Below are positions 1 through 64,000 of a DNA stretch of 64,000 bases, piece after piece (the stretch's first letter is position 1; every line of letters begins with the position of its first letter). The notes beneath the pieces are model-generated. The model saw only the letters and a program-made list of their open reading frames with translations. It made no database searches and was not told the origin of the DNA. The DNA is from Methylophilales bacterium MBRSF5 (GTDB taxonomy: Bacteria > Pseudomonadota > Gammaproteobacteria > Burkholderiales > Methylophilaceae). The translations under genes and the position numbers were made by a program. The stretch is taken from NCBI GenBank assembly GCA_001044335.1, contig CP011001.1, positions 434,001 to 498,000 on the forward strand, given 5' to 3'.

Positions 1-409
1 TTAATTTATTATCAACAGTCCGTTCAACTAAGATATCAAGATCACCAATAATAATTTGATTTAAGATTGGCTGAAATTTGAGTATGCTAAGCCATGATAT
101 TTCAAAGTCGATAGCATTTAAATTAATGGTTTTATTGTTATCCCGGTCTGTAATAGAAAAATTTCGCAATTGAAAACGGGGGTTCGTAATATTCCATACA
201 ATGTTGAGCTTATCAATCGAAACCTCACCACCTGTTTCTTTGGCGATAAAGCTTTCAATATTTTGTTTGTAGTTCTCTACATTAGGAATGAGGAAAAAAT
301 GGTAGGCAATGGCTGCAGATAAAATGAGAATTGATGCTAGTGAAAAAATGCCGTAATAAAAATATTTTATCTTTTTGGATTTTAAAACGGCATTAATTGT
401 TCTTAGCAT
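1..409 (-). CDS. YhdP/AsmA-like large membrane protein, N-terminal part (runs off window)
   Basis: Only the first 136 codons are inside the window; the gene continues past base 1. The start is the ATG read leftward from 409, just after the acs stop, without a clear ribosome binding site. Residues about 15-39 form one hydrophobic membrane anchor. A mixed alpha/beta stretch follows (IDKLNIVWNITNPRFQLRNF, then repeated short strands), which resembles the start of the YhdP family (TIGR02099, AsmA-like), very long inner-membrane-anchored periplasmic proteins linked to lipid transport to the outer membrane. The family call rests on the anchor plus the 'scaffold strand' pattern and would need the remaining 1000 or so residues to be firm. 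It could be co-transcribed with acs, which ends 10 bases upstream. Confidence 0.55.
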   Translation of the reverse strand, partial: MLRTINAVLKSKKIKYFYYGIFSLASILILSAAIAYHFFLIPNVENYKQNIESFIAKETGGEVSIDKLNIVWNITNPRFQLRNFSITDRDNNKTINLNAIDFEISWLSILKFQPILNQIIIGDLDILVERTVDNKL

Positions 410-418
410 TAAAACATT

Positions 419-2392
419 TTAAACTTTTTGCTTGAGTTGATCCAGGATTGCAGGATTTTCCAGAGTAGAAATATCTGCGGTGATTTCCTCATCTTTGGCA
501 ATTGATCGAAGTAACCTTCTCATGATTTTCCCAGATCTCGTTTTAGGTAAATTATCACCGAATCTAATCTCATCAGGTTTAGCAATAGGTCCAATTTCAT
601 TTCCTACCCATGCGCGTAATTCATTGACTATTTCTGTCGCTTTCTCGGCATTAGGTCGATCTGATTTTAAAACAACAAAGGCGATGATGGATTCCCCTTT
701 GACGTCATGGGGTCTTCCAACAACAGCTGCCTCAGCGACCAAGTCATTGGCAACTAATGCAGATTCAATTTCCATTGTTCCTAGTCTATGACCTGAGACA
801 TTTAGTACATCATCAATTCTACCCATGATAGTAAAATAGCCTGATTCAGCATCTCTTACAGCACCATCACCAGCCAAATATAATTTTCCACCTAATTCAC
901 TGGGGAAGTAACTATTTTTAAATCGTTCTGGGTCACCCCATATTGTTCGGATCATAGATGGCCATGGTTTTTTTATTACCAGCAGTCCACCTTGCCCCCA
1001 TTCTAGATTTTGACCAGTTTCGTCCACTACATCAATTGCAATTCCAGGAAAAGGGAGTGTGCAAGAGCCTGGAACTAGGGGAGTGCTACCAGGAAGGGGT
1101 GTGATGACATGCCCGCCAGTTTCAGTTTGCCAAAAGGTATCAGCAATTGGACATTTTGAATTGCCTACATTTTCGTAGTACCACATCCAAGCTTCAGGGT
1201 TAATAGGCTCCCCAACTGTTCCCAAAATTCTTAATGAACTTAAGTCAAATGATTTTGGATGAACAGCCTCATCACTTTCAGAGGCTTTTATCAATGCTCT
1301 TATGGCAGTTGGCGCTGTATAAAAGATAGTTGCTTTGTACTTTTGTACAATTTCCCAAAAACGACCAGCATTGGGGAAGGTAGGCACTCCTTCAAAGATA
1401 ATTTGTGTTCCACCCAGTGCTAATGGACCATACGCCACATAAGTGTGACCGGTAATCCAACCCACGTCCGCGGTACACCAAAAGATGTCGTCATCCCTTA
1501 AATCAAAAGTCCATTTGGTGGTGTTGATTGCATGAAGCAGATATCCCCCTGATGAATGTTGAACTCCTTTTGGCTTTCCTGTTGATCCTGAGGTGTACAA
1601 AAGAAAGAGCGGATGCTCTGCATTTACCCACACTGGCTCACATTCTTCTTTTTGATTCTTACATAATGCATGCCAATCAATTTCATTTTCTTTTAGAGCT
1701 GCTTCTTTACCAGTTCGATTTAAAACAATAACTTTTTCAACCGAATCACAACCACCTAGAAGAATGGCATCATCAACAGCGGTTTTTAGTGGGAGCTCTT
1801 TACCCCCTCTATTTTGATAGTCGGCTGTGATGATAAGTTTTGCTCCAGCATCAATAACTCTCTCTTGAATACTTTTTGCAGAGAATCCACCAAAAACAAC
1901 AGAGTGTGTTAAACCAATTCGTGCACAAGCCTGCATGGCCACAACAGCTTCAATACCCATGGGGAGGTAAATGATGACACGGTCGCCTAAATTTAAGTTA
2001 AGGGTTTTTAAGCCGTTCGCGAACTGACATACTTTTTCATATAGCTCTTGGTAAGTAATTTCAGTTGTTTGGCCATCATCTGATTCAAAGATAATTGCTA
2101 CTTTATCTTTTTTGTTTGGAAGGTGTCGATCGATACAATTATAAGAAACGTTCAATTCACCATCATCAAACCATTTATAAAATGGTGCGTCATCTTCGTT
2201 AAGAATTTTGGTAAATGGTTTTTTCCAATCTATTAAATCTTTTGCCAGATCACCCCAATAACCCTCATAGTCCGCTTCTGCCGCATCACACAGTTGTTGA
2301 TATTCTTCTAGATTTTTAACATATGCATTTTCACTTAATGTTTTTGGCGGGTTAAAGACCCTATTTTCATGCATCACTGATTCAATCGCCAT
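419..2392 (-). CDS. acs: acetyl-CoA synthetase
   Basis: AMP-forming acetate:CoA ligase, converting acetate, ATP and CoA to acetyl-CoA, AMP and PPi in the cytoplasm. At 657 residues it has the normal length. Visible signatures are the N-terminal ACAS domain (about 30-90), the adenylation P-loop [11 protein letters not shown] (about 266-276), a WQTETGGH motif, and the C-terminal [11 protein letters not shown] segment in which K622 is the lysine that is acetylated for control in this family. The ATG is preceded by a strong GGGAGG ribosome binding site. The gene is divergent from a two-component system across a 122-base gap. In a methylotroph it would salvage acetate, but the substrate is inferred from family only. 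Confidence 0.95.
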
Positions 2393-2473
2393 TCAAACCT
2401 CCCTTTTTGAATTTCGTTAGATTAAGTGTGTTGATGTGAATTATAAAATTAAATTACAGTCATTGTTATGAAC

Positions 2474-2479
2474 TATAAT
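2474..2479 (+). promoter_or_regulatory. candidate -10 box for the two-component operon
   Basis: A perfect TATAAT lies 35 bases before the sensor kinase ATG in the acs/kinase divergent gap. No good -35 hexamer is found at 16-18 bases (the best is TTACAG, 14 bases away), so this may be an activator-dependent promoter. On the other strand, TATAAT also occurs at 2440-2445 and could serve acs. Confidence 0.35.
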
Positions 2480-2514
2480 ACAAGTGTTTTTTTGATTTCC
2501 CAAATTTTATTTCT

Positions 2515-4218
2515 ATGAGCTTAAGAGTAAGATTAAATCTATTAATTGCATTAATTATGATCCTTTTTTTAATCGGATTATCAATTACCCTCATGAAATC
2601 CTCAAAAAAAGCGATTGAGGAAGGCGTGGAATCATCTCATAGAGTGACTTTGCAATTATTAGATACATTTATCACTAGCTCTGTACAAAATCCAGAGTGG
2701 GGATATACGCATCAGGTGATTCAACCTTTCCTTGTTGAATTGGGGCATGTTCGCAGCAACATCATCTCGCTCTATGATTTAAATAACCATTTACTGTATC
2801 AATCTCCAGAGTCGACCTACCGTCAAGAAATTACTCCTCCTTTATGGTTTAAAAATTATATGACTCCACCACAAGAATTAAATGCAAAAATTATTAAATA
2901 CGGAAGGTTGATTGTGGAATCTGCCCCTGAAGGTGCAATCAGGGAGGCTTGGTATCACACAAGAAGTTTTATGTATATTTCATTGATTGTGTTTCTATTA
3001 ATGAACATATTTGTTTACATGTTGTTGGGAAGATGGCTATCCTCAATCAATCCATTGTTAAAGGGGATAGAGGATTTTGGTCAAGGCAATTTAAAAACAA
3101 GGTTGCCAAAATTTGATGTTCCAGATTTTCAAAAAATCGCCACAAATTTCAACAAGATGGGTCAGTCTTTGGAAAAATTTTTAAATGAAAATAAAATATT
3201 AGCGCTGATATCTCAACAAACAGCAGATGCCATAATGATCTTGGATGCAGATCAAAAAATTAATTTTTGGAATCATTCTGCTGAGAACATGTTTGGTTTC
3301 AAAAAAAAAGAAGTACTGGGTAAATCAGTTAAATTGATTGTTCCAAAAAATAAATTGGGCGAACTTAAGTCTAATCTATCTTATACACACAAGAATAAAA
3401 AGATTCAAAATCTCGAAACAAGACGTGTTACCAAATCTAAGAAAATTATAGACGTCTCTATTTCAATTTCACCTTTCTATGATCCCGATAAAAAAGAAGT
3501 GATTGGCGATATTGTTAGCATGAGAGACATATCTGAAAAATTAAAAGCAGAAAGATCAAAGAAAGCTTTAGATCAGAATAGAAAATTGACTGGGATTATT
3601 CGGGAAAAAATTGAGGACGAAAGAAGAAGCCTGGCCCGAGAACTTCACGACGAACTCGGTCAGTATGTTTCTGCCATAAAAATTTTCACGCAAAATATTA
3701 AAAATCAAGCCAAAGGAAATGATTTGATAGCAACAAGTGCCGAGTCTGTAACATCAGCTGCTAATCAAATATATGATGGCATGCATAATATCATTCGTAA
3801 ATTAAGACCTGGCTCATTAGACAATCTTGGATTGGTTGAAACAATCAATGATTTAGTTGGAGTTTGGCAAAAGCAATACCCTTCAATGAAAATAACTTTC
3901 AAACACAATAAAGTTGAGAATTTATCTGAGGAGATCAGTATCAATATTTATAGAATCATTCAAGAGGGCATGAACAATTGCTTAAAACATGCAGATGCTT
4001 CTGAAGTTCATATTGACCTAATAGCTGACAAAAGGTATTTAAAAATTTCTTTTAGAGATAATGGTAAGGGGTTTGATACAAAAATTCTGAAATCTTCAAA
4101 GCAATTTGGCATTGCTGGGATGAGAGAAAGAATTCAAGGCTTAAATGGAAAATTTGAGTTACAATCGAACGAAAAAGGAACCATTATCACTGGATTAATT
4201 CCAATAAAAAAGAAATAG
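2515..4218 (+). CDS. NarX/DegS-type sensor histidine kinase with HAMP and PAS domains
   Basis: Membrane sensor kinase of 567 residues. Order of parts: transmembrane segment 1 (about 8-28), an extracytoplasmic domain of about 120 residues, transmembrane segment 2 (about 152-174), HAMP linker (about 175-225), a PAS domain (about 228-345, beginning after a LISQQTADAIMILDAD stretch), a HisKA_3 dimerisation region with RELHDELGQ where H378 is the phospho-acceptor, and a HATPase_c domain with NNCLKHADA, DNGKGFD and GIAGMRERI boxes. This is the architecture of NarX/UhpB-like kinases that pair with LuxR-type regulators. The partner gene follows 7 bases downstream. The signal is unknown; the divergent position next to acs makes control of acetate or C1 metabolism a possibility only. 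Confidence 0.88.
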   Translation: MSLRVRLNLLIALIMILFLIGLSITLMKSSKKAIEEGVESSHRVTLQLLDTFITSSVQNPEWGYTHQVIQPFLVELGHVRSNIISLYDLNNHLLYQSPESTYRQEITPPLWFKNYMTPPQELNAKIIKYGRLIVESAPEGAIREAWYHTRSFMYISLIVFLLMNIFVYMLLGRWLSSINPLLKGIEDFGQGNLKTRLPKFDVPDFQKIATNFNKMGQSLEKFLNENKILALISQQTADAIMILDADQKINFWNHSAENMFGFKKKEVLGKSVKLIVPKNKLGELKSNLSYTHKNKKIQNLETRRVTKSKKIIDVSISISPFYDPDKKEVIGDIVSMRDISEKLKAERSKKALDQNRKLTGIIREKIEDERRSLARELHDELGQYVSAIKIFTQNIKNQAKGNDLIATSAESVTSAANQIYDGMHNIIRKLRPGSLDNLGLVETINDLVGVWQKQYPSMKITFKHNKVENLSEEISINIYRIIQEGMNNCLKHADASEVHIDLIADKRYLKISFRDNGKGFDTKILKSSKQFGIAGMRERIQGLNGKFELQSNEKGTIITGLIPIKKK

Positions 4219-4225
4219 GAATCCT

Positions 4226-4864
4226 ATGTCAAATTTAAATGTGCTTTTAGTCGATGATCATTCAGTAGTTAGGATGGGTTTTAAAATGCTTATCGATAGT
4301 GAAAAAGATATGCAGGTAATTGCCGAAGCCGAAACAGGTGAAGATGGCATCATAAAATTTCAAGAAATTAAACCAGATGTGATAGTGATGGACATCACTA
4401 TGCCAGGCATTGGAGGCCTTGAAGCAATTGAGAGAATAATTGCAAAAGACAAAAATACAAAAATACTGGTTCTATCTGCTCATGAAGATTCCGTCCATCC
4501 AAAGAGAGTTTTAAGTGCAGGCGCAATCGGTTATTTGACAAAAAGGAGTGCTGCAGAAGAGTTGATTAATGCAATCAGAACTGTAGGAAGCGGGAAAAAA
4601 TACATCGAATCTTCCGTTGCTCAACAGTTGGCGATTACCCAATTATCTGGAGAAAATGATCCTACTGAAGTGTTATCGGATCGTGAGTTTGAAGTGTTCA
4701 TATCGCTGGCTAAAGGCAAAAGTACTAACGAGATTGCGGATACTATGTGTTTAAGTCCGCGTACTGTTGGAACCCATCTCTACAACATCAAACAAAAATT
4801 AAATGCGAACAACTCAGCAGAAATAGCTCTTATTGCAATTCGGTGTGGATTACTTGAGCCTTAA
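4226..4864 (+). CDS. NarL/FixJ-family response regulator
   Basis: Two-domain regulator of 212 residues. The receiver domain has the acidic pair D10-D11, phospho-acceptor D56 in VIVMDITMPG, and a conserved Lys near 106 (YLTKRSA). The C-terminal LuxR-type helix-turn-helix (about 147-210) carries LSDREFEVF and STNEIADTMCLSPRTVGTHL. It sits 7 bases after the kinase stop and is its evident partner. Its last 15 bases overlap the 3' end of the convergent DMT permease gene. Target genes cannot be read from the sequence; the divergent acs gene is the nearest candidate. Confidence 0.9.
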   Translation: MSNLNVLLVDDHSVVRMGFKMLIDSEKDMQVIAEAETGEDGIIKFQEIKPDVIVMDITMPGIGGLEAIERIIAKDKNTKILVLSAHEDSVHPKRVLSAGAIGYLTKRSAAEELINAIRTVGSGKKYIESSVAQQLAITQLSGENDPTEVLSDREFEVFISLAKGKSTNEIADTMCLSPRTVGTHLYNIKQKLNANNSAEIALIAIRCGLLEP

Positions 4865-5716
4865 CTTAGTTTTGTTGATAAATATTCCAGCTAAAAAAAT
4901 CAGCAAGATTCCCATTAAAGTAAGCCAATCGAGACTTTCCTGAAATATCCATACTCCCCATCCCACTGAAAAGATTACCGTCATATAAGAGTAAGCGGCA
5001 TTGTTTAATGTTTTTCCTTCACGATAGGCTCTTGTAACAGCTAATTGGGCAATAGTCGCACTAACCCCTAAGAGCAATAGATAAATCAAATTAATGTCAA
5101 AAGAGATCGGACTGATATCCTCTTTTAACATCAAACCGAAAGATAAGATCGATGATACCAGGGTGAAAAAATAAACTGTTCTTAAATCTGGCTCTTTTAG
5201 TTGACCTAATTTTGCCACCATAATATAAGCAATTGCTGCACCAAATCCTGATAGAACACCCATCAAGCCCGCGAACCAATTATAATTCAGAACAGGTTTG
5301 AGAATTAATACAATTCCTAAAAAACCAATTAATAAGAGAAATAGCTTAGAGCTGTTAAATTTTTGTTTCATTAAAAATGGAATCAAAAGTCCTAAAAAAA
5401 TTGGGGATGTGTAATTAAGAGTCATTGATGTGCTAAGGGGGAGTTTTGTGATGGCGTAAAAAAATAACAAAAGGCTAATGAATCCAATAAACGATCTTAA
5501 GAAATGAAACCATGCGTATTTCGTTTTAATCGTAATGCTATTTTTTTTCATCAATACAATGATAATTATTAGACTCACAAACGATCGATAAAAAACCAAT
5601 TCATATTCATTAAATGAAGAGGAGTTTAATTTCACGCATAAACCCATTACACTGAATGAAAATGTCGCTAATAACATCCATCGAAAACTTTTATATTTTG
5701 AAGGTAATTTTTTCAC
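4850..5716 (-). CDS. EamA/DMT-family permease
   Basis: Inner-membrane protein of 288 residues with about ten hydrophobic segments arranged as two EamA repeats (roughly 10-145 and 155-285), the drug/metabolite transporter fold. The repeat starts ATFSFSVMGLCVKLNSSS and the second-half FGAAIAYIMVAKLG are typical. Substrate is unknown; close relatives export amino acids or metabolites such as S-adenosylmethionine. The start used is a GTG with no clear ribosome binding site; an ATG 13 codons later (before LLATFS) is an alternative. The 3' end overlaps the response regulator gene by 15 bases on the opposite strand. Confidence 0.82.
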   Translation of the reverse strand: MKKLPSKYKSFRWMLLATFSFSVMGLCVKLNSSSFNEYELVFYRSFVSLIIIIVLMKKNSITIKTKYAWFHFLRSFIGFISLLLFFYAITKLPLSTSMTLNYTSPIFLGLLIPFLMKQKFNSSKLFLLLIGFLGIVLILKPVLNYNWFAGLMGVLSGFGAAIAYIMVAKLGQLKEPDLRTVYFFTLVSSILSFGLMLKEDISPISFDINLIYLLLLGVSATIAQLAVTRAYREGKTLNNAAYSYMTVIFSVGWGVWIFQESLDWLTLMGILLIFLAGIFINKTKLRLK

Positions 5717-5741
5717 AGTTTGTAATGAAATCTTTTCAATC

Positions 5742-5767
5742 TTGACAATGTTGGTAAATAATATAGT
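5742..5767 (+). promoter_or_regulatory. candidate promoter for the micro-ORF and PuuD-like gene
   Basis: A perfect TTGACA at 5742-5747 lies ahead of TATAGT at 5762-5767, but the 14-base spacer is shorter than usual. It is the best promoter-like pair in the 80-base gap and points towards the micro-ORF. Confidence 0.35.
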
Positions 5768-5796
5768 CTATTCTTAAAATTTGGAGGAAAATTTTT

Positions 5797-5889
5797 ATGA
5801 AAAATCCATTAGATTCAATTCTCGGAACCATTGTCGCAGGCGTTATACTTACTTTTGTATTTGTATATCTCTTGAAAAACTTTTTTTAA
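5797..5889 (+). CDS. 30-residue single-span membrane micro-protein
   Basis: A short reading frame, ATG at 5797 and TAA at 5887-5889, preceded by a consensus GGAGGA ribosome binding site at 5782-5787, nine bases before the ATG. The product starts MKNPLDSILGTIVAG and is followed by a hydrophobic run ending in LLKNFF, so it looks like one transmembrane helix with a short polar N-terminus. It lies 29 bases upstream of the PuuD-like gene and probably shares its mRNA. The strong SD and codon pattern argue for real translation. Function is unknown; a small subunit or stabiliser of the neighbouring membrane protein is a guess. Confidence 0.6.
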   Translation: MKNPLDSILGTIVAGVILTFVFVYLLKNFF

Positions 5890-5918
5890 TTTACATTACT
5901 AAATATTAGGAGATTATT

Positions 5919-6416
5919 ATGGAATATGATTATTTCACCGCGATTGTAAGATTTCTGCATGTTATTGTGGGGGTTGCCTGGATAGGCCTACTTTATTATT
6001 TTAACTTTGTTCAAGTTCCAGCTTTGAAAAATGCAAATGCTGATGGAACAGCGGCTGGTATTACTAAACATGTTGCCCCTTTGGCGCTTCTTTGGTTTCG
6101 TTGGGCTGCATTAGCTACATGGATTGCAGGTGCCGCACTCTTAGGTGCCAACTTTGTTCCTGCTTTCACATTGAGTGGAGGTTATGAGGCTATTGGATTA
6201 GGATCATGGTTGGGTACTATTATGTTATTCAATGTTTGGGTTCTTATCTGGCCAAATCAACAAAAAATTCTTGGTTTAAAATCAGCGAGTGATGCTGAAA
6301 AAACTGCTGCCAGAAGAATTGCTTTTTTAGCATCTCGAACTAACACTATGTTATCTATTCCGATGTTATTCTTAATGACAAACGGACTATCACATAAAGG
6401 CTTAATTGGTTTATAA
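5919..6416 (+). CDS. PuuD-like (urate hydroxylase N-terminal domain) membrane protein
   Basis: 165-residue membrane protein with four to five hydrophobic helices and conserved histidines in the first helix (RFLHVIVGVAWIG) and near the middle (KHVAPLALLWFRW). The HVIVGVAWIGLLYYFNFVQ pattern matches the membrane domain of the PuuD/DUF989 family found, without the cytochrome c part, in many proteobacteria. Length fits the stand-alone form. A strong AGGAGA ribosome binding site precedes the ATG. The gene is followed by a clear intrinsic terminator, so it and the micro-ORF upstream form a small transcription unit. The real role of stand-alone members is not established; urate hydroxylation should not be assumed. 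Confidence 0.7.
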   Translation: MEYDYFTAIVRFLHVIVGVAWIGLLYYFNFVQVPALKNANADGTAAGITKHVAPLALLWFRWAALATWIAGAALLGANFVPAFTLSGGYEAIGLGSWLGTIMLFNVWVLIWPNQQKILGLKSASDAEKTAARRIAFLASRTNTMLSIPMLFLMTNGLSHKGLIGL

Positions 6417-6442
6417 TCTTCCTTTAACAACTTTGTAAAAAC

Positions 6443-6466
6443 CGGCGGCGTTAGCCGCCGTTTTTT
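6443..6466 (+). terminator. strong intrinsic terminator after the PuuD-like gene, directly before argD
   Basis: Perfect 7-bp GC stem (CGGCGGC at 6443-6449, GCCGCCG at 6454-6460) with a GTTA loop followed by six T. The T run ends only 7 bases before the argD ATG, so it must be passed, or be part of the leader, when argD is transcribed from upstream. Confidence 0.92.
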
Positions 6467-6473
6467 ATTCTAG

Positions 6474-7670
6474 ATGGAATCAAAATATTCAATTTTAAAA
6501 ACTTACGGAAGACTTCCTATTTCTTTTGAAAAAGGTGAGGGTGTCTGGCTGTTTGATAAAGAAGGAAATAAATACCTTGATGCCTTAGCAGGCGTTGCTG
6601 TAAATACGCTAGGCCATGTTCATCCGCATTTCACATCAGGACTAAAAGACCAACTCGATCAATTCATTCACTTATCTAATTATGTCAATATAGGTGAACA
6701 AGAAAAACTAGCGGAAAGACTGGCCTCAATCACGGGTATGAGCGCAGTATTTTTCTCCAATTCTGGTTGTGAGGCGAATGAAGCTGCTATCAAGTTTGCA
6801 AGACTATTTGCCAATTCAAAAAAGATTACAGATCCACAAATTATTGTGATGGAGAATTCTTTCCATGGCAGAACCATGGCAACTTTATCTGCCACTGGAA
6901 GCAGAAAAGTTCAGGCTGGCTTTGAGCCACTTTTAAAAGGTTTTATCCGAGTCCCTTTTGATGATTTAGATTCTATAAAAAAAATTGCAGATCAAAATAA
7001 AAATGTTGTTGCTGTCCTAGTTGAGCCTATTCAGGGTGAGGGAGGGATAAAGCTCCCAAAAAATCTTTCATCTTATCTAAATGATTTAAGAAAAATTTGC
7101 GATCAAAATGAATGGCTTCTTATGCTGGATGAAGTTCAGACCGGCGTAGGTCGAACTGGACGTTTGTATGCTTTTCAGTATTCAGATATTAAGCCTGATG
7201 TTCTAACTAGCGCAAAAGGTCTTGGTTCAGGGGTTCCTATTGGCGCTACTTTAGTGAATGAAAAAATAACAAACATCATTAAACCAGGACAGCACGGCTC
7301 AACATTTGGCGGAAATCCCTTAGCATGTCGTGCAGGTAATTTAACTCTCGATGTTTTGGATCAAGAAAAGCTCTATTTAAATGCAACAATTCAAGGATCA
7401 AAAATTGCTCATGCTGTGAGAGAGCAAACAAAATCTTTAGATTTTGTAATTGACGTCAGGCAGCAAGGCTTAATGATTGGCATTGAGCTTGGTCATGATT
7501 GTCCAGAACTGATGACACTTGCTTTAGAATATAATCTATTGATCAGCGTGACATCTGGAAATGTCATAAGAATTGTTCCCCCTTTAGTTATCAATGATGA
7601 TGAGTCAGAATTTTTGGTATCAAATTTAATATTGATGCTAAAGGATTATTTGAAAGAAAATAAAGTATGA
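6474..7670 (+). CDS. argD: acetylornithine aminotransferase
   Basis: Class-III PLP aminotransferase of 398 residues that converts N-acetylglutamate semialdehyde and glutamate to N-acetylornithine in arginine synthesis; relatives also act in the lysine branch. The N-terminus (TYGRLPISFEKGEGVWLFD) matches ArgD, the substrate loop NSGCEANEAAIKFAR is at about 96-110, and the PLP lysine is K248 in TSAKGLGSG. The ATG is directly after an intrinsic terminator and lacks a ribosome binding site, which is unusual, yet the protein N-terminus fits the family so the start is probably correct. The stop overlaps the argF start (ATGA), implying translational coupling. Confidence 0.94.
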   Translation: MESKYSILKTYGRLPISFEKGEGVWLFDKEGNKYLDALAGVAVNTLGHVHPHFTSGLKDQLDQFIHLSNYVNIGEQEKLAERLASITGMSAVFFSNSGCEANEAAIKFARLFANSKKITDPQIIVMENSFHGRTMATLSATGSRKVQAGFEPLLKGFIRVPFDDLDSIKKIADQNKNVVAVLVEPIQGEGGIKLPKNLSSYLNDLRKICDQNEWLLMLDEVQTGVGRTGRLYAFQYSDIKPDVLTSAKGLGSGVPIGATLVNEKITNIIKPGQHGSTFGGNPLACRAGNLTLDVLDQEKLYLNATIQGSKIAHAVREQTKSLDFVIDVRQQGLMIGIELGHDCPELMTLALEYNLLISVTSGNVIRIVPPLVINDDESEFLVSNLILMLKDYLKENKV

Positions 7671-8581
7671 CGATTAAACACTTTTTACAATTTAATGACC
7701 TTACAAAAGACGAAATATATTACTTATTCGATCGAGCAAAATGGTTAAAAAAACAATTTAAAGAGTACCAAAAACACTGGCCGCTTGAAGATAGAACTCT
7801 GGTAATGATTTTTGAAAAAGCTAGCACTAGGACAAGGTTATCTTTTGAGTCAGGCATGCATCAACTCGGCGGTGCCGCTATTTACTTAAACACAAAAGAT
7901 TCTCAACTAGGAAGGGGAGAGCCTGTTGAGGATGCAGCTCAAGTTATTTCCAGAATGAGTGATGTCGTCATGATTAGGACTTTTGAGCAGGAAATTATTG
8001 AAAGGTTTGCTCAGAACTCTAGGGTTCCTGTGATCAATGGTCTGACGAACGAGTATCATCCTTGTCAAATTTTGGCGGATATATTTACTTTTATCGAGCA
8101 TAGAGGCTCAGTTGAGGGAAAAACAGTCGCCTGGATTGGGGATTCTAATAATGTTTGCAATACCTGGTTACAAGCTGCAGAGTTATTAGATTTTAATATG
8201 CATGTTTCAACTCCAAAAGGATATGAGGTTGAGGTTGAGAGAGCAGGCTTATACGATGATTCTCATTTTGAACAATTTGAAAATCCTATGGATGCAGCTA
8301 AAGATGCTCATCTTGTGACTACAGATGTATGGACGAGTATGGGGTACGAGTCAGAGCAGTCAGAAAGAAAATCAGTTTTTGCAGATTGGCAAGTTGATCA
8401 AGAAATGATGGATGTCTCAGCGAAAGATTCTTTATTCATGCATTGTTTGCCGGCGCATAGAGGAGAGGAGGTTACATCTGATGTTATTGATGGACCTAAG
8501 TCTGTGGTTTGGGATGAGGCAGAAAATCGTTTGCATGTTCAAAAAGCTTTACTAGAATATCTTCTTATTGGGAAAGTTTAA
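7667..8581 (+). CDS. argF: ornithine carbamoyltransferase
   Basis: Makes citrulline from ornithine and carbamoyl phosphate. The 304-residue protein shows the carbamoyl phosphate motif STRTRLSF (about 53-60), HPCQ (about 130), and the ornithine-binding [10 protein letters not shown] (about 258), with DVWTSMG before it. These distinguish it from aspartate carbamoyltransferase. It overlaps argD by 4 bases and is followed 5 bases later by argG, so argD-argF-argG form an operon covering three late steps of arginine synthesis. Confidence 0.96.
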
Positions 8582-8586
8582 TTTTT

Positions 8587-9801
8587 ATGAAATCAATTAA
8601 AAAAGTTGTTTTGGCATATTCAGGTGGATTAGATACCTCTGTAATTTTAAAATGGCTACAAGAAAAATATGATTGTGAAGTGGTTACTTTTACGGCTGAT
8701 ATTGGTCAGGGTGAAGAAATTGAGCCAGCCAGAGAAAAAGCCAAACAAGCTGGAATTAAAGAAATTTATATTGAAAATCTTGAGGAAGATTTTGCAAAAA
8801 ACTATATTTTACCAATGTTTAGAGCCAATGCGATTTATGAGGGTGAGTATTTACTTGGAACATCAATAGCTCGTCCTCTGATTGCAAAAAGACTAATTGA
8901 AATAGCTGCTGAAACAGGTGCTGATGCAATAGCTCATGGAGCTACCGGCAAGGGTAATGATCAGGTTAGATTTGAATTGAATGCCTATGCATTAAATCCT
9001 GATATTAAAGTGATCGCTCCATGGAGAGAGTGGGAACTCTTAAGTCGTGAAAAATTATTAAATTTTGCTGAAAAACATGGCATTCCTGTAGAAATGAAGC
9101 ATAAAAATGGAGGAAGTCCGTATAGCATGGATGCTAACCTTCTTCACATTTCCTATGAAGGTAGACATCTAGAAAATCCTAGCAACCCACCAGAAGACTC
9201 GATGTGGAGATGGACTAAGTCGCCTGAAGCGGCAAATGATGAACCAGAATCATTATCAATTTCTTTTGAGAATGGAGATCCTGTAGCTATCAATAATGAA
9301 ACCATGAAATCTCATGAAGTGTTTCATTATCTAAATCAGGTCGGCTCAAGAAATGGAATTGGTCGGCTAGATTTAGTTGAAAACAGATTTGTTGGTATGA
9401 AATCCAGAGGATGTTATGAAACTCCTGGTGGGACCATTCTATTAAAAGCTCATCGAGCCATTGAATCCATTACACTTGATCGTGAAGTGGCTCACTTAAA
9501 AGACGAATTAATGCCGAGGTATGCGAAGTTAATATATAACGGATTTTGGTTTGCTCCAGAAAGAGAGGCATTACAGACCCTGATTGATCATACGCAAAAA
9601 AATGTTACCGGTGAGGTTAATTTAGTTTGCTACAAGGGATCTGTTCAGGTCGTTGGACGAAGTAGTCCTCACAGTCTATTTGACGAAAATATTGCCACAT
9701 TTGAAGACGATGGAGGATCCTACAATCAATATGATGCGGAAGGGTTTATTAAGCTGAACGCATTAAGACTTAAAACTTTAGGTAGAAATAAGAAGGATTA
9801 A
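8587..9801 (+). CDS. argG: argininosuccinate synthase
   Basis: ATP-dependent condensation of citrulline and aspartate. 404 residues, normal length. The N-type ATP pyrophosphatase P-loop AYSGGLDTS is at residues 10-18, followed by the [15 protein letters not shown] box (about 117-131) and the C-terminal [11 protein letters not shown] tail. It is the third gene of the arginine operon and is followed after 3 bases by yajQ. argH is not in the window. Confidence 0.97.
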
Positions 9802-9804
9802 ATT

Positions 9805-10299
9805 ATGCCCAGTTTCGATATAAGCTCTTCCGCAGATAAGGTCAATTTAGCAAATGCGGTTGATGTTGTTAGAAGACAAATACAAAATCGTTATGATTTT
9901 AAAGGCACATCTGCAAGTATTGAATTTAACGAGAAGGATTTAATTATCACTTTATTTGGTGATAATGATTTTCAGGTTAATCAAATTAAAGATATTTTAT
10001 TTCCATCACTCGAAAAAAAAGAACCTGACTCAACTAAAAGATTGATGGATAAAAATCTTGAGAGTATTTCTGGAAACAATGTGAAACTTGATATAGAAGT
10101 GTCGGATGGAATTGATCAAGAACTTGGTAAAAAAATTATCAAATTATTAAAGGATAGTAAATTAAAGGTCCAGGCCTCAATCCAAGGCGATACGGTTAGA
10201 GTCACTGGAACAAAGAGAGATATTCTGCAGGAGTCGATTGCGTTGGTAAAAGCAAATGTGTCTGACTACCCTCTAAATTTTGGTAATTTTAGGGATTAG
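9805..10299 (+). CDS. yajQ: YajQ-family nucleotide-binding protein
   Basis: 164-residue UPF0234 protein, full length. The N-terminus MPSFDISSSADKVNLANAVD, the RYDFKGTSA motif and the final YPLNFGNFRD are family hallmarks. Members fold as two ferredoxin-like domains; some bind cyclic di-GMP or RNA, and the cellular role is not settled. It lies 3 bases after argG and 3 bases before leuC, within a continuous co-directional run, so its expression is probably tied to amino-acid genes by position alone. Confidence 0.92.
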   Translation: MPSFDISSSADKVNLANAVDVVRRQIQNRYDFKGTSASIEFNEKDLIITLFGDNDFQVNQIKDILFPSLEKKEPDSTKRLMDKNLESISGNNVKLDIEVSDGIDQELGKKIIKLLKDSKLKVQASIQGDTVRVTGTKRDILQESIALVKANVSDYPLNFGNFRD

Positions 10300-10302
10300 T
10301 TT

Positions 10303-11709
10303 ATGGCAAAGACTCTATATGAAAAAATTTTTGATAAACATGTTGTTCTAGCTCAGGAAGATACCTGTCTCATATATATTGATCGTCATTTAATTCATGA
10401 GGTGACTAGCCCACAAGCATTCGAGGGTTTAAAAATCCATGATCGCCCATTGTGGCGTAAGGAATCTATCGTGGCTGTTCCTGATCACAATGTGCCAACA
10501 ACGGACAGGGATAAGGGAATCCAGGACCCTATTTCAAAAATCCAAGTGGAGACTCTCGACCAGAACTGTAAAGATCATAACTTGCTTCAGTTTGATATGT
10601 CCGATGTGAGACAGGGTATTGTTCATGTGATTGGACCTGAGCAAGGTTTGACTCTTCCTGGTATGACGATCGTTTGCGGTGATTCTCATACAAGCACTCA
10701 TGGAGCTTTTGGAGCCTTAGCAATGGGCATTGGCACCTCGGAAGTTGAGCATGTTATGGCCACACAATGCTTAATTCAAAAAAAGCTTAAAACAATGAAA
10801 ATTGACGTACAGGGTAAAACTCATCCTCTTGTTTCAGCAAAAGATATTGCTTTATTTGTTATCGGGCAAATTGGAACTGCTGGCGGCACCGGTTATGCTA
10901 TTGAATTTTGTGGAGATGCCATTCAGCAGTTATCGATGGAAGGAAGAATGACGCTGTGCAATATGGCAATTGAAGCCGGGGCTCGTTCGGGTATGGTTGC
11001 TGTTGATGATACTACAATTAACTATTTAAAAAATAAGCCATTTGCTCCAAAAAATGGAATGTGGGATCTGGCAGAAAAAGAATGGAGAACTCTTCACTCT
11101 GATTCAGATGCAGTTTTTGACAAAGTAGTTGAAATTGATGCGACCATGATAGAACCTCAGGTGAGCTGGGGAACATCTCCTGAAATGGTGAAGGGAATTT
11201 CTGAATCTATTCCTAAAAAAAGCAATTTAACATCCGACAAGCACCTTGATTTCCAAAGGGCTCTTGAATACATGGGTCTCAATGAAAATACTCCAATCAA
11301 TGAGATATCTGTGGATAAAGTGTTTATTGGTTCATGCACAAACTCAAGAATAGAGGATTTAAGAGAGGCAGCGCGGTATTTGAAAGGCAAAAAAATTAAT
11401 CCGAGTATTAAGTTAGCAATGGCTGTTCCTGGGTCAGGTATTGTGAAAAAACAAGCGGAGTCCGAAGGGTTAGATAAAATTTTTATGGAATCAGGTTTTC
11501 AATGGAGAGATCCAGGTTGCTCAATGTGTCTTGCAATGAATGCAGACCGTCTCGAAAGTGGTGAGAGATGCGCGTCAACGTCAAATCGTAACTTTGAAGG
11601 AAGGCAGGGGCAGGGTGGAAGAACCCATTTAGTCAGTCCTGCAATGGCTGCAGCAGCAGCAGTTCATGGCCATTTTGTTGATATAAGAAACGAGGAAATC
11701 AGTGGATAA
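10303..11709 (+). CDS. leuC: 3-isopropylmalate dehydratase large subunit
   Basis: Aconitase-family subunit that isomerises 2-isopropylmalate to 3-isopropylmalate with LeuD. 468 residues. The three [4Fe-4S] ligands are seen: a Cys in GSCTNSR (about 345) and C406 and C409 in GCSMCLAMN. Other family boxes are [28 protein letters not shown] and [11 protein letters not shown]. The 3' end overlaps leuD by 8 bases, as expected for co-translated subunits. Confidence 0.97.
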
Positions 11710-12334
11710 GTTTAAACATATCATTAGTAAAGTTATCCCTCTTGATCGATCTAATGTTGATACTGACGCGATCATTCCCAAGCAATTTTTAAAGTCAATC
11801 AAAAGAACTGGTTTCGGACCAAATTTATTTGATGAATGGCGATACCTAGATCATGGTGAGCCTGGTATGGATAATTCGAAAAGATCGATCAATCCTGATT
11901 TTGTTTTAAATAAACCACAATTTAAAGACAGTAAGATTCTATTGGTTAGAGAAAATTTTGGGTGCGGGTCTAGCAGAGAGCATGCGCCTTGGGCACTATT
12001 AGATTTTGGTATTAAGGTCATTATCGCAGAAAGTTTTGCTGATATTTTTTACAACAACTGTTTTAAAAATGGTATTTTGCCAATCACTTTGCAAAAGGAT
12101 GAAATTGAAGAGTTATTTTCTGAAACCGCGACCAAAACTCTTGAAATTGAAGTTAATTTAGAAAAACAATTTGTTAAATCTTCAAAATCATATTCTTTTG
12201 AAATCGATGAATTCAAAAAGAGCTCATTGTTGAATGGCTTAGATGAGATTGGATTAACTCTTGAGAATAAAAGTGTAATAGCAAATTTTGAGAAAAGTTA
12301 TTTTTCAAATTATCCGTGGCTTAAACAGGAATAA
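11702..12334 (+). CDS. leuD: 3-isopropylmalate dehydratase small subunit
   Basis: Swivel-domain partner of LeuC, 210 residues. Shows [15 protein letters not shown] near the N-terminus, the [14 protein letters not shown] active-site loop (about 86-99), and [12 protein letters not shown] (about 117-128). It starts inside the end of leuC and leuB begins 2 bases after its stop. Confidence 0.97.
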
Positions 12335-12336
12335 AA

Positions 12337-13392
12337 ATGAACATATTAACCCTACCCGGTGATGGTATCGGTCCAGAAATAACAAAACAAGCTGTAAAGA
12401 TAATTAAGGCATTGTCTCCTAATTTTAATATTGATGAGGCACCCATAGGAGGCGCTGGTTATGATGCTGATGGGGATCCATTACCACAAACTACCCTCCA
12501 AAAAGCTAAAGACGCAGATGCTATTCTGATGGGTTCAGTCGGAGATTGGAAGTACGATCAATTACCAAGAGAGTTGAGGCCAGAGAGGGGATTATTGCGA
12601 ATAAGGTCGGAGCTTAATTTATTCGCCAATTTAAGACCTGCCATGCTGTTTGATCAGTTAGTGGATGCGTCTTCACTTAAACCTAATATTGTTTCTGGCT
12701 TAGATATCTTAATAGTACGTGAATTAACTGGGGACATTTATTTTGGCCAGCCAAGGGGAATTCATAACCTTAAAAACGGAGAACGTGAGGGTATTAATAC
12801 CATGCGTTATTCTGAGAGTGAGATCCGCAGGATAGGAAATATTGCTTTTCAGCTTGCTCAATTAAGAAATAAAAAATTATGTTCTGTAGACAAAGCCAAT
12901 GTACTTGAGACAACAGAGCTTTGGCGAGAAGTGATGGTAGATTTATCAGCAAATTATCCAGATGTATCTTTGTCACATATGTATGTGGATAACGCGGCAA
13001 TGCAATTAGTCAGGGCACCAAAACAATTTGACGTAATGGTTACAGGAAATATTTTTGGAGATATTTTATCTGATGAGGCATCCATGCTGACAGGTTCTAT
13101 TGGCATGCTTCCTTCTGCATCCTTAGATATTAATAACAAAGGCTTATATGAGCCAAGTCATGGTTCGGCTCCAGATATAGCTGGTCAAGACATTGCAAAC
13201 CCAATTGCCACGATTTTATCAGCAGCTATGATGTATAAATACACTTTTAAACAGCCTAATGAAGCCATTAGGATCGAAGAGGCGGTTGAAAAAACACTTC
13301 AACAAGGTTATCGAACTGCTGACATAATGGATGACAACTCTACAAAAATTGGATGCGAAGAGATGGGTGACCGTATTTTAGGAAATTTATAA
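12337..13392 (+). CDS. leuB: 3-isopropylmalate dehydrogenase
   Basis: NAD-dependent oxidative decarboxylation of 3-isopropylmalate to 2-oxoisocaproate. 351 residues. It starts [15 protein letters not shown], has the substrate arginines in [15 protein letters not shown] and [14 protein letters not shown], and the NAD-site [14 protein letters not shown] (about 277-290). The next gene, asd, begins at the very next base. leuA is not in the window. Confidence 0.97.
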
Positions 13393-14511
13393 ATGAATAA
13401 GTTAAAAGTTGGTTTTGTTGGCTGGAGAGGCATGGTTGGATCAGTTCTAATGCAACGAATGCTCGAGGAAAATGATTTTAAAAATTACACCTCTTTTTTC
13501 TTTTCAACTTCACAGGCTGGCGAAAAATGTCCTTTTGATTTTGCAGAATCAGAATATCTTATTGATGCTAATAATCTTGAGGAGCTATCGAATATGGATG
13601 TCATCCTCACATGTCAAGGTAGTCAATTTACGATAGATGTATACGACAAGTTAAAAAATCAAAACTGGGACGGACACTGGATCGATGCAGCATCACATCT
13701 TAGAATGGAAAAAAATGCAGTTATTGTGCTTGATCCAATTAACTCAGATTTGATCGACAAATCTCACTCAGATGGTGCCAAGACATGGGTTGGTGGAAAT
13801 TGTACCGTTTCGCTTATGCTGCTTGCCATTCATGGATTAATTAAAGAAAACTTAGTTGAATGGGTCTCATCCATGACCTATCAGGCAGCGAGTGGTGCTG
13901 GGGCAAATAACATGAGAGAGCTCTTGTCTCAAATGGGTTATTTATTTAACTCAGTCTCTGATATGTTAGAGAATCGACAAGGATCAATTCTTGATATAGA
14001 TCATAAAATAACTAGTGCAATGTTAGATAAAAATATGCCCATAAATAATTTTGGGGTACCTCTTGCCGGTAGTGTAATTCCATGGATTGACTCAGATCTT
14101 AAAAATGGTAGTAGCAAGGAGGAGTGGAAAGGACAAAATGAGACCTTGAAAATTCTGGAATCACAATACGCACCAGTCAAGGTTGATGGATTATGTGTTC
14201 GAATTGGTACCATGAGATGTCATAGCCAAGCGTTAACGATCAAAATGAAGGAAAATTTATCAATTGAGCAGATTAATGAAAAAATTTCTGCAGGAAACCA
14301 GTGGGTAAAATTAATTACTAATGAACGAGATGCGACCATAAATCAGTTATCTCCAACCAATGCATCTGGTAAGTTAGATATTTTAGTAGGTCGGATAAAA
14401 AAACTTAACCTTGATAGCAATATGATCTCTCTATTTACCATAGGGGATCAATTATTATGGGGTGCGGCTGAACCATTAAGACGAATCTTGAGTATAATAT
14501 CCAACAAATGA
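13393..14511 (+). CDS. asd: aspartate-semialdehyde dehydrogenase
   Basis: Reduces aspartyl phosphate to aspartate semialdehyde, the branch to lysine, threonine and methionine. 372 residues, of the proteobacterial (E. coli-type) class. N-terminal NADP motif VGWRGMVGSVLMQRM, active-site C137 in GGNCTVSL, and a substrate-binding histidine in RCHSQALT. It abuts leuB with no gap and overlaps the FimV-like gene by 4 bases. Confidence 0.96.
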   Translation: MNKLKVGFVGWRGMVGSVLMQRMLEENDFKNYTSFFFSTSQAGEKCPFDFAESEYLIDANNLEELSNMDVILTCQGSQFTIDVYDKLKNQNWDGHWIDAASHLRMEKNAVIVLDPINSDLIDKSHSDGAKTWVGGNCTVSLMLLAIHGLIKENLVEWVSSMTYQAASGAGANNMRELLSQMGYLFNSVSDMLENRQGSILDIDHKITSAMLDKNMPINNFGVPLAGSVIPWIDSDLKNGSSKEEWKGQNETLKILESQYAPVKVDGLCVRIGTMRCHSQALTIKMKENLSIEQINEKISAGNQWVKLITNERDATINQLSPTNASGKLDILVGRIKKLNLDSNMISLFTIGDQLLWGAAEPLRRILSIISNK

Positions 14512-15959
14512 TCAGATTAATTAAATTATTTCTTTTTGCTACTGCATTCACATTTATTTTTTCAGCTCAAGCGTTGCAGCTAGGAAAAATATCGATCAAC
14601 TCGAAACAAGAACAACCTCTGAATGCTGATATTGAGGTCATTCTAACTAAGGCTGACGATGTGACTGAGTTAGTGCCGAGCATTGCCTCAAAAGAAGACT
14701 TTGAATCCCAGGGTATTGAAAGACTTCCTGTCCATGCCAACATTGATGCTAATTTTGTAAAAAACTCTGAGGGTAAGATTTACTTAAAATTAAAAAGTGA
14801 TAAGCCGGTTAAAGACCCTTTCCTAGATTTGTTAATCCAGATTGATTCACCTAAGGGTAGAAATTATCGTGAATACACAGTGCTGCTTGATCCACCAGAC
14901 CCGATGGACAAGATGATTAACGAAACCCTTGAAAAAGACTCTGTAAAGAAAGATAACAATAAACTTCCTGCAAAAGATTTGGCTGAAGGAAAAAAACGTG
15001 AAATTGATTCATATAAAAACGTAGAAGAAAAAATTGACTTAACTGAAGACCAAAAAGAAGAGGTGGTAGAAGAAAAACAAGAGACTGCTAAAAAAGAGGA
15101 TGTTAAGGAATCAGTTGTGAACTCCAAAGAAGAGGACCTTGATGATCAAGAAATTGATGAGCTAAAAACAGTCAAATCTGTACCAGGAAAAACTTTGTAC
15201 CAAATTGGTCGTGAAAATAGTCTATCAGGAATTACATTAGAGCAAATGGTCGTAGGCATATATCAAAATAATAGAAAGGCATTTGCTGAAGGAAACATTA
15301 ACGGATTAAATAAAAATCAAGTTTTAACAATCCCAAACAAATCTTATTTTTCTGATTTAAGTCATTTAGAGGCAAGAAAAATTTTAAAATCTCAAAATGA
15401 TGAATGGAAGAAATTAACACAACCAAAAGCTAAGGAAAACAAGTCTACTAAGAAAGTAGAGAATAATATTGAAAAAGAAAAAATTGAGAATCTAGAACAG
15501 AAGCTTGCTGAAGCAGAACAGAAATTAAAAAAACTGAGCCAGGCTCAAGTTGACAGTATAGAACCTGAGCAGCAAAAAACCATAGATAAACAAACTATGG
15601 ATGAAATTTCGAAACAAAATGAAGTAATCGATATCGAGGGAAGTGATTTTGAAATTGAAGAAATTGTTCTTGATGATGTTAAGGAAAGTGATGAAGATGT
15701 ATTCACCTCTTCAATTTCGGCAGATTCCGATATCAATGAAACTGTCCTAATTGAAGACGAAGCTAATCAAAATGACAATCTGATGATAGTTTTAGTGTTA
15801 CTCTTTCTTGTGGTTGTTGTGGCGGGAGCTATCTTCTTTATATCTTCAAAGAGAAGAGCTGAAAGGACTATTTTTTCATCTGGAATAAATGATAATTCTC
15901 AAAATAATCAATCTGATATTATAGATAATTTATCTCGTGAGGATAAAAACTCATTTTAA
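14508..15959 (+). CDS. fimV: short FimV-like protein with LysM and one transmembrane segment
   Basis: 483-residue membrane protein. Parts in order: signal peptide (about 1-23, ending SAQALQ), the FimV N-terminal periplasmic domain (about 24-125, LGKISINSKQEQPLNADIEV and YREYTVLLDPP), an acidic/lysine-rich linker, a LysM-like peptidoglycan-binding region (about 220-280), a coiled coil (about 320-350), an acidic stretch, and a transmembrane helix (about 424-446) followed by a short tail. Full FimV proteins are usually much longer with a cytoplasmic TPR domain that recruits pilus or polar proteins; that domain is absent here with no frameshift seen. Position between asd and truA is the usual one for betaproteobacterial fimV. 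Role here may be limited to the cell wall. Confidence 0.82.
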   Translation: MIRLIKLFLFATAFTFIFSAQALQLGKISINSKQEQPLNADIEVILTKADDVTELVPSIASKEDFESQGIERLPVHANIDANFVKNSEGKIYLKLKSDKPVKDPFLDLLIQIDSPKGRNYREYTVLLDPPDPMDKMINETLEKDSVKKDNNKLPAKDLAEGKKREIDSYKNVEEKIDLTEDQKEEVVEEKQETAKKEDVKESVVNSKEEDLDDQEIDELKTVKSVPGKTLYQIGRENSLSGITLEQMVVGIYQNNRKAFAEGNINGLNKNQVLTIPNKSYFSDLSHLEARKILKSQNDEWKKLTQPKAKENKSTKKVENNIEKEKIENLEQKLAEAEQKLKKLSQAQVDSIEPEQQKTIDKQTMDEISKQNEVIDIEGSDFEIEEIVLDDVKESDEDVFTSSISADSDINETVLIEDEANQNDNLMIVLVLLFLVVVVAGAIFFISSKRRAERTIFSSGINDNSQNNQSDIIDNLSREDKNSF

Positions 15960-15962
15960 TTA

Positions 15963-16559
15963 GTGATTGAGCTTCTCAAATTATTAGCTACCCTGACATC
16001 TCTCAAGTTCATATATTACTTATCAATAGCTTTTAATTTCTACCTCCTCCTTTTTCTAATATTGGTTTGTTTTTTCATTAAATACAATCCATTCGTTTTT
16101 TTCTTAAAAATAAAATATTTCCTTGTGAGTATTTTTATTATCTACCCTCTTTCAATCCCTGGGGAAATAGCAGCTCAGTTTTATAATTTTTCGGTTACTT
16201 ATGATGGATTTTATGCAGGATTAAAACAGTCATTGCTCTTAATGAACATCTTTTTACTTGCAAAAATTTATTTAGTAAAAACCCAAGAAATTGAGGTGGT
16301 CAATTCAATCATGTACTTTGTATACCCATTTAAATATTTGGGTTTGAATGTTAACAAACTGTATAAGATAATAATCTTAACTTTTAGTTATTTCAGAATA
16401 TTTTCTCGTAAAAAATTTAATTACAGAAGTCCTGTAAAATCATTTGGGGCTTTTTTATTTTCTCAAGAAAATCTGAAAATTAAGATAGATACATTTGAAC
16501 TGAATCATTTTGGTTATTTATTTGTTTTTTGTTACTTTTTAGTTTTATTTATCGCATGA
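15963..16559 (+). CDS. CbiQ-like membrane protein (solo ECF-transporter T-component homologue)
   Basis: 198-residue protein with about five hydrophobic segments. The middle resembles the core of CbiQ/EcfT (IPGEIAAQFYNF, then a DGFYAGLKQSLLLMN helix, and FVYPFKYLGLN matching the 'l.PlkylGl' box). No ECF ATPase or substrate-binding subunit gene is near, and the Ala-Arg-Gly coupling motifs of true T components are not evident. The start is GTG, 3 bases after the fimV stop; the TGA stop overlaps the truA ATG. The family call is by motif pattern and is uncertain; a generic membrane protein of unknown function is the fallback. Confidence 0.5.
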   Translation: MIELLKLLATLTSLKFIYYLSIAFNFYLLLFLILVCFFIKYNPFVFFLKIKYFLVSIFIIYPLSIPGEIAAQFYNFSVTYDGFYAGLKQSLLLMNIFLLAKIYLVKTQEIEVVNSIMYFVYPFKYLGLNVNKLYKIIILTFSYFRIFSRKKFNYRSPVKSFGAFLFSQENLKIKIDTFELNHFGYLFVFCYFLVLFIA

Positions 16560-17332
16560 GAATTGCAGCCATTGTCGAATACCTAGGAACAAATTACGCT
16601 GGATTTCAAATTCAGCCCAATCTAAACACCATACAATTGTGTATTCAAAAAGCTTTATCAAAGATTGCTAACCATGATGTCAAGATTGAAGCGTCAGGCA
16701 GAACGGACGCCGGTGTTCATGCACTTGGACAAGTATTTCATTTTGATACAGAATCACAAAGGTCTTTAAACTCATGGAAAAAGGGGGCTAATTCTTTTTT
16801 GCCTCAAGATATTTCTATCAAATGGGTCTCGGAAGTTGATAAGAATTTTCATGCACGGTTTAACGTCATGGAGAGAGAGTATCAGTACTTACTTCATTAC
16901 AATGATTCACCTTCAGCCATTTGGCATCAAAAGGCAGGCCATTATGGCTATGAAATAAACTTTAAACTTCTGGATAAAGTATTAAAAGAATTTATTGGAA
17001 AACATGACTTTACTAGTTTTCGATCAAGCGAGTGTCAATCAAAAAAGCCTATCAGAATTATGCATGGTGCCAGCTACCAAAAAAAAGAAAATTTTATCCT
17101 CTTTAAATTTACAGCTGATGGATTCCTTCATCACCAGATTAGAAATATGATGAGCGTTATTTTAGATGTCGTTTCAGGAAAAAAGCCATTGGATTATGTA
17201 CAATATCTATTTGAGGTTAAGGATAGAACGAAGGCATCGAATACATTTTCACCAAATGGTCTTTACCTTGCCAACATTAAGTATGAAAAGAAATTCAAGA
17301 TAGTTGATTTAAAAAATACAGTCATTATATGA
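16556..17332 (+). CDS. truA: tRNA pseudouridine(38-40) synthase
   Basis: Modifies uridines 38-40 in the tRNA anticodon stem. From the ATG at 16556 the protein has 258 residues; this start is chosen because it begins MRIAAIVEYLGTNYAGFQ as TruA proteins do and overlaps the upstream stop as ATGA. The catalytic aspartate is in SGRTDAGVHALGQ (about 50-62), and RYQYLL/FTSFR boxes follow. The 3' end overlaps trpF by 4 bases, giving the common truA-trpF coupling of betaproteobacteria. Confidence 0.95.
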   Translation: MRIAAIVEYLGTNYAGFQIQPNLNTIQLCIQKALSKIANHDVKIEASGRTDAGVHALGQVFHFDTESQRSLNSWKKGANSFLPQDISIKWVSEVDKNFHARFNVMEREYQYLLHYNDSPSAIWHQKAGHYGYEINFKLLDKVLKEFIGKHDFTSFRSSECQSKKPIRIMHGASYQKKENFILFKFTADGFLHHQIRNMMSVILDVVSGKKPLDYVQYLFEVKDRTKASNTFSPNGLYLANIKYEKKFKIVDLKNTVII

Positions 17333-17952
17333 ATAACGTAAAAGTAAAAATATGTGGTATTACCAATTGCAGTGATGCAATAAATGCTAGTAATGCAGGC
17401 GCTGATGCAATTGGTTATGTGTTTTATAATGACAGTCCAAGATTTTGCTCGATCGATCAGGCAATCCAAATTAACCGGACACTTCCCCCTTTCATTACAA
17501 AAGTTGGATTGTTTGTGAATCCTGAAGCCGAATTTGTTCGTTCAGCAATTAGTGAAAATGTTATAGACATCATTCAATTTCACGGATCTGAAACCCCTGA
17601 GTTTTGTTCTTCATTTCAGTTTCCTTTTATTAAAGTTATTTCTGTCAAAAAAGATACAAATATTGAAAAAATATGTGACGATTTTGTTGACGCATCAGCA
17701 ATTCTGCTTGATACTTTTGATACAGATCACTTTGGCGGTACAGGTAAGTCTTTTGATTGGTCCCTAATTCCAAGAAATTTAAAAAAACCAATTATAATTG
17801 CAGGGGGACTGAAGCCTAACAATGTATCAACACTCATAAAAGAATACCTACCCTACGCGGTTGATGTAAGTGGTGGGGTGGAAAGTGAAACGAAAGGTAA
17901 AAAAAGCGAAGAGCTTATGAAACAATTTATTAAGGTTGTGAAAAATGGATAA
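17329..17952 (+). CDS. trpF: phosphoribosylanthranilate isomerase
   Basis: TIM-barrel isomerase of tryptophan synthesis, 207 residues. N-terminal VKICGITN with the catalytic cysteine, catalytic Asp in [19 protein letters not shown] (about 126-144), and the phosphate-binding AGGLKPNNV and DVSGGVE near the end. Starts in the truA stop and overlaps trpB by 8 bases. Confidence 0.97.
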
Positions 17953-19147
17953 TTATAATTTCCCTGATCAAAATGGTCACTTTGGCCCCTATGGTGGAAC
18001 GTTCGTAGCTGAAACATTAATTGAGGCACTTGATGAACTCAAAGAAATGTATAACCAATTCAAGGACGACAAAGAGTTCTTAAATGAATTTCATCACGAC
18101 TTAAAACATTTTGTTGGCAGACCGAGCCCAATTTATTTTGCTGAGAGATTAACTCATAAAATAGGTGGGGCAAAAATTTATTTCAAAAGAGAAGACCTCA
18201 ACCATACAGGTGCTCACAAGGTGAACAATACAGTAGGACAGGCTTTGTTAGCAAAAAAAATGGGTAAACCCAGGGTTATTGCTGAAACTGGAGCAGGTCA
18301 ACATGGCGTGGCTACAGCGACTATAGCTGCTCGTCTTGGACTTGAGTGTGTGGTGTATATGGGCGCTGAAGATGTTAAAAGACAAAGCCCGAATGTCTAT
18401 AGAATGAAATTATTGGGAGCTAAAGTGGTACCTGTCGAGAGTGGATCGAAAACTCTAAAAGATGCGCTTAATGAAGCACTTAGAGACTGGGTAACAAATG
18501 TTAGCAATACTTTTTATATCATAGGTACAGTGGCTGGCCCTCATCCATATCCAATGATGGTCAGGGACTTCAATTCTGTTGTTGGCAAAGAGGCTATTGG
18601 ACAAATGGATGACTTGGAGGGTAAACAGCCTGACGCAGTTATTGCATGCGTCGGTGGTGGTTCAAATGCGATGGGTATTTTTTATCCATATATTCCATAT
18701 AAAGAAACTAGATTGATTGGTGTTGAGGCAGCAGGACATGGTATTGATACAGGTAAACATGCAGCTCCATTAACTGCAAATAGTCCGGTAGGAGTCCTTC
18801 ACGGAAACAGAACTTACATGATGCAAAATGAAGAGGGGCAAATTATAGAGACACATTCTGTTTCAGCAGGTTTAGATTACCCGGGTGTTGGTCCAGAACA
18901 CTCGTGGCTTAAAGATACTGGCAGAGCTGAGTATGTGGCCGTGAATGATGATGAGGCTCTTGCAGCCTTCCACAATCTATGTAAAACAGAGGGTATTATC
19001 CCTGCTCTCGAGACAAGCCATGCTATAGCTTATGCAGAAAAACTGGCAAAGGAACTCCCTAAAGACAAAACAATTTTGGTAAATCTTTCTGGAAGAGGGG
19101 ATAAAGACATTAATACAATAGCTAATATTGCCGGTATAAAAATTTAA
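17945..19147 (+). CDS. trpB: tryptophan synthase beta chain
   Basis: PLP enzyme joining indole and serine, 400 residues. The Schiff-base lysine is K92 in [10 protein letters not shown]; the [12 protein letters not shown] substrate loop and the GGGSNAMG phosphate loop are present. It is preceded by trpF with an 8-base overlap and followed 4 bases later by trpA, so the synthase subunits are made from one message. Confidence 0.98.
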
Positions 19148-19151
19148 AATC

Positions 19152-19943
19152 ATGAGTAGAATTACAAAAACATTTTCATTATTAAAATCTAATAATAAAA
19201 AAGCATTAATCCCTTTTATCACTGCTGGTGATCCATCTGTTGAAATGACAAAAAAAATTCTTCATCAACTGGTAGATTCAGGCGCGGACATGATTGAGCT
19301 AGGCATCCCATTTTCGGATCCAATGGCAGATGGACCTGTGATTCAAAGGGCAAGCGAAAGGGCGCTGGCAAACAATGTTGGAATAAGAAAAACATTTGAA
19401 ATAGCAAAAGAATTTAGAAGCTCCGACCCAGACACTCCGCTTATCTTGATGGGATATGCCAACCCTATTGAGGCAATTGGTTTAGATGAGTTTTTAAGAT
19501 TATGCAAAGAGGCTGATATAGATGGAATTATTACAGTCGATTACCCACATGAAGAGTCAAATGAATATGTCACTAAACTTAGAGAAAATGACATTGATGC
19601 CATTTTTTTATTAGCACCCACGACTGAAAAAGAAAGAATTAAACAAATCATCAAACAAGCTTCTGGTTTTTTATATTATGTTTCATTGAAGGGTGTCACT
19701 GGAGCTCAAAACATTGATATTGACCAAGTGAAACACCGTGTTGCTGAAATTAAGTCATTAGCGGATTTGCCAGTGGGTGTCGGTTTCGGAGTAAGGGATC
19801 CAGAAACAGCAAAAGCCGTTGCCAGCTTTTCTGACGCCATTGTCATTGGTAGCAGAATTATTCAAGAGATTGAAAAATCTAATCAAGATAATATGCTGGA
19901 AAATATTTCAAAGATTATTAAATCTATTCGCGAGGCCATTTAA
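19152..19943 (+). CDS. trpA: tryptophan synthase alpha chain
   Basis: Cleaves indole-3-glycerol phosphate and channels indole to TrpB. 263 residues. The catalytic Glu and Asp are in IELGIPFSDPMADGPVIQ (about 48-65), with YVSLKGVTGA and the phosphate loop GFGVRDPE later. trpF-trpB-trpA-accD is a conserved betaproteobacterial order; accD begins at the next base after the stop. Confidence 0.98.
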   Translation: MSRITKTFSLLKSNNKKALIPFITAGDPSVEMTKKILHQLVDSGADMIELGIPFSDPMADGPVIQRASERALANNVGIRKTFEIAKEFRSSDPDTPLILMGYANPIEAIGLDEFLRLCKEADIDGIITVDYPHEESNEYVTKLRENDIDAIFLLAPTTEKERIKQIIKQASGFLYYVSLKGVTGAQNIDIDQVKHRVAEIKSLADLPVGVGFGVRDPETAKAVASFSDAIVIGSRIIQEIEKSNQDNMLENISKIIKSIREAI

Positions 19944-20795
19944 ATGAGTTGGTTAAAGAACGTCATTCCTCCTAAAATTAAAAGAATTGTTGGTTCTCAA
20001 AAAAAGAGAGTTCCTGATGGAGTGTGGCATAAATGCAGTTCATGCCAAACTACACTTTATAATAGTGACTTAGAAAAAAATCTTTATGTGTGTCCAAAAT
20101 GTGATCACCATCATAGACTCCCTGCTAGAGAGAGATTAAAGCTGCTATTTGATTCCATAGGTCAGCGCGAAATTTTTACAGATATTTTACCTAAAGACCC
20201 TCTTGGATTTGTCGACTCAAAACCCTATGATGAAAAACTTAAGGAGGCACAGGACAAACACAAAACTGCAGATGCATTAATCGTAATTAATGGAAAAATT
20301 GAGTCTTTGAATATAACAGCTGCTGCATTTGAATTTTCCTTTATGGGCGGATCAATGGGGTCTGTCGTTGGTGAGAAATTTGTGCGAGCTATTGATTATG
20401 CCATTGAGAATAAAACACCATTTCTTTGTTTCTCCGCCAGCGGAGGCGCAAGGATGCAGGAGGGTCTTTTTTCCCTAATGCAAATGGCTAAAACAAGCGC
20501 TGCATTAACTAAGTTAAGTAAAGAGAAAATACCTTTCATTTCAATCTTAACTGACCCAACTATGGGTGGAGTGTCTGCAAGTTTTGCTATGCTTGGCGAC
20601 ATTATTATTGCTGAGCCTAATGCCTTAATTGGTTTTGCTGGCCCACGAGTTATCGAACAAACTGTTAGAGAAAAATTACCGACTGGATTTCAAAGAGCAG
20701 AATTTTTGCTAGAACATGGCGCAATTGATTTTATTGTTGATCGAAGAGAAATGCGAAAATCACTTGTTAATATAATCTCTAAACTACATAAATAA
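19944..20795 (+). CDS. accD: acetyl-CoA carboxylase carboxyltransferase beta subunit
   Basis: Half of the carboxyltransferase that makes malonyl-CoA for fatty acids. 283 residues. The N-terminal zinc ribbon is visible as CSSC and CPKC (about residues 30-53), followed by a crotonase-like fold with SGGARMQEG and [14 protein letters not shown]. It directly abuts trpA and is followed by folC after 3 bases. AccA is not in the window. Confidence 0.97.
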
Positions 20796-20798
20796 TTC

Positions 20799-22007
20799 TT
20801 GAAGGAAAAATTAAATCTCCTTCTCAAAAGTCTGGAAACTCGGCATAGCAATCCAATTGATTTGTCATTAAACAGAGTTCAGGAATTCAAACAAAAACTC
20901 ACTCTAAACCCAAATTTTAAAATCATTACTGTTGCTGGAACAAATGGAAAAGGCAGCGTGTGCTTTTATATTAACCAAATTTTAAAACATAGTAATTATA
21001 AAATTGGTCTATATACCTCACCTCATTTTTTTGACTTTAACGAAAGAATTATAATTAATAGTGAAAAGTGTTCCGAATCTGAAATTCTTCAATCTATGGA
21101 ATATATTTTAGGTTTTGATGATAGTGATTCACTTACTTTTTTTGAGATTACCACATTAGCAGCTATATTAATATTTGATAATCACAATATTGATATCGCT
21201 ATATTGGAAGTGGGCTTAGGCGGTAGACTTGATGCTGTGAATGCTTTTGAACCTGATATTTCTGTGATCACATCAATAGGATTGGATCATACTGAATATT
21301 TAGGGGATACATTGGAGAAGATAGCAGTTGAAAAATCAGGTGTAATGAGGGCAACTAAACCTTGTGTCATAGGGGATGAAAATTGTATTGATATTTTAAA
21401 AAACCAAGCATCAGAAATTAATTCAATTCCTTATTTTTTTAATAAAGACTTCGATAGCAACATTATCCCATTTGATAAAAGCCAATTAACTTATGTCCAA
21501 CAAAAGAATCTTTCGTGTGCAATTTTCTCCCTCCATCAGCTTGGATTAACTGAGTTTACTTCTAATTTAAAAGAGGAATTGTTGCAGCAGGATTTTTTTG
21601 GACGGTTTTATAGAATTTCTACAAAACCTGAAGTTATAATCGATGTGGCACATAACCTTGATAGCGTAAAAAATTTAGTTCACTCCCTCTTAAAACTCGG
21701 TAATAAAAAAACTTACTTTGTATTTTCAGCTTTAAAAGATAAAGATATCTCATCAATTATTAAATTATTTGAAAAATTTACTTATGATTCCGAATGGCTA
21801 GTCTCAGAGCTTAGTAGTCCAAGAGCACAAAAATTATCTTTTATTGAACAACATCTTGAGAAGAATAATTATACTTTTGATTCTGCAGATTCTATTAAAA
21901 AAGCTTATGAGTTAGCATTAAATAAGGCTTTAAATGATGATAGAATAGTTGTGTTCGGAAGTTTTTGTGTAATCAGTGAGATTTTTGAGGGTAATTATGC
22001 CGAGTAA
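20799..22007 (+). CDS. folC: bifunctional folylpolyglutamate / dihydrofolate synthase
   Basis: Mur-ligase-like enzyme that adds glutamate to folates, 402 residues. ATP loop VAGTNGKGS (about 45-53), KSGVMR lysine site (about 184-189) and DVAHN near 284. The start is a TTG at 20799; it gives the expected family N-terminus (LxxLExRHxxxIDLSLxRV) and no ATG is available nearby. Relevant to this organism because tetrahydrofolate also carries C1 units through Fhs. The stop lies inside the start of the SPOR gene. Confidence 0.94.
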   Translation: MKEKLNLLLKSLETRHSNPIDLSLNRVQEFKQKLTLNPNFKIITVAGTNGKGSVCFYINQILKHSNYKIGLYTSPHFFDFNERIIINSEKCSESEILQSMEYILGFDDSDSLTFFEITTLAAILIFDNHNIDIAILEVGLGGRLDAVNAFEPDISVITSIGLDHTEYLGDTLEKIAVEKSGVMRATKPCVIGDENCIDILKNQASEINSIPYFFNKDFDSNIIPFDKSQLTYVQQKNLSCAIFSLHQLGLTEFTSNLKEELLQQDFFGRFYRISTKPEVIIDVAHNLDSVKNLVHSLLKLGNKKTYFVFSALKDKDISSIIKLFEKFTYDSEWLVSELSSPRAQKLSFIEQHLEKNNYTFDSADSIKKAYELALNKALNDDRIVVFGSFCVISEIFEGNYAE

Positions 22008-22455
22008 TGAAGATCCTTTCTCAGAAGCGATTCAGCTTAAAAAAGCAAAAAAAAGATTATTGGGTGCATTAATAATATTGGTAGGTTTACTTATCTTCTC
22101 TTATTTTTTTCTTGAAGACCGCTCATCAACTAACAGCCAAAACATAAAAATTTCATTTATCGATGAAGGCGGTAGTTCCATTAATAATGATGTTGATCAA
22201 TCATCAGAAAATCTTGAAGTGGATAATTTTTTTATTCAAATTGGTATTTTTTCAGATAAAGAAAACACTTCTAAACTCTTATCATCTATACAGTCCTTAG
22301 GTATTGATTGCACACTTGAGGCTGTTGTGCTTGATGGCAAAAAAAAGTATCGGGTTAAAACTGGGATTTTCGAGTCTTATGGTGAAGCAGAAAGTGCTCT
22401 TGAAATTTTAAAGACTAATAAATTTAGCGGGATTATAAAAAAATATAATTCATGA
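21997..22455 (+). CDS. SPOR-domain membrane protein (DedD-like)
   Basis: 152 residues from the ATG at 21997, chosen over an upstream GTG because GAGG lies 6 bases before it. One transmembrane helix (about 24-44) is followed by a low-complexity acidic linker and a C-terminal SPOR domain (about 77-150) starting FFIQIGIFSDKENTSKLL, which binds denuded glycan strands at the division septum. Position between folC and cvpA is that of dedD in proteobacteria. Overlaps folC by 11 bases and cvpA by 4. Confidence 0.85.
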   Translation: MPSNEDPFSEAIQLKKAKKRLLGALIILVGLLIFSYFFLEDRSSTNSQNIKISFIDEGGSSINNDVDQSSENLEVDNFFIQIGIFSDKENTSKLLSSIQSLGIDCTLEAVVLDGKKKYRVKTGIFESYGEAESALEILKTNKFSGIIKKYNS

Positions 22456-22967
22456 GCCCATTTGATTATTTCATCTTAACGTTATTAATCGTTTCCTCGG
22501 TTTATGGCGTGTACCGTGGATTAATTAAAGAAGTCTTATCACTTACTGGTTTAGTTTTGTCTTTCTACTTGGCATCTAACTTTGATAACTTATTAGCGAG
22601 TATCGTTCCAATAGAAAATAAGTCTGATTTCTTAATTATTTCGGCTTTTATTTTGATATTTGTTTCTACTTTAATATTAACTTCAATTTTAATAAAGTTA
22701 ATTAGTAAAATCTTAAAACTTGCGGGTCTTTCTATTGTGAATAGGTTTTTTGGTTTTGTCTTTGGTATTGCAAGAGGTTTAGTGATAGTTTTAGTTATCC
22801 TTTATTTGAATCAACTTATTCCTTTTATAAATTTAATAGACCCCGCAGAGTCCTTACTCATTCCCCTTTTAGATCCTATATTTTCATTTGTTTTGGAGTA
22901 TTTACCAAATTATCAGTCTACCCATGTAGAATATAACTATGCAATCGTAACGGAGGAGCTCATCTAA
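22452..22967 (+). CDS. cvpA: CvpA family membrane protein
   Basis: 171-residue inner-membrane protein with four hydrophobic helices and the family start FDYFILTLLIVSSVYGVYRG, then an ARG-containing loop (GIARGLVIVLV). Named for a colicin V production phenotype; its basic role is envelope-related and not well defined. It is the usual partner upstream of purF, with which it overlaps by one base (TAATG). Confidence 0.9.
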   Translation: MSPFDYFILTLLIVSSVYGVYRGLIKEVLSLTGLVLSFYLASNFDNLLASIVPIENKSDFLIISAFILIFVSTLILTSILIKLISKILKLAGLSIVNRFFGFVFGIARGLVIVLVILYLNQLIPFINLIDPAESLLIPLLDPIFSFVLEYLPNYQSTHVEYNYAIVTEELI

Positions 22968-24520
22968 TGTGTGGAGTCATTGGAATTGTTTCTAATAACC
23001 CTGTCAATCAGATGCTATATGATGGACTTTTAGTATTGCAGCATAGAGGTCAAGATGCCGCCGGAATTGTTACCACAGACGGCAATAGATTTTACATGCA
23101 TAAAAATAATGGCCTCGTAAAAGACGTATTTCAAACCCGGCATATGAGAAATTTGATTGGAAATGCGGGAATAGCTCATGCTAGGTATCCGACGGCTGGA
23201 TCTTCTTCGGCAGCTGAAGCTCAACCATTCTATGTAAACTCACCTTACGGCATTGTACTTGGTCATAATGGTAATTTAACTAACTCTAGCAAGCTAAAAC
23301 AAGATATGTTTAAACAAGATTTAAGACATATCAATACCAACTCTGATTCTGAGGTTCTCATAAACGTATTGGCTCATGAGCTTGTTGATTCATCTAAAAA
23401 AAGCGTGCTTACAACGGATATGATATTTGATGCTGTTACCTCTCTATATAGCAGATGTAGTGGTGCTTTTGCGGTTGTATCCATGATTGCTAACTTTGGT
23501 TTACTTGCCTTTAGAGATCCCCATGGAATTAGACCTTTGGTTGTGGGTAAAAGAGAAATGGGTGATGGTCCAGAATACATTGTTGCTTCAGAGAGTGTGG
23601 CTTTAGATGTATTAGGTTTTGAGTTATTGAGAGACGTAGAACCGGGAGAGGCAATATTTATTGATCTTAATGGAAATTTTTATTCAAAAAAATGTGTGAG
23701 TGATAAGAAAGTTAGCCCTTGTATCTTTGAGTATGTATATCTGGCAAGACCTGATTCGGTAATCGATGGGGTTTCTGTTTATCAAACTCGTCTAAATATG
23801 GGGGAAACATTAGCAGAAAAAATTAAATCTGTACTAAAAGATGAAAAGATTGATGTAGTGATTCCTATTCCAGACACCAGTAGACCTACAGCTTTGCAAG
23901 TTGCGCAAAAGTTAAAAACAGATTTTAAAGAGGGGTTTGTTAAGAATAGATACATAGGTCGTACATTTATCATGCCCGGTCAGGAAACAAGAAAAAAATC
24001 AGTCAGACAAAAATTAAATCCAATTACAATTGAATTCAAAGGGAAAAGTGTGCTGCTGATCGATGATTCAATCGTCAGAGGAACCACATCAAAAGAAATT
24101 GTTGAAATGGCTCGTGACGCAGGTGCAAAGAAAGTTTTTCTGGCCTCCGCTGCGCCACCAGTAAAATTTCCAAATGTGTATGGGATTGACATGCCATCTC
24201 GCAATGAACTGATTGCTTTTGATAAATCAGAGGCTGAGATCTGTGAGGAAATTGGTGCCGATGGTGTGATATATCAGGAGTTAGATGCCCTAAAAAAGAA
24301 TGTGACCAAAGAAAATAAACAATTGACTGAGTTTGATGCATCTTGTTTTGATGGTCGTTACGTCACGGATGACATTGATGAAAATTATCTTAATTTGATT
24401 GAGTCAGTAAGGGCAGATTCATCAGCCAGCTTTAAACCAAAAAACTCAATTACCCAACTTGATTTAAATTTAATCACTAATCAAGATAGTGATGACGTCG
24501 ACGAGGTTCTTGAGCTTTAG
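22967..24520 (+). CDS. purF: amidophosphoribosyltransferase
   Basis: First enzyme of purine synthesis (PRPP + glutamine to phosphoribosylamine). 517 residues. The N-terminal nucleophile C2 is exposed by MCGVIGIV; glutaminase boxes GLLVLQHRGQDAAG and HNGNLTN follow; the PRPP site LLIDDSIVRGTT is at about 363-374. The C-terminus is slightly longer than usual and acidic. Last gene of the long run; the metZ promoter begins at the base after its stop. Confidence 0.98.
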   Translation: MCGVIGIVSNNPVNQMLYDGLLVLQHRGQDAAGIVTTDGNRFYMHKNNGLVKDVFQTRHMRNLIGNAGIAHARYPTAGSSSAAEAQPFYVNSPYGIVLGHNGNLTNSSKLKQDMFKQDLRHINTNSDSEVLINVLAHELVDSSKKSVLTTDMIFDAVTSLYSRCSGAFAVVSMIANFGLLAFRDPHGIRPLVVGKREMGDGPEYIVASESVALDVLGFELLRDVEPGEAIFIDLNGNFYSKKCVSDKKVSPCIFEYVYLARPDSVIDGVSVYQTRLNMGETLAEKIKSVLKDEKIDVVIPIPDTSRPTALQVAQKLKTDFKEGFVKNRYIGRTFIMPGQETRKKSVRQKLNPITIEFKGKSVLLIDDSIVRGTTSKEIVEMARDAGAKKVFLASAAPPVKFPNVYGIDMPSRNELIAFDKSEAEICEEIGADGVIYQELDALKKNVTKENKQLTEFDASCFDGRYVTDDIDENYLNLIESVRADSSASFKPKNSITQLDLNLITNQDSDDVDEVLEL

Positions 24521-24549
24521 TTGACCGACTCAGCTTTTTTTTAGATAAT
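24521..24549 (+). promoter_or_regulatory. sigma-70-type promoter for metZ
   Basis: TTGACC at 24521-24526, a 17-base spacer, and GATAAT at 24544-24549. The predicted first base (about 24556) falls on the first paired base of the riboswitch, which supports both calls. It starts at the base after the purF stop codon. Confidence 0.75.
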
Positions 24550-24553
24550 GACA

Positions 24554-24607
24554 TCGCGTTGATTTGCACCAGCTTGCTAGCGCAAACATAATTTAGCTAA
24601 ACTGAGG
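24554..24607 (+). promoter_or_regulatory. SAM-II-type riboswitch (metZ leader)
   Basis: The 54-base segment follows the SAM-II aptamer pattern: a UCGCG start, the loop element UGAUUU, UUGC before the closing strand, the AGCGC strand, and the 3' AGCUAAA box followed by a GG-containing purine run. Helix P1 can form between 24556-24560 and 24579-24583 (five pairs, one G-U). Loop bases AGCU at 24571-24574 can pair with AGCU at 24595-24598, giving the H-type pseudoknot expected of this class, and CC at 24569-24570 can face GG at 24606-24607. SAM-II elements sense S-adenosylmethionine and repress methionine genes at translation start; here metZ follows. The GAGG lies 19 bases before the metZ ATG, farther than in typical examples, so the read-out is unclear. 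Confidence 0.82.
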
Positions 24608-24626
24608 AATTCTGTTAAACAGAGTT

Positions 24627-25796
24627 ATGAAAAATAAAAATAAAAATAAAAATTTTGAAACTGATGCGGTACGAGCAGGAATTGAACGATCTCAGTTTGG
24701 AGAACATTCTGAGGGATTATTTCTTACATCAAGTTTTGTTTTTAAGAATGCACAAGAGGCAGCAAAACGTTTTTCTGGTGAGGAACCAGGGAATGTCTAC
24801 AGTCGATTTACCAATCCAACAGTAAAAGCTTTTGAAGAAAGGCTGGCATCACTTGAAGGTGCAGAGCAATGTATTGCAACGTCCTCTGGAATGTCTGCAA
24901 TTCTGGCTGCATTTATGGCTCTTTGTAAACCAGGGGATCATGTGGTTGTATCCAAAAGTATATTTGGTACTTCTGTTCAATTGTTCAATAATTTTTTAGC
25001 TAAGTGGGGGCTAAATATTAGCTTTGTTGACCTACCTGATTTGAATGCTTGGGAAGCAGCAACTACAAAAAATACTAAATTTTATTTTTTAGAAACCCCT
25101 TCAAACCCATTAACAGAAATTGTAGACTTAAAAAAATTATCTCAATTGGCTAAATCAAAAAAGGTTAAATTAATTGTAGACAATTGTTTTTGTACTCCAG
25201 CCTTACAAAAACCAATTGATCTCGGCGCTGACATCATTATTCATTCAGCAACAAAGTATTTAGACGGCCAGGGAAGATGTCTGGGCGGTGCTGTTCTTGG
25301 TAAAAAAAGACTAATGAATCAGGTTTATACCTTTTTAAGAAATTCAGGAGTTTCTCTCAGTCCTTTTAATGCATGGGTATTTTTAAAAGGCTTAGAAACA
25401 TTAAAAATTAGAATGGACCAACAATCTGATAATGCAATCAAACTGGCAAATTATCTTGAAAAAAATAAAAACATTGCAAAAGTTTACTATCCCGGTCTAA
25501 AAAGTCATCCACAACATAACACGTCCTTAGCACAACAATCCTCTGGCGGTGCTGTTTTATCATTTGTTGTAAAAGGTGGACAAAAGGCTGCATGGAAAAT
25601 CATCAATAAAACAAAGTTAATGTCCATCACAGCTAATTTAGGTGATACAAAAACGACCATCACTCATCCAGCGACAACGACTCACTCTCGCTTAACTCAA
25701 GAACAAAGAGATGATGCGGGCATTGATAATGGTTTAGTTCGTATCGCTGTTGGGTTAGAACATATTGATGACATTATTGCTGATTTAAACATCTAA
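24627..25796 (+). CDS. metZ: O-succinylhomoserine sulfhydrylase
   Basis: PLP enzyme of the Cys/Met metabolism family that forms homocysteine directly from O-succinylhomoserine and sulfide. 389 residues; PLP lysine K210 in HSATKYLDGQGR, and GNVYSRFTNPTV and ETPSNPL boxes. The order purF-metZ is typical for betaproteobacterial metZ, which separates it from cystathionine gamma-synthase, though the two cannot be told apart with certainty by motif. The N-terminus has a run of alternating Lys-Asn codons. Only a weak AGAG precedes the ATG, consistent with regulated initiation. Its sulfide would come from the cys genes at 37-43 kb. Confidence 0.92.
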   Translation: MKNKNKNKNFETDAVRAGIERSQFGEHSEGLFLTSSFVFKNAQEAAKRFSGEEPGNVYSRFTNPTVKAFEERLASLEGAEQCIATSSGMSAILAAFMALCKPGDHVVVSKSIFGTSVQLFNNFLAKWGLNISFVDLPDLNAWEAATTKNTKFYFLETPSNPLTEIVDLKKLSQLAKSKKVKLIVDNCFCTPALQKPIDLGADIIIHSATKYLDGQGRCLGGAVLGKKRLMNQVYTFLRNSGVSLSPFNAWVFLKGLETLKIRMDQQSDNAIKLANYLEKNKNIAKVYYPGLKSHPQHNTSLAQQSSGGAVLSFVVKGGQKAAWKIINKTKLMSITANLGDTKTTITHPATTTHSRLTQEQRDDAGIDNGLVRIAVGLEHIDDIIADLNI

Positions 25797-25844
25797 AAAA
25801 CCTACATTCTAAGCCTAATAACCGCCTATAAATGAGCACAGCCG

Positions 25845-25853
25845 TGCTAAAAT
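25845..25853 (+). promoter_or_regulatory. candidate extended -10 promoter for gyrA
   Basis: TG-C-TAAAAT (TG at 25845-25846, hexamer 25848-25853) 36 bases before the gyrA ATG. No convincing -35 is seen. The right arm of a 5-bp inverted repeat (AGCAC/GTGCT, 25835-25848) overlaps the -10, which could be a binding site or chance. Confidence 0.4.
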
Positions 25854-25889
25854 GTAATGGAATAACAAACTAATTTTTCAGTCAATATT

Positions 25890-28457
25890 ATGAATCAATT
25901 TGCCAAAGAAACTTTACCTGTAAGCCTTGAAGATGAAATGAAAAAATCCTATCTCGATTACGCCATGAGCGTTATCGTTGGAAGGGCACTTCCTGATGTT
26001 CGAGATGGATTAAAACCTGTTCATAGACGTGTCTTGTATGCAATGCATGAACTCAGTAATAGCTACAACCGACCATATAAAAAGTCTGCAAGAATTGTTG
26101 GTGATGTGATTGGTAAATACCATCCCCATGGAGATACAGCCGCATACGACACTATCGTTAGGATGGCACAAGATTTTAGCTTGAGATACATGCTCGTCGA
26201 CGGTCAAGGTAACTTTGGTTCCATTGATGGCGACAATGCCGCGGCTATGCGATATACTGAAATTAGGATGTCGAAGATATCACACGAACTTCTCGCGGAT
26301 ATTGATAAAGACACTGTGGATTTTGGGCCAAACTATGATGGATCAGAAAATGAACCATTAATTATGCCTACAAGAATACCAAATCTACTGATTAATGGTA
26401 GTTCTGGCATTGCTGTTGGGATGGCAACCAATATTCCCCCTCATAATTTGACTGAAGTAATCAACGCTTGCGTAGAAATTCTTGATAACCCAAACATATC
26501 AATTGATGAGCTTTTAAACTTTATCCCTGGTCCTGACTTTCCAACGGCAGGCATTATTCATGGAAATTCAGGAATTAAGGAGGGATATCGAACTGGACGT
26601 GGCAGAGTTGTAATGCGGGCCAGAACCCATTTTGAAGAAACTGATAAGGGCAAGAGAGAGGTAATCATTATTGATGAACTTCCTTACCAAGTGAATAAGA
26701 AAAACTTACTCGAGAAAATTGCAGAATTAGTCAACGATAAAAAACTTGAAGGAATTTCTGATTTAAGAGATGAATCGGACAAATCAGGAATGAGAGTTGT
26801 TATTGAATTAAAAAGAGGTGAAATACCTGATGTAGTTTTAAATAATCTTTATAAACAAACTCAATTACAAGATTCATTTGGAATTAACATGGTGGCATTA
26901 ATTGATGGTCAACCGAAGCTGTTAAATCTAAAACAAGTCCTAGATGCTTTCTTAAATCATAGGCGAGAGGTCATCACACGAAGAACTGTTTTTGAATTAA
27001 GAAAGGCTCGAGAAAGAGGACATATTCTTGAGGGTTTAGCGGTAGCATTAGAGAACGTTGATGAGATGATTAAGATAATTAAATCATCCCCATCTCCATT
27101 AGAAGCAAAGACTGAATTAATGCAAAGAGAGTGGAAATCAACCGTTGTATCATCAATGCTTAAGAAAGGTGATGCCACACAATACAGGCCAGAGGGTTTA
27201 TTGTCAGTCTATGGCTTAAAAGAAAATGGCTATAAGTTATCTGACATTCAGGCACAAGAAATTCTGCAAATGAGACTGCAAAGATTGACAGGTCTTGAAC
27301 AAGATAAGATTGTTAGCGAATATAAAGAAATAATGGACGTTATTGCCGATTTAATAGATATTCTTAACAAGCCAGATCGTGTAACTACTATTATAAAAAC
27401 TGAGCTTGAAGAAATTAAAGATACATTCGGTGATGACAGACGAAGTGAGATAGTTGAAAATGCAGAGGATTTGTCAATCGAGGATCTGATTGCACCTCAA
27501 GACATGGTAGTGACTTTATCGCATACTGGATATATTAAAGCTCAAGCACTTGATGATTATCGTGCTCAAAAACGAGGTGGTCGTGGTAAGCAAGCTACGG
27601 CAACAAAAGATGATGATTTTATAGATCAGATGTTTGTTGCGAATTCCCACGACAATATCTTATGTTTTTCAAGTCGCGGGCAAGTCTATTGGTTGAAGGT
27701 TTATGAAGTTCCTCAGGGAAGCAGAGTCAGTCGTGGCAAGCCAATAGTGAACTTATTCCCTCTTATGCCTGGTGAAAAAATTAATGCAATATTAACGGTC
27801 AAGGAATTTGTTGATAATGAGTACATATTCATGGCTACAGCCAAAGGAACTGTTAAGAAAACACCTCTATCAGATTTCTCCAATCCAAGAAAATCAGGAA
27901 TTATTGCCATTAAGTTGGACAATGGGGATTATTTGATTGGTGCTGGAATAACCAAGGGTGAAAATGATATTGTTTTAGTATCTAATCACGGTAAGGCAGT
28001 GTGGTTTGGTGAATCTGATGTTAGAAGTATGGGAAGAAACGCCAGGGGTGTGAGGGGTATGAAGCTGACTGATGGCGGTGAAGTATTATCATTGTTAATA
28101 GCGGAAAATGAAGCACAGTCAGTTATGGTGGCTACAGAGAATGGCTATGGAAAAAGAACACAGCTGTCAGAGTTTAGAAGATCCGGAAGAGGGACGCAAG
28201 GTGTTAAAGCAATCCAAGTGAGCGATAGAAATGGCCAGGTGGTTGGTGCGAAACTTGTTGACGATCATGATGAATTAATGTTAATTACAACCGGTGGAGT
28301 TTTAATTAGAACTAGAGTAAGTGAAATACGTGAACTTGGTCGTGCCACTCAAGGAGTAACCCTTATTAATCTTGGTGATGATGAGAAGTTGAGAGGGTTG
28401 GAGAAGGTAGCTGAAAGCGAACATCATGATGAAGAGGATGGGGATATAGATTCGTGA
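25890..28457 (+). CDS. gyrA: DNA gyrase subunit A
   Basis: Type II topoisomerase breakage-reunion subunit, 855 residues. Catalytic tyrosine Y122 in [11 protein letters not shown]; the quinolone-region sequence [17 protein letters not shown] has Thr at the E. coli position 83 and Asp at 87. The GyrA box QKRGGRGK (about 558) marks the C-terminal wrapping domain of six repeats, and the tail is acidic. No intein or insertion. The stop overlaps the serC start, the standard betaproteobacterial gyrA-serC-pheA arrangement. Confidence 0.98.
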
Positions 28458-29554
28458 GTCATCAAAGTTTAGCAAAGAATCCATGTAAATTTAATTTTTC
28501 AGCTGGACCTTCAATGTTGCCATCAGAGGTCATGAAAAAGGCTTCAGAAGAATTCCTTAATTGGAACAACACAGGCATGTCTGTCATGGAAATGTCTCAT
28601 CGCGGCAAAGAGTACATGTCTATTTTTCGAAAAACTGAACAGGATTTAAGAAAAGTTTTTCAAGTACCAAAAAATTACCACATCTTATTTTTACAAGGTG
28701 GAGCAATCACTCAAAATTTTATGGTACCAATGAACTTATTAGATAATGGGACAGCATCTTATGTGGTGTCTGGGTATTGGTCCAAAAGAACTTACAATGA
28801 TGCACTTGCCTTTCAAAATATTAATTTAGCTGCATCTTCAGAATCTGAAGATTACGTGTCACCACCAGAATTTAGTGATTGGAATTTTTCACAAAATGAT
28901 AGCTACGTTCATTTCTGTCAGAACGAGACGATTCATGGGGTTGAGTATTTTAATACTCCAACCATTGACGCTCCTTTAGTAGTTGATATGTCCTCAACAA
29001 TTCTGTCTAGACAGGTTGATATATCAAAATATGGAGTCATTTATGCTGGAGCACAAAAAAATATAGGACCGTCTGGTTTAACGATTTTAATCGTTCGAGA
29101 TGACTTGCTTGAGCGTTCAAGAATAGATACTCCAACTACTTATAATTGGAAGATTCAGTCAGAAAATGATTCAATGATTAATACTCCTACGACTTATAGT
29201 ATTTATATGGCAGGTTTAGTGTTTGCATGGCTAATAAGTTGTGGTGGTCTTAGTGAAGTCGAAAAATTAAACATTAAAAAATCAAAATTACTTTATGATT
29301 ACATTGATAACTCGGACTTTTATTATAATGAAATCAAAAATGATTATAGATCTAGAATGAATGTCCCTTTTAGAATCAGGGGTGATGAATTAACCATGAA
29401 ATTTGTAGAGGAGGCAGAATCTGCTGGCCTATATCAGTTAAAAGGCCATCGACTGGTGGGGGGTCTTAGAGCTTCTATTTATAATGCCATGCCAATTGAA
29501 GGTATTGAAGAATTATTAAACTTTATGAATGATTTTGAGAAAAATAACAAATGA
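28454..29554 (+). CDS. serC: phosphoserine aminotransferase
   Basis: PLP enzyme of serine and pyridoxine synthesis, 366 residues. Starts with GTG at 28454 overlapping gyrA's TGA; the N-terminal [11 protein letters not shown] is the family signature and lies a few residues further in than usual. PLP lysine is K202 in [12 protein letters not shown], and [16 protein letters not shown] is near the end. Overlaps pheA by 4 bases. Confidence 0.96.
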
Positions 29555-30609
29555 GCAATCTGGATAAATTAAGAATCTCGATTGATAATTTAGATAAAAA
29601 AATATTAGAGCTTGTTTCTAAGCGAGCTGACTGCGCAAAAAAAATTGGTACCTTAAAGAAAGACGGGGTTATATATAAGCCTGAGCGTGAAGCACAAATA
29701 TACAGAAAGCTGATTGAAGAAAATAAGGGACCATTATCCTCGGAATCGATTCGTTCAATTTTCTCATCAATTATTTCAAGCTGTAGGGCACTTGAAAAAA
29801 AATTGGCAGTGAGTTTTTTAGGCCCTCAGGGCACATTTAGTGAAGAGGCTGCTATTAAAAGATTTGGTAATAATATTCATTTTGTTCCGGCAGCAAGTAT
29901 AGATGAGGTATTTAGCAATGTGCAATCAAATGAAAGTCAGTACGGAGTTGTCCCGGTGGAAAATTCCACTGAAGGTGCGGTAAGCCGTACGCTTGATCTA
30001 CTTCTTAGCTCTGATCTTAAAATATGTGGCGAAGTGATTTTGCCTATTCACCATAATTTGATGGCATCAGTAAGTAATTTAAAGTCTATTAAAAAAGTAT
30101 ATTCTCACGGTCAATCTCTTGCTCAATGTCATAACTGGTTGATGAATCATTTACCAAATGTGGAAACTCAAGTTGTGTTTAGTAATTCCGAAGGTGTCAG
30201 GTTAGCAAAAAGGGAAAAGGGAAGTGCAGCTATTGCTAGTGAGAGAGCAGCAAGTTTATATACTTTAAAAGTTATTCGTGAAAATATTGAAGATGAAAAA
30301 ACAAATACGACAAGATTTCTTATCTTATCTTCACAGGATACGAAGAAAAGTGGTGACGATAAAACCTCAATCGTTGTTGCAACAAAAAATAAACCAGGTG
30401 CCATAGCAGATCTAGTTCAACCATTCGCAAAAAACAAAGTAAGCATGACCAAACTTGAATCAAGACCTGCAAAGATTGGTATGTGGGAGTATGTTTTCTT
30501 TATTGATTTGGATGGTCATCATGATGATCCTAAGATAAAGAAATCCTTGGCTGAAGTGGAGTCAAAAGCAAGCTTTTTAAAGCATCTTGGTTCCTATCCA
30601 AAATATTAA
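29551..30609 (+). CDS. pheA: bifunctional chorismate mutase / prephenate dehydratase (P-protein)
   Basis: Makes phenylpyruvate from chorismate. 352 residues: AroQ-type chorismate mutase (about 1-85, RISIDNLDKKILELVSKRA), prephenate dehydratase (about 88-265, SFLGPQGTFSEEAA and the NTTRF box with its catalytic Thr), and a C-terminal ACT domain (about 275-350) whose ESRP motif (LESRPAKIGMWEYVFFIDL region) binds phenylalanine for feedback inhibition. It starts in the serC stop and lies 11 bases before hisC. Confidence 0.97.
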   Translation: MSNLDKLRISIDNLDKKILELVSKRADCAKKIGTLKKDGVIYKPEREAQIYRKLIEENKGPLSSESIRSIFSSIISSCRALEKKLAVSFLGPQGTFSEEAAIKRFGNNIHFVPAASIDEVFSNVQSNESQYGVVPVENSTEGAVSRTLDLLLSSDLKICGEVILPIHHNLMASVSNLKSIKKVYSHGQSLAQCHNWLMNHLPNVETQVVFSNSEGVRLAKREKGSAAIASERAASLYTLKVIRENIEDEKTNTTRFLILSSQDTKKSGDDKTSIVVATKNKPGAIADLVQPFAKNKVSMTKLESRPAKIGMWEYVFFIDLDGHHDDPKIKKSLAEVESKASFLKHLGSYPKY

Positions 30610-30620
30610 ATTTTCATCTA

Positions 30621-31727
30621 ATGACAATACAGTTTTTAAAAAATCTAGATAATATTGAACCGTATATTGGCGGCATGCCAATTGAGGAGCTATCCAGAAA
30701 AATTGGCATTCCAGAAGATAAAATTATTAAATTAGCTTCGAATGAAAATCCTTACGGCATCTCGCCTACTGTAAAAAAAGCTCTATTGAAATTTAATGAT
30801 TATGAGCTATATCCTGATGGATCTGGTTATAAGTTAATTCATAAAATTTCAGAGTATTTCGAGCTTGAAACAAGTCAAATTGTAATTGGAAATGGATCAA
30901 ATGATATTTTAGAGCTTGCTGCTCGTGTAGTTTTAGATCAAGACTCAGAAGTAATTTTTTCTGAACATGCCTTTGCGGTTTATGGATTGGTTACAAAAGC
31001 TATTGGGGCAAGAGAAGTGACTGTGCCTGCTATTGATTATGCTCATGATCTTGATGGTTTTCTCAAACAAATAACATCTAAAACAAAATTGATATTTGTA
31101 GCTAACCCCAATAACCCAACTGGAACCTTAGTAGATAAATCATTGTTGCTTAACTTCTTGGAAAAAGTACCAGAGCATATTCTAGTTGTGTTGGATGAAG
31201 CTTATGAAGAATATTTAGAAGAAAATCAAAGATCGGATTCGTTTAAATGGTTAAATAAATTTAAAAATTTATTAATAAGTAGAAGTTTTTCGAAAGCTTA
31301 CGGATTAGCATCTCTTAGAGTTGGTTTTGGAGCTGCCTCAAAAGAAATCATTGCCAAGATTAATCAGATTAGGCAACCATTCAATGTTAATTCAATTGCT
31401 CAAATGGCTGCATTATTATCTCTATCGGATGTTGAATTTGTCATAGAAGGTGCAAGAAAAAATAGAGAACAAAAAAAATATTTAGAGAATAGTTTTGATA
31501 ACCTTGGTATTGAATACATTAAAAGCTATGGAAATTTTATAAGCTTTTCACTCAAGAGTGATGAAAATGCGCGTGGTTGTTATGATTATTTGTTAAATAA
31601 AGGTATCATATTACGGCCAATTGCCAATTACGGTATGCCAGAATTCTTAAGAGTTAGCATTGGTACAGAGGATGAGAATAAAATATTTATTAATTGTTTG
31701 ACTGAATTTATGGGAAAGATTAAATGA
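30621..31727 (+). CDS. hisC: histidinol-phosphate aminotransferase
   Basis: PLP class I/II aminotransferase, 368 residues; converts imidazole-acetol phosphate to histidinol phosphate. LASNENPYGISP near the N-terminus, VANPNNPTGTL, and K225 in SRSFSKAYGLA. In betaproteobacteria this pheA-linked copy may also act on phenylpyruvate or other aromatic oxo-acids; no other his gene is nearby. Its TGA overlaps the DAHP synthase ATG. Confidence 0.92.
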   Translation: MTIQFLKNLDNIEPYIGGMPIEELSRKIGIPEDKIIKLASNENPYGISPTVKKALLKFNDYELYPDGSGYKLIHKISEYFELETSQIVIGNGSNDILELAARVVLDQDSEVIFSEHAFAVYGLVTKAIGAREVTVPAIDYAHDLDGFLKQITSKTKLIFVANPNNPTGTLVDKSLLLNFLEKVPEHILVVLDEAYEEYLEENQRSDSFKWLNKFKNLLISRSFSKAYGLASLRVGFGAASKEIIAKINQIRQPFNVNSIAQMAALLSLSDVEFVIEGARKNREQKKYLENSFDNLGIEYIKSYGNFISFSLKSDENARGCYDYLLNKGIILRPIANYGMPEFLRVSIGTEDENKIFINCLTEFMGKIK

Positions 31728-32740
31728 TAATTGTGATGGATAAATCTGCCACTCAAGAGCAGATTGATAATGTTATCGATAAGATTAAAGACAAAGGTCT
31801 AGACGCATCTGTATCAAAGGGTATTGAGAAAACTGTTATCGGCGCTATTGGTGATGAACGCATTCTTGATCCAGAATTACTTGAGTCACTTCCTGGGGTC
31901 CAGCAAGCTTTACACATCGTAAAGCCATATAAAATTGTCGCTAGAGAATGGCATAATGAAGACACAATTGTAAATATCAATGGCCACCTACTTGGCGGTG
32001 AAAACATACAAATTATTTCTGGTCCCTGCTCCGTAGAAACACCTTCACAAATGGCTGCTGCAGCAAAAGCAGTGAAAGCTGCTGGCGTACGTTTGATGAG
32101 GGGAGGTGCATTTAAGCCTAGAACAAGCCCATATTCTTTTCAGGGAATAGGGTTTGAAGGTTTGGATATGTTTAAAGAAGCAGCCAGTGCACAAGACCTG
32201 CCCATAGTGACTGAGCTTCTAGATGTAAGACATCTGGATACCTTTCTTGAAAAAGGGGTTGATGTCATTCAAATCGGTACACGCAATATGCAAAATTTTG
32301 AGCTTCTGAAAGAGGTTGGAAAAGTACATGTACCTGTTATTTTAAAACGTGGATTGTCCGCAACTATATCTGAGTGGCTCATGGCTGCTGAATATATTGC
32401 CTCAGGAGGTAATCACAATATTATTTTCTGTGAGCGAGGTATCAGAACTTTTGAGACATCTTATAGAAATGTAATGGATGTAACTGCAGTACCTGTATTG
32501 AAACGTGAAACTCATTTACCAGTAATTATTGATCCTTCCCATGCTGGTGGAAAAGCATGGATGGTTCCATCACTTGCCAGAGCAGCAATAGCTGCTGGAG
32601 CGGATGGATTGCTGGTTGAAATGCATCCTACTCCCTGTGAGGCTTGGTGTGATGCTGATCAAGCAATTGACGCAAGTGAGTTAAAAACATTAATGTCTGA
32701 ATTAACTCAAATTGCGTCCATATTAAATAGAAAAATCTAA
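31724..32740 (+). CDS. aroF: 3-deoxy-7-phosphoheptulonate (DAHP) synthase, AroF/Bacillus type with N-terminal ferredoxin-like domain
   Basis: First step of the shikimate pathway. 338 residues: a small N-terminal ferredoxin-like domain (about 1-70, the type used for Phe/Tyr feedback in Thermotoga enzymes) and a TIM barrel (about 85-335) with GPCSVET, RGGAFKPRTSPYSFQG, KRGLSATI, DPSHAGGKAWMV and a metal-binding C-terminal CDADQAID. This is the class I-beta form, distinct from the E. coli AroFGH group. It ends the gyrA-serC-pheA-hisC run; a terminator follows. Confidence 0.95.
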   Translation: MIIVMDKSATQEQIDNVIDKIKDKGLDASVSKGIEKTVIGAIGDERILDPELLESLPGVQQALHIVKPYKIVAREWHNEDTIVNINGHLLGGENIQIISGPCSVETPSQMAAAAKAVKAAGVRLMRGGAFKPRTSPYSFQGIGFEGLDMFKEAASAQDLPIVTELLDVRHLDTFLEKGVDVIQIGTRNMQNFELLKEVGKVHVPVILKRGLSATISEWLMAAEYIASGGNHNIIFCERGIRTFETSYRNVMDVTAVPVLKRETHLPVIIDPSHAGGKAWMVPSLARAAIAAGADGLLVEMHPTPCEAWCDADQAIDASELKTLMSELTQIASILNRKI

Positions 32741-32746
32741 TTTGAT

Positions 32747-32771
32747 CTCATGAAATCCATGAGTTTTTTTT
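32747..32771 (+). terminator. intrinsic terminator after the DAHP synthase gene
   Basis: Six-pair stem CTCATG (32747-32752) / CATGAG (32758-32763) with an AAATC loop followed by eight T. It separates the aromatic amino-acid genes from the pqq cluster. The stem is only moderately GC-rich, so read-through is possible. Confidence 0.72.
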
Positions 32772-32840
32772 GCATATTTATGCCTAAGTTTTAAATCGAA
32801 AATACTTCATACTCTTCACTTATTTTTTTAAGGGTATTGT

Positions 32841-33755
32841 ATGCATATAAGAGTTCTAGGTTCTGGTGCTGGAGGTGGCTTCCCTCAGTGGAATTGTAAT
32901 TGTGAAAATTGTAAAGGTTTAAGGCAGCACAACATAAAATCTTCTGCTCGAACACAGTCATCGATCACTGTGAGTAGTAATGGTGAAGATTGGATTCTTT
33001 TTAATGCATCTCCAGATATCCGAGCTCAAATTGAGTCATTTCCACCTCTTCAACCTGCAAGGAAAGTGAGAGATACTGGGATTGCTTCAATAATTATTTG
33101 TGATGGTCAAATTGATCACACAACGGGATTATTAATTCTTAGAGAACATGATAAACCGTGGGATATATATTGTACAAAGTCTGTTCACGAGGATATGACC
33201 ACTGGTTTTCCAATCTTTAATATTTTAGGTCACTTTAGGGGAGTTAATTGGCATGAAGTCAAAACTGATCTGAAGCCTTTTGAAATTCCTAAAGCTGATG
33301 ATCTAGAATTTACTGCAGTCCCCCTAAAAAGTGAAGCTCCACCATACTCACCGCACAGACACAATACAGTCCCCGGAGATAATGTCGGTTACCGTGTTTT
33401 AGATAAAAAAACAGGTAAAAATTTATTTTATGCTCCAGGCCTTGGGGTGATTGAAGACCATGTATATGACTTTATGAAAAATGCTGATGTCATTCTTGTG
33501 GATGGAACTGTATGGACAAACGACGAGATGTCCCGTTTTGGAATAAATGATAAGTTAGCTAGTGAGATGGGTCATTTGGATCAATCCAGCAAAGGTGGAA
33601 TTATCGATACGCTCACCTCGCTTGAAAAGCCAAGAAAAATATTGATTCATATTAATAACACAAACCCAATCCTTCGCGAGGACTCTCCTGAGAGGCAAGT
33701 TTTGAATTCTCATGGTATTGAAGTGTCTTATGATGGTATGGATATAATTATCTAG
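32841..33755 (+). CDS. pqqB: PQQ biosynthesis protein PqqB
   Basis: Metallo-beta-lactamase-fold protein of 304 residues, now viewed as an oxygenase acting on the PqqA-derived peptide. Start MHIRVLGSGAGGGFPQWNCN is diagnostic, with zinc-ligand cysteines in CNCENC, and SDGQIDHTTGLL-like metal motif (ICDGQIDHTTG) at about 90-100 and HINNTNP near 272. An AAGGG ribosome binding site precedes the ATG. First gene of pqqBCDE; no pqqA lies directly upstream. Confidence 0.97.
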   Translation: MHIRVLGSGAGGGFPQWNCNCENCKGLRQHNIKSSARTQSSITVSSNGEDWILFNASPDIRAQIESFPPLQPARKVRDTGIASIIICDGQIDHTTGLLILREHDKPWDIYCTKSVHEDMTTGFPIFNILGHFRGVNWHEVKTDLKPFEIPKADDLEFTAVPLKSEAPPYSPHRHNTVPGDNVGYRVLDKKTGKNLFYAPGLGVIEDHVYDFMKNADVILVDGTVWTNDEMSRFGINDKLASEMGHLDQSSKGGIIDTLTSLEKPRKILIHINNTNPILREDSPERQVLNSHGIEVSYDGMDIII

Positions 33756-33776
33756 ATATACAAGAAAGGTTTTTTA

Positions 33777-34514
33777 ATGGAAGCACCATGGAGTAGAGAA
33801 GAGTTCGAACAAAAGCTTAGGACCAAGGGTCAGGGTTATCATATTTACCATCCATTTCATGTTGCCATGTATGAGGGCAAACTAAGCAAAGAGCAGTTAC
33901 AAGCATGGGTGTTAAATCGCTTTTATTATCAGATCAGCATCCCCCTTAAAGATGCAGCAATATTATCAAACTGTCCTGATGTTGAAGCTCGTAAACAATG
34001 GATAGTTCGAATCACAGATCATGATGGAACAATGGAAAATGCTTATGGTGGTATTGAAGCCTGGGTCGAATTAGGCAGTGCTGTTGGATTATCCAGAGAA
34101 GATGTGGTATCCCTTAAGCATGTTTCACCAGGTGTGAAATTTGCTGTTGATGCTTATGTTAATTTTTGCAAACAACGCTCTTGGCAAGAATCGATGTGTT
34201 CTTCATTGACTGAGTTATTTGCACCTCATATTCATCAGCAGAGAATTAGTTCATGGCCAGAAATGTATCCATGGATTGATGAGTCGGGTTTAAAGTATTT
34301 TAAAAAAAGATTAACAGAAGCAAGACGAGATGTTGAGCAAGGCTTAAATGTAACGTTGGATTATTTTAGCCAATCACGAGAAATGCAAGAGAAAGCTTTA
34401 GATATTCTTCAGTTTAAGTTAAATATTTTATGGGTAATCGCAGACTCAATCATGCTCCAGTCATCAGAAATCACTATGGATGGCAGAGAGTATCTCAAAC
34501 AACCGGTATATTGA
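33777..34514 (+). CDS. pqqC: PQQ synthase PqqC
   Basis: Cofactor-free oxidase for the final ring closure and oxidation to PQQ. 245 residues with the all-helical TENA/THI-4-like fold; [24 protein letters not shown] and a RITDHDG motif carry conserved active-site His and Arg/Tyr residues. AAAGG lies 10 bases before the ATG. pqqD starts one base after its stop. Confidence 0.97.
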
Positions 34515-34515
34515 T

Positions 34516-34797
34516 ATGACACAACAAATTGAATTATCAGATATTTATAAAATAGCTCCACACCACAGATTCCAATGGGAAGAAGCACAAAATTGTTATG
34601 TCATTTTATTCCCTGAAGGAATGATTAAGCTCAATCCAAGTGCTGGTGAAATTTTAAATCTTGTTGATGGTAAAAATAGCGTAGAAAATGTAGTAACTTT
34701 ATTAAAAGAAAAGTTTAAAGATGCTGGCGACATTGAAAAAGATATTATTTCGATGTTTGAATTTGCTCTTAACAAAGCTTGGATTTCTAAGGAATAA
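34516..34797 (+). CDS. pqqD: PQQ peptide chaperone PqqD
   Basis: 93-residue RiPP recognition element that binds the PqqA precursor peptide and presents it to PqqE. The winged-helix RRE fold is indicated by APHHRFQWEEAQNCYVILFP and KLNPSAGEILNLVDG. The ATG at 34516 is preferred over an upstream in-frame codon because the family N-terminus begins here and it directly follows pqqC. Ends 2 bases before pqqE. Confidence 0.95.
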   Translation: MTQQIELSDIYKIAPHHRFQWEEAQNCYVILFPEGMIKLNPSAGEILNLVDGKNSVENVVTLLKEKFKDAGDIEKDIISMFEFALNKAWISKE

Positions 34798-34799
34798 TT

Positions 34800-35984
34800 A
34801 TGACAACTCTAAATAATGGCGTTGAAGCAAATATCACTCAAACTCAACCGTTATGGTTGTTAGCTGAAATCACATATCGGTGCCCACTCCATTGTGCATT
34901 TTGTTACAACCCAACAGATTATGCAGATCATACAAAAAATGAATTGAATACTGATGAGTGGATTAAGGTACTTCGAGATGCCAGAAAAATGGGAGCTTTA
35001 CAGCTTGGAATTTCGGGTGGCGAACCCCTTTTAAGAGACGATATTGAGGATATCGTTACCGAAGCCAATCAATTGGGATACTATTCTAATTTAATCACTT
35101 CTGGCGTTGGTTTAACAGAAAAGAGAATTGATGCCTTTAAGGCAGGTGGGTTAGACCATATTCAGTTATCTATGCATGACATTACCGAAGAGATTTCTAA
35201 TTTTGTTACTGATACAAAAACCTTTAAATTAAAACAAAAAGTTGCAGCGATGATTAAAGATCGTGGCTATCCGATGGTCCTTAATGTTGTTATTCATCGC
35301 TATAACATTGGCCATATCAAGGAAATCTTAGAAATGGCCGAGAAGCTTGGTGCAGATTATGTTGAATTAGCTAATACACAGTATTACGGCTGGTCGCTTA
35401 TTAACAGAAATCAGTTAATGCCTACGAAAGAACAGATCGATGAGGCTGAGAAAATTACTAATGAGTTTAGAGAGTATATTGGCAACAAGATGAAAATCTT
35501 TTTTGTTGTTCCTGATTACTATGCTGAAAGACCAAAAAAATGTATGAATGGATGGGGTGAAGTATTTATGATTGTGACAGCTAATGGCGATGTGCTCCCA
35601 TGTCACTCTGCTAGAGTGCTTCCTAACATTGACTTCCCAAATGTTAAAAATGATCAGCTCAACGAGATTTGGTATGATTCTTCTGCATTCAATAAGTATC
35701 GCGGGGATGATTGGATGAAAGAACCTTGTCGATCATGCTCTGAAAAAGAAAATGATTTAGGCGGTTGTCGATGCCAAGCTTTCTTGCTTTCTGGCGATGC
35801 GGAAGGTGCTGATCCGATATGTACAAAATCACCTCATAGACATCTAATTGATCAAGCCCTTGAGGATTCTAAAAATGAAATACTTCAGGCGCAACCAATT
35901 ATTTTTAGAACCGATAAGAATTCAAAAGAGTTAATTCAAGGAGAGCATAAAGAAAGACTTAAAGATTTTAAAGCCATGCCATAA
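34800..35984 (+). CDS. pqqE: PqqA peptide cyclase PqqE (radical SAM)
   Basis: Forms the Glu-Tyr carbon-carbon bond in PqqA. 394 residues. The radical SAM cluster motif is C28-x3-C32-x2-C35 (CPLHCAFC), with GGEP (about 74-77), and a C-terminal SPASM domain whose auxiliary-cluster cysteines are seen in LPCHSARV, PCRSCSEKENDLGGCRC and DPICTKSPH. AAGGA precedes the start. PQQ serves periplasmic methanol or other alcohol/sugar dehydrogenases; those genes are not in the window. The MFS promoter -10 lies just beyond its stop. Confidence 0.97.
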   Translation: MTTLNNGVEANITQTQPLWLLAEITYRCPLHCAFCYNPTDYADHTKNELNTDEWIKVLRDARKMGALQLGISGGEPLLRDDIEDIVTEANQLGYYSNLITSGVGLTEKRIDAFKAGGLDHIQLSMHDITEEISNFVTDTKTFKLKQKVAAMIKDRGYPMVLNVVIHRYNIGHIKEILEMAEKLGADYVELANTQYYGWSLINRNQLMPTKEQIDEAEKITNEFREYIGNKMKIFFVVPDYYAERPKKCMNGWGEVFMIVTANGDVLPCHSARVLPNIDFPNVKNDQLNEIWYDSSAFNKYRGDDWMKEPCRSCSEKENDLGGCRCQAFLLSGDAEGADPICTKSPHRHLIDQALEDSKNEILQAQPIIFRTDKNSKELIQGEHKERLKDFKAMP

Positions 35985-35988
35985 GCTT

Positions 35989-35994
35989 TATAAT
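35989..35994 (+). promoter_or_regulatory. -10 box for the MFS efflux gene, placed for a leaderless mRNA
   Basis: Perfect TATAAT just past the pqqE stop; only five bases separate it from the MFS ATG, so transcription would begin at or next to the start codon. No SD is present. The upstream -35 position holds TTTTAA, a poor match. Confidence 0.5.
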
Positions 35995-35999
35995 GAATC

Positions 36000-37196
36000 A
36001 TGTTTTTCCTTAATCCAAGAATTCTCATTCTAGCCTCCTTAACTGCGCTAGCACCTTTCGCAATTGATACTTATCTTCCAGCCTTTGAGGTTATGGAAGA
36101 CGACCTTGCAACAAATTCTAACTTTATCCAACAAACACTAACTTTTTATTTAGTGCCTTATACCATCATGACGATTTTTCATGGAGCCATATCTGACTCG
36201 ATTGGAAGAATTAAGACAATTAAATATGGTATGTCACTATTTATTCTTGGTTCAATTGGATGTGTATTTGCAACCAGTATCGAGATACTCTGGATAAGTA
36301 GATTAATTCAGGGGGTAGGTGCCGGGGCCGGTAATGTAGTGGCTCGAGCCATGGTAAGGGATCTTTACAGTGGGGCAACTGCACAAAAAGTAATGGCAAC
36401 AGTTCAAATTATTTTTGGTATTGCTCCTGCTATTGCGCCAATGGTCGGTGGCTTATTGTTAGGAATAAGCTGGCAAGCCATTTTTATTTTTTTGATTATT
36501 TATTCAGTCTTAATAACTATTTTTTCAGTCAACTTTCTGCCAGAAACCATTAGTAAGCAGAATCGACTTCCTTTTAATTTTGAATCTGTTTTAAGTAGGT
36601 ACAAAGATTTGTTGATTGATAAAAATTATATTTTTTTAATCCTCTCTGTTTCATTCAATTTTTCTGCTTTCTTCCTATATGTGTTATCAAGCCCAATATT
36701 TTTAATGCAGCATTTAAATCTTAGCTCATCACAATTTGGTTACCTATTTATACCGACGGTTACGGGGATGATACTGGGATCTTTTATTTCAAAAAAAACA
36801 GCAGGCATCATTAGTCCAGCAAAAATGTTAAAAATAGCTTATTTATGGATGCTATTAATTACATCTATTAATTTGATTTTCTGTTTATTTTTTCCAAGTA
36901 TTATATTTATCAATATTGGCTTAATTGCTCTCTACAATATAGGTATGGCGGCTGCAATGCCATTAATTTCAATAAAAGCATTAGATTGTTTCCCTAAGGC
37001 GAGGGGGACTGCCGCATCCGGTCAGGCTTTTAGTCAGATGCTAGTCTCATCAGTTGTTGCAGGACTGGTAATACCTATAATATGGGGATCTTTAGCCACC
37101 TTGGCTATTGGTATGTTGGTAATCTTCTCTTTAGGATTGATAACAATTACAAAAACTCAGGCGTGGAAGGATCAGGAATTACTCCTCGATGAGTAA
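36000..37196 (+). CDS. Bcr/CflA-family MFS efflux transporter
   Basis: 398-residue membrane protein with twelve predicted helices. Start [19 protein letters not shown] and the motif [20 protein letters not shown] (loop 2-3) are those of the Bcr/CflA drug:proton antiporters, and [20 protein letters not shown] is the helix-4/5 signature. Substrate unknown. The gene has no SD and sits 5 bases after a TATAAT. Its last 18 bases overlap the convergent fdxA gene. Confidence 0.9.
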
Positions 37197-37505
37197 TTCC
37201 CTTTTACCTTCTTTTCCATTAAAAGAATCAGCATCAGGAAGGGGATCTTTTCTTTCAGAGATAATCGGCCAAACCTTTGCTAATTTTGCATTTATTTCAA
37301 TAAAATCAAGTTGATCTTCGGGTACGTCATCCTCTGCAAAAATTGCTTCCGCTGGACATTCAGCAACACATAAAGTGCAATCTATGCATTCTTCCGGGTC
37401 AATTGCTAGAAAGTTTGGACCTTCTACAAAACAATCAACAGGGCAAACATCTACACAATCCGTATATTTACACTGAATACAATTTTCTGTTACTACGTAA
37501 GTCAT
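37179..37505 (-). CDS. fdxA: 7Fe ferredoxin FdxA
   Basis: 108-residue electron carrier with [3Fe-4S] and [4Fe-4S] clusters. Cysteines C9, C12, C17, C21, C25 and C40, C43, C46, C50 are visible, with the spacing of FdxA/Azotobacter ferredoxin I; the C-terminal extension (about 60-108) is also family-typical. It is the last gene of the minus-strand sulfate assimilation run, 9 bases after cysN. In the absence of cysJ here it is a candidate electron donor for CysI; that is inference. The 3' end overlaps the MFS gene. Confidence 0.93.
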
Positions 37506-37514
37506 AATTTTCCT

Positions 37515-38801
37515 TTAATTAATATTGTTTATCATTCCAGCTGCAACTGTATGATTGGTGCTGTCATCGACGATTATAAATGAACCTGTTTTTCTGTTAT
37601 CAAAATAATTATCGGACATGATAGGTTGAGCTAAAGCAATTCTTATGTTGGCAATATCATTTGTCTCAATTTTGTCAGCCTCAATAGAGGTTAAAGTATT
37701 AACGTCTATTTTATCAAATATTGATGATATTTTCGCCTTTGCAATTTTGCTCGTATGCATTATTTTATAAACTCTGCCTTGGTTTAATGGCTCTTCAGAC
37801 AACCAGCAGATGGTAGCATTAAAGTCTTTGGTTATCGAAGGAGTATTTGTTAGTTCGGTTAACATATCACCTCTTGATATATCAATTTCGTCATTCAGTA
37901 AAATTGAAACAGATTGTGGTGAGATAGCCTCATTTATCACTTGATCTCCAATATAAATTGCTTTAATGGTTGATTCTTGGTTGCTTGGGAGGGATTTGAT
38001 TTTGTCACCCACTTTAATTCTTCCTGATTCAAGGCGTCCCATGAAACTTCTGAAATCATGCAATTCCTTGTTTTCTGAATCTCTTGGCCTACAAACATAT
38101 TGAACAGGATACCTAAATGCAAGATTGCTATTAGTTGATTGTGAATCCGCGTTCTCTAATATTTCAAGGAGCGTATCTCCCGGATACCAATTCATATTGT
38201 CTAACCTTTCAACAACCATGTCTCCGTTGAGGGCTGACATGGGGATAAAGTTTATAGTGAACTGATTATTTTTATTAACAGATATAGCATCGAATAAAGC
38301 TTTATACTCTTTCACTATAGAATTGAAAGTTTCTTGATCATAATTGACGAGATCCATTTTGTTTACAGCAACTACAAATTGATTAATGCCTAAAAGTTTT
38401 GATAGGTATGTATGCCTCTTGGTTTGAGTAAGAATACCTTTTCTTGCATCAATCAGAATTATTGCAGCCTGAGCTGTTGAGGCTGCCGTAACCATATTTC
38501 TTGTGTATTGCTCATGCCCTGGTGAATCAGCAATAATATATTTTCTTGTGGGTGTTGAAAAATAGCGATACGCAACATCGATGGTAATCCCTTGCTCACG
38601 CTCTGCTTGCAGGCCATCTGTCAGAAGGGATAGATCAACCGCGCTCAAACCCCGTTTATGAGATGTCTTTTCAATTTGATTTAAAGTGTCAGATAAAATA
38701 GTTTTTGAGTCATACAGTAGTCGACCAATGAGCGTACTCTTTCCATCATCCACACTACCACAGGTAATAAACCTCAATAAAGAATCTGTTTTATCCATCA
38801 A
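37515..38801 (-). CDS. cysN: sulfate adenylyltransferase GTPase subunit
   Basis: EF-Tu-like GTPase that drives APS formation by CysD. 428 residues. P-loop GSVDDGKSTLIGRLLYD (about 16-32), DSPGHEQYTRNM (G3) and NKMD (G4) are present. No APS kinase (CysC) domain is fused at the C-terminus, which agrees with the direct APS reduction implied by cysH. Overlaps cysD by 4 bases. Confidence 0.96.
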   Translation of the reverse strand: MMDKTDSLLRFITCGSVDDGKSTLIGRLLYDSKTILSDTLNQIEKTSHKRGLSAVDLSLLTDGLQAEREQGITIDVAYRYFSTPTRKYIIADSPGHEQYTRNMVTAASTAQAAIILIDARKGILTQTKRHTYLSKLLGINQFVVAVNKMDLVNYDQETFNSIVKEYKALFDAISVNKNNQFTINFIPMSALNGDMVVERLDNMNWYPGDTLLEILENADSQSTNSNLAFRYPVQYVCRPRDSENKELHDFRSFMGRLESGRIKVGDKIKSLPSNQESTIKAIYIGDQVINEAISPQSVSILLNDEIDISRGDMLTELTNTPSITKDFNATICWLSEEPLNQGRVYKIMHTSKIAKAKISSIFDKIDVNTLTSIEADKIETNDIANIRIALAQPIMSDNYFDNRKTGSFIIVDDSTNHTVAAGMINNIN

Positions 38802-39700
38802 AAATACCCTTCTTTTTTTCTTTGTTCCATCGACGCTTCAGACATTTGGTCATCTAAACGAGTCGCACCTCTTTCTGAAATTCTTGTTTCAGCTGTTTCA
38901 ATAATAATTTTTTGCACATCATCGGCTTGACTCTCTACAGGAGCGGTGCAAGTAATATCACCAACTGTCCTAAATCTCACCATTATATTTTCTACAATTT
39001 CACCATCTTTAGGGGGCGTCACTTCAGTAACAGGGACTATTGCACCATCACGTCGAATAATATCTCTTTTGTGAGCGAAATAGATAGAAGGAAGCTCTAA
39101 TTGTTCTCTTTCAATATATTGCCATACATCCATTTCTGTCCAGTTTGAGATTGGAAATGCTCTAATATTTTCTCCTTTATGAGTTATCGCATTGTAAAGA
39201 TCCCAAAGTTCAGGCCTTTGGTTTTTTGGATCCCATTGTCCAAAACTATCTCTAAAACTCATGATCCTTTCTTTTGCTCGTGCCTTTTCTTCATCTCTTC
39301 TAGCACCACCAATGCAGCAGTCAAATTCAAATTCCTCAATAGCCTCCAACAATGTGATGGATTGATATTTATTTCTGGGTTCTAATTCATAATTTAGCTT
39401 CACCGTACCTCTTGCCATCGAATCTTCAACTGATCTTACAATCAATCGTTCATTCAGTTCTGTAACTTTTCTATCTCGAAAATCAATGACTTCCTGATAA
39501 TTGTGACCGGTATCAATATGCATTAATGGAAATGGAAACTTTCCTGGCCTGAAAGCCTTCTCGGCGATTCTTAATAAACATAAAGAATCTTTTCCCCCAG
39601 AAAATAAAAGAACTGGATTGCTGCATTGTCCAGCAACCTCTCGCATAATATGGATGGCTTCTGCTTCAAGCCAGTCTAAATGTGATAATTCATTTTGCAT
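38798..39700 (-). CDS. cysD: sulfate adenylyltransferase small subunit
   Basis: Catalytic ATP sulfurylase subunit, 300 residues; adenylyl transfer from ATP to sulfate. PP-loop LLFSGGKDSLCLLRIAEKA (about 31-49), the GGARRDEEKARAKER box, and the terminal RLDDQMSEASMEQRKKEGYF are diagnostic. It starts MQNELSHLDWLEAEAIHIM as in CysD. Lies 9 bases after cysH and overlaps cysN. Confidence 0.97.
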   Translation of the reverse strand: MQNELSHLDWLEAEAIHIMREVAGQCSNPVLLFSGGKDSLCLLRIAEKAFRPGKFPFPLMHIDTGHNYQEVIDFRDRKVTELNERLIVRSVEDSMARGTVKLNYELEPRNKYQSITLLEAIEEFEFDCCIGGARRDEEKARAKERIMSFRDSFGQWDPKNQRPELWDLYNAITHKGENIRAFPISNWTEMDVWQYIEREQLELPSIYFAHKRDIIRRDGAIVPVTEVTPPKDGEIVENIMVRFRTVGDITCTAPVESQADDVQKIIIETAETRISERGATRLDDQMSEASMEQRKKEGYF

Positions 39701-39709
39701 TCATTTTCC

Positions 39710-40441
39710 TTATTTTTTATGTAGCCCACACTCTTTGTGTTCTGGATTTTCCCACCACCACCTACCTGCACGGACATCCTCACCCACAGAAATTGCACGT
39801 GTACAAGGCTCACATCCAATACTTGGGAAAAAATGATCATGGAGTTTGTTGTATTGGACATCATTAATTTTGATATATGTCCAAACTTCATCCTCAGTCC
39901 AATCGAGTAGGGGACTGATTTTATCAAGATTAAAAGTCGGATCTCTATCAATTAACTTGGTATCTGATCTAGTTATAGACTGCTCGGATCGAATTCCAGT
40001 AATCCATGCGTCTTTACCATTTAAAGCTCTCTTTAAAGGCTTGATTTTTCTCACTCGGCAACATTCTTTCCTTGACTCCAAAGAATTATAAAAATCATTG
40101 ATGCCATATTCGGAAACATAATTTTCAACATCATTTGATGATGGGCTGTACACCTTAATTTGTGTTGAATAATTTTGATTTACTTCAGAGATAAGGTTAT
40201 ATGTTTCTTGATGAAGCCTGCCGGTATCTAGAGTAAATATCTCAATTGGGCTATCAATTTTATTGAGAGCATGGGTAATTACCATATCTTCTGCACCCAT
40301 ACTTGTGGCAAATGTAATCGCCTTATATTGATTTGGAAGTTCACTCATTAATTGCAAGAGTGATTTTTCTTTTTCTGTTACAACATTACGAAGCGACTCA
40401 GTGATATTAATTGTCTCAATCTTCATTGGAACCTTATTCAT
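39710..40441 (-). CDS. cysH: APS reductase, iron-sulfur type
   Basis: Reduces adenylylsulfate to sulfite and AMP. 243 residues. Besides the PP-loop-like FATSMGAEDMVITHAL, it has the CC pair C127-C128 and C210-x2-C213, the four ligands of the [4Fe-4S] cluster found in APS-type (and Bacillus-type dual) enzymes but absent from the E. coli PAPS reductase; the catalytic cysteine is C238 in ECGLH. With no cysC or CysC domain nearby, the route is probably APS to sulfite directly. It is 5 bases downstream of the DUF934 gene. Confidence 0.95.
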   Translation of the reverse strand: MNKVPMKIETINITESLRNVVTEKEKSLLQLMSELPNQYKAITFATSMGAEDMVITHALNKIDSPIEIFTLDTGRLHQETYNLISEVNQNYSTQIKVYSPSSNDVENYVSEYGINDFYNSLESRKECCRVRKIKPLKRALNGKDAWITGIRSEQSITRSDTKLIDRDPTFNLDKISPLLDWTEDEVWTYIKINDVQYNKLHDHFFPSIGCEPCTRAISVGEDVRAGRWWWENPEHKECGLHKK

Positions 40442-40446
40442 ATCGA

Positions 40447-41034
40447 TTATCTTTCATTCCATAACGGCATTTGATTAAGCGTGCCTTGGTAGCTGTATGA
40501 AAAATCATCTAGACCAAGTAGAGCTTTTTTTGCATCGTAGCCTTCTTTTATAAGGAAACTATCAAAGCCTGATCGAGCCAAATAAAATAATTGATCTTTA
40601 AAGACGTCACCAAGGGCGCGAAGGTCATTCTTGTAGGATAATTTTCTGCGAATTAGATTACCAAGCGAATAAATTCTGCCGTCTGCAAATTTTTCAACAT
40701 ACACACCAACCACTGGAAAACTATTAATATCCTCTTTCAGATGATTGAACAGATCTAATTCGTCATGTGAGTATATCCAGATGCCATATTCCTTATATTT
40801 CTTTTTAATTTCATCAGTTTTTAATAAATAAAGACGCAAGGGAACGATTACTTTTTCAGCTTCTGGAAGTGTCACATTATGTAATGTGCCATCGCTCGGA
40901 AAATCTTCTCCTGTTAACTTAAATTGAACAACCTTACCAGCTTGTTTTTTTACCTCTTCATTGCTGGTGTCAGGAACTACCCAAAACCAATCATTTAGCA
41001 CTAATTCTTTATTTTTTATTAATTGTGTATCCAT
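40447..41034 (-). CDS. DUF934 family protein of the sulfite reduction operon
   Basis: 195-residue protein matching the DUF934 pattern (LRLYLL...GIWIYSHDELD, FPVVGVYVEKFADGRIYSLG, LRALGDVFKDQLFYLARSGFDSFLI). These proteins are found almost only beside cysI and cysH in proteobacteria and are described as putative oxidoreductases, with no proven reaction. Here it lies one base after cysI and 5 before cysH, so an accessory role in sulfite reduction is the reasonable inference. Confidence 0.85.
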   Translation of the reverse strand: MDTQLIKNKELVLNDWFWVVPDTSNEEVKKQAGKVVQFKLTGEDFPSDGTLHNVTLPEAEKVIVPLRLYLLKTDEIKKKYKEYGIWIYSHDELDLFNHLKEDINSFPVVGVYVEKFADGRIYSLGNLIRRKLSYKNDLRALGDVFKDQLFYLARSGFDSFLIKEGYDAKKALLGLDDFSYSYQGTLNQMPLWNER

Positions 41035-41035
41035 A

Positions 41036-42685
41036 TTAACTTTTATAAATTGCCTCTTTAAACGGATCTAATCCTATACGGTTATAACAGTCTATAAATA
41101 ATTCTTCTTCAGAGTCTCTTTGCGCAACATAGACATTTAAGATTTCTTTAATCACAGCTGGTACTTCATCTGCAGAAAATGATGGACCAATGACTTTTCC
41201 TAATGAGGCATTGACACCTTGCTGACCACCAAGTGTGATTTGATACCACTCTGAACCGTCTTTATCAACCCCTAAAATACCAATGTTTCCAACATGGTGA
41301 TGACCACATGCATTCATACAACCTGATATATTTAACGAAATAGTTCCAATATCAAATAAAAAGTCATAATTATCAAAAAGGTTATCAATACTTTTTGCAA
41401 TAGGAATGCTTTTGGCATTAGCGAGACTACAGAAATCACCACCAGGACAGCATATGATGTCAGTAATTAATCCAATATTTGCTTCACCAAGATTATTCTC
41501 ACAAAGCACAGAGTAAACATCATATAAATCTTTTTCTTTTACATCAGCTAGAACTAAATTTTGTTCATGAGTGGATCGAATTTCTCCAAATGAATATTGG
41601 TCTGCCAAATCAGCAACAACACGCATTTCGCTCGATTGTATGTCACCTGGAGCTGTTTGTTTTTTCCCTTTTAGGGAAATGGTCACTGACCGATAACCAT
41701 TTTTTATATGCTCCCTTGTATTTCTTTTGATCCAATGTAAAAAATTATGATCCTCCCTAAATTGATCTTCTAGATCAATTGATTCAACTGTTTCATAATT
41801 TGGACTTGTAAAAAACTGTTTAACGCGGTTAATTTCTTTATCGTTTAAATGATTGGTTGAGTTTTTTCCATCATTCCAGTCGTCCTCGACTTGTTTTTTG
41901 AATGATTCGACACCGAGTGCTTTCACAAGAATTTTTATTCTTGCTTTATACATGTTATCTCGGCGACCGTAGAGGTTGTAAATTCTAATAATAGATTCGC
42001 AATATGACAGTAAATGTTCAATTGGTAACTTTTCTTTTAAAAGCTGACCAATCACTGGGGTTCTGCCAAGCCCACCTCCAACAAATACATTAACGCACAA
42101 ATTGTCTTGTTCTTTGACTAGCTCCAAACCTATGTCATGCGTCTTGACCAGAGCACGATCATGTTTTGACCCACTGATTGAGATTTTAAATTTTCGAGGT
42201 AATAGGGCAAATTCAGGGTGAAAGGTACTCCATTGTCTTAAGATTTCAGCAATGTATCTGGTATCGACAATTTCATCTGGAGTGACGCCAGCATAAGGAT
42301 CTGTCGTGATATTTCTAATGCAGTTTCCTGAGGTTTGTATGGCATGCATTTCTGCATCTGCTAGTTTGCGTAAAATTTTTGGCGTATCTTCTAACTTAGG
42401 CCAATTGTATTGAATGTTCTGTCTGGTACTAAAATGGCCATATCCACGATCAAATTCATCAGCTATATCAGCCAGTGTCCTTAATTGGTTTGATGACAGA
42501 AGACCATAAGGAATAGCCACCCTAAGCATCGGAGCATGACGTTGAATGTAAAGACCATTTTGAAGTCTTAAAGGCCTGAATTCCTCATCAGTTAGTTCTT
42601 TATTAAAGTAACGATTGAGCTGATCTTCATACTGATCAACTCTCTGATTAACTATTTTTCTATCATAATGGTCATATTTATACAT
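41036..42685 (-). CDS. cysI: sulfite reductase hemoprotein (ferredoxin- or flavoprotein-dependent)
   Basis: Siroheme/[4Fe-4S] enzyme reducing sulfite to sulfide, 549 residues. Two nitrite/sulfite reductase half-domains are present; the cluster ligands are C413-x5-C419 (after a CCPGGDFC start) and C456-x3-C460 in SGCMNACGHHH. No cysJ flavoprotein is nearby, and the protein resembles the NirA/ferredoxin-dependent group as much as E. coli CysI, so the electron donor is open. An assimilatory nitrite reductase is the alternative, but the cysDNH/DUF934 context makes sulfite much more likely. It overlaps the TauE-like gene by 8 bases. Confidence 0.92.
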   Translation of the reverse strand: MYKYDHYDRKIVNQRVDQYEDQLNRYFNKELTDEEFRPLRLQNGLYIQRHAPMLRVAIPYGLLSSNQLRTLADIADEFDRGYGHFSTRQNIQYNWPKLEDTPKILRKLADAEMHAIQTSGNCIRNITTDPYAGVTPDEIVDTRYIAEILRQWSTFHPEFALLPRKFKISISGSKHDRALVKTHDIGLELVKEQDNLCVNVFVGGGLGRTPVIGQLLKEKLPIEHLLSYCESIIRIYNLYGRRDNMYKARIKILVKALGVESFKKQVEDDWNDGKNSTNHLNDKEINRVKQFFTSPNYETVESIDLEDQFREDHNFLHWIKRNTREHIKNGYRSVTISLKGKKQTAPGDIQSSEMRVVADLADQYSFGEIRSTHEQNLVLADVKEKDLYDVYSVLCENNLGEANIGLITDIICCPGGDFCSLANAKSIPIAKSIDNLFDNYDFLFDIGTISLNISGCMNACGHHHVGNIGILGVDKDGSEWYQITLGGQQGVNASLGKVIGPSFSADEVPAVIKEILNVYVAQRDSEEELFIDCYNRIGLDPFKEAIYKS

Positions 42686-43454
42686 TGATGTGATTACCTA
42701 ATAGTTTTAATGCAATTCCAAATAAAATAATAACGAGCAATAGTCTGATCCATTCATCGTTTGCCTTGGCATTCAGCTTAGCACCTAGCCAAACTCCAGG
42801 GATAGACCCAACAAGTAGAACGATTAAAAGCTCCAAGTCTACAGTGCCTATAGATGCATGACCAATACCGCTGATTAGTGTTAAGGGAACTGCATGGGCA
42901 ATGTCAGTCCCAATAATTTTTTTTATTGGTAGCTTCGGATATAAAATGAGAAGCATCGTCACCCCAATAGCACCAGCCCCAACTGAAGTGAGTGTCACAA
43001 TAAAGCCCAATATTATACCCAAGATAATAGTTATACTTTTTCGTTTTTTTTCACTTAATGATGGTCTCTTTAAGGATTTATTAATAATCAAAGGTTGAAA
43101 GAAAATTGCAACAGAAGTTACGATTAACGCTATCCCAAGAAAGACTTCAATAAAGCTCGTCATATTTCCCTCTTGAACAAGGTTTAAGCTCAAAAAGAAG
43201 CTTGTTAATATTGCAGCAGGCACACTTCCTGTCATCAAGTCTTTAACAATCGGCCATTCAATATGACCAAGTTTTTGATGTTTAAAGATACCAACAGATT
43301 TTGTTATTGAGGCATACAGTAAATCAGTACCAACAGCAATCGCAGCAGGAACTTTAAAGAACAGCATGAGCAGTGGCGTCATTAAGGAGCCACCCCCAAC
43401 ACCTGTAAGCCCGATGAGTAAACCGATAATAAAGCCAGATAAAGTGAAAAGCAT
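42678..43454 (-). CDS. TauE/SafE family sulfur-related permease
   Basis: 258-residue inner-membrane protein with about eight helices and the two family repeats (FIIGLLIGLTGVGGGSLMTP near the N-terminus, then GFIVTLTSVGAGAIGVTMLL). Members export or import sulfite, sulfoacetate or other organic acids. As first gene of the cysI-cysH-cysDN-fdxA run and divergent from cysB, it probably handles an inorganic sulfur anion such as sulfate or sulfite; direction is not readable from sequence. No SD is seen. Confidence 0.86.
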   Translation of the reverse strand: MLFTLSGFIIGLLIGLTGVGGGSLMTPLLMLFFKVPAAIAVGTDLLYASITKSVGIFKHQKLGHIEWPIVKDLMTGSVPAAILTSFFLSLNLVQEGNMTSFIEVFLGIALIVTSVAIFFQPLIINKSLKRPSLSEKKRKSITIILGIILGFIVTLTSVGAGAIGVTMLLILYPKLPIKKIIGTDIAHAVPLTLISGIGHASIGTVDLELLIVLLVGSIPGVWLGAKLNAKANDEWIRLLLVIILFGIALKLLGNHINV

Positions 43455-43516
43455 AAAAAAAATTATTAAAAACAGCTTGAACTATAGCAGATTTTATATA
43501 TAAAATAATAATATAA

Positions 43517-43543
43517 ATAACTACTTATATAAAAAAAAGTTAT
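43517..43543 (+). promoter_or_regulatory. candidate CysB operator in the cysB / cys operon gap
   Basis: Inverted repeat ATAACT (43517-43522) and AGTTAT (43538-43543) with a 15-base A/T spacer directly before the cysB ATG. LysR-type regulators, CysB included, bind such A/T-rich dyads and repress their own gene. On the other strand TGCTATAGT in the same gap could be the -10 of the tauE-cysI operon. The gap is very A/T-rich, so chance symmetry is possible. Confidence 0.3.
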
Positions 43544-44470
43544 ATGAAATTACAGCAACTTAGGTGTGTATATGAAATTGTGAATTGTAATTTTAATGTT
43601 TCCAATGCGGCTGACAATCTGCATACCTCTCAGCCTGGGGTGAGTAAACAAATTCAGTTGCTTGAAGATGAAATTAAAGTAAAGATTTTCGTCAGAAACG
43701 GTAAAAGGTTAGTGGGACTGACCGAGCCTGGTCAATATGTTTATGAGGCCATAGATGATATTTTAAAGAAAGTAAAAAATATCAGGCATATTTCAGATAA
43801 TTACGCTTCATCCGAAGATGGTGTCTTCACCATCGCGACGACACACACGCAGGCAAGATATAAATTACCTAAGGTTGTTGAATGGTTTGTAAAACAATAC
43901 CCGAATATAAAATTAAATATCCATCAAGGAAATCCAGATCAAGTCACGGATCAGGTAGAAAAAGGGGTGGCGGATATTGGTATAGCCACCGAGTCAATTG
44001 GCCTAAATGACAAAATTTTTACCATTCCATGTTATCAATGGAATCGGATCCTAGTCGCGCCAGTGAATCATCCTTTAAATCAGTTAGATAGCACGATTAC
44101 GTTAAATGATTTGTCTCAGCATCCTATCATCACTTATGATTATGCCTTTACTGGCAGTACGAGTGTTTCAAAAGCATTTAAACAGGCCCATTTATCACCC
44201 AATATAGTTCTTACAGCAATTGATGCAGATGTGATTAAAACCTATGTCAATCTCAATTTAGGGATTGGATTAGTTGCTGAAATGGCATACGATAAGAATA
44301 AAGATATTGATTTAAAAGCAATTGACTTGAGTCATTTATTTGAACCTAGTACAACATTGCTAGGATTAAGAAAAGATCTTTTTATAAGAAGCTTTGTGTT
44401 TGATTTTATTCAACGATTTTCTGGACTGAAGCCAGATGATCTAAAAGAAAAATTAGAGGATAGAGTATGA
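43544..44470 (+). CDS. cysB: LysR-type regulator CysB
   Basis: 308-residue regulator: winged HTH (about 1-60, MKLQQLRCVYEIVNCNFNVS and TSQPGVSKQIQLLEDEI) and a periplasmic-binding-like effector domain (about 90-290) with TTHTQARYKLP, a conserved CysB/Cbl stretch that binds sulfate or acetylserine. It is slightly shorter than E. coli CysB at the C-terminus. Divergent from the cys operon, as expected for its activator. Its stop overlaps the fhs start (ATGA), an unusual pairing with a C1 gene. Confidence 0.93.
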   Translation: MKLQQLRCVYEIVNCNFNVSNAADNLHTSQPGVSKQIQLLEDEIKVKIFVRNGKRLVGLTEPGQYVYEAIDDILKKVKNIRHISDNYASSEDGVFTIATTHTQARYKLPKVVEWFVKQYPNIKLNIHQGNPDQVTDQVEKGVADIGIATESIGLNDKIFTIPCYQWNRILVAPVNHPLNQLDSTITLNDLSQHPIITYDYAFTGSTSVSKAFKQAHLSPNIVLTAIDADVIKTYVNLNLGIGLVAEMAYDKNKDIDLKAIDLSHLFEPSTTLLGLRKDLFIRSFVFDFIQRFSGLKPDDLKEKLEDRV

Positions 44471-46116
44471 AATCAGATTTGCAAATATCTCAGACCAAAA
44501 AGCTAAGAGATATTACTAGTATAGCTAAGAAAATAAACTTAAAATCCACTGACTTAACGACATTTGGTAAACATATTGCAAAGATTAACTCCATCCCAAA
44601 CCGTAAAAAAAACGCAAAACTTATTTTAGTTACTGCCATGAGCCCAACCCCGGCCGGTGAGGGTAAAACCACCACCACAGTGGGCCTTTCAGACGCTCTC
44701 AGAAAAATAGGAAAAAAATCAATTGCCTGCCTCAGGGAGCCTTCCCTAGGCCCAGTTTTTGGAATGAAGGGTGGCGCGACTGGGGGAGGATATTCTCAGG
44801 TCTTGCCCATGGAAGAAATTAACCTCCATTTTACTGGAGACTTTCATGCCATCACCTCTGCAAATAATTTACTGGTTGCGATGATTGATAATCATATTTA
44901 CCACGGCAACAAGCTAAATATAGATATTAAAAAAATTCAAGTAAGGCGCTGTTTGGATATGAACGACCGCTCATTGAGAAGGATTCATCAAGATGGTCTT
45001 CGTTATGAACGAGACTCAAAGTTTGATATTACGGTGGCATCAGAAGTGATGGCAATATTTTGTTTGGCTAAAGATATGGATGATTTAAAGCTTCGCCTCG
45101 GTAAAATTTTGATCGCTTTTAGTAAAAATGGCAAGCCGATTTATGCTAGACAGATTAAGGCTCATGGCGCAATGACAGCGTTACTAAAAGACGCTTTTAA
45201 GCCAAACTTAGTGCAAACAATATTTGAGACCCCAGTCATTATTCATGGAGGACCTTTTGCAAATATTGCTCATGGCTGTAATAGCGTAATGGCCACTCGA
45301 GCGGGCCAGAAGTTAGCTGATTATGTTGTGACTGAGGCAGGCTTTGGTGCTGATCTTGGTGCTGAAAAATTTATGGATATCAAGTCTCGAACATTGGGAG
45401 CCATGCCTGATGCAGTGGTGATTGTGGCTACAATACGAGCTTTAAAATATCACGGCGGTGTTACAAAAGACAAATTAAACAAAGAAAATCTTGATGCTCT
45501 TAACAAGGGATTTGAGAATTTGCAACGCCACATACAAAATTGTTTAAATCAGTTTGGAATGAATGTAGTTGTTGCGGTAAACAGATTTAAATTTGATTCT
45601 GTCAAGGAAATATCATTACTGAGACAGTTGATCGAATCAGAGGGTGTGAGTATGCACTTGTGTGAGCATTGGGAGAGGGGTGCAGCAGGGGCAACTCACT
45701 TAGCAAAAGATATTGTGAAGTTATGTCAGAAGAAAAATAAAGCACGTACATTGTATGGATTAAATCAACCGATTCTCACTAAGATAGAAACCATTGCTAA
45801 AAGTATATATAGGGCAAAAGGAATTAAATTGTCAGCGTTAGCAAGAAAAAAATTAAAAGAATTTGAGGATTTAAGTGGAGTAAAAAGAATGCCTGTTTGC
45901 ATTGCTAAAACACCTTATTCTTTTTCATCTGACCCTGCGCAACTTGGTGCAACATTGAATCATACCTTGGAGATCAAAGATCTTGATCTAAAAAATGGAG
46001 CCGGCTTTATTGTAATCATTTGTGGTCCAATTATGACTATGCCAGGATTACCTCTTAAACCAGCGGCAGAGTCAATTGACGTTAACTCCAAGGGTGTTTT
46101 GGAAGGGTTGTTTTAG
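44467..46116 (+). CDS. fhs: formate-tetrahydrofolate ligase
   Basis: ATP-dependent formation of 10-formyl-tetrahydrofolate from formate. 549 residues, normal for the family. P-loop TPAGEGKTTTTVGL (about 61-74), EPSLGPVFGMKGGATGGGY (about 88-106), and ITTEAGFGADLGAEKF-type box (VTEAGFGADLGAEKFMDIK, about 288-306). In a methylotroph it connects formate to serine, purine and formyl-Met needs. It starts within the cysB stop and the IMPACT gene begins at its last base. Confidence 0.96.
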   Translation: MKSDLQISQTKKLRDITSIAKKINLKSTDLTTFGKHIAKINSIPNRKKNAKLILVTAMSPTPAGEGKTTTTVGLSDALRKIGKKSIACLREPSLGPVFGMKGGATGGGYSQVLPMEEINLHFTGDFHAITSANNLLVAMIDNHIYHGNKLNIDIKKIQVRRCLDMNDRSLRRIHQDGLRYERDSKFDITVASEVMAIFCLAKDMDDLKLRLGKILIAFSKNGKPIYARQIKAHGAMTALLKDAFKPNLVQTIFETPVIIHGGPFANIAHGCNSVMATRAGQKLADYVVTEAGFGADLGAEKFMDIKSRTLGAMPDAVVIVATIRALKYHGGVTKDKLNKENLDALNKGFENLQRHIQNCLNQFGMNVVVAVNRFKFDSVKEISLLRQLIESEGVSMHLCEHWERGAAGATHLAKDIVKLCQKKNKARTLYGLNQPILTKIETIAKSIYRAKGIKLSALARKKLKEFEDLSGVKRMPVCIAKTPYSFSSDPAQLGATLNHTLEIKDLDLKNGAGFIVIICGPIMTMPGLPLKPAAESIDVNSKGVLEGLF

Positions 46117-46709
46117 TGGTTGTTGTTGAAAGGGAAACAGGGTTCAAAGAAACAGTGGTAAATAAATCTAAATTCTTAAGCCAAGTTATACCTTGCGACA
46201 ATCTAAGCTCACTTAAGAAAAAGTTAGCTCGTTTGTGGAAAGAACCTTTTGGTAATGCGAGCCATATTGTTTATGCCCTTAGAACTAAGAATGAACATGG
46301 TATTGATGCATACTTTTCTGATGATGGTGAACCTTCAGGGACCGCAGGTAAACCCTTATTAAATATTTTAGAGGGAAGGGCTATGATTAATACCGCAGTG
46401 CTGGTTGTTCGTTACTATGGAGGAATAAATTTAGGTACTGGAGGGTTGGTGAAGGCGTATAGCGAAGCGGCACAAATGGCCCTTGATATGGGAAAATTTA
46501 TTCAATATGTGGAGTATAATTTTTTTAAAATAGTTATTAAATACAATATTTTAGAACAATTTATTAAATTAGTTTCTAAAATAAAAGGTGAGGTTATTAA
46601 AAAAGAATTTGATGATAATGTGACTCTACATTTCAAGTTACCTAAGGGCGAAGAGCGGCAGCTAGATTCTTTTTTGAATTCTAATCAATTGGATATGATT
46701 CATGTTTGA
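46116..46709 (+). CDS. YigZ/IMPACT family protein
   Basis: 197 residues with the UPF0029/IMPACT N-terminal domain (about 1-125): KSKFLSQVIPCDN, AYFSDDGEPSGTAGKPLL and VVRYYGGINLGTGGLVKAY are diagnostic; the C-terminal DUF1949-like ferredoxin fold follows (about 130-195). E. coli YigZ has unknown function, while eukaryotic IMPACT affects Gcn2. It starts with a GTG that shares its first base with the fhs stop, and overlaps rmuC by 8 bases. Confidence 0.9.
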   Translation: MVVVERETGFKETVVNKSKFLSQVIPCDNLSSLKKKLARLWKEPFGNASHIVYALRTKNEHGIDAYFSDDGEPSGTAGKPLLNILEGRAMINTAVLVVRYYGGINLGTGGLVKAYSEAAQMALDMGKFIQYVEYNFFKIVIKYNILEQFIKLVSKIKGEVIKKEFDDNVTLHFKLPKGEERQLDSFLNSNQLDMIHV

Positions 46710-48006
46710 ATATCTAATTCTAGGCGCTTTAATCATAGTTATCGTTGCAGTTTTTATGGTCCTAACTAAACAGCGACCCGCCAACAATGATATCAATTCA
46801 GAATTAAATGAGCACCATCGTAAAATACTCCAAGACTTTAATGATTCTTTAAACAAAACTACGGATCGATTTAATAAGCTCGTGAGTGAAGAGTTTAAAT
46901 ATAATCGTGACGTATTAGAAAACCTAAAAGTTAGTCAGCAAGAGATTATTAATCAATTAAAAACCGAGGTGGTTGAGAAACTTAATCAAGCGCTTCAGAA
47001 CCAGGGCAAGATTCAGCAAGAGTCGATCCAGTCTTCCCTTAAAAACACCACATTGCAGCTTCTGGCTTCAATTGATTCACTCACCAAATCTGTTGATACC
47101 CGTCTTGAGGAAATAACTGGCAAGGTGCATGAAAGACTTGAAGAGGGATTTAAAAAAACTAATGAGACTTTTTTAAGCGTTATGGAAAGGTTGGCTACAA
47201 TTGACGAGGCTCAAAAGAAAATTGATGGCTTAACCACAAATGTTGTTAGCCTGCAGGAATTGTTGGGAGACAAAAGGTCACGAGGTGCTTATGGTGAATT
47301 GCAGCTTGAGAGTTTAGTTAAAAATATACTGCCACCCGATTCTTTTTCTTTTCAACATTCCTTCAAGAATGGAAGTCGCGCTGACTGTGTTTTATTTCTC
47401 CCGGAGCCAACAGGCACGGTAGCAGTTGACTCTAAATTTCCCATGGAAAATTATCAAAAAATGTTTGATACCTCTTTAAGTGAGCCAGAAAAAATAAAAG
47501 CAGAAAAACAATTTAAGTTAGATGTTCGTAAACATATTACTGATATATCCACTAAATATATAATTCCTGATGAAACTTCAGATGGAGCAGTGATGTTTGT
47601 TCCGGCAGAGGCAGTATTTGCCGAAATTCATGCCTACCATCCAGAACTCATTCAAGACTCTTTGAATCATAAGGTCTGGGTTGTGTCACCAACCACCCTA
47701 ATGGCTGTATTAAATACAGCAAGGGCTGTATTAAAAGATGTTGAAACAAGAAAGCAGGTGCATATTATCAAGTCAGAGTTAGGAAAGCTTGGCAAGGAAT
47801 TCGAAAGATTTGATCAGAGAATGAAGAAGTTAGCTGATAACATCAGAATGGCCCATGAAAATGCACAAGATGTTCATATTACATCTCAAAAAATATCACG
47901 CCGTTTTTCCCAGATAGAAAAAGTTGAATTACAGGATGATCCGAATGAATTATTGGAGTTTGAGGACTCTTTGATAGAAAAAGGTGAGCAAAAAGAAGAT
48001 GATTAA
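46702..48006 (+). CDS. rmuC: DNA recombination protein RmuC
   Basis: 434 residues: an N-terminal membrane anchor (about 4-22), a long coiled coil (about 35-180), and the RmuC domain (about 190-400) with LGDKRSRGAYGELQLE, the nuclease-like VDSKFPMENYQ and MFVPAEAVFAEI. RmuC limits inversions at short inverted repeats. Overlaps the upstream IMPACT gene and the downstream moaD by 8 bases each, so all are transcribed together though unrelated in function. Confidence 0.94.
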   Translation: MFEYLILGALIIVIVAVFMVLTKQRPANNDINSELNEHHRKILQDFNDSLNKTTDRFNKLVSEEFKYNRDVLENLKVSQQEIINQLKTEVVEKLNQALQNQGKIQQESIQSSLKNTTLQLLASIDSLTKSVDTRLEEITGKVHERLEEGFKKTNETFLSVMERLATIDEAQKKIDGLTTNVVSLQELLGDKRSRGAYGELQLESLVKNILPPDSFSFQHSFKNGSRADCVLFLPEPTGTVAVDSKFPMENYQKMFDTSLSEPEKIKAEKQFKLDVRKHITDISTKYIIPDETSDGAVMFVPAEAVFAEIHAYHPELIQDSLNHKVWVVSPTTLMAVLNTARAVLKDVETRKQVHIIKSELGKLGKEFERFDQRMKKLADNIRMAHENAQDVHITSQKISRRFSQIEKVELQDDPNELLEFEDSLIEKGEQKEDD

Positions 48007-48244
48007 GGTGCTGTTTTTTGCAAAACTTCGTGAAGAGTTAAAAATCAATGAATTGGATGTCGAATATAAGGCTGATGTTGCCTCAATTAGAGAGTTAATA
48101 AACCATCTTCGACAACAATATCAGCAAATTGATAATGTCAAAAATATCAAGGCCGCTGTCAACCAAGAATTGGTAGTAGACTGGGATTTAAGCCTTAATG
48201 ATGGTGATGAGGTTGCTTTTTTCCCACCGATTACCGGAGGTTGA
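47999..48244 (+). CDS. moaD: molybdopterin synthase sulfur carrier subunit
   Basis: 81-residue ubiquitin-like protein from the ATG at 47999; the family start (IKVLFFAKLREEL) follows directly, so upstream codons are not used. The C-terminal Gly-Gly (PPITGG) carries the thiocarboxylate used to sulfurate precursor Z. It ends 3 bases before moaE. Other molybdopterin genes are not in the window. Confidence 0.95.
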   Translation: MIKVLFFAKLREELKINELDVEYKADVASIRELINHLRQQYQQIDNVKNIKAAVNQELVVDWDLSLNDGDEVAFFPPITGG

Positions 48245-48247
48245 GCT

Positions 48248-48700
48248 ATGGTAAGAATTCAACAAGACGGTTTTGATATTAATTCTGAAGTAAAAAAAAT
48301 AAAACGTTCTGATGATAGTGGTGTTGGCGCCCTGGTAACCTTTGTTGGTTATGTACGTGATTTTAAAGAGGATAAGTCTGATACACTGACGTCAATGGAA
48401 ATTGAATTTTACCCAGGCATGACTGAAAAAGCCTTGTTAGAAATTGAGGAGAAGGCAAGAAGGGCATGGGATATTTTCGATGTAAATATAATTCACCGTT
48501 TTGGTAAATTAAACTTAAATGATGAGATTGTATTGGTTGCAGTAACTTCGGCACATCGAACAGAGGCGTTTAGGGCGTGTGAGTTTATAATAGATTTTTT
48601 AAAGACTGATGCACCATTCTGGAAAAAAGAGATTGGACTAAAGTCTGAATCCTGGGTGAATGCAAATAACAAAGATTATGAAAAAATAAATAAATGGTAA
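48248..48700 (+). CDS. moaE: molybdopterin synthase catalytic subunit
   Basis: 150 residues. GALVTFVGYVRDF near residue 30, MEIEFYPGMTEKALLEIE, and the catalytic-lysine region FLKTDAPFWKKEIG (about 118-131) are typical. Partner of MoaD directly upstream; together they put the dithiolene sulfurs into molybdopterin, needed for enzymes such as formate dehydrogenase. No hairpin terminator is clear after it, although AT-rich sequence with a small ATCCT/AGGAT repeat (48756-48769) precedes galU. Confidence 0.96.
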   Translation: MVRIQQDGFDINSEVKKIKRSDDSGVGALVTFVGYVRDFKEDKSDTLTSMEIEFYPGMTEKALLEIEEKARRAWDIFDVNIIHRFGKLNLNDEIVLVAVTSAHRTEAFRACEFIIDFLKTDAPFWKKEIGLKSESWVNANNKDYEKINKW

Positions 48701-48798
48701 TAAAATCAATTATTTATTTATATTATTAAATGTAATTTATTTATGAAAATAACGAATCCTTTGCAGGATATAAGGTTCACTTTAATAAAGTTTAAGAT

Positions 48799-49662
48799 AT
48801 GAAAAAATTAAGAAAAATTATTTTTCCCGTTGCCGGACTCGGATCTCGTTTTTTACCCGCAACAAAAGCAACACCAAAGGAAATGCTACCCATTGTTGAC
48901 AAGCCATTAATTCAATATGCGGTTGAAGAAGCCATTGAGGCTGGCTTTAAAGATCTCATTTTTATTACGGGTAAATCCAAACGAGCAATTACAGATCATT
49001 TCGATTCTACCCTTGAGCGATTTTCCAATGTTGATGAAAAAAAAGCAAAATTAATGGATGAAATGAACCAAATTGTTCCGAAAGATGTTTCTTGTATTTA
49101 TATCAGACAAGGCGAACCTCTTGGTTTAGGACATGCAATCTTACAAGCAAAGCCAGTTGTTGGAGATGAGCCATTTGCGGTATCTCTGGCAGATGACTTG
49201 ATCGATGCTCAACCTGGTGTGTTGACCCAATTAGTTCAGCAGTATGATGAGCAGCAAAAGTCTGTGATTGCCGTTCAAAATGTAGACAAATCGGAATCCA
49301 AAAAATATGGCATGATTGACTCCAATAATTTTGATTCAGATCTTGTGAAATTAAGTAATATCATTGAGAAACCTGATCCAGAATTTGCACCATCAAACCT
49401 TGGGGTTGTCGGCCGATATGTTTTTTCGAATACATTGATGTCTTTTTTAGAAAAAACTTCTTTTGGTGCTGGAAACGAGATTCAGTTAACCGATGGCATT
49501 AAATTAATGTTAAAGCAAGAAGAGGTCTTTGCTTATACATTCAAGGGTAAGCGATATGATTGTGGCTCAAAGTTAGGTTATTTGATGGCGAATATTGATT
49601 ATGGAATCAAAAATAGTGAATTTGGTAAAGAATTAAAAGCTTATATAAGAGAAATTAAATGA
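48799..49662 (+). CDS. galU: UTP-glucose-1-phosphate uridylyltransferase
   Basis: Makes UDP-glucose for envelope polysaccharides, 287 residues. Nucleotide-binding GLGSRFLPATKATPKEMLP (about 13-31), the sugar-binding VEKP-type motif (IIEKPDPEFAPSNL), and GKRYDCGSKLGYL near 256 are present. Preceded by a 98-base AT-rich gap that should hold its promoter, so it starts a new unit; the next gene overlaps by 4 bases. Confidence 0.96.
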   Translation: MKKLRKIIFPVAGLGSRFLPATKATPKEMLPIVDKPLIQYAVEEAIEAGFKDLIFITGKSKRAITDHFDSTLERFSNVDEKKAKLMDEMNQIVPKDVSCIYIRQGEPLGLGHAILQAKPVVGDEPFAVSLADDLIDAQPGVLTQLVQQYDEQQKSVIAVQNVDKSESKKYGMIDSNNFDSDLVKLSNIIEKPDPEFAPSNLGVVGRYVFSNTLMSFLEKTSFGAGNEIQLTDGIKLMLKQEEVFAYTFKGKRYDCGSKLGYLMANIDYGIKNSEFGKELKAYIREIK

Positions 49663-50186
49663 TTTCTCCAATAACGGACCGCTGTCTTTATACATATAAA
49701 GATATCATCTCATCAATTAACAATTTAGCTAATCAAATAAACGCCAAAACTAAGACCAAGGAAATGGTTTTCGCTCCGGTAATGACAGGATCCCTTGTTT
49801 TTGCAGGGCATTTATTACCACTGTTAAACCATAAAGCACTTCATATAAATTACTTACACTACTCAAGATATATTGATAATAATGGTATAGAAAATGGTCT
49901 TTGGATTCATAAACCCCGCAGAGATGAAGTGTTGAATAAGCATGTATTATTGATTGACGATATCCTTGACGAGGGAAAAACTCTTTATGAATGTGTTTCA
50001 ACTTTAAAAAGACTGGGCGCCAAAACGGTTACCTCCTGTGTTTTATTTTATAAACCCAATACGAAAGCAAAAATTGATGCAGATTTTAAGGGATTGGAAC
50101 TGCCAAATCTCTATGTCTATGGTTTTGGGTTAGATAGTAATAGCATTGATAGAAATCACCGGAATTTATATGCGAAAAACAGCTAA
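49659..50186 (+). CDS. hypoxanthine-guanine phosphoribosyltransferase-like protein
   Basis: 175-residue type I phosphoribosyltransferase. The PRPP loop VLLIDDILDEGKTLYECV is at about 97-114, with a MVFAPVMTGSLVFAGHLLP start region resembling the 'ivgvLkGg..Fa.dL' of Hpt, and a terminal YVYGFGLD (dD/YvVGyGLD) motif that contacts the base in hypoxanthine PRTs. Purine salvage is the likely role; exact base preference is not certain. Overlaps galU by 4 bases and rnr by 17. Confidence 0.82.
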   Translation: MISPITDRCLYTYKDIISSINNLANQINAKTKTKEMVFAPVMTGSLVFAGHLLPLLNHKALHINYLHYSRYIDNNGIENGLWIHKPRRDEVLNKHVLLIDDILDEGKTLYECVSTLKRLGAKTVTSCVLFYKPNTKAKIDADFKGLELPNLYVYGFGLDSNSIDRNHRNLYAKNS

Positions 50187-52341
50187 AACAAAATCAAATA
50201 AAAGGTCTAAAGATCCGTTTTTTAAGAGAGAGTCTCAGAAGTACGCACATCCCATTCCGAGTCGAGAATTCATACTTGATGTCATGAAGAAATATGGCAC
50301 CCCAATTAAAAAAAATGAGCTCATTAAGTTATTGCGTATAAAAAAATCAGAAGAAGAACCCTTAACTCATCGTTTAAAAGCCATGAGAAGGGACGGTCAG
50401 ATTTTAAAAAATAGAAAAGATGTGTTTTGTATTGCAGAAAAACTCAATTGTATCTCCGGAAAGGTTCAGGGTCATCCGGATGGTTATGGTTTTTTAATCC
50501 CAGATGAGCCAGAACATGATGATGTTTTTTTAAATCAAAAAGAAATGAGTAAAGCTTTTCATAACGATCGGGTGATGGTACAAATTTCTGGCTTGGATCG
50601 TAAAGGGAAGGCTGAAGGAACCATCGTTGAAGTTTTAGAAAGATGTAATACAGTCCTGGTTGGTCGTGTGGTTCAGTCGTATGGGGTGACCATCGTCGCT
50701 GCAGAGGACAAAAGAATTCATCAAGATATCATTATTCCTTACGGCAAAGACATGGATGCAGTCCCAGGGGATATAGTCGAGGTAGAAATTACTACCCAAC
50801 CAGCCATGAATATCAAACCGATGGGACAGATCATTGAGATAATTGGAAAATTAGATGACAGTGGTATCGAAATTGAAATCGCTCTTAGAAAACACAACCT
50901 TCCTTTCAAGTTTGATAAAAAAATTGAAAAAGAATTAGAGAAAATTTCTGAGATTTCTGATGGCGATTTGAAAGACCGAATTGACTTGAGAAATCATTTC
51001 TTTGTAACCATTGACGGTGAAACAGCTAAAGATTTCGATGACGCAGTGTATGCTGAAAACCACAAAGAGTATTTTAAGTTACTGGTGGGTATCGCAGATG
51101 TTAGCCACTATGTTAAAGAGGGATCTGCTCTAGATAAAGAAGCTTTTGATAGGGGAAATTCAGTTTATTTTCCGCGCAGGGTTATTCCCATGCTTCCAGA
51201 AAAGCTTTCCAATGGATTATGTTCGCTCAACCCACATGTTGATCGATTGGTCATGATTGCAGATATGGTTATTACAAAAAAAGGAGAACTTCAATCATAT
51301 GAGTTTTACCCAGCGGTAATTAATTCAAAATATCGCTTGACCTATACTTTAGTTGACCAGTTGATTTTTCAAAAACAGAATCAAAAAGAGCATCCAAAAA
51401 AATTAATCGAATACCTTAATACCTTAAAGTCAGTTTATGAAGTTCTCAGTGAGGCCAGAAATAAGAGGCATGCAATTGAGTTTGATCGAATTGAATCTCA
51501 AATTTTATTCGATGAGGGTGGAAAAATTAAAGATATAGTCCCTTTGTCACGAAATGAGGCGCATCGATTAATCGAAGAGTGTATGCTTGCGGCGAATGTT
51601 AGTGCGGCCGATTATCTATTATCAAAAAAAATTGGGCTGTTTAGAAATCATGAAAAACCAAAGGAAGAAAAGCTTGAAATCTTAAAATCAGTTTTATCAG
51701 ACTTCAAAGTACACATGGAAGGTGGTTTAAGTCCAGATGTGAAGGATTATGAAGAGCTAATCAATAAAATTAAAAATAAAGAAAATTTTCAGATGTTGCA
51801 AACCATGATTTTACGGTCAATGCAGCAAGCTAACTACGGTGCCGAAAACAAGGGTCATTTTGGTCTGGCGTACGAAAAATATACCCACTTTACTTCACCA
51901 ATTCGAAGATACCCGGACTTGGTTGTGCATCGTTTAATTAAATCTTTTTTAAATAAAAAGAAAATTAAAACAGATAATTTAGAATCTATTGGCAATCATT
52001 GCTCATCTACTGAGAGAAGGGCAGATGAAGCAACTCGAGATGTAGAAAATTGGTTGAAATGTTTTTACATGAAAGATAGGATTGGTGAAAAATTTGATGT
52101 TGTTATTTCTAGCGTGACAAATTTTGGAATTTTTGTTGAAATTCCTCATTTACATATTGAAGGGTTGGTTCATGTAACGGAGCTCGGAAATGATTACTTT
52201 GTCTTTAATAAAGAAAAACAGATGCTCGAAGGTGAAAAAACAAAGAAAAAATTTAGACTGGGTGATGAGTTAGCGGTAAAACTCATTCGAGTGGATTTAG
52301 ATCTTGGAAAAATGGATTTTACTTATTTAAAGAATTTATAG
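50170..52341 (+). CDS. rnr: ribonuclease R
   Basis: 3'-5' exoribonuclease of the RNB family, 723 residues from the ATG at 50170, which is preferred because a basic start MRKTAKTKSNKRSK is typical. Order: helix-turn-helix (about 30-85), cold-shock domains (about 90-240), the RNB catalytic domain (about 265-600) with DGETAKDFDDAV (catalytic aspartates) and FTSPIRRYPDLVVHR, and an S1 domain (about 630-715). The downstream gene is rlmB after one base, the common rnr-rlmB pairing. Confidence 0.96.
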   Translation: MRKTAKTKSNKRSKDPFFKRESQKYAHPIPSREFILDVMKKYGTPIKKNELIKLLRIKKSEEEPLTHRLKAMRRDGQILKNRKDVFCIAEKLNCISGKVQGHPDGYGFLIPDEPEHDDVFLNQKEMSKAFHNDRVMVQISGLDRKGKAEGTIVEVLERCNTVLVGRVVQSYGVTIVAAEDKRIHQDIIIPYGKDMDAVPGDIVEVEITTQPAMNIKPMGQIIEIIGKLDDSGIEIEIALRKHNLPFKFDKKIEKELEKISEISDGDLKDRIDLRNHFFVTIDGETAKDFDDAVYAENHKEYFKLLVGIADVSHYVKEGSALDKEAFDRGNSVYFPRRVIPMLPEKLSNGLCSLNPHVDRLVMIADMVITKKGELQSYEFYPAVINSKYRLTYTLVDQLIFQKQNQKEHPKKLIEYLNTLKSVYEVLSEARNKRHAIEFDRIESQILFDEGGKIKDIVPLSRNEAHRLIEECMLAANVSAADYLLSKKIGLFRNHEKPKEEKLEILKSVLSDFKVHMEGGLSPDVKDYEELINKIKNKENFQMLQTMILRSMQQANYGAENKGHFGLAYEKYTHFTSPIRRYPDLVVHRLIKSFLNKKKIKTDNLESIGNHCSSTERRADEATRDVENWLKCFYMKDRIGEKFDVVISSVTNFGIFVEIPHLHIEGLVHVTELGNDYFVFNKEKQMLEGEKTKKKFRLGDELAVKLIRVDLDLGKMDFTYLKNL

Positions 52342-52342
52342 A

Positions 52343-53068
52343 ATGACTAATTTAATTTATGGGATTCATTCAGTTGATTCGGCCGTTAGAAGCAATCATG
52401 TGGATCAACTATTTGTTTGTCAAGATCGAAATTCAGAAAAAATGGGGAGAATCATTGAGATTGCTCAAAAAAATAAGATCCCTGTGAGTTTTATGGATGT
52501 CCAGTGGTTTAAGAGAAGCTTTAGTGATAACAGTCATCAGTTTATTGCTGCATCGAGTAAAAAAGAATCTTTCTCAAAACTGAGCCTTGAGGATTTTCTC
52601 GCTGATGCTACTAAGCAACACTTTTTTTTGATCCTTGATGAAGTTCAGGACCCACATAATTTAGGTGCTTGCTTTAGGATTGCCAGCGCTTTCGATTTGA
52701 GCGGGATAATTGTACCGAAAAATAACTCTGTCGGGATCACCCCGGTTGTTTCAAAGGTGGCAAGTGGAGCAGTTAATCACATCCCTTTTTTTTCAGTGAC
52801 AAATTTATCACGAACAATTGACTTATTAAAAGAACATAACTTTTTTATTTATGCTGCTGATGGTTATTCGGAGTTGTCAATTTATGATCAAAGCTTCTCC
52901 GGGAATGTTGCCTTGGTCATGGGTTCTGAGGGTAAGGGAATTAGAAGGTTGACCAAAGATAAGTGTGATTTAACATTCTCAATCCCAATGTCAGGGTCTA
53001 TTGAAAGTTTGAATGTCTCTGTTGCCACAGGGATTTGTGTATCTGAAATCAGAAGAAATCTAAAGTAG
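52343..53068 (+). CDS. rlmB: 23S rRNA 2'-O-methyltransferase (Gm2251)
   Basis: SPOUT methyltransferase of 241 residues. N-terminal L30-like substrate domain (about 1-75, YGIHSVDSAVRSN), then the TrmH knot with LDEVQDPHNLGACFRIASAF, MGSEGKGI, and IPMSGSIESLNVSVATGI. SAM-binding knot and the Asn and Arg of motif 1 are present. Its stop overlaps mqo on the opposite strand by 9 bases. Confidence 0.95.
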   Translation: MTNLIYGIHSVDSAVRSNHVDQLFVCQDRNSEKMGRIIEIAQKNKIPVSFMDVQWFKRSFSDNSHQFIAASSKKESFSKLSLEDFLADATKQHFFLILDEVQDPHNLGACFRIASAFDLSGIIVPKNNSVGITPVVSKVASGAVNHIPFFSVTNLSRTIDLLKEHNFFIYAADGYSELSIYDQSFSGNVALVMGSEGKGIRRLTKDKCDLTFSIPMSGSIESLNVSVATGICVSEIRRNLK

Positions 53069-54517
53069 CTTCAGAATTTTTCTGTAGGAGCGTCTCAGTG
53101 TTTGTAGCTTGCTTGGATTTTCATTCAATTTTATTCCATAGCTTGGGAAAATTACCCTTAATTTTTTCCTATATTCCTGATTCTTATTCAAAAAGCACTT
53201 TTCAACAATCTCTAACATTGATGCAGCAGAAACTGATGCACCTGGAGAAGCACCCAATAGGGCAGCCAGAGTTTTATTGTTATCATAAATAATCTCTGTT
53301 CCAAATTCTAATTTACCAAACAAACCATCTGAAGGTTTGATAATCTGAACTCTTTGTCCGGCAGATATTAATTCCCAGTCGGATGACTTTGCCTCGGGAT
53401 AGAATTTCCTTAAATGTTTCATTCGGTTTGTATGATTTTGTAAAGCCTGTTTTACTAAGTAGGAGACAAGATTTAAATTTTTGATACCAACAGTTAGTAT
53501 TTCTTTCAAATTTGATAATTTGATGGAGCTGGGAAAATCTAAAAATGAGCCTGATTTTAAAAATTTAAAAGTAAAACCGGCGAATGGACCAAATAATAAT
53601 GATTGTTTGCCGTTGATGTTACGAATATCGAGATGAGGCACAGACATCGGAGGTGCTCCTGTCTCGGCTTGACTATACACCTTACCCTTATGCTGTTTAA
53701 TGATAGCTTGATTGTCACATACCAACCATTTACCACTGATTGGAAAACCACCATAACCTTTGGCTTGAGGTAATTTGAGGTTCTGAAGAATTTTAATTGA
53801 ATTACCACCCGCACCTAAAAAAATAAACTTTGTATGTACCTGGCCTAATTGTGTTTGAAATTGGTAACCGTTATTCATTTTTTTGATTTTGGTTACGTGT
53901 TCATTGGTATGTATTTTGAAAGATGGATTTTTCAGTAATCTTTTAATTAATATAGATGTTAACTGACCAAAATTTATATCCGTGCCGTATTCATAATTTG
54001 TAAGAGAGATGTTCTCATTATTTTTTCGACCTTTGATGAGAAGAGGAAATAATGATTTAATTGTCTGTGCATCTTTTGTAAAGGTCATTCCCTTGAAAAG
54101 AGGTTGCTTGCTTATTAGCTTAAATCTTTTTTCTAAAAATTCTGTATGTTTTTTATCCCATACAAAACTTGCATGTGAAGATTTGGTGATAAAGGTTTCA
54201 GGAGCAATACTCTTATCGTTTTTAACAATATAAGCCCACAATTGTAAGGACAGCTCGAACATTTCACAGACTGAAAGGGCTTTATTGAGATTGATTTTAT
54301 TATTTTTCTCAGGTGTGTAATTTAATTCACAATTTCCTGCGTGACCTGTGCCTGCATTATTTAAGGCGGCAGAACTCTCTTCGCCAAAAGAAGGTAACTT
54401 TTCAAAGAGGTGAATTTTTAATTTTGGGTCAATTTCATGAAGAATTGTTGCCAATGTGGCACTCATTATGCCACCACCAATCAAGGCGACATCAATTTCA
54501 TTTACAATTTTTTGCAT
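53060..54517 (-). CDS. mqo: malate:quinone oxidoreductase
   Basis: Membrane-associated FAD enzyme oxidising malate to oxaloacetate with quinone, 485 residues. The Rossmann start VALIGGGIMSATLATIL, ALNNAGTGHAGNCELNYTP (about 51-69), and the late ALLGASPGASVSAASMLE are diagnostic. The start codon is 6 bases after a perfect TATAAT and has no SD, so the mRNA may be leaderless. Convergent with rlmB and divergent from the antiporter gene. Confidence 0.96.
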   Translation of the reverse strand: MQKIVNEIDVALIGGGIMSATLATILHEIDPKLKIHLFEKLPSFGEESSAALNNAGTGHAGNCELNYTPEKNNKINLNKALSVCEMFELSLQLWAYIVKNDKSIAPETFITKSSHASFVWDKKHTEFLEKRFKLISKQPLFKGMTFTKDAQTIKSLFPLLIKGRKNNENISLTNYEYGTDINFGQLTSILIKRLLKNPSFKIHTNEHVTKIKKMNNGYQFQTQLGQVHTKFIFLGAGGNSIKILQNLKLPQAKGYGGFPISGKWLVCDNQAIIKQHKGKVYSQAETGAPPMSVPHLDIRNINGKQSLLFGPFAGFTFKFLKSGSFLDFPSSIKLSNLKEILTVGIKNLNLVSYLVKQALQNHTNRMKHLRKFYPEAKSSDWELISAGQRVQIIKPSDGLFGKLEFGTEIIYDNNKTLAALLGASPGASVSAASMLEIVEKCFLNKNQEYRKKLRVIFPSYGIKLNENPSKLQTLRRSYRKILKLL

Positions 54518-54523
54518 CGGGTT

Positions 54524-54529
54524 ATTATA
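54524..54529 (-). promoter_or_regulatory. -10 box for mqo, placed for a leaderless mRNA
   Basis: TATAAT on the minus strand, exactly 6 bases from the mqo ATG. Transcription would start at the A of the ATG. No SD sequence fits in the six bases. A -35 match is weak (TTTTAG). Confidence 0.55.
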
Positions 54530-54555
54530 TGTAATTATTTAAAAATCTAAAAATT

Positions 54556-55767
54556 ATGTACCAAATAATTCTCGCTGTAGGACTGCTTATTTTTGCTGCT
54601 CATGCCTTAAGTTTTGTTTTTAAAAAGACCTTAATTCCGGATGTGTTAATTCTAATCATCTTTGGCATTGTTATTGGTCCAGTTCTTCATCTGGTTTCGT
54701 CCTCGGATTTTGGAAAAATTGGTCAGGTGATTACGACGATTGCTTTGGTGGTAATTCTTTTCGAAAGTGGGTGCTCTTTAAATTTTAGGGTCCTGATGAA
54801 TTCATTTAAAACTTCAGGTTTTTTAACCCTGGCTAGTTTTATTGTTACCACTATAATTGTGTGTTTGTTTTCCTTAAGTTTTTTAGATTTAAATTTTATT
54901 TCTAGCTTGATGCTTGGAGTTATTTTGGGCGGTACATCCTCAGCAGTGGTTGTGCCAATTACAAATGTTTTAGATATTGAGCCAACCACTAAAACCACTT
55001 TGCTACTTGAATCAGCAGCAACTGACGTACTCTGCATTCTTACCTTATTCTCCCTTGTTGAATTTTACGAACATGGTCAGGCTTTCAATATCATTAAATT
55101 TATTTCGAGCATTGGCTCGTCTTTTGTCATGGCCATCGTGTTTGGTCTGTTTGCAGGAACAATGTGGCTCATTATTATCGATAAAATAAAAAACTTCCCT
55201 AACACTCTCACAACAACGATTGCGTGGCTATTTATTGTCTATGGATTAACTGAGATGTTTGGTTATTCTGGCCCAATTGCAGCATTGGCATTTGGTTTAA
55301 TCCTCACTAACTACAAATCATTTAGTTTTATTAATAATTTTATTTTGGCTAAACATGAAATTAAGCCGCTCACAAAAACAGAATTAGATTTTTATAGAGA
55401 GTTAGTTTTTTTGTTAAAGATCTTCTTTTTTATTTTTTTGGGAATCCAGTTCGAGATAAAAGAATACAATCTTCTCGCCTTTGCTATTGTGTTAGTTTTT
55501 TTCATATTTATCTTAAGAATCCCAATGACAAAGCTTTTATTTAAAGAGACGAACTTTACTGATAAATCCTATATTTCAATGATGGCGCCTAAAGGGTTGG
55601 CTGCGGCGGTGTTGGCATCCATTCCTTTAACTTATAATGTCCCAGGATCAGAACAGATCATTGATATTGTTTCAATGGTGGTGGTCTTTAGTATTATTCT
55701 TTGTGCAGTACTGGTAATGTTGTTTAGATTTAATTTTGTCAAACGACTTTATCAGAAAGTATTATAA
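54556..55767 (+). CDS. CPA1-type cation:proton antiporter
   Basis: 403 residues with eleven to twelve hydrophobic helices and no cytoplasmic tail. LILFESGCSLNFR-like segment (LVVILFESGCSL), the paired helix GVILGGTSSAVVVPI, and LLESAATDVLCIL with the conserved Asp expected for Na+/H+ exchange point to the CPA1/KefB-NhaP fold. The late MAPKGLAAAVLASIP is the family's 'prRGla.avla' box. Ion choice (Na+ or K+) is not clear. Divergent from mqo across 38 bases; ends at a bidirectional terminator. Confidence 0.88.
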   Translation: MYQIILAVGLLIFAAHALSFVFKKTLIPDVLILIIFGIVIGPVLHLVSSSDFGKIGQVITTIALVVILFESGCSLNFRVLMNSFKTSGFLTLASFIVTTIIVCLFSLSFLDLNFISSLMLGVILGGTSSAVVVPITNVLDIEPTTKTTLLLESAATDVLCILTLFSLVEFYEHGQAFNIIKFISSIGSSFVMAIVFGLFAGTMWLIIIDKIKNFPNTLTTTIAWLFIVYGLTEMFGYSGPIAALAFGLILTNYKSFSFINNFILAKHEIKPLTKTELDFYRELVFLLKIFFFIFLGIQFEIKEYNLLAFAIVLVFFIFILRIPMTKLLFKETNFTDKSYISMMAPKGLAAAVLASIPLTYNVPGSEQIIDIVSMVVVFSIILCAVLVMLFRFNFVKRLYQKVL

Positions 55768-55769
55768 AA

Positions 55770-55795
55770 AAAGCCACATCATCTGATGTGGCTTT
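55770..55795. terminator. bidirectional terminator between antiporter gene and tRNA-Asn
   Basis: A 12-base inverted repeat, AAAGCCACATCA (55770-55781) and TGATGTGGCTTT (55784-55795), with a two-base centre. Short T runs lie at each 3' side (TTT on plus; TTTTTTTATAAT-like run read on minus), so it can end the antiporter transcript and the tRNA transcript. Confidence 0.8.
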
Positions 55796-55800
55796 GAATT

Positions 55801-55876
55801 TGGCTCCCCAACCTGGGCTCGAACCAGGGACACACGGATTAACAGTCCGTTGCTCTACCGACTGAGCTATTGGGGA
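55801..55876 (-). tRNA. tRNA-Asn (anticodon GTT)
   Basis: 76-base cloverleaf on the minus strand: acceptor TCCCCAA pairs with TTGGGGA, D arm GCTC/GAGC with AGTCGGTA loop, anticodon loop CTGTTAA, T arm CCTGG-TTCGAGC-CCAGG, discriminator G, and an encoded CCA (tgg at 55801-55803 on plus). All four stems are intact. Confidence 0.97.
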
Positions 55877-55887
55877 AGAGAAGTGAG

Positions 55888-55916
55888 ATGGTAAACAGAA
55901 AATGGCTTTTGGTCAA
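55888..55916 (-). promoter_or_regulatory. promoter for tRNA-Asn
   Basis: On the minus strand: TTGACC (55911-55916), 17-base spacer, TACCAT (55888-55893); start predicted near 55881, a few bases before the mature 5' end at 55876. This gives the tRNA its own transcription unit apart from aspartate aminotransferase. Confidence 0.7.
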
Positions 55917-55928
55917 TATGAAATACGA

Positions 55929-57137
55929 TTAAATTTCTACTGCTTTTTTAATTCGCGAAATAGCCTCAACTAAATTTTCCATAGAGGTTGCAAACGATAA
56001 CCTGAAATAACCTTCAGCACCAAAAGCTGATCCAGGAACAACAGCTACGTTGGCTTTATCTAATAGGTATTCACAGAATCCGATATCGTTATTTTTTGAA
56101 ATCACATTTGCTTTAAACAACCGATCTATCGCATCTTGAGCATAAGGAAATGCATAAAAAGCGCCTTCGGCTGGAATGCAGCTTAATCCGTCAATATTGT
56201 TTATATTTTCAACAACATAAGTATGTCTTAGCTTAAATTCCTTAACCATTTCTGCTATGCATTCATTGTTACCTCTTAGGGCTGTTTCAGCAGCAGCCTG
56301 AGATATTGATGACGGATTAGAAGTTGACTGTGATTGTAATTTCGTCATCGCTTTTATAATTTTTGTTGGTCCAGCAGCATAACCGATTCGCCATCCAGTC
56401 ATAGAATAGGCTTTAGATACTCCATTTAGAATGACGGACCTATCTTTTAAACTAGGATCTTCCATCACAATATTATTAAAATCTTGATCATTTAAATTAA
56501 TATGTTCATAAATGTCGTCGGAGGCAATGATCACATTAGGATATTTATGAAGGACTGTTGCCAGTTGAAGTAACTCTTCTTTTGTGTAAACAGACCCTGT
56601 TGGATTCGAAGGCGAGTTTAAAAAAACTAACTTTGTTTTTTCTGTAAGGGCTACATTTAGTTGTTCTGCAGTAATTTTAAAATTATCTTTAATAGTTGTT
56701 GAAATAATTTTTGCTTCAGCACCGGTGAGGACAGCGATATCTTCATATGAAACCCAATACGGTGCAGGAATCACAACTTCATCACCAGCGTCTAAAACAG
56801 ATAAACATAAATTAAAAATACACTGCTTACCGCCAACACCGACAACAATTTCTTCTGCCTTGTAATCTAGGCCGTTGTCATTTTTAAACTTATCAGCAAT
56901 GGCATTTTTTAATGAGGGTATGCCACCAACCGGTGTATATTTTGTTTTACCATCATTGATAGCTTGGATAGCACCCTGCTTAATAAACTCAGGCGTATCA
57001 AAATCAGGCTCGCCTGCTGCTAAGCCAATAATGTCTATTCCCTGTAATTTTAATAATGAGGCTTTTGCAGTAACAGCTAGAGTAGGGGATTCTTTGATAC
57101 GTTGTACTGCAGAAGATAAAGTAATATTGTCGGACAA
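55929..57137 (-). CDS. aatA: aspartate aminotransferase (class I, AspC/AatA type)
   Basis: PLP aminotransferase interconverting aspartate/2-oxoglutarate with oxaloacetate/glutamate; 402 residues. N-terminal RIKESPTLAVTAKA, GLAAGEPDFDTPEF (about 36-49), NSPSNPTGSVY, and K242 in VSKAYSMTGWRIGYAAGP. This subgroup (I-gamma/Ib) sometimes also uses prephenate. The start is a TTG read from 57137; no ATG fits and no SD is seen, while the N-terminus matches the family. A TAGAAT about 40 bases upstream could be its -10. Confidence 0.93.
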   Translation of the reverse strand: MSDNITLSSAVQRIKESPTLAVTAKASLLKLQGIDIIGLAAGEPDFDTPEFIKQGAIQAINDGKTKYTPVGGIPSLKNAIADKFKNDNGLDYKAEEIVVGVGGKQCIFNLCLSVLDAGDEVVIPAPYWVSYEDIAVLTGAEAKIISTTIKDNFKITAEQLNVALTEKTKLVFLNSPSNPTGSVYTKEELLQLATVLHKYPNVIIASDDIYEHINLNDQDFNNIVMEDPSLKDRSVILNGVSKAYSMTGWRIGYAAGPTKIIKAMTKLQSQSTSNPSSISQAAAETALRGNNECIAEMVKEFKLRHTYVVENINNIDGLSCIPAEGAFYAFPYAQDAIDRLFKANVISKNNDIGFCEYLLDKANVAVVPGSAFGAEGYFRLSFATSMENLVEAISRIKKAVEI

Positions 57138-57204
57138 AGCGGGTTCTAAAATTAAAGTGTTTAAAGATTAAGATTCTACAAAATAAATGACTACGCGTGA
57201 AGAA

Positions 57205-58188
57205 TTATTTCTCAAAAAGATCTTTTATTTCCAGCGCCTTATCCATATTTATTTGATTTAATTTTTGATAATATGCATACGCTACATTAGGGTCATCTTC
57301 TTTAAACAATTTAGCTAACTCAAATAACGGATCAATGTTATTCTTGTCGCATTGATTCGATTTTAAGAATGCTTCTTTTGCTTCAATATATTTTTCCATA
57401 GACAAATAAGCATACCCAAGCTCATACCATGCTTCCGTATTGTTAGGTTCTGTTTTAGTCCATTCTTTAGCTAACGGTACGACTTTATCCCACTCCATTT
57501 TTGCTTTGGGTATGGCAATTCTTAAATAGTATGGCTTTTTGTCTTCATCTTCCTCCCAAAGAGCCTTCCCATCAATTGGAAACTCATCATACTCTTTCTT
57601 AGCCATAAGCTCTTTTAACCATTCAACAGGAACAGCATAATAGGTTCCATACCCTGTAGTCTTAAAGGTATTAATGCCAACAAGTTCACCGTTCATATTA
57701 AACAGACCACTTCCGCTAGCACCAAGGCGAAATTTAGCGCTGGAAAGAATAAGGTTTCCATTTTGATTTGGATATGTTGCAATGATTAACCCGCCGATAG
57801 TTAATGGTACAGGCGCACCATTTGAGTGCCCGATACCTACCACCTCATCATTTTTATTTAACACAGAAGTACCTAATGGTATTGGCGTTCGATTTAGGTT
57901 ATGAACCTCCAATAAACATAGATCATGCCAAGCATTTGATTTAACCGAAACAATTGAGTAAGTGGTATCACCCTGAGATACCCAAGGCTTTTTCGTACCG
58001 CGAAGCACATGGCAATTAGTAACAATTTCATTTTCCCCAACAATCACTCCAGACCCATACCCAAGTGAACCATTTTCTTGATACCCTCTAATCATCACCA
58101 CAGAGTTGTAAGCATGCATTAATGCAGCTTGATCATAGGCTACTGCAGTTGTTGATAAGAGAATGAGAGATAATATTATTTTTTTCAT
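57205..58188 (-). CDS. exported trypsin-like serine protease with C-terminal TPR repeats
   Basis: 327 residues. Signal peptide (1-17, MKKIILSLILLSTTAVA, cleavage near Ala17). An S1/HtrA-like protease domain (about 20-200) has the triad H60 (VTNCHVL), D89 (WHDLCLL) and S158 (GASGSGLF). From about 240 there are TPR-type helices (TEAWYELGYAYLSMEKYIEAKEAF region). No PDZ domain, so it is not a standard DegP. It is probably periplasmic and may act on, or be guided by, proteins bound to the TPRs. Divergent from uvrB; aatA follows after 67 bases. The specific family was not recognised. Confidence 0.8.
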   Translation of the reverse strand: MKKIILSLILLSTTAVAYDQAALMHAYNSVVMIRGYQENGSLGYGSGVIVGENEIVTNCHVLRGTKKPWVSQGDTTYSIVSVKSNAWHDLCLLEVHNLNRTPIPLGTSVLNKNDEVVGIGHSNGAPVPLTIGGLIIATYPNQNGNLILSSAKFRLGASGSGLFNMNGELVGINTFKTTGYGTYYAVPVEWLKELMAKKEYDEFPIDGKALWEEDEDKKPYYLRIAIPKAKMEWDKVVPLAKEWTKTEPNNTEAWYELGYAYLSMEKYIEAKEAFLKSNQCDKNNIDPLFELAKLFKEDDPNVAYAYYQKLNQINMDKALEIKDLFEK

Positions 58189-58244
58189 CTTTTAGTGACT
58201 GAACTGAGACTATAAAGTTCTTTTGCTGATAGTATTTATAGTTT

Positions 58245-60293
58245 ATGAATGAAGTCGAGTTTAAAAAATATCCAAACAGTCCATATGAGTTAGCTCTTCC
58301 GTTTGAGCCATCAGGAGATCAGCCAAAAGCTATTGAGCAACTGATAGATGGTATTAATCGCAATGAGAAGTTTCAAACATTGCTTGGTGTAACAGGCTCT
58401 GGAAAAACATTCACGATTGCAAATGTTATTGCTCAAACAGGAAGGCCTGCCATTGTGATGGCGCCAAATAAAACTTTGGCGGCGCAACTATATTCTGAAT
58501 TCAAAGAATTTTTTCCAAATAATTCCGTTGAATATTTTGTTTCCTACTACGATTATTACCAACCTGAGGCTTACGTTCCTGCCAGAGACCTTTTTATTGA
58601 AAAAGATTCGAGCATTAACGACCACATTGAACAAATGCGTCTCTCTGCAACTAAAGCACTTTTAGAACGCGACGATTCTATTATTATTGCTTCGGTTTCA
58701 GCCATTTATGGAATTGGCGACCCAGTTGATTACCAAGGAATGGTGTTGCACATTCAGTCTGGTGAAAAAATCTTGCAAAGAAATATTGTGCAAAGACTTG
58801 TCTCGATGCAGTACGATCGAAATGATTTTGATTTTGCAAGAGGAACATTCCGCGTCCGTGGAGATGTTATTGATATATTCCCAGCTGAAAACTCAGAAAC
58901 TGCGTTACGGATCTCGATGTTTGACGATGAAGTTGAGAGTCTCACTCTATTCGATCCGCTAACTGGCCAACTGTTTAATAAAATCAAAAGATTTACGGTT
59001 TACCCATCAAGTCACTATGTCACCCCCCGACAAACCGTAGTGAATGCTATTGAAAAGATTAAAGTAGAGCTCCATGACCGGGTGAATTTTTACCTCAAAG
59101 AAAAAAGACTGGTTGAAGCACAGCGTATAGAACAAAGAACAAAATTTGATATTGAGATGTTGAATGAAATTGGTTTTTGTAAGGGGATAGAAAACTATTC
59201 AAGGCATTTATCAGGAAGGGGCCCAGGAGAAGCGCCTCCTACATTAATTGATTACCTACCTGACAATGCCTTAATGTTCTTTGATGAAAGCCACGTTACG
59301 ATCCCTCAGGTGGGGGGGATGTATAAAGGGGACAGGGCGAGAAAAGAAAATCTGGTTGATTTTGGGTTTAGATTGCCGTCCGCCATGGATAATCGTCCAT
59401 TAAAATTTGAGGAGTTTGAAAACCTTATGAAGCAATGTGTTTTTGTATCGGCAACTCCAGCAGATTATGAAGATAAGCGCTCAAAAATCATCGTGGAACA
59501 GGTTGCTCGACCAACCGGCTTGGTGGATCCTGCGATAGAAGTATATCCAGCAGACTCGCAGGTTGATCATCTTTTAGGCGAGATAAAAAAAACCATTGAA
59601 CAGGAAAACAGGGTGTTGGTCACCACACTCACAAAAAGGATGGCAGAAGATTTAACTGATTATTTAATTGAAAATGGCATTAAGGTGAAATATTTACATT
59701 CAGATATTGACACTGTGGAACGTGTCGAGATTATTCGAGATCTTCGCTTAAAAGAATTCGATGTTCTTGTTGGTATTAATCTTCTAAGAGAAGGTCTTGA
59801 TATCCCTGAGGTTGGATTGGTTGCAGTTTTAGATGCAGATAAAGAAGGTTTTTTGAGGTCTGAGCGCTCTTTAATTCAAACAGCGGGGAGGGCAGCAAGA
59901 AATCTAGATGGAAGGGTAATATTTTATGCAAATACTGAAACCAAGAGCATGAAGTCTGCCATCAAGGAAATGACTCGCAGGCGTGAGCGACAAATTGCCT
60001 ACAATACAGAAAACAATATCACTCCAGCCGGGGTTCGAAAAAAAATTAAAGATATTATTGAAAAAGAAATAGACACAGAATCCTTTAAAATCAATCAAAG
60101 TGAACGTAAAAAATATAGAAAATATGAAGATTTAACTGAACCAAAATTGATTAAAGAAATTTCTAAACTTGAAAAAAGTATGCAGAAGTTTTCAAAAAAT
60201 TTAGAATTTGAAAAAGCAGCTGAGATTAGGGATGAAATAAAGTTTTTAAAAATCAAGGTGTACGGTCCCAATCTTAAAGATCATATGTCATAA
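58245..60293 (+). CDS. uvrB: excinuclease ABC subunit B
   Basis: Damage-verification helicase of nucleotide excision repair, 682 residues. Walker [15 protein letters not shown] (about 48-61), the beta-hairpin [12 protein letters not shown] (about 99-110), helicase motifs [18 protein letters not shown], and a C-terminal UVR motif (about 640-675) for UvrC. No LexA-type box was seen in the 56-base gap before it; a TG-A-TAGTAT pattern ends 9 bases before the ATG. Confidence 0.98.
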
Positions 60294-60310
60294 ATTCAAT
60301 TTGTTTTTTA

Positions 60311-60338
60311 TTGATATTCTCAAAAATGTTAGTATAAT
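60311..60338 (+). promoter_or_regulatory. promoter for the rpsF ribosomal operon
   Basis: TTGATA (60311-60316), 16-base spacer, perfect TATAAT (60333-60338). Transcription would start near 60345, giving a leader of about 55 bases before rpsF that holds the hairpin at 60357. Confidence 0.72.
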
Positions 60339-60356
60339 CTCCTTTTTTTAATCCTT

Positions 60357-60380
60357 GCCTCACAGCATTTGACTGGAGGC
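60357..60380 (+). promoter_or_regulatory. hairpin in the rpsF leader, possible S6:S18 autoregulatory site
   Basis: GCCTC (60357-60361) pairs with GAGGC (60376-60380) and, past one bulged A, CAG pairs with CTG; a 7-base loop CATTTGA closes it. The RBS AGAGG (60389-60393) is 9 bases after the hairpin. In many bacteria the S6:S18 complex binds a hairpin at this place to repress the operon; the CCG element known from that motif is not obvious here. Confidence 0.45.
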
Positions 60381-60400
60381 TATAACCAAGAGGAAACACT

Positions 60401-60787
60401 ATGCGACATTACGAAGTTGTATTTATCGTTCATCCTGATCAAAGCGAACAAGTTCCTGCGATGATCGAGCGATATCAAACCCTCCTAAAAACAAACTCTG
60501 GCAACATTCACCGTCTTGAAGACTGGGGAAGAAGACAGTTAGCGTATCCAATTCAAAAAATTCATAAAGCTCATTATGTTTTAATGAATATTGAATGTGA
60601 TCAAAAAACACTTGAAGAGCTAGAGACATCATTCAAATTTAATGATGCTGTTTTAAGACACCTTACTTTCGCAACTAAAAATGCAGTGACTGCTCCATCT
60701 CCAATGATGAAAGAGGAAAAATCGAAAACAATCGTTGGTGATAAAGAAACAGTTGAAAAAAAGGAAGAGGAAACTAGCGAATCTTGA
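60401..60787 (+). CDS. rpsF: 30S ribosomal protein S6
   Basis: 128 residues. Ferredoxin-like fold with [33 protein letters not shown] and [10 protein letters not shown], then an acidic Glu/Lys-rich tail (about 100-128), the kind that receives extra glutamates in E. coli. RBS AGAGG is 7 bases before the ATG. Leads the operon rpsF-priB-rpsR-rplI; its stop overlaps the priB TTG start. Confidence 0.98.
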
Positions 60788-61071
60788 ATGAATTAGTGTT
60801 GACTGGAAAGGTGTTAGGTTTAGATGATATTAGATACTCACCAGCAAACGTTCCAATCAGAAACTTAATAATCCATTTTGAAGATTCAAGTAAAAAAAAT
60901 TTTTTTAAATTTGTTGAATTTGAAATAAACGCAGTAATGATTGGTGATTTGGTAAAAGAAGATTTGACGATAAACGAAACTTACCAATTTAAAGGTTTTT
61001 TAGATAGAAAATCAAAAAAATCCAATCATCTAATATTTCATATTCAAGAATATAAGATAAGGAGTAAATGA
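60784..61071 (+). CDS. priB: primosomal replication protein N
   Basis: 95-residue single-OB-fold ssDNA-binding protein that helps PriA restart replication. NELVLTGKV at the start and an [14 protein letters not shown] centre match PriB. Starts with TTG at 60784 within the rpsF stop (TTGA), giving the proper N-terminus. Its place between rpsF and rpsR is the standard proteobacterial one. Confidence 0.9.
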
Positions 61072-61072
61072 T

Positions 61073-61300
61073 ATGGCAAGAGATATGATAAGAAGAAGAA
61101 GATACTGTCGCTTTTCAGCAGAAGGTATCAAAGAAGTTGATTACAAAGATGTTGATTTGCTGAAAGACTTCATTTTAGAGAATGGTAAGATTATTCCAGC
61201 TAGAATTACTGGTACAAAAGCTCGCTACCAAAGACAGTTAACGACAGCTGTAAAGCGTGCTCGATTCCTAGCACTTCTTCCATACACTGACAAACATTAA
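61073..61300 (+). CDS. rpsR: 30S ribosomal protein S18
   Basis: 75 residues, basic. [33 protein letters not shown] and the RNA-binding [20 protein letters not shown] are typical. The zinc-type extra cysteines are not present beyond Cys at about 10. AAGGAG-like sequence precedes (AAGGAGTAAATGAT). Third gene of the operon. Confidence 0.98.
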
Positions 61301-61310
61301 GGAGATAGGC

Positions 61311-61763
61311 ATGCAAGTTATATTATTAGAAAAAATTGCTAACTTAGGTAACCTTGGTGATGTGGTTAAAGTCAAAGACGGTTATGGTAGGAACTTTTTA
61401 ATTCCTCAAGGCAAAGCAAAAAGAGCAACAGAATCTAACATGGCTGAATTTGAGGCTAAAAAAGCCGAGTTTGAAAAACAACAGGCGACTTTACTTAAGT
61501 CAGCGCAGGATCGTGCTAAAAAATTAGATGGTTTTACTTTGCAAGTAACTCAAAAGGCAGGCGTGGATGGTAAATTATTTGGGTCTGTAACGAATTTTGA
61601 CATTGCTGAAGAACTAGTTAAGGCTGGCCATGAAGTTACAAAATCTGAAATTAGAATGCCAGATGGCCCATTGAAAATTGTTGGCGATCACAAAGTATCG
61701 ATCGCTCTTCATGCCGATGTTGTGGTTGAAATTACGATCTCTGTTCTAGGAGAAACTGAATAA
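61311..61763 (+). CDS. rplI: 50S ribosomal protein L9
   Basis: 150 residues: N-terminal rRNA-binding domain (1-50, [20 protein letters not shown] and [10 protein letters not shown]), a long connecting helix (about 45-75) and a C-terminal domain with [19 protein letters not shown] lies 7 bases before the ATG. A strong terminator follows 13 bases after the stop. Confidence 0.98.
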
Positions 61764-61776
61764 AAATTATTTTTTT

Positions 61777-61801
61777 GGCTGCCAGTGGCAGCCTTTTTTT
61801 T
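61777..61801 (+). terminator. strong intrinsic terminator after rplI
   Basis: Stem GGCTGCC (61777-61783) and GGCAGCC (61787-61793) with an AGT loop (effective stem about six pairs), then eight T. The dnaB -35 position falls inside the right half of this hairpin. Confidence 0.92.
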
Positions 61802-61813
61802 ATCGTTTATAAT
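61785..61813 (+). promoter_or_regulatory. promoter for dnaB overlapping the rplI terminator, leaderless
   Basis: GTGGCA at 61785-61790 (four of six matches to TTGACA), 17-base spacer, perfect TATAAT at 61808-61813. The ATG at 61820 is 6 bases beyond the -10, so the start codon would be the first transcribed bases. No SD is present. Confidence 0.6.
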
Positions 61814-61819
61814 CAATAA

Positions 61820-63196
61820 ATGGCCGATGATTCAATTAATAAATTAAGACTTCCACCCCATTCACTAGAGGCTGAACAGTCCTTACTAGGAAGCCTGTTG
61901 ATTGATAATGAAGCGCTGGATAAAGTTGCAGATATAGTCTCTGTTACAGATTTTTATAGACAAGATCATCAAATTATCTACCAACACATCCATCGACTTA
62001 TTGAAAGATCGCAGCCTGCTGATATTGTCACTCTTGGTGAGTCTCTTGAATCGAATTCAGAATTAAATACAGTTGGTGGCCTTGAGTATTTGGGCCTTCT
62101 TGCTGAAAGCACACCTACGGCTGCAAACATTAGAGGATATGCGCAGATTATTAGAGAGCGATCAATCATGCGCAATCTGGTAGAAGTTGGTACGGATATC
62201 GTTGATAATGCCTTATCTCCACAAGGAAGAGATGCTCAACAACTCCTAGACGAGTCTGAGTCAAAAATTTTCCAAATCGCTGAGGCTGGTAAAAATGATC
62301 GTATCGGTTTTGCTGACATTAAAGAGTTATTACCTCAGGTAGCTGAAAGAATTGACCAGTTATTTCAAAGAGATAATCCATCCGATGTGACTGGAATCCC
62401 TACTGGTTATAAGGATCTGGACATGATGACCTCAGGCTTGCAACCGGGCGACTTAATTATCATTGCAGGTCGTCCATCCATGGGTAAAACTTCTCTTGCT
62501 TTGAACATGTGTGAATATGTCTCTGTTGACACTGGTTTGCCAACGGCGGTGTTTTCTATGGAAATGGCTTCAACACAACTTGTTTCCAGGTTAATTGGTT
62601 CTGTGGGTAAGTTAAATCAACATAAGATGAGAACAGGTCAACTTGATGATAACGATTGGGAGAAATTATCCTATGCCCTTGGTCAATTAAACGAAGCACC
62701 AATTTTTATTGATGAAGGTTCCGCCTTAAACCCATATGAAGTTCGAGCTCGAGCCAGAAGACTCCATAAACAGTGCGGCAGATTGGGTCTTATAGTGATT
62801 GATTATCTGCAATTAATGGGCTCAGCTGGTTCGACTGAAAATAGAGCTACCGAGATATCTGAAATTTCACGATCCTTAAAAGCATTAGCTAAGGAACTCA
62901 ACGTCCCAGTTATCGCTTTATCCCAATTGAACCGAAGTGTGGAGCAAAGACCTGACAAGCGACCGGTCATGTCAGATTTAAGAGAATCAGGCGCGATTGA
63001 GCAGGATGCAGATGTCATCATGTTTATCTATCGTGATGAAGTTTACAACCCAGAAACGCCGGACAAGGGAATAGCTGAAATTATTTTAGCTAAGCAAAGA
63101 AACGGTCCTGTTGGTAGGGTGAAATTAACATTTTTGGGTGAGTTTACGAAATTTGAAAATTATGCCAATCCTGTTGGTTATGAAATTCCAGAATAA
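61820..63196 (+). CDS. dnaB: replicative DNA helicase DnaB
   Basis: 458 residues. N-terminal domain (about 1-150, LRLPPHSLEAEQSLLGSLL), then a RecA-like motor with Walker A GRPSMGKTSLAL (about 216-227), Walker B LIVIDYLQLM, and SDLRESGAIEQDADVI. No intein. It has its own promoter with no leader and follows the rplI terminator; alr starts in its stop codon (TAATG). Confidence 0.97.
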   Translation: MADDSINKLRLPPHSLEAEQSLLGSLLIDNEALDKVADIVSVTDFYRQDHQIIYQHIHRLIERSQPADIVTLGESLESNSELNTVGGLEYLGLLAESTPTAANIRGYAQIIRERSIMRNLVEVGTDIVDNALSPQGRDAQQLLDESESKIFQIAEAGKNDRIGFADIKELLPQVAERIDQLFQRDNPSDVTGIPTGYKDLDMMTSGLQPGDLIIIAGRPSMGKTSLALNMCEYVSVDTGLPTAVFSMEMASTQLVSRLIGSVGKLNQHKMRTGQLDDNDWEKLSYALGQLNEAPIFIDEGSALNPYEVRARARRLHKQCGRLGLIVIDYLQLMGSAGSTENRATEISEISRSLKALAKELNVPVIALSQLNRSVEQRPDKRPVMSDLRESGAIEQDADVIMFIYRDEVYNPETPDKGIAEIILAKQRNGPVGRVKLTFLGEFTKFENYANPVGYEIPE

Positions 63197-64000
63197 TGCG
63201 TCCCTTAAAAGCTCTAATTAATCTTGATAATGCGAAACATAATTTAAATTATGTAAGATCTCTAGCTCCCTCATCAAAGATTATGGCGACACTCAAAGCT
63301 AATGCATACGGACACGGCTTAACTCTTATGGCAGGAGCCTTTAATGAGGCAGATGCTTTTTCTGTACTTACCATTGATGATGCAATTGAGCTCAGAGAAG
63401 CTGGGTTTGATAAAAAAATATTGTTGCTAGAAGGTGCTTTTGATGAGGAAGACCTAAAGATTGCTGCGGCTTACCATTTTAATTTGGTGGTCCATAATGA
63501 CTATCAGTTGGCATTAATTAGACAGCTTCCTCATGACAAGCAGATTGATATTCATTTAAAAATTAATACCGGCATGAATCGACTTGGTTTTTCAATTAAT
63601 GCCATTAATAAAGTATATAAGCAACTAAAAAATGATGTCCGTATCAATGAAATTGTATTTATGAGTCATTTTGCAAATGCTGATAAAACTAACGGCACTG
63701 ATGGACAATATCAAGCAATTGAAAAACTTATGAATGACTTCAACGAGCCATTCTCTATTGCAAATTCTGCAGCTCTGATTTCAGACAATAAGACTCATGC
63801 AGACTGGGTGAGACCGGGCATTATGTTGTACGGTGCAACTCCATTTGATTTTTCACAAAAGATACCTGACTTAAAACCAGTTATGACTCTTCGTTCAGAG
63901 GTCATTTCTATTCAGGAAATCAAAAAAGGACAAGGTGTTGGTTATGGTGAAGAATTTATTGCTGACAAGGATATGAGGATAGCAACCGTGGCTTGTGGAT
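63196..64000 (+). CDS. alr: alanine racemase, N-terminal part (runs off window)
   Basis: First 268 codons; PLP fold-type III enzyme making D-alanine for peptidoglycan. The PLP lysine is K34 in MATLKANAYGHG, and HLKINTGMNRLGF (about 115-127), then VRPGIMLYG (about 206-214), are family boxes. Its ATG overlaps the dnaB stop by one base. The catalytic Tyr of the C-terminal domain lies beyond the window. dnaB-alr is a common proteobacterial pairing. Confidence 0.95.
   Translation, partial: MRPLKALINLDNAKHNLNYVRSLAPSSKIMATLKANAYGHGLTLMAGAFNEADAFSVLTIDDAIELREAGFDKKILLLEGAFDEEDLKIAAAYHFNLVVHNDYQLALIRQLPHDKQIDIHLKINTGMNRLGFSINAINKVYKQLKNDVRINEIVFMSHFANADKTNGTDGQYQAIEKLMNDFNEPFSIANSAALISDNKTHADWVRPGIMLYGATPFDFSQKIPDLKPVMTLRSEVISIQEIKKGQGVGYGEEFIADKDMRIATVACG

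Follow-up and report, generated by a model that had tools for sequence, protein, structure and literature searches.

The window analyzed here is a 64,000-nt stretch of the genome of Methylophilales bacterium MBRSF5 (contig CP011001.1, positions 434,001 to 498,000), an OM43-type member of the Methylophilaceae whose nearest named strain by metZ is KB13 (98% identity). At the locus under study, an ORF that we take, from sequence knowledge, to be purF precedes metZ, and a 106-base intergenic gap separates the purF stop (24520) from the metZ start (24627). The identity of the downstream gene was established with two protein profiles, TIGR01325 (572 bits, cut-off 510) and NF006003 (658 bits, cut-off 522), in agreement with the original prediction, which had placed a riboswitch in cis to metZ. 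All of the elements named in that prediction are present in the gap, those of the proposed SAM-II aptamer in the predicted order within 24556-24607 (Table 1). The proposed promoter, which begins one base past the purF stop, also held up: its boxes, its spacing and the 7-nt distance from the -10 box to P1 do not differ among the eight metZ leaders in the clade to which the window belongs. The same synteny around metZ was observed across the genus and the family.

Table 1. Features of the purF-metZ region (positions in the window; clade, the eight related metZ leaders that include that of the window)
Feature	Position	Strand	Basis and remarks
purF ORF (presumed name), amidophosphoribosyltransferase	22967..24520	+	ORF list; stop codon adjoins the -35 box of the metZ promoter
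Sigma-70-type promoter TTGACC-17-GATAAT	24521..24549	+	10/12 consensus matches; same in 8/8 clade leaders
-35 box TTGACC	24521..24526	+	Followed by the 17-nt spacer
-10 box GATAAT	24544..24549	+	
Predicted transcription start (G24556, first P1 base)	24556		7 nt past the -10 box; distance kept in 8 leaders
P1 5' strand GCGUU	24556..24560	+	Covariation, 73 distinct sequences, double changes in 4/5 pairs
Third strand of the ligand-binding triplex, GAUUUG	24561..24566	+	UUU invariant in 23 distinct genus leaders; equivalent to SAM-V U8, U9, U10 (PMC6061858)
P2a 5' strand CCAG	24569..24572	+	From sequence; complementary to CUG/GG on the Shine-Dalgarno side; clade-invariant
P2 (pseudoknot) 5' strand UUGC	24574..24577	+	Genus-invariant; equivalent to SAM-V U19, U20, G21 and the next base (PMC6061858)
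P1 3' strand AGCGC	24579..24583	+	Covariation as for the P1 5' strand
P2 (pseudoknot) 3' strand AGCUAAA with putative ligand contacts	24595..24601	+	Genus-invariant; equivalent to SAM-V U47, A48, A49, A50 (PMC6061858)
Predicted contacts: U24598 to adenine, A24599 in the sulfonium triple, A24601 to the amino-acyl part	24598, 24599, 24601		By homology
P2a 3' strand CUGAGG with candidate Shine-Dalgarno GAGG (24604-24607)	24602..24607	+	From sequence; kept in 8/8 clade leaders
8-bp hairpin AAUUCUGU-UAA-ACAGAGUU	24608..24626	+	Folds; spans the whole gap from GAGG to the start codon; has no U-run, hence no intrinsic terminator
metZ, O-succinylhomoserine sulfhydrylase, controlled gene	24627..25796	+	Profile matches TIGR01325, NF006003

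At curated thresholds, Rfam gave no match at the metZ leader. Under relaxed settings, RF00521 scored 15.3 bits there against a gathering threshold of 36, so that the covariance scan suggested with the original prediction formally failed. We also used a covariance model (R2) made of terminator-type leaders of the genus together with leaders of other genera and other families, the window's own clade being excluded. With this model, only one site of the 1.35-Mb genome matched significantly, that in the window, at 29.3 bits and E = 2.5e-4; the next match had E = 0.5. Homologous members of the family reach 41 bits with RF00521, and the window aligns among those members. Over the 187 Methylophilaceae genomes, a lineage model (R1) matched 159 (110 of the 119 good ones; 22 of 24 genera), whereas RF00521 exceeded its threshold in two; therefore, the Rfam miss is a limit of sensitivity of the RF00521 model, whose threshold serves detection and is not a biological feature, and a riboswitch that is nearly family-wide has been missed. 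RF01726 was over threshold in none of the 187. Membership of the window's leader in SAM-V or in long-loop SAM-II was rejected, no match over threshold being obtained (RF01826, none at E<=10 in 24500-24650; RF01726, none in the window). A search for a second copy of the aptamer in the host genome returned only weak matches (E>=0.4). The sole window feature over the Rfam threshold is a tRNA gene at 55804-55876 on the minus strand, with anticodon loop GUU (Asn).

In alignment A5, which is model-based and comprises 73 distinct sequences, P1 was 99.2% paired, with 31 double-change cells; its covariation score was reached by none of 500 shuffles, and slid controls gave 0.02-0.10 compared with 0.34. 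This alignment was fitted to P1 and is thus biased toward it. Alignment A4 taken alone gave 100% P1 pairing. Because MAFFT across all three leader classes shifts P1' by one base in class 3 and puts it out of register, covariation was counted on class 1/2-type alignments. The metZ leaders of congeners carry the same conserved block with differing P1 sequences. The innermost pair, U24560-A24579, is unstable within the clade (C.A in L002/L003, G.A in L007), and P1 consists of four firm pairs plus one variable pair. It encloses UUGC and the third strand, which fits the GAUUUR pattern of the class. In P2, UUGC and GCUAA are complementary; here the core never varies, and P2 and P2a are constant in the clade, so that covariation is uninformative and the support for P2 comes from identity with known contacts. 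The window has the ligand-pocket letters UUU / UU / UAAA, and none of them varies among the 23 distinct genus leaders. The pseudoknot originally drawn, AGCU (24571-24574) with AGCU (24595-24598), is possible on paper and was rejected, as it uses the wrong 5' strand relative to solved cores; the homologous pairing is instead that of UUGC (24574-24577) with GCUAA (24596-24600), in which U24598, by homology, would face the ligand. Plain secondary-structure (MFE) energy was also discarded as evidence for a riboswitch, as the leader folds no better than shuffles (z -0.11), which is expected because the aptamer is a small pseudoknot.

Thus, the SAM-II class assigned in the original prediction is confirmed by the match to the clade-free R2 model, the covariation of P1 and the invariant contact letters, and on sequence grounds the leader holds a divergent SAM-II aptamer at 24556-24607. 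The expected conservation of P1 and the pseudoknot in homologous metZ leaders was also observed, P1 covarying and the core letters being invariant in relatives. That this SAM-II/SAM-V fold answers another ligand or discriminates poorly (SAH, for example) appears very unlikely to us. Such a reading could draw on a sequence divergent enough to fall below the Rfam threshold and on a ligand identity that is itself deduced, but the letters that touch SAM are kept and invariant (PMC6061858), and metZ makes homocysteine, a SAM precursor.

With few exceptions, the R1 matches examined lie upstream of metZ, and the aptamer is present in almost every metZ leader examined. Across a sample of the wider order (Burkholderiales), RF00521 matched 157 of 300 genomes and 84 of 135 genera, with 51 genomes over threshold; in such above-threshold members, the aptamer stands before metX in L075, L083 and L084 and before metZ in L079. 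SAM-II in betaproteobacteria is therefore ordinary, contrary to the earlier view that it would be less expected there, and its association with metZ is family-wide. The class had already been listed for Beta- and Gammaproteobacteria in 2009 (PMC2704228). In 2014, an RNA element named metXZ, comprising a pseudoknot and a terminator and located upstream of metX or metZ in beta-proteobacteria (in three Methylophilales, at metZ), was published as new, without a ligand and separate from SAM_alpha (PMC4239095). It shares its position, its Methylophilales occurrences and its pseudoknot and terminator with the leaders described here, and from this comparison by published description we infer that metXZ is SAM-II; we found no other link between the two in the literature consulted. 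The orphan element would thereby gain a probable ligand, SAM. The single riboswitch recorded for OM43 strain H5P1 in a 2022 survey is one for cobalamin (PMC9004378), and therefore the regulatory inventory of OM43 is incomplete. We consider the novelty of the present findings moderate: the class itself was already known, and what is new is the changed expression platform and the probable identity of the orphan element.

Nearly all metZ leaders outside the genus are classical attenuators that combine SAM-II with an antiterminator and a U-run terminator, in that base pairing is possible between the aptamer segment GCUAAAGCG and CGUUUUAGC, which forms the 5' arm of the terminator. Of 51 metZ leaders from outside the genus, 46 matched a regular expression for the U-run, and visual inspection revealed one in at least three of the five that did not match. 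In these relatives, SAM would act as an OFF signal because an occupied P2 would free the terminator. No U-run or terminator-like site was found in 24400-24700 of the window, which contains neither the U-run terminator nor the antiterminator; both are absent from the clade leaders as well. In the nascent fold, the antiterminator energy is -0.7 kcal/mol in the window versus -4 to -12.6 kcal/mol in terminator-type relatives. The 8-bp hairpin, closed in both computed states, fills the 19 nt between GAGG and AUG, a distance that is long for a Shine-Dalgarno sequence unless the hairpin shortens it. This spacing varies in the clade, and L007/L008 have a second AGGA closer to AUG, inside the hairpin. 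When the leader is folded freely, GAGG is about half open. For the SAM-II riboswitch of Sinorhizobium meliloti metA, the Shine-Dalgarno sequence has been reported to be a GAGG in P2 that acts over a distance (PMC9373788). It seems that the window's lineage has swapped a transcription-stop switch for a block of translation start. Given the aptamer, control would probably be translational rather than transcriptional, and our confidence in this step is only moderate because of the 19-nt distance and the differing start regions of L006-L008.

Two other uses of the same leader have to be weighed against this reading. First, the SAM-II aptamer could still control transcription, with Rho-dependent termination or a weak hairpin pause in place of the lost intrinsic terminator, as might be expected from transcription termination in nearly all examined relatives outside the genus and from the fact that most SAM-II riboswitches act on transcription (PMC6061858). 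We regard this as unlikely in view of the lack of any terminator-like site around the leader, the very weak antiterminator and a hairpin that ends right at the start codon. Second, the AUG-proximal hairpin could be a SAM-controlled Shine-Dalgarno sequestor: in the absence of SAM, the P2 strand would pair with its 5' arm and free AGAG/AGGA, and with SAM the hairpin would form. Such a device would descend directly from terminator/antiterminator logic; ACUGAGG could pair with CC..UCAGU, and the AGGA of L007/L008 lies at a good spacing inside the hairpin. It is nevertheless improbable, as the hairpin is preferred by computed energy in either state for those clade members that were folded. For the window, a SAM-controlled anti-sequestor was rejected, since the competing pairing is less favorable than the hairpin by about 5.5 kcal/mol; moreover, just 2 nt separate AGAG from AUG there. 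The leader might also be regarded as a decayed, non-functional relic of the family riboswitch, given that it has lost its terminator, that one pair of P1 is not stable and that the element appears degenerate in at least one congener (L062). We think this highly improbable, as the core is invariant in eight clade members whose MetZ differs by up to 22%, and these small genomes have little spacer DNA.

The reading that we prefer, and consider very likely as judged from the sequence, is that the metZ leader of ~71 nt contains a SAM-II-class riboswitch that serves as a SAM-dependent OFF switch on homocysteine synthesis, probably at the level of translation; for the window, we infer both SAM binding and the OFF sign. 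Transcription would begin at or beside the first base of P1. At low SAM, P2 would be loose, GAGG accessible and metZ translated. At high SAM, the ligand in the P2 triplex (UUU / UUGC / GCUAAA) would stabilize P2/P2a, whereupon CUGAGG would pair with CCAG and the Shine-Dalgarno sequence would be hidden. The 8-bp hairpin is probably folded in both states, where it would draw GAGG and AUG together. Feedback by SAM at the MetZ step, as originally suggested, is thus supported as the most likely role.

Within the genus, the leaders differ in their platforms, and these differences follow the MetZ tree. The eight terminator-less leaders that include that of the window form one clade (100/100). Four tandem leaders form another (99/96) and six translational-only leaders a third (100/100), and these last two clades group as sisters (98/97). 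Each of the seven other genus rows of the tree, like every outgroup row, has a leader of the terminator type. The simplest reading is a terminator-type ancestor with one direct conversion, in the window's clade, and one conversion via the tandem stage. In the tandem leaders (L015, on the minus strand, L016, L017 and L018), a terminator SAM-II is followed by a second aptamer, for example at L017:1293-1349 and L017:1423-1488. These second aptamers have a 3-bp P3-like hairpin (GAC AUUU GUC in three) and, in three of four, AGGA; RF01826 scores 15.9 bits in L017. By its sequence features, the second tandem aptamer is intermediate between SAM-II and SAM-V. Tandem arrangements of such layout, both SAM-II/SAM-V and SAM-II/SAM-II, are known (PMC9481103). 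In three of the four tandem leaders, the first aptamer has GUUUUG, not GAUUUG, and is perhaps decaying.

The translational-only leaders (L014, L019 and L021-L024), directly upstream of metZ, have a translational aptamer alone (GGGUG..CACCC, AGCUAAAAAGGA), with AGGA close to AUG; they are nearly invisible to the Rfam SAM models (13-15 bits in L023). In one further member of the genus (G005), the aptamer at L062:855-914 on the minus strand has no visible U-run terminator after it, which is possibly a third independent terminator loss, or decay. Tandems of SAM-II with a SAM-V-like or second SAM-II aptamer were also observed in other betaproteobacterial contigs, namely L110:770-965 (minus strand), L077:about 1350-1578 (minus strand), L082 (minus strand), L102:301-349 and about 976-1035, L063:1494-1675 and L112:22-203 (minus strand). 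Where searched, the ORFs past the tandems of L110, L077, L102 and L082 matched no Pfam/NCBIfam family; an hsdM-like ORF lies near the L077 tandem.

On this basis, we put forward, as a proposal whose chances we judge to be evenly balanced, that the metZ SAM-II riboswitch was rebuilt twice from a transcription terminator to a translational switch within one streamlined genus, once by terminator loss and a GAGG/hairpin bridge to AUG and once via a stage with a SAM-II/SAM-V-like tandem, the first half of which was subsequently lost, metXZ being the ancestral SAM-II form. For the study of how platforms change under one conserved aptamer, the genus provides a short natural series of terminator, tandem, translational-only and terminator-less leaders.

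Among known systems, the window's leader most closely concerns SAM-II (RF00521, SAM_alpha; S. meliloti metZ and metA, PMC9373788), with which it shares P1, the GAUUUG third strand, CUUGC and GCUAAA, an H-type pseudoknot, a methionine gene downstream and, as in S. meliloti metA, a GAGG within P2. It differs from RF00521 in its short P1 (4-5 bp), its short loop and its sub-threshold score, and from the metZ riboswitches of S. meliloti and other Methylophilaceae in having no terminator. Long-loop SAM-II (RF01726) has the same core and gives no match in the window. The core of SAM-V superposes on that of SAM-II, with U47, A48 and A50 touching SAM in SAM-V (PMC6061858). With SAM-V (RF01826; Pelagibacter metY, PMC6061858), the leader shares this ligand core and the predicted translational control through P2a, whereas it lacks the longer P2, P3 and a match to RF01826.
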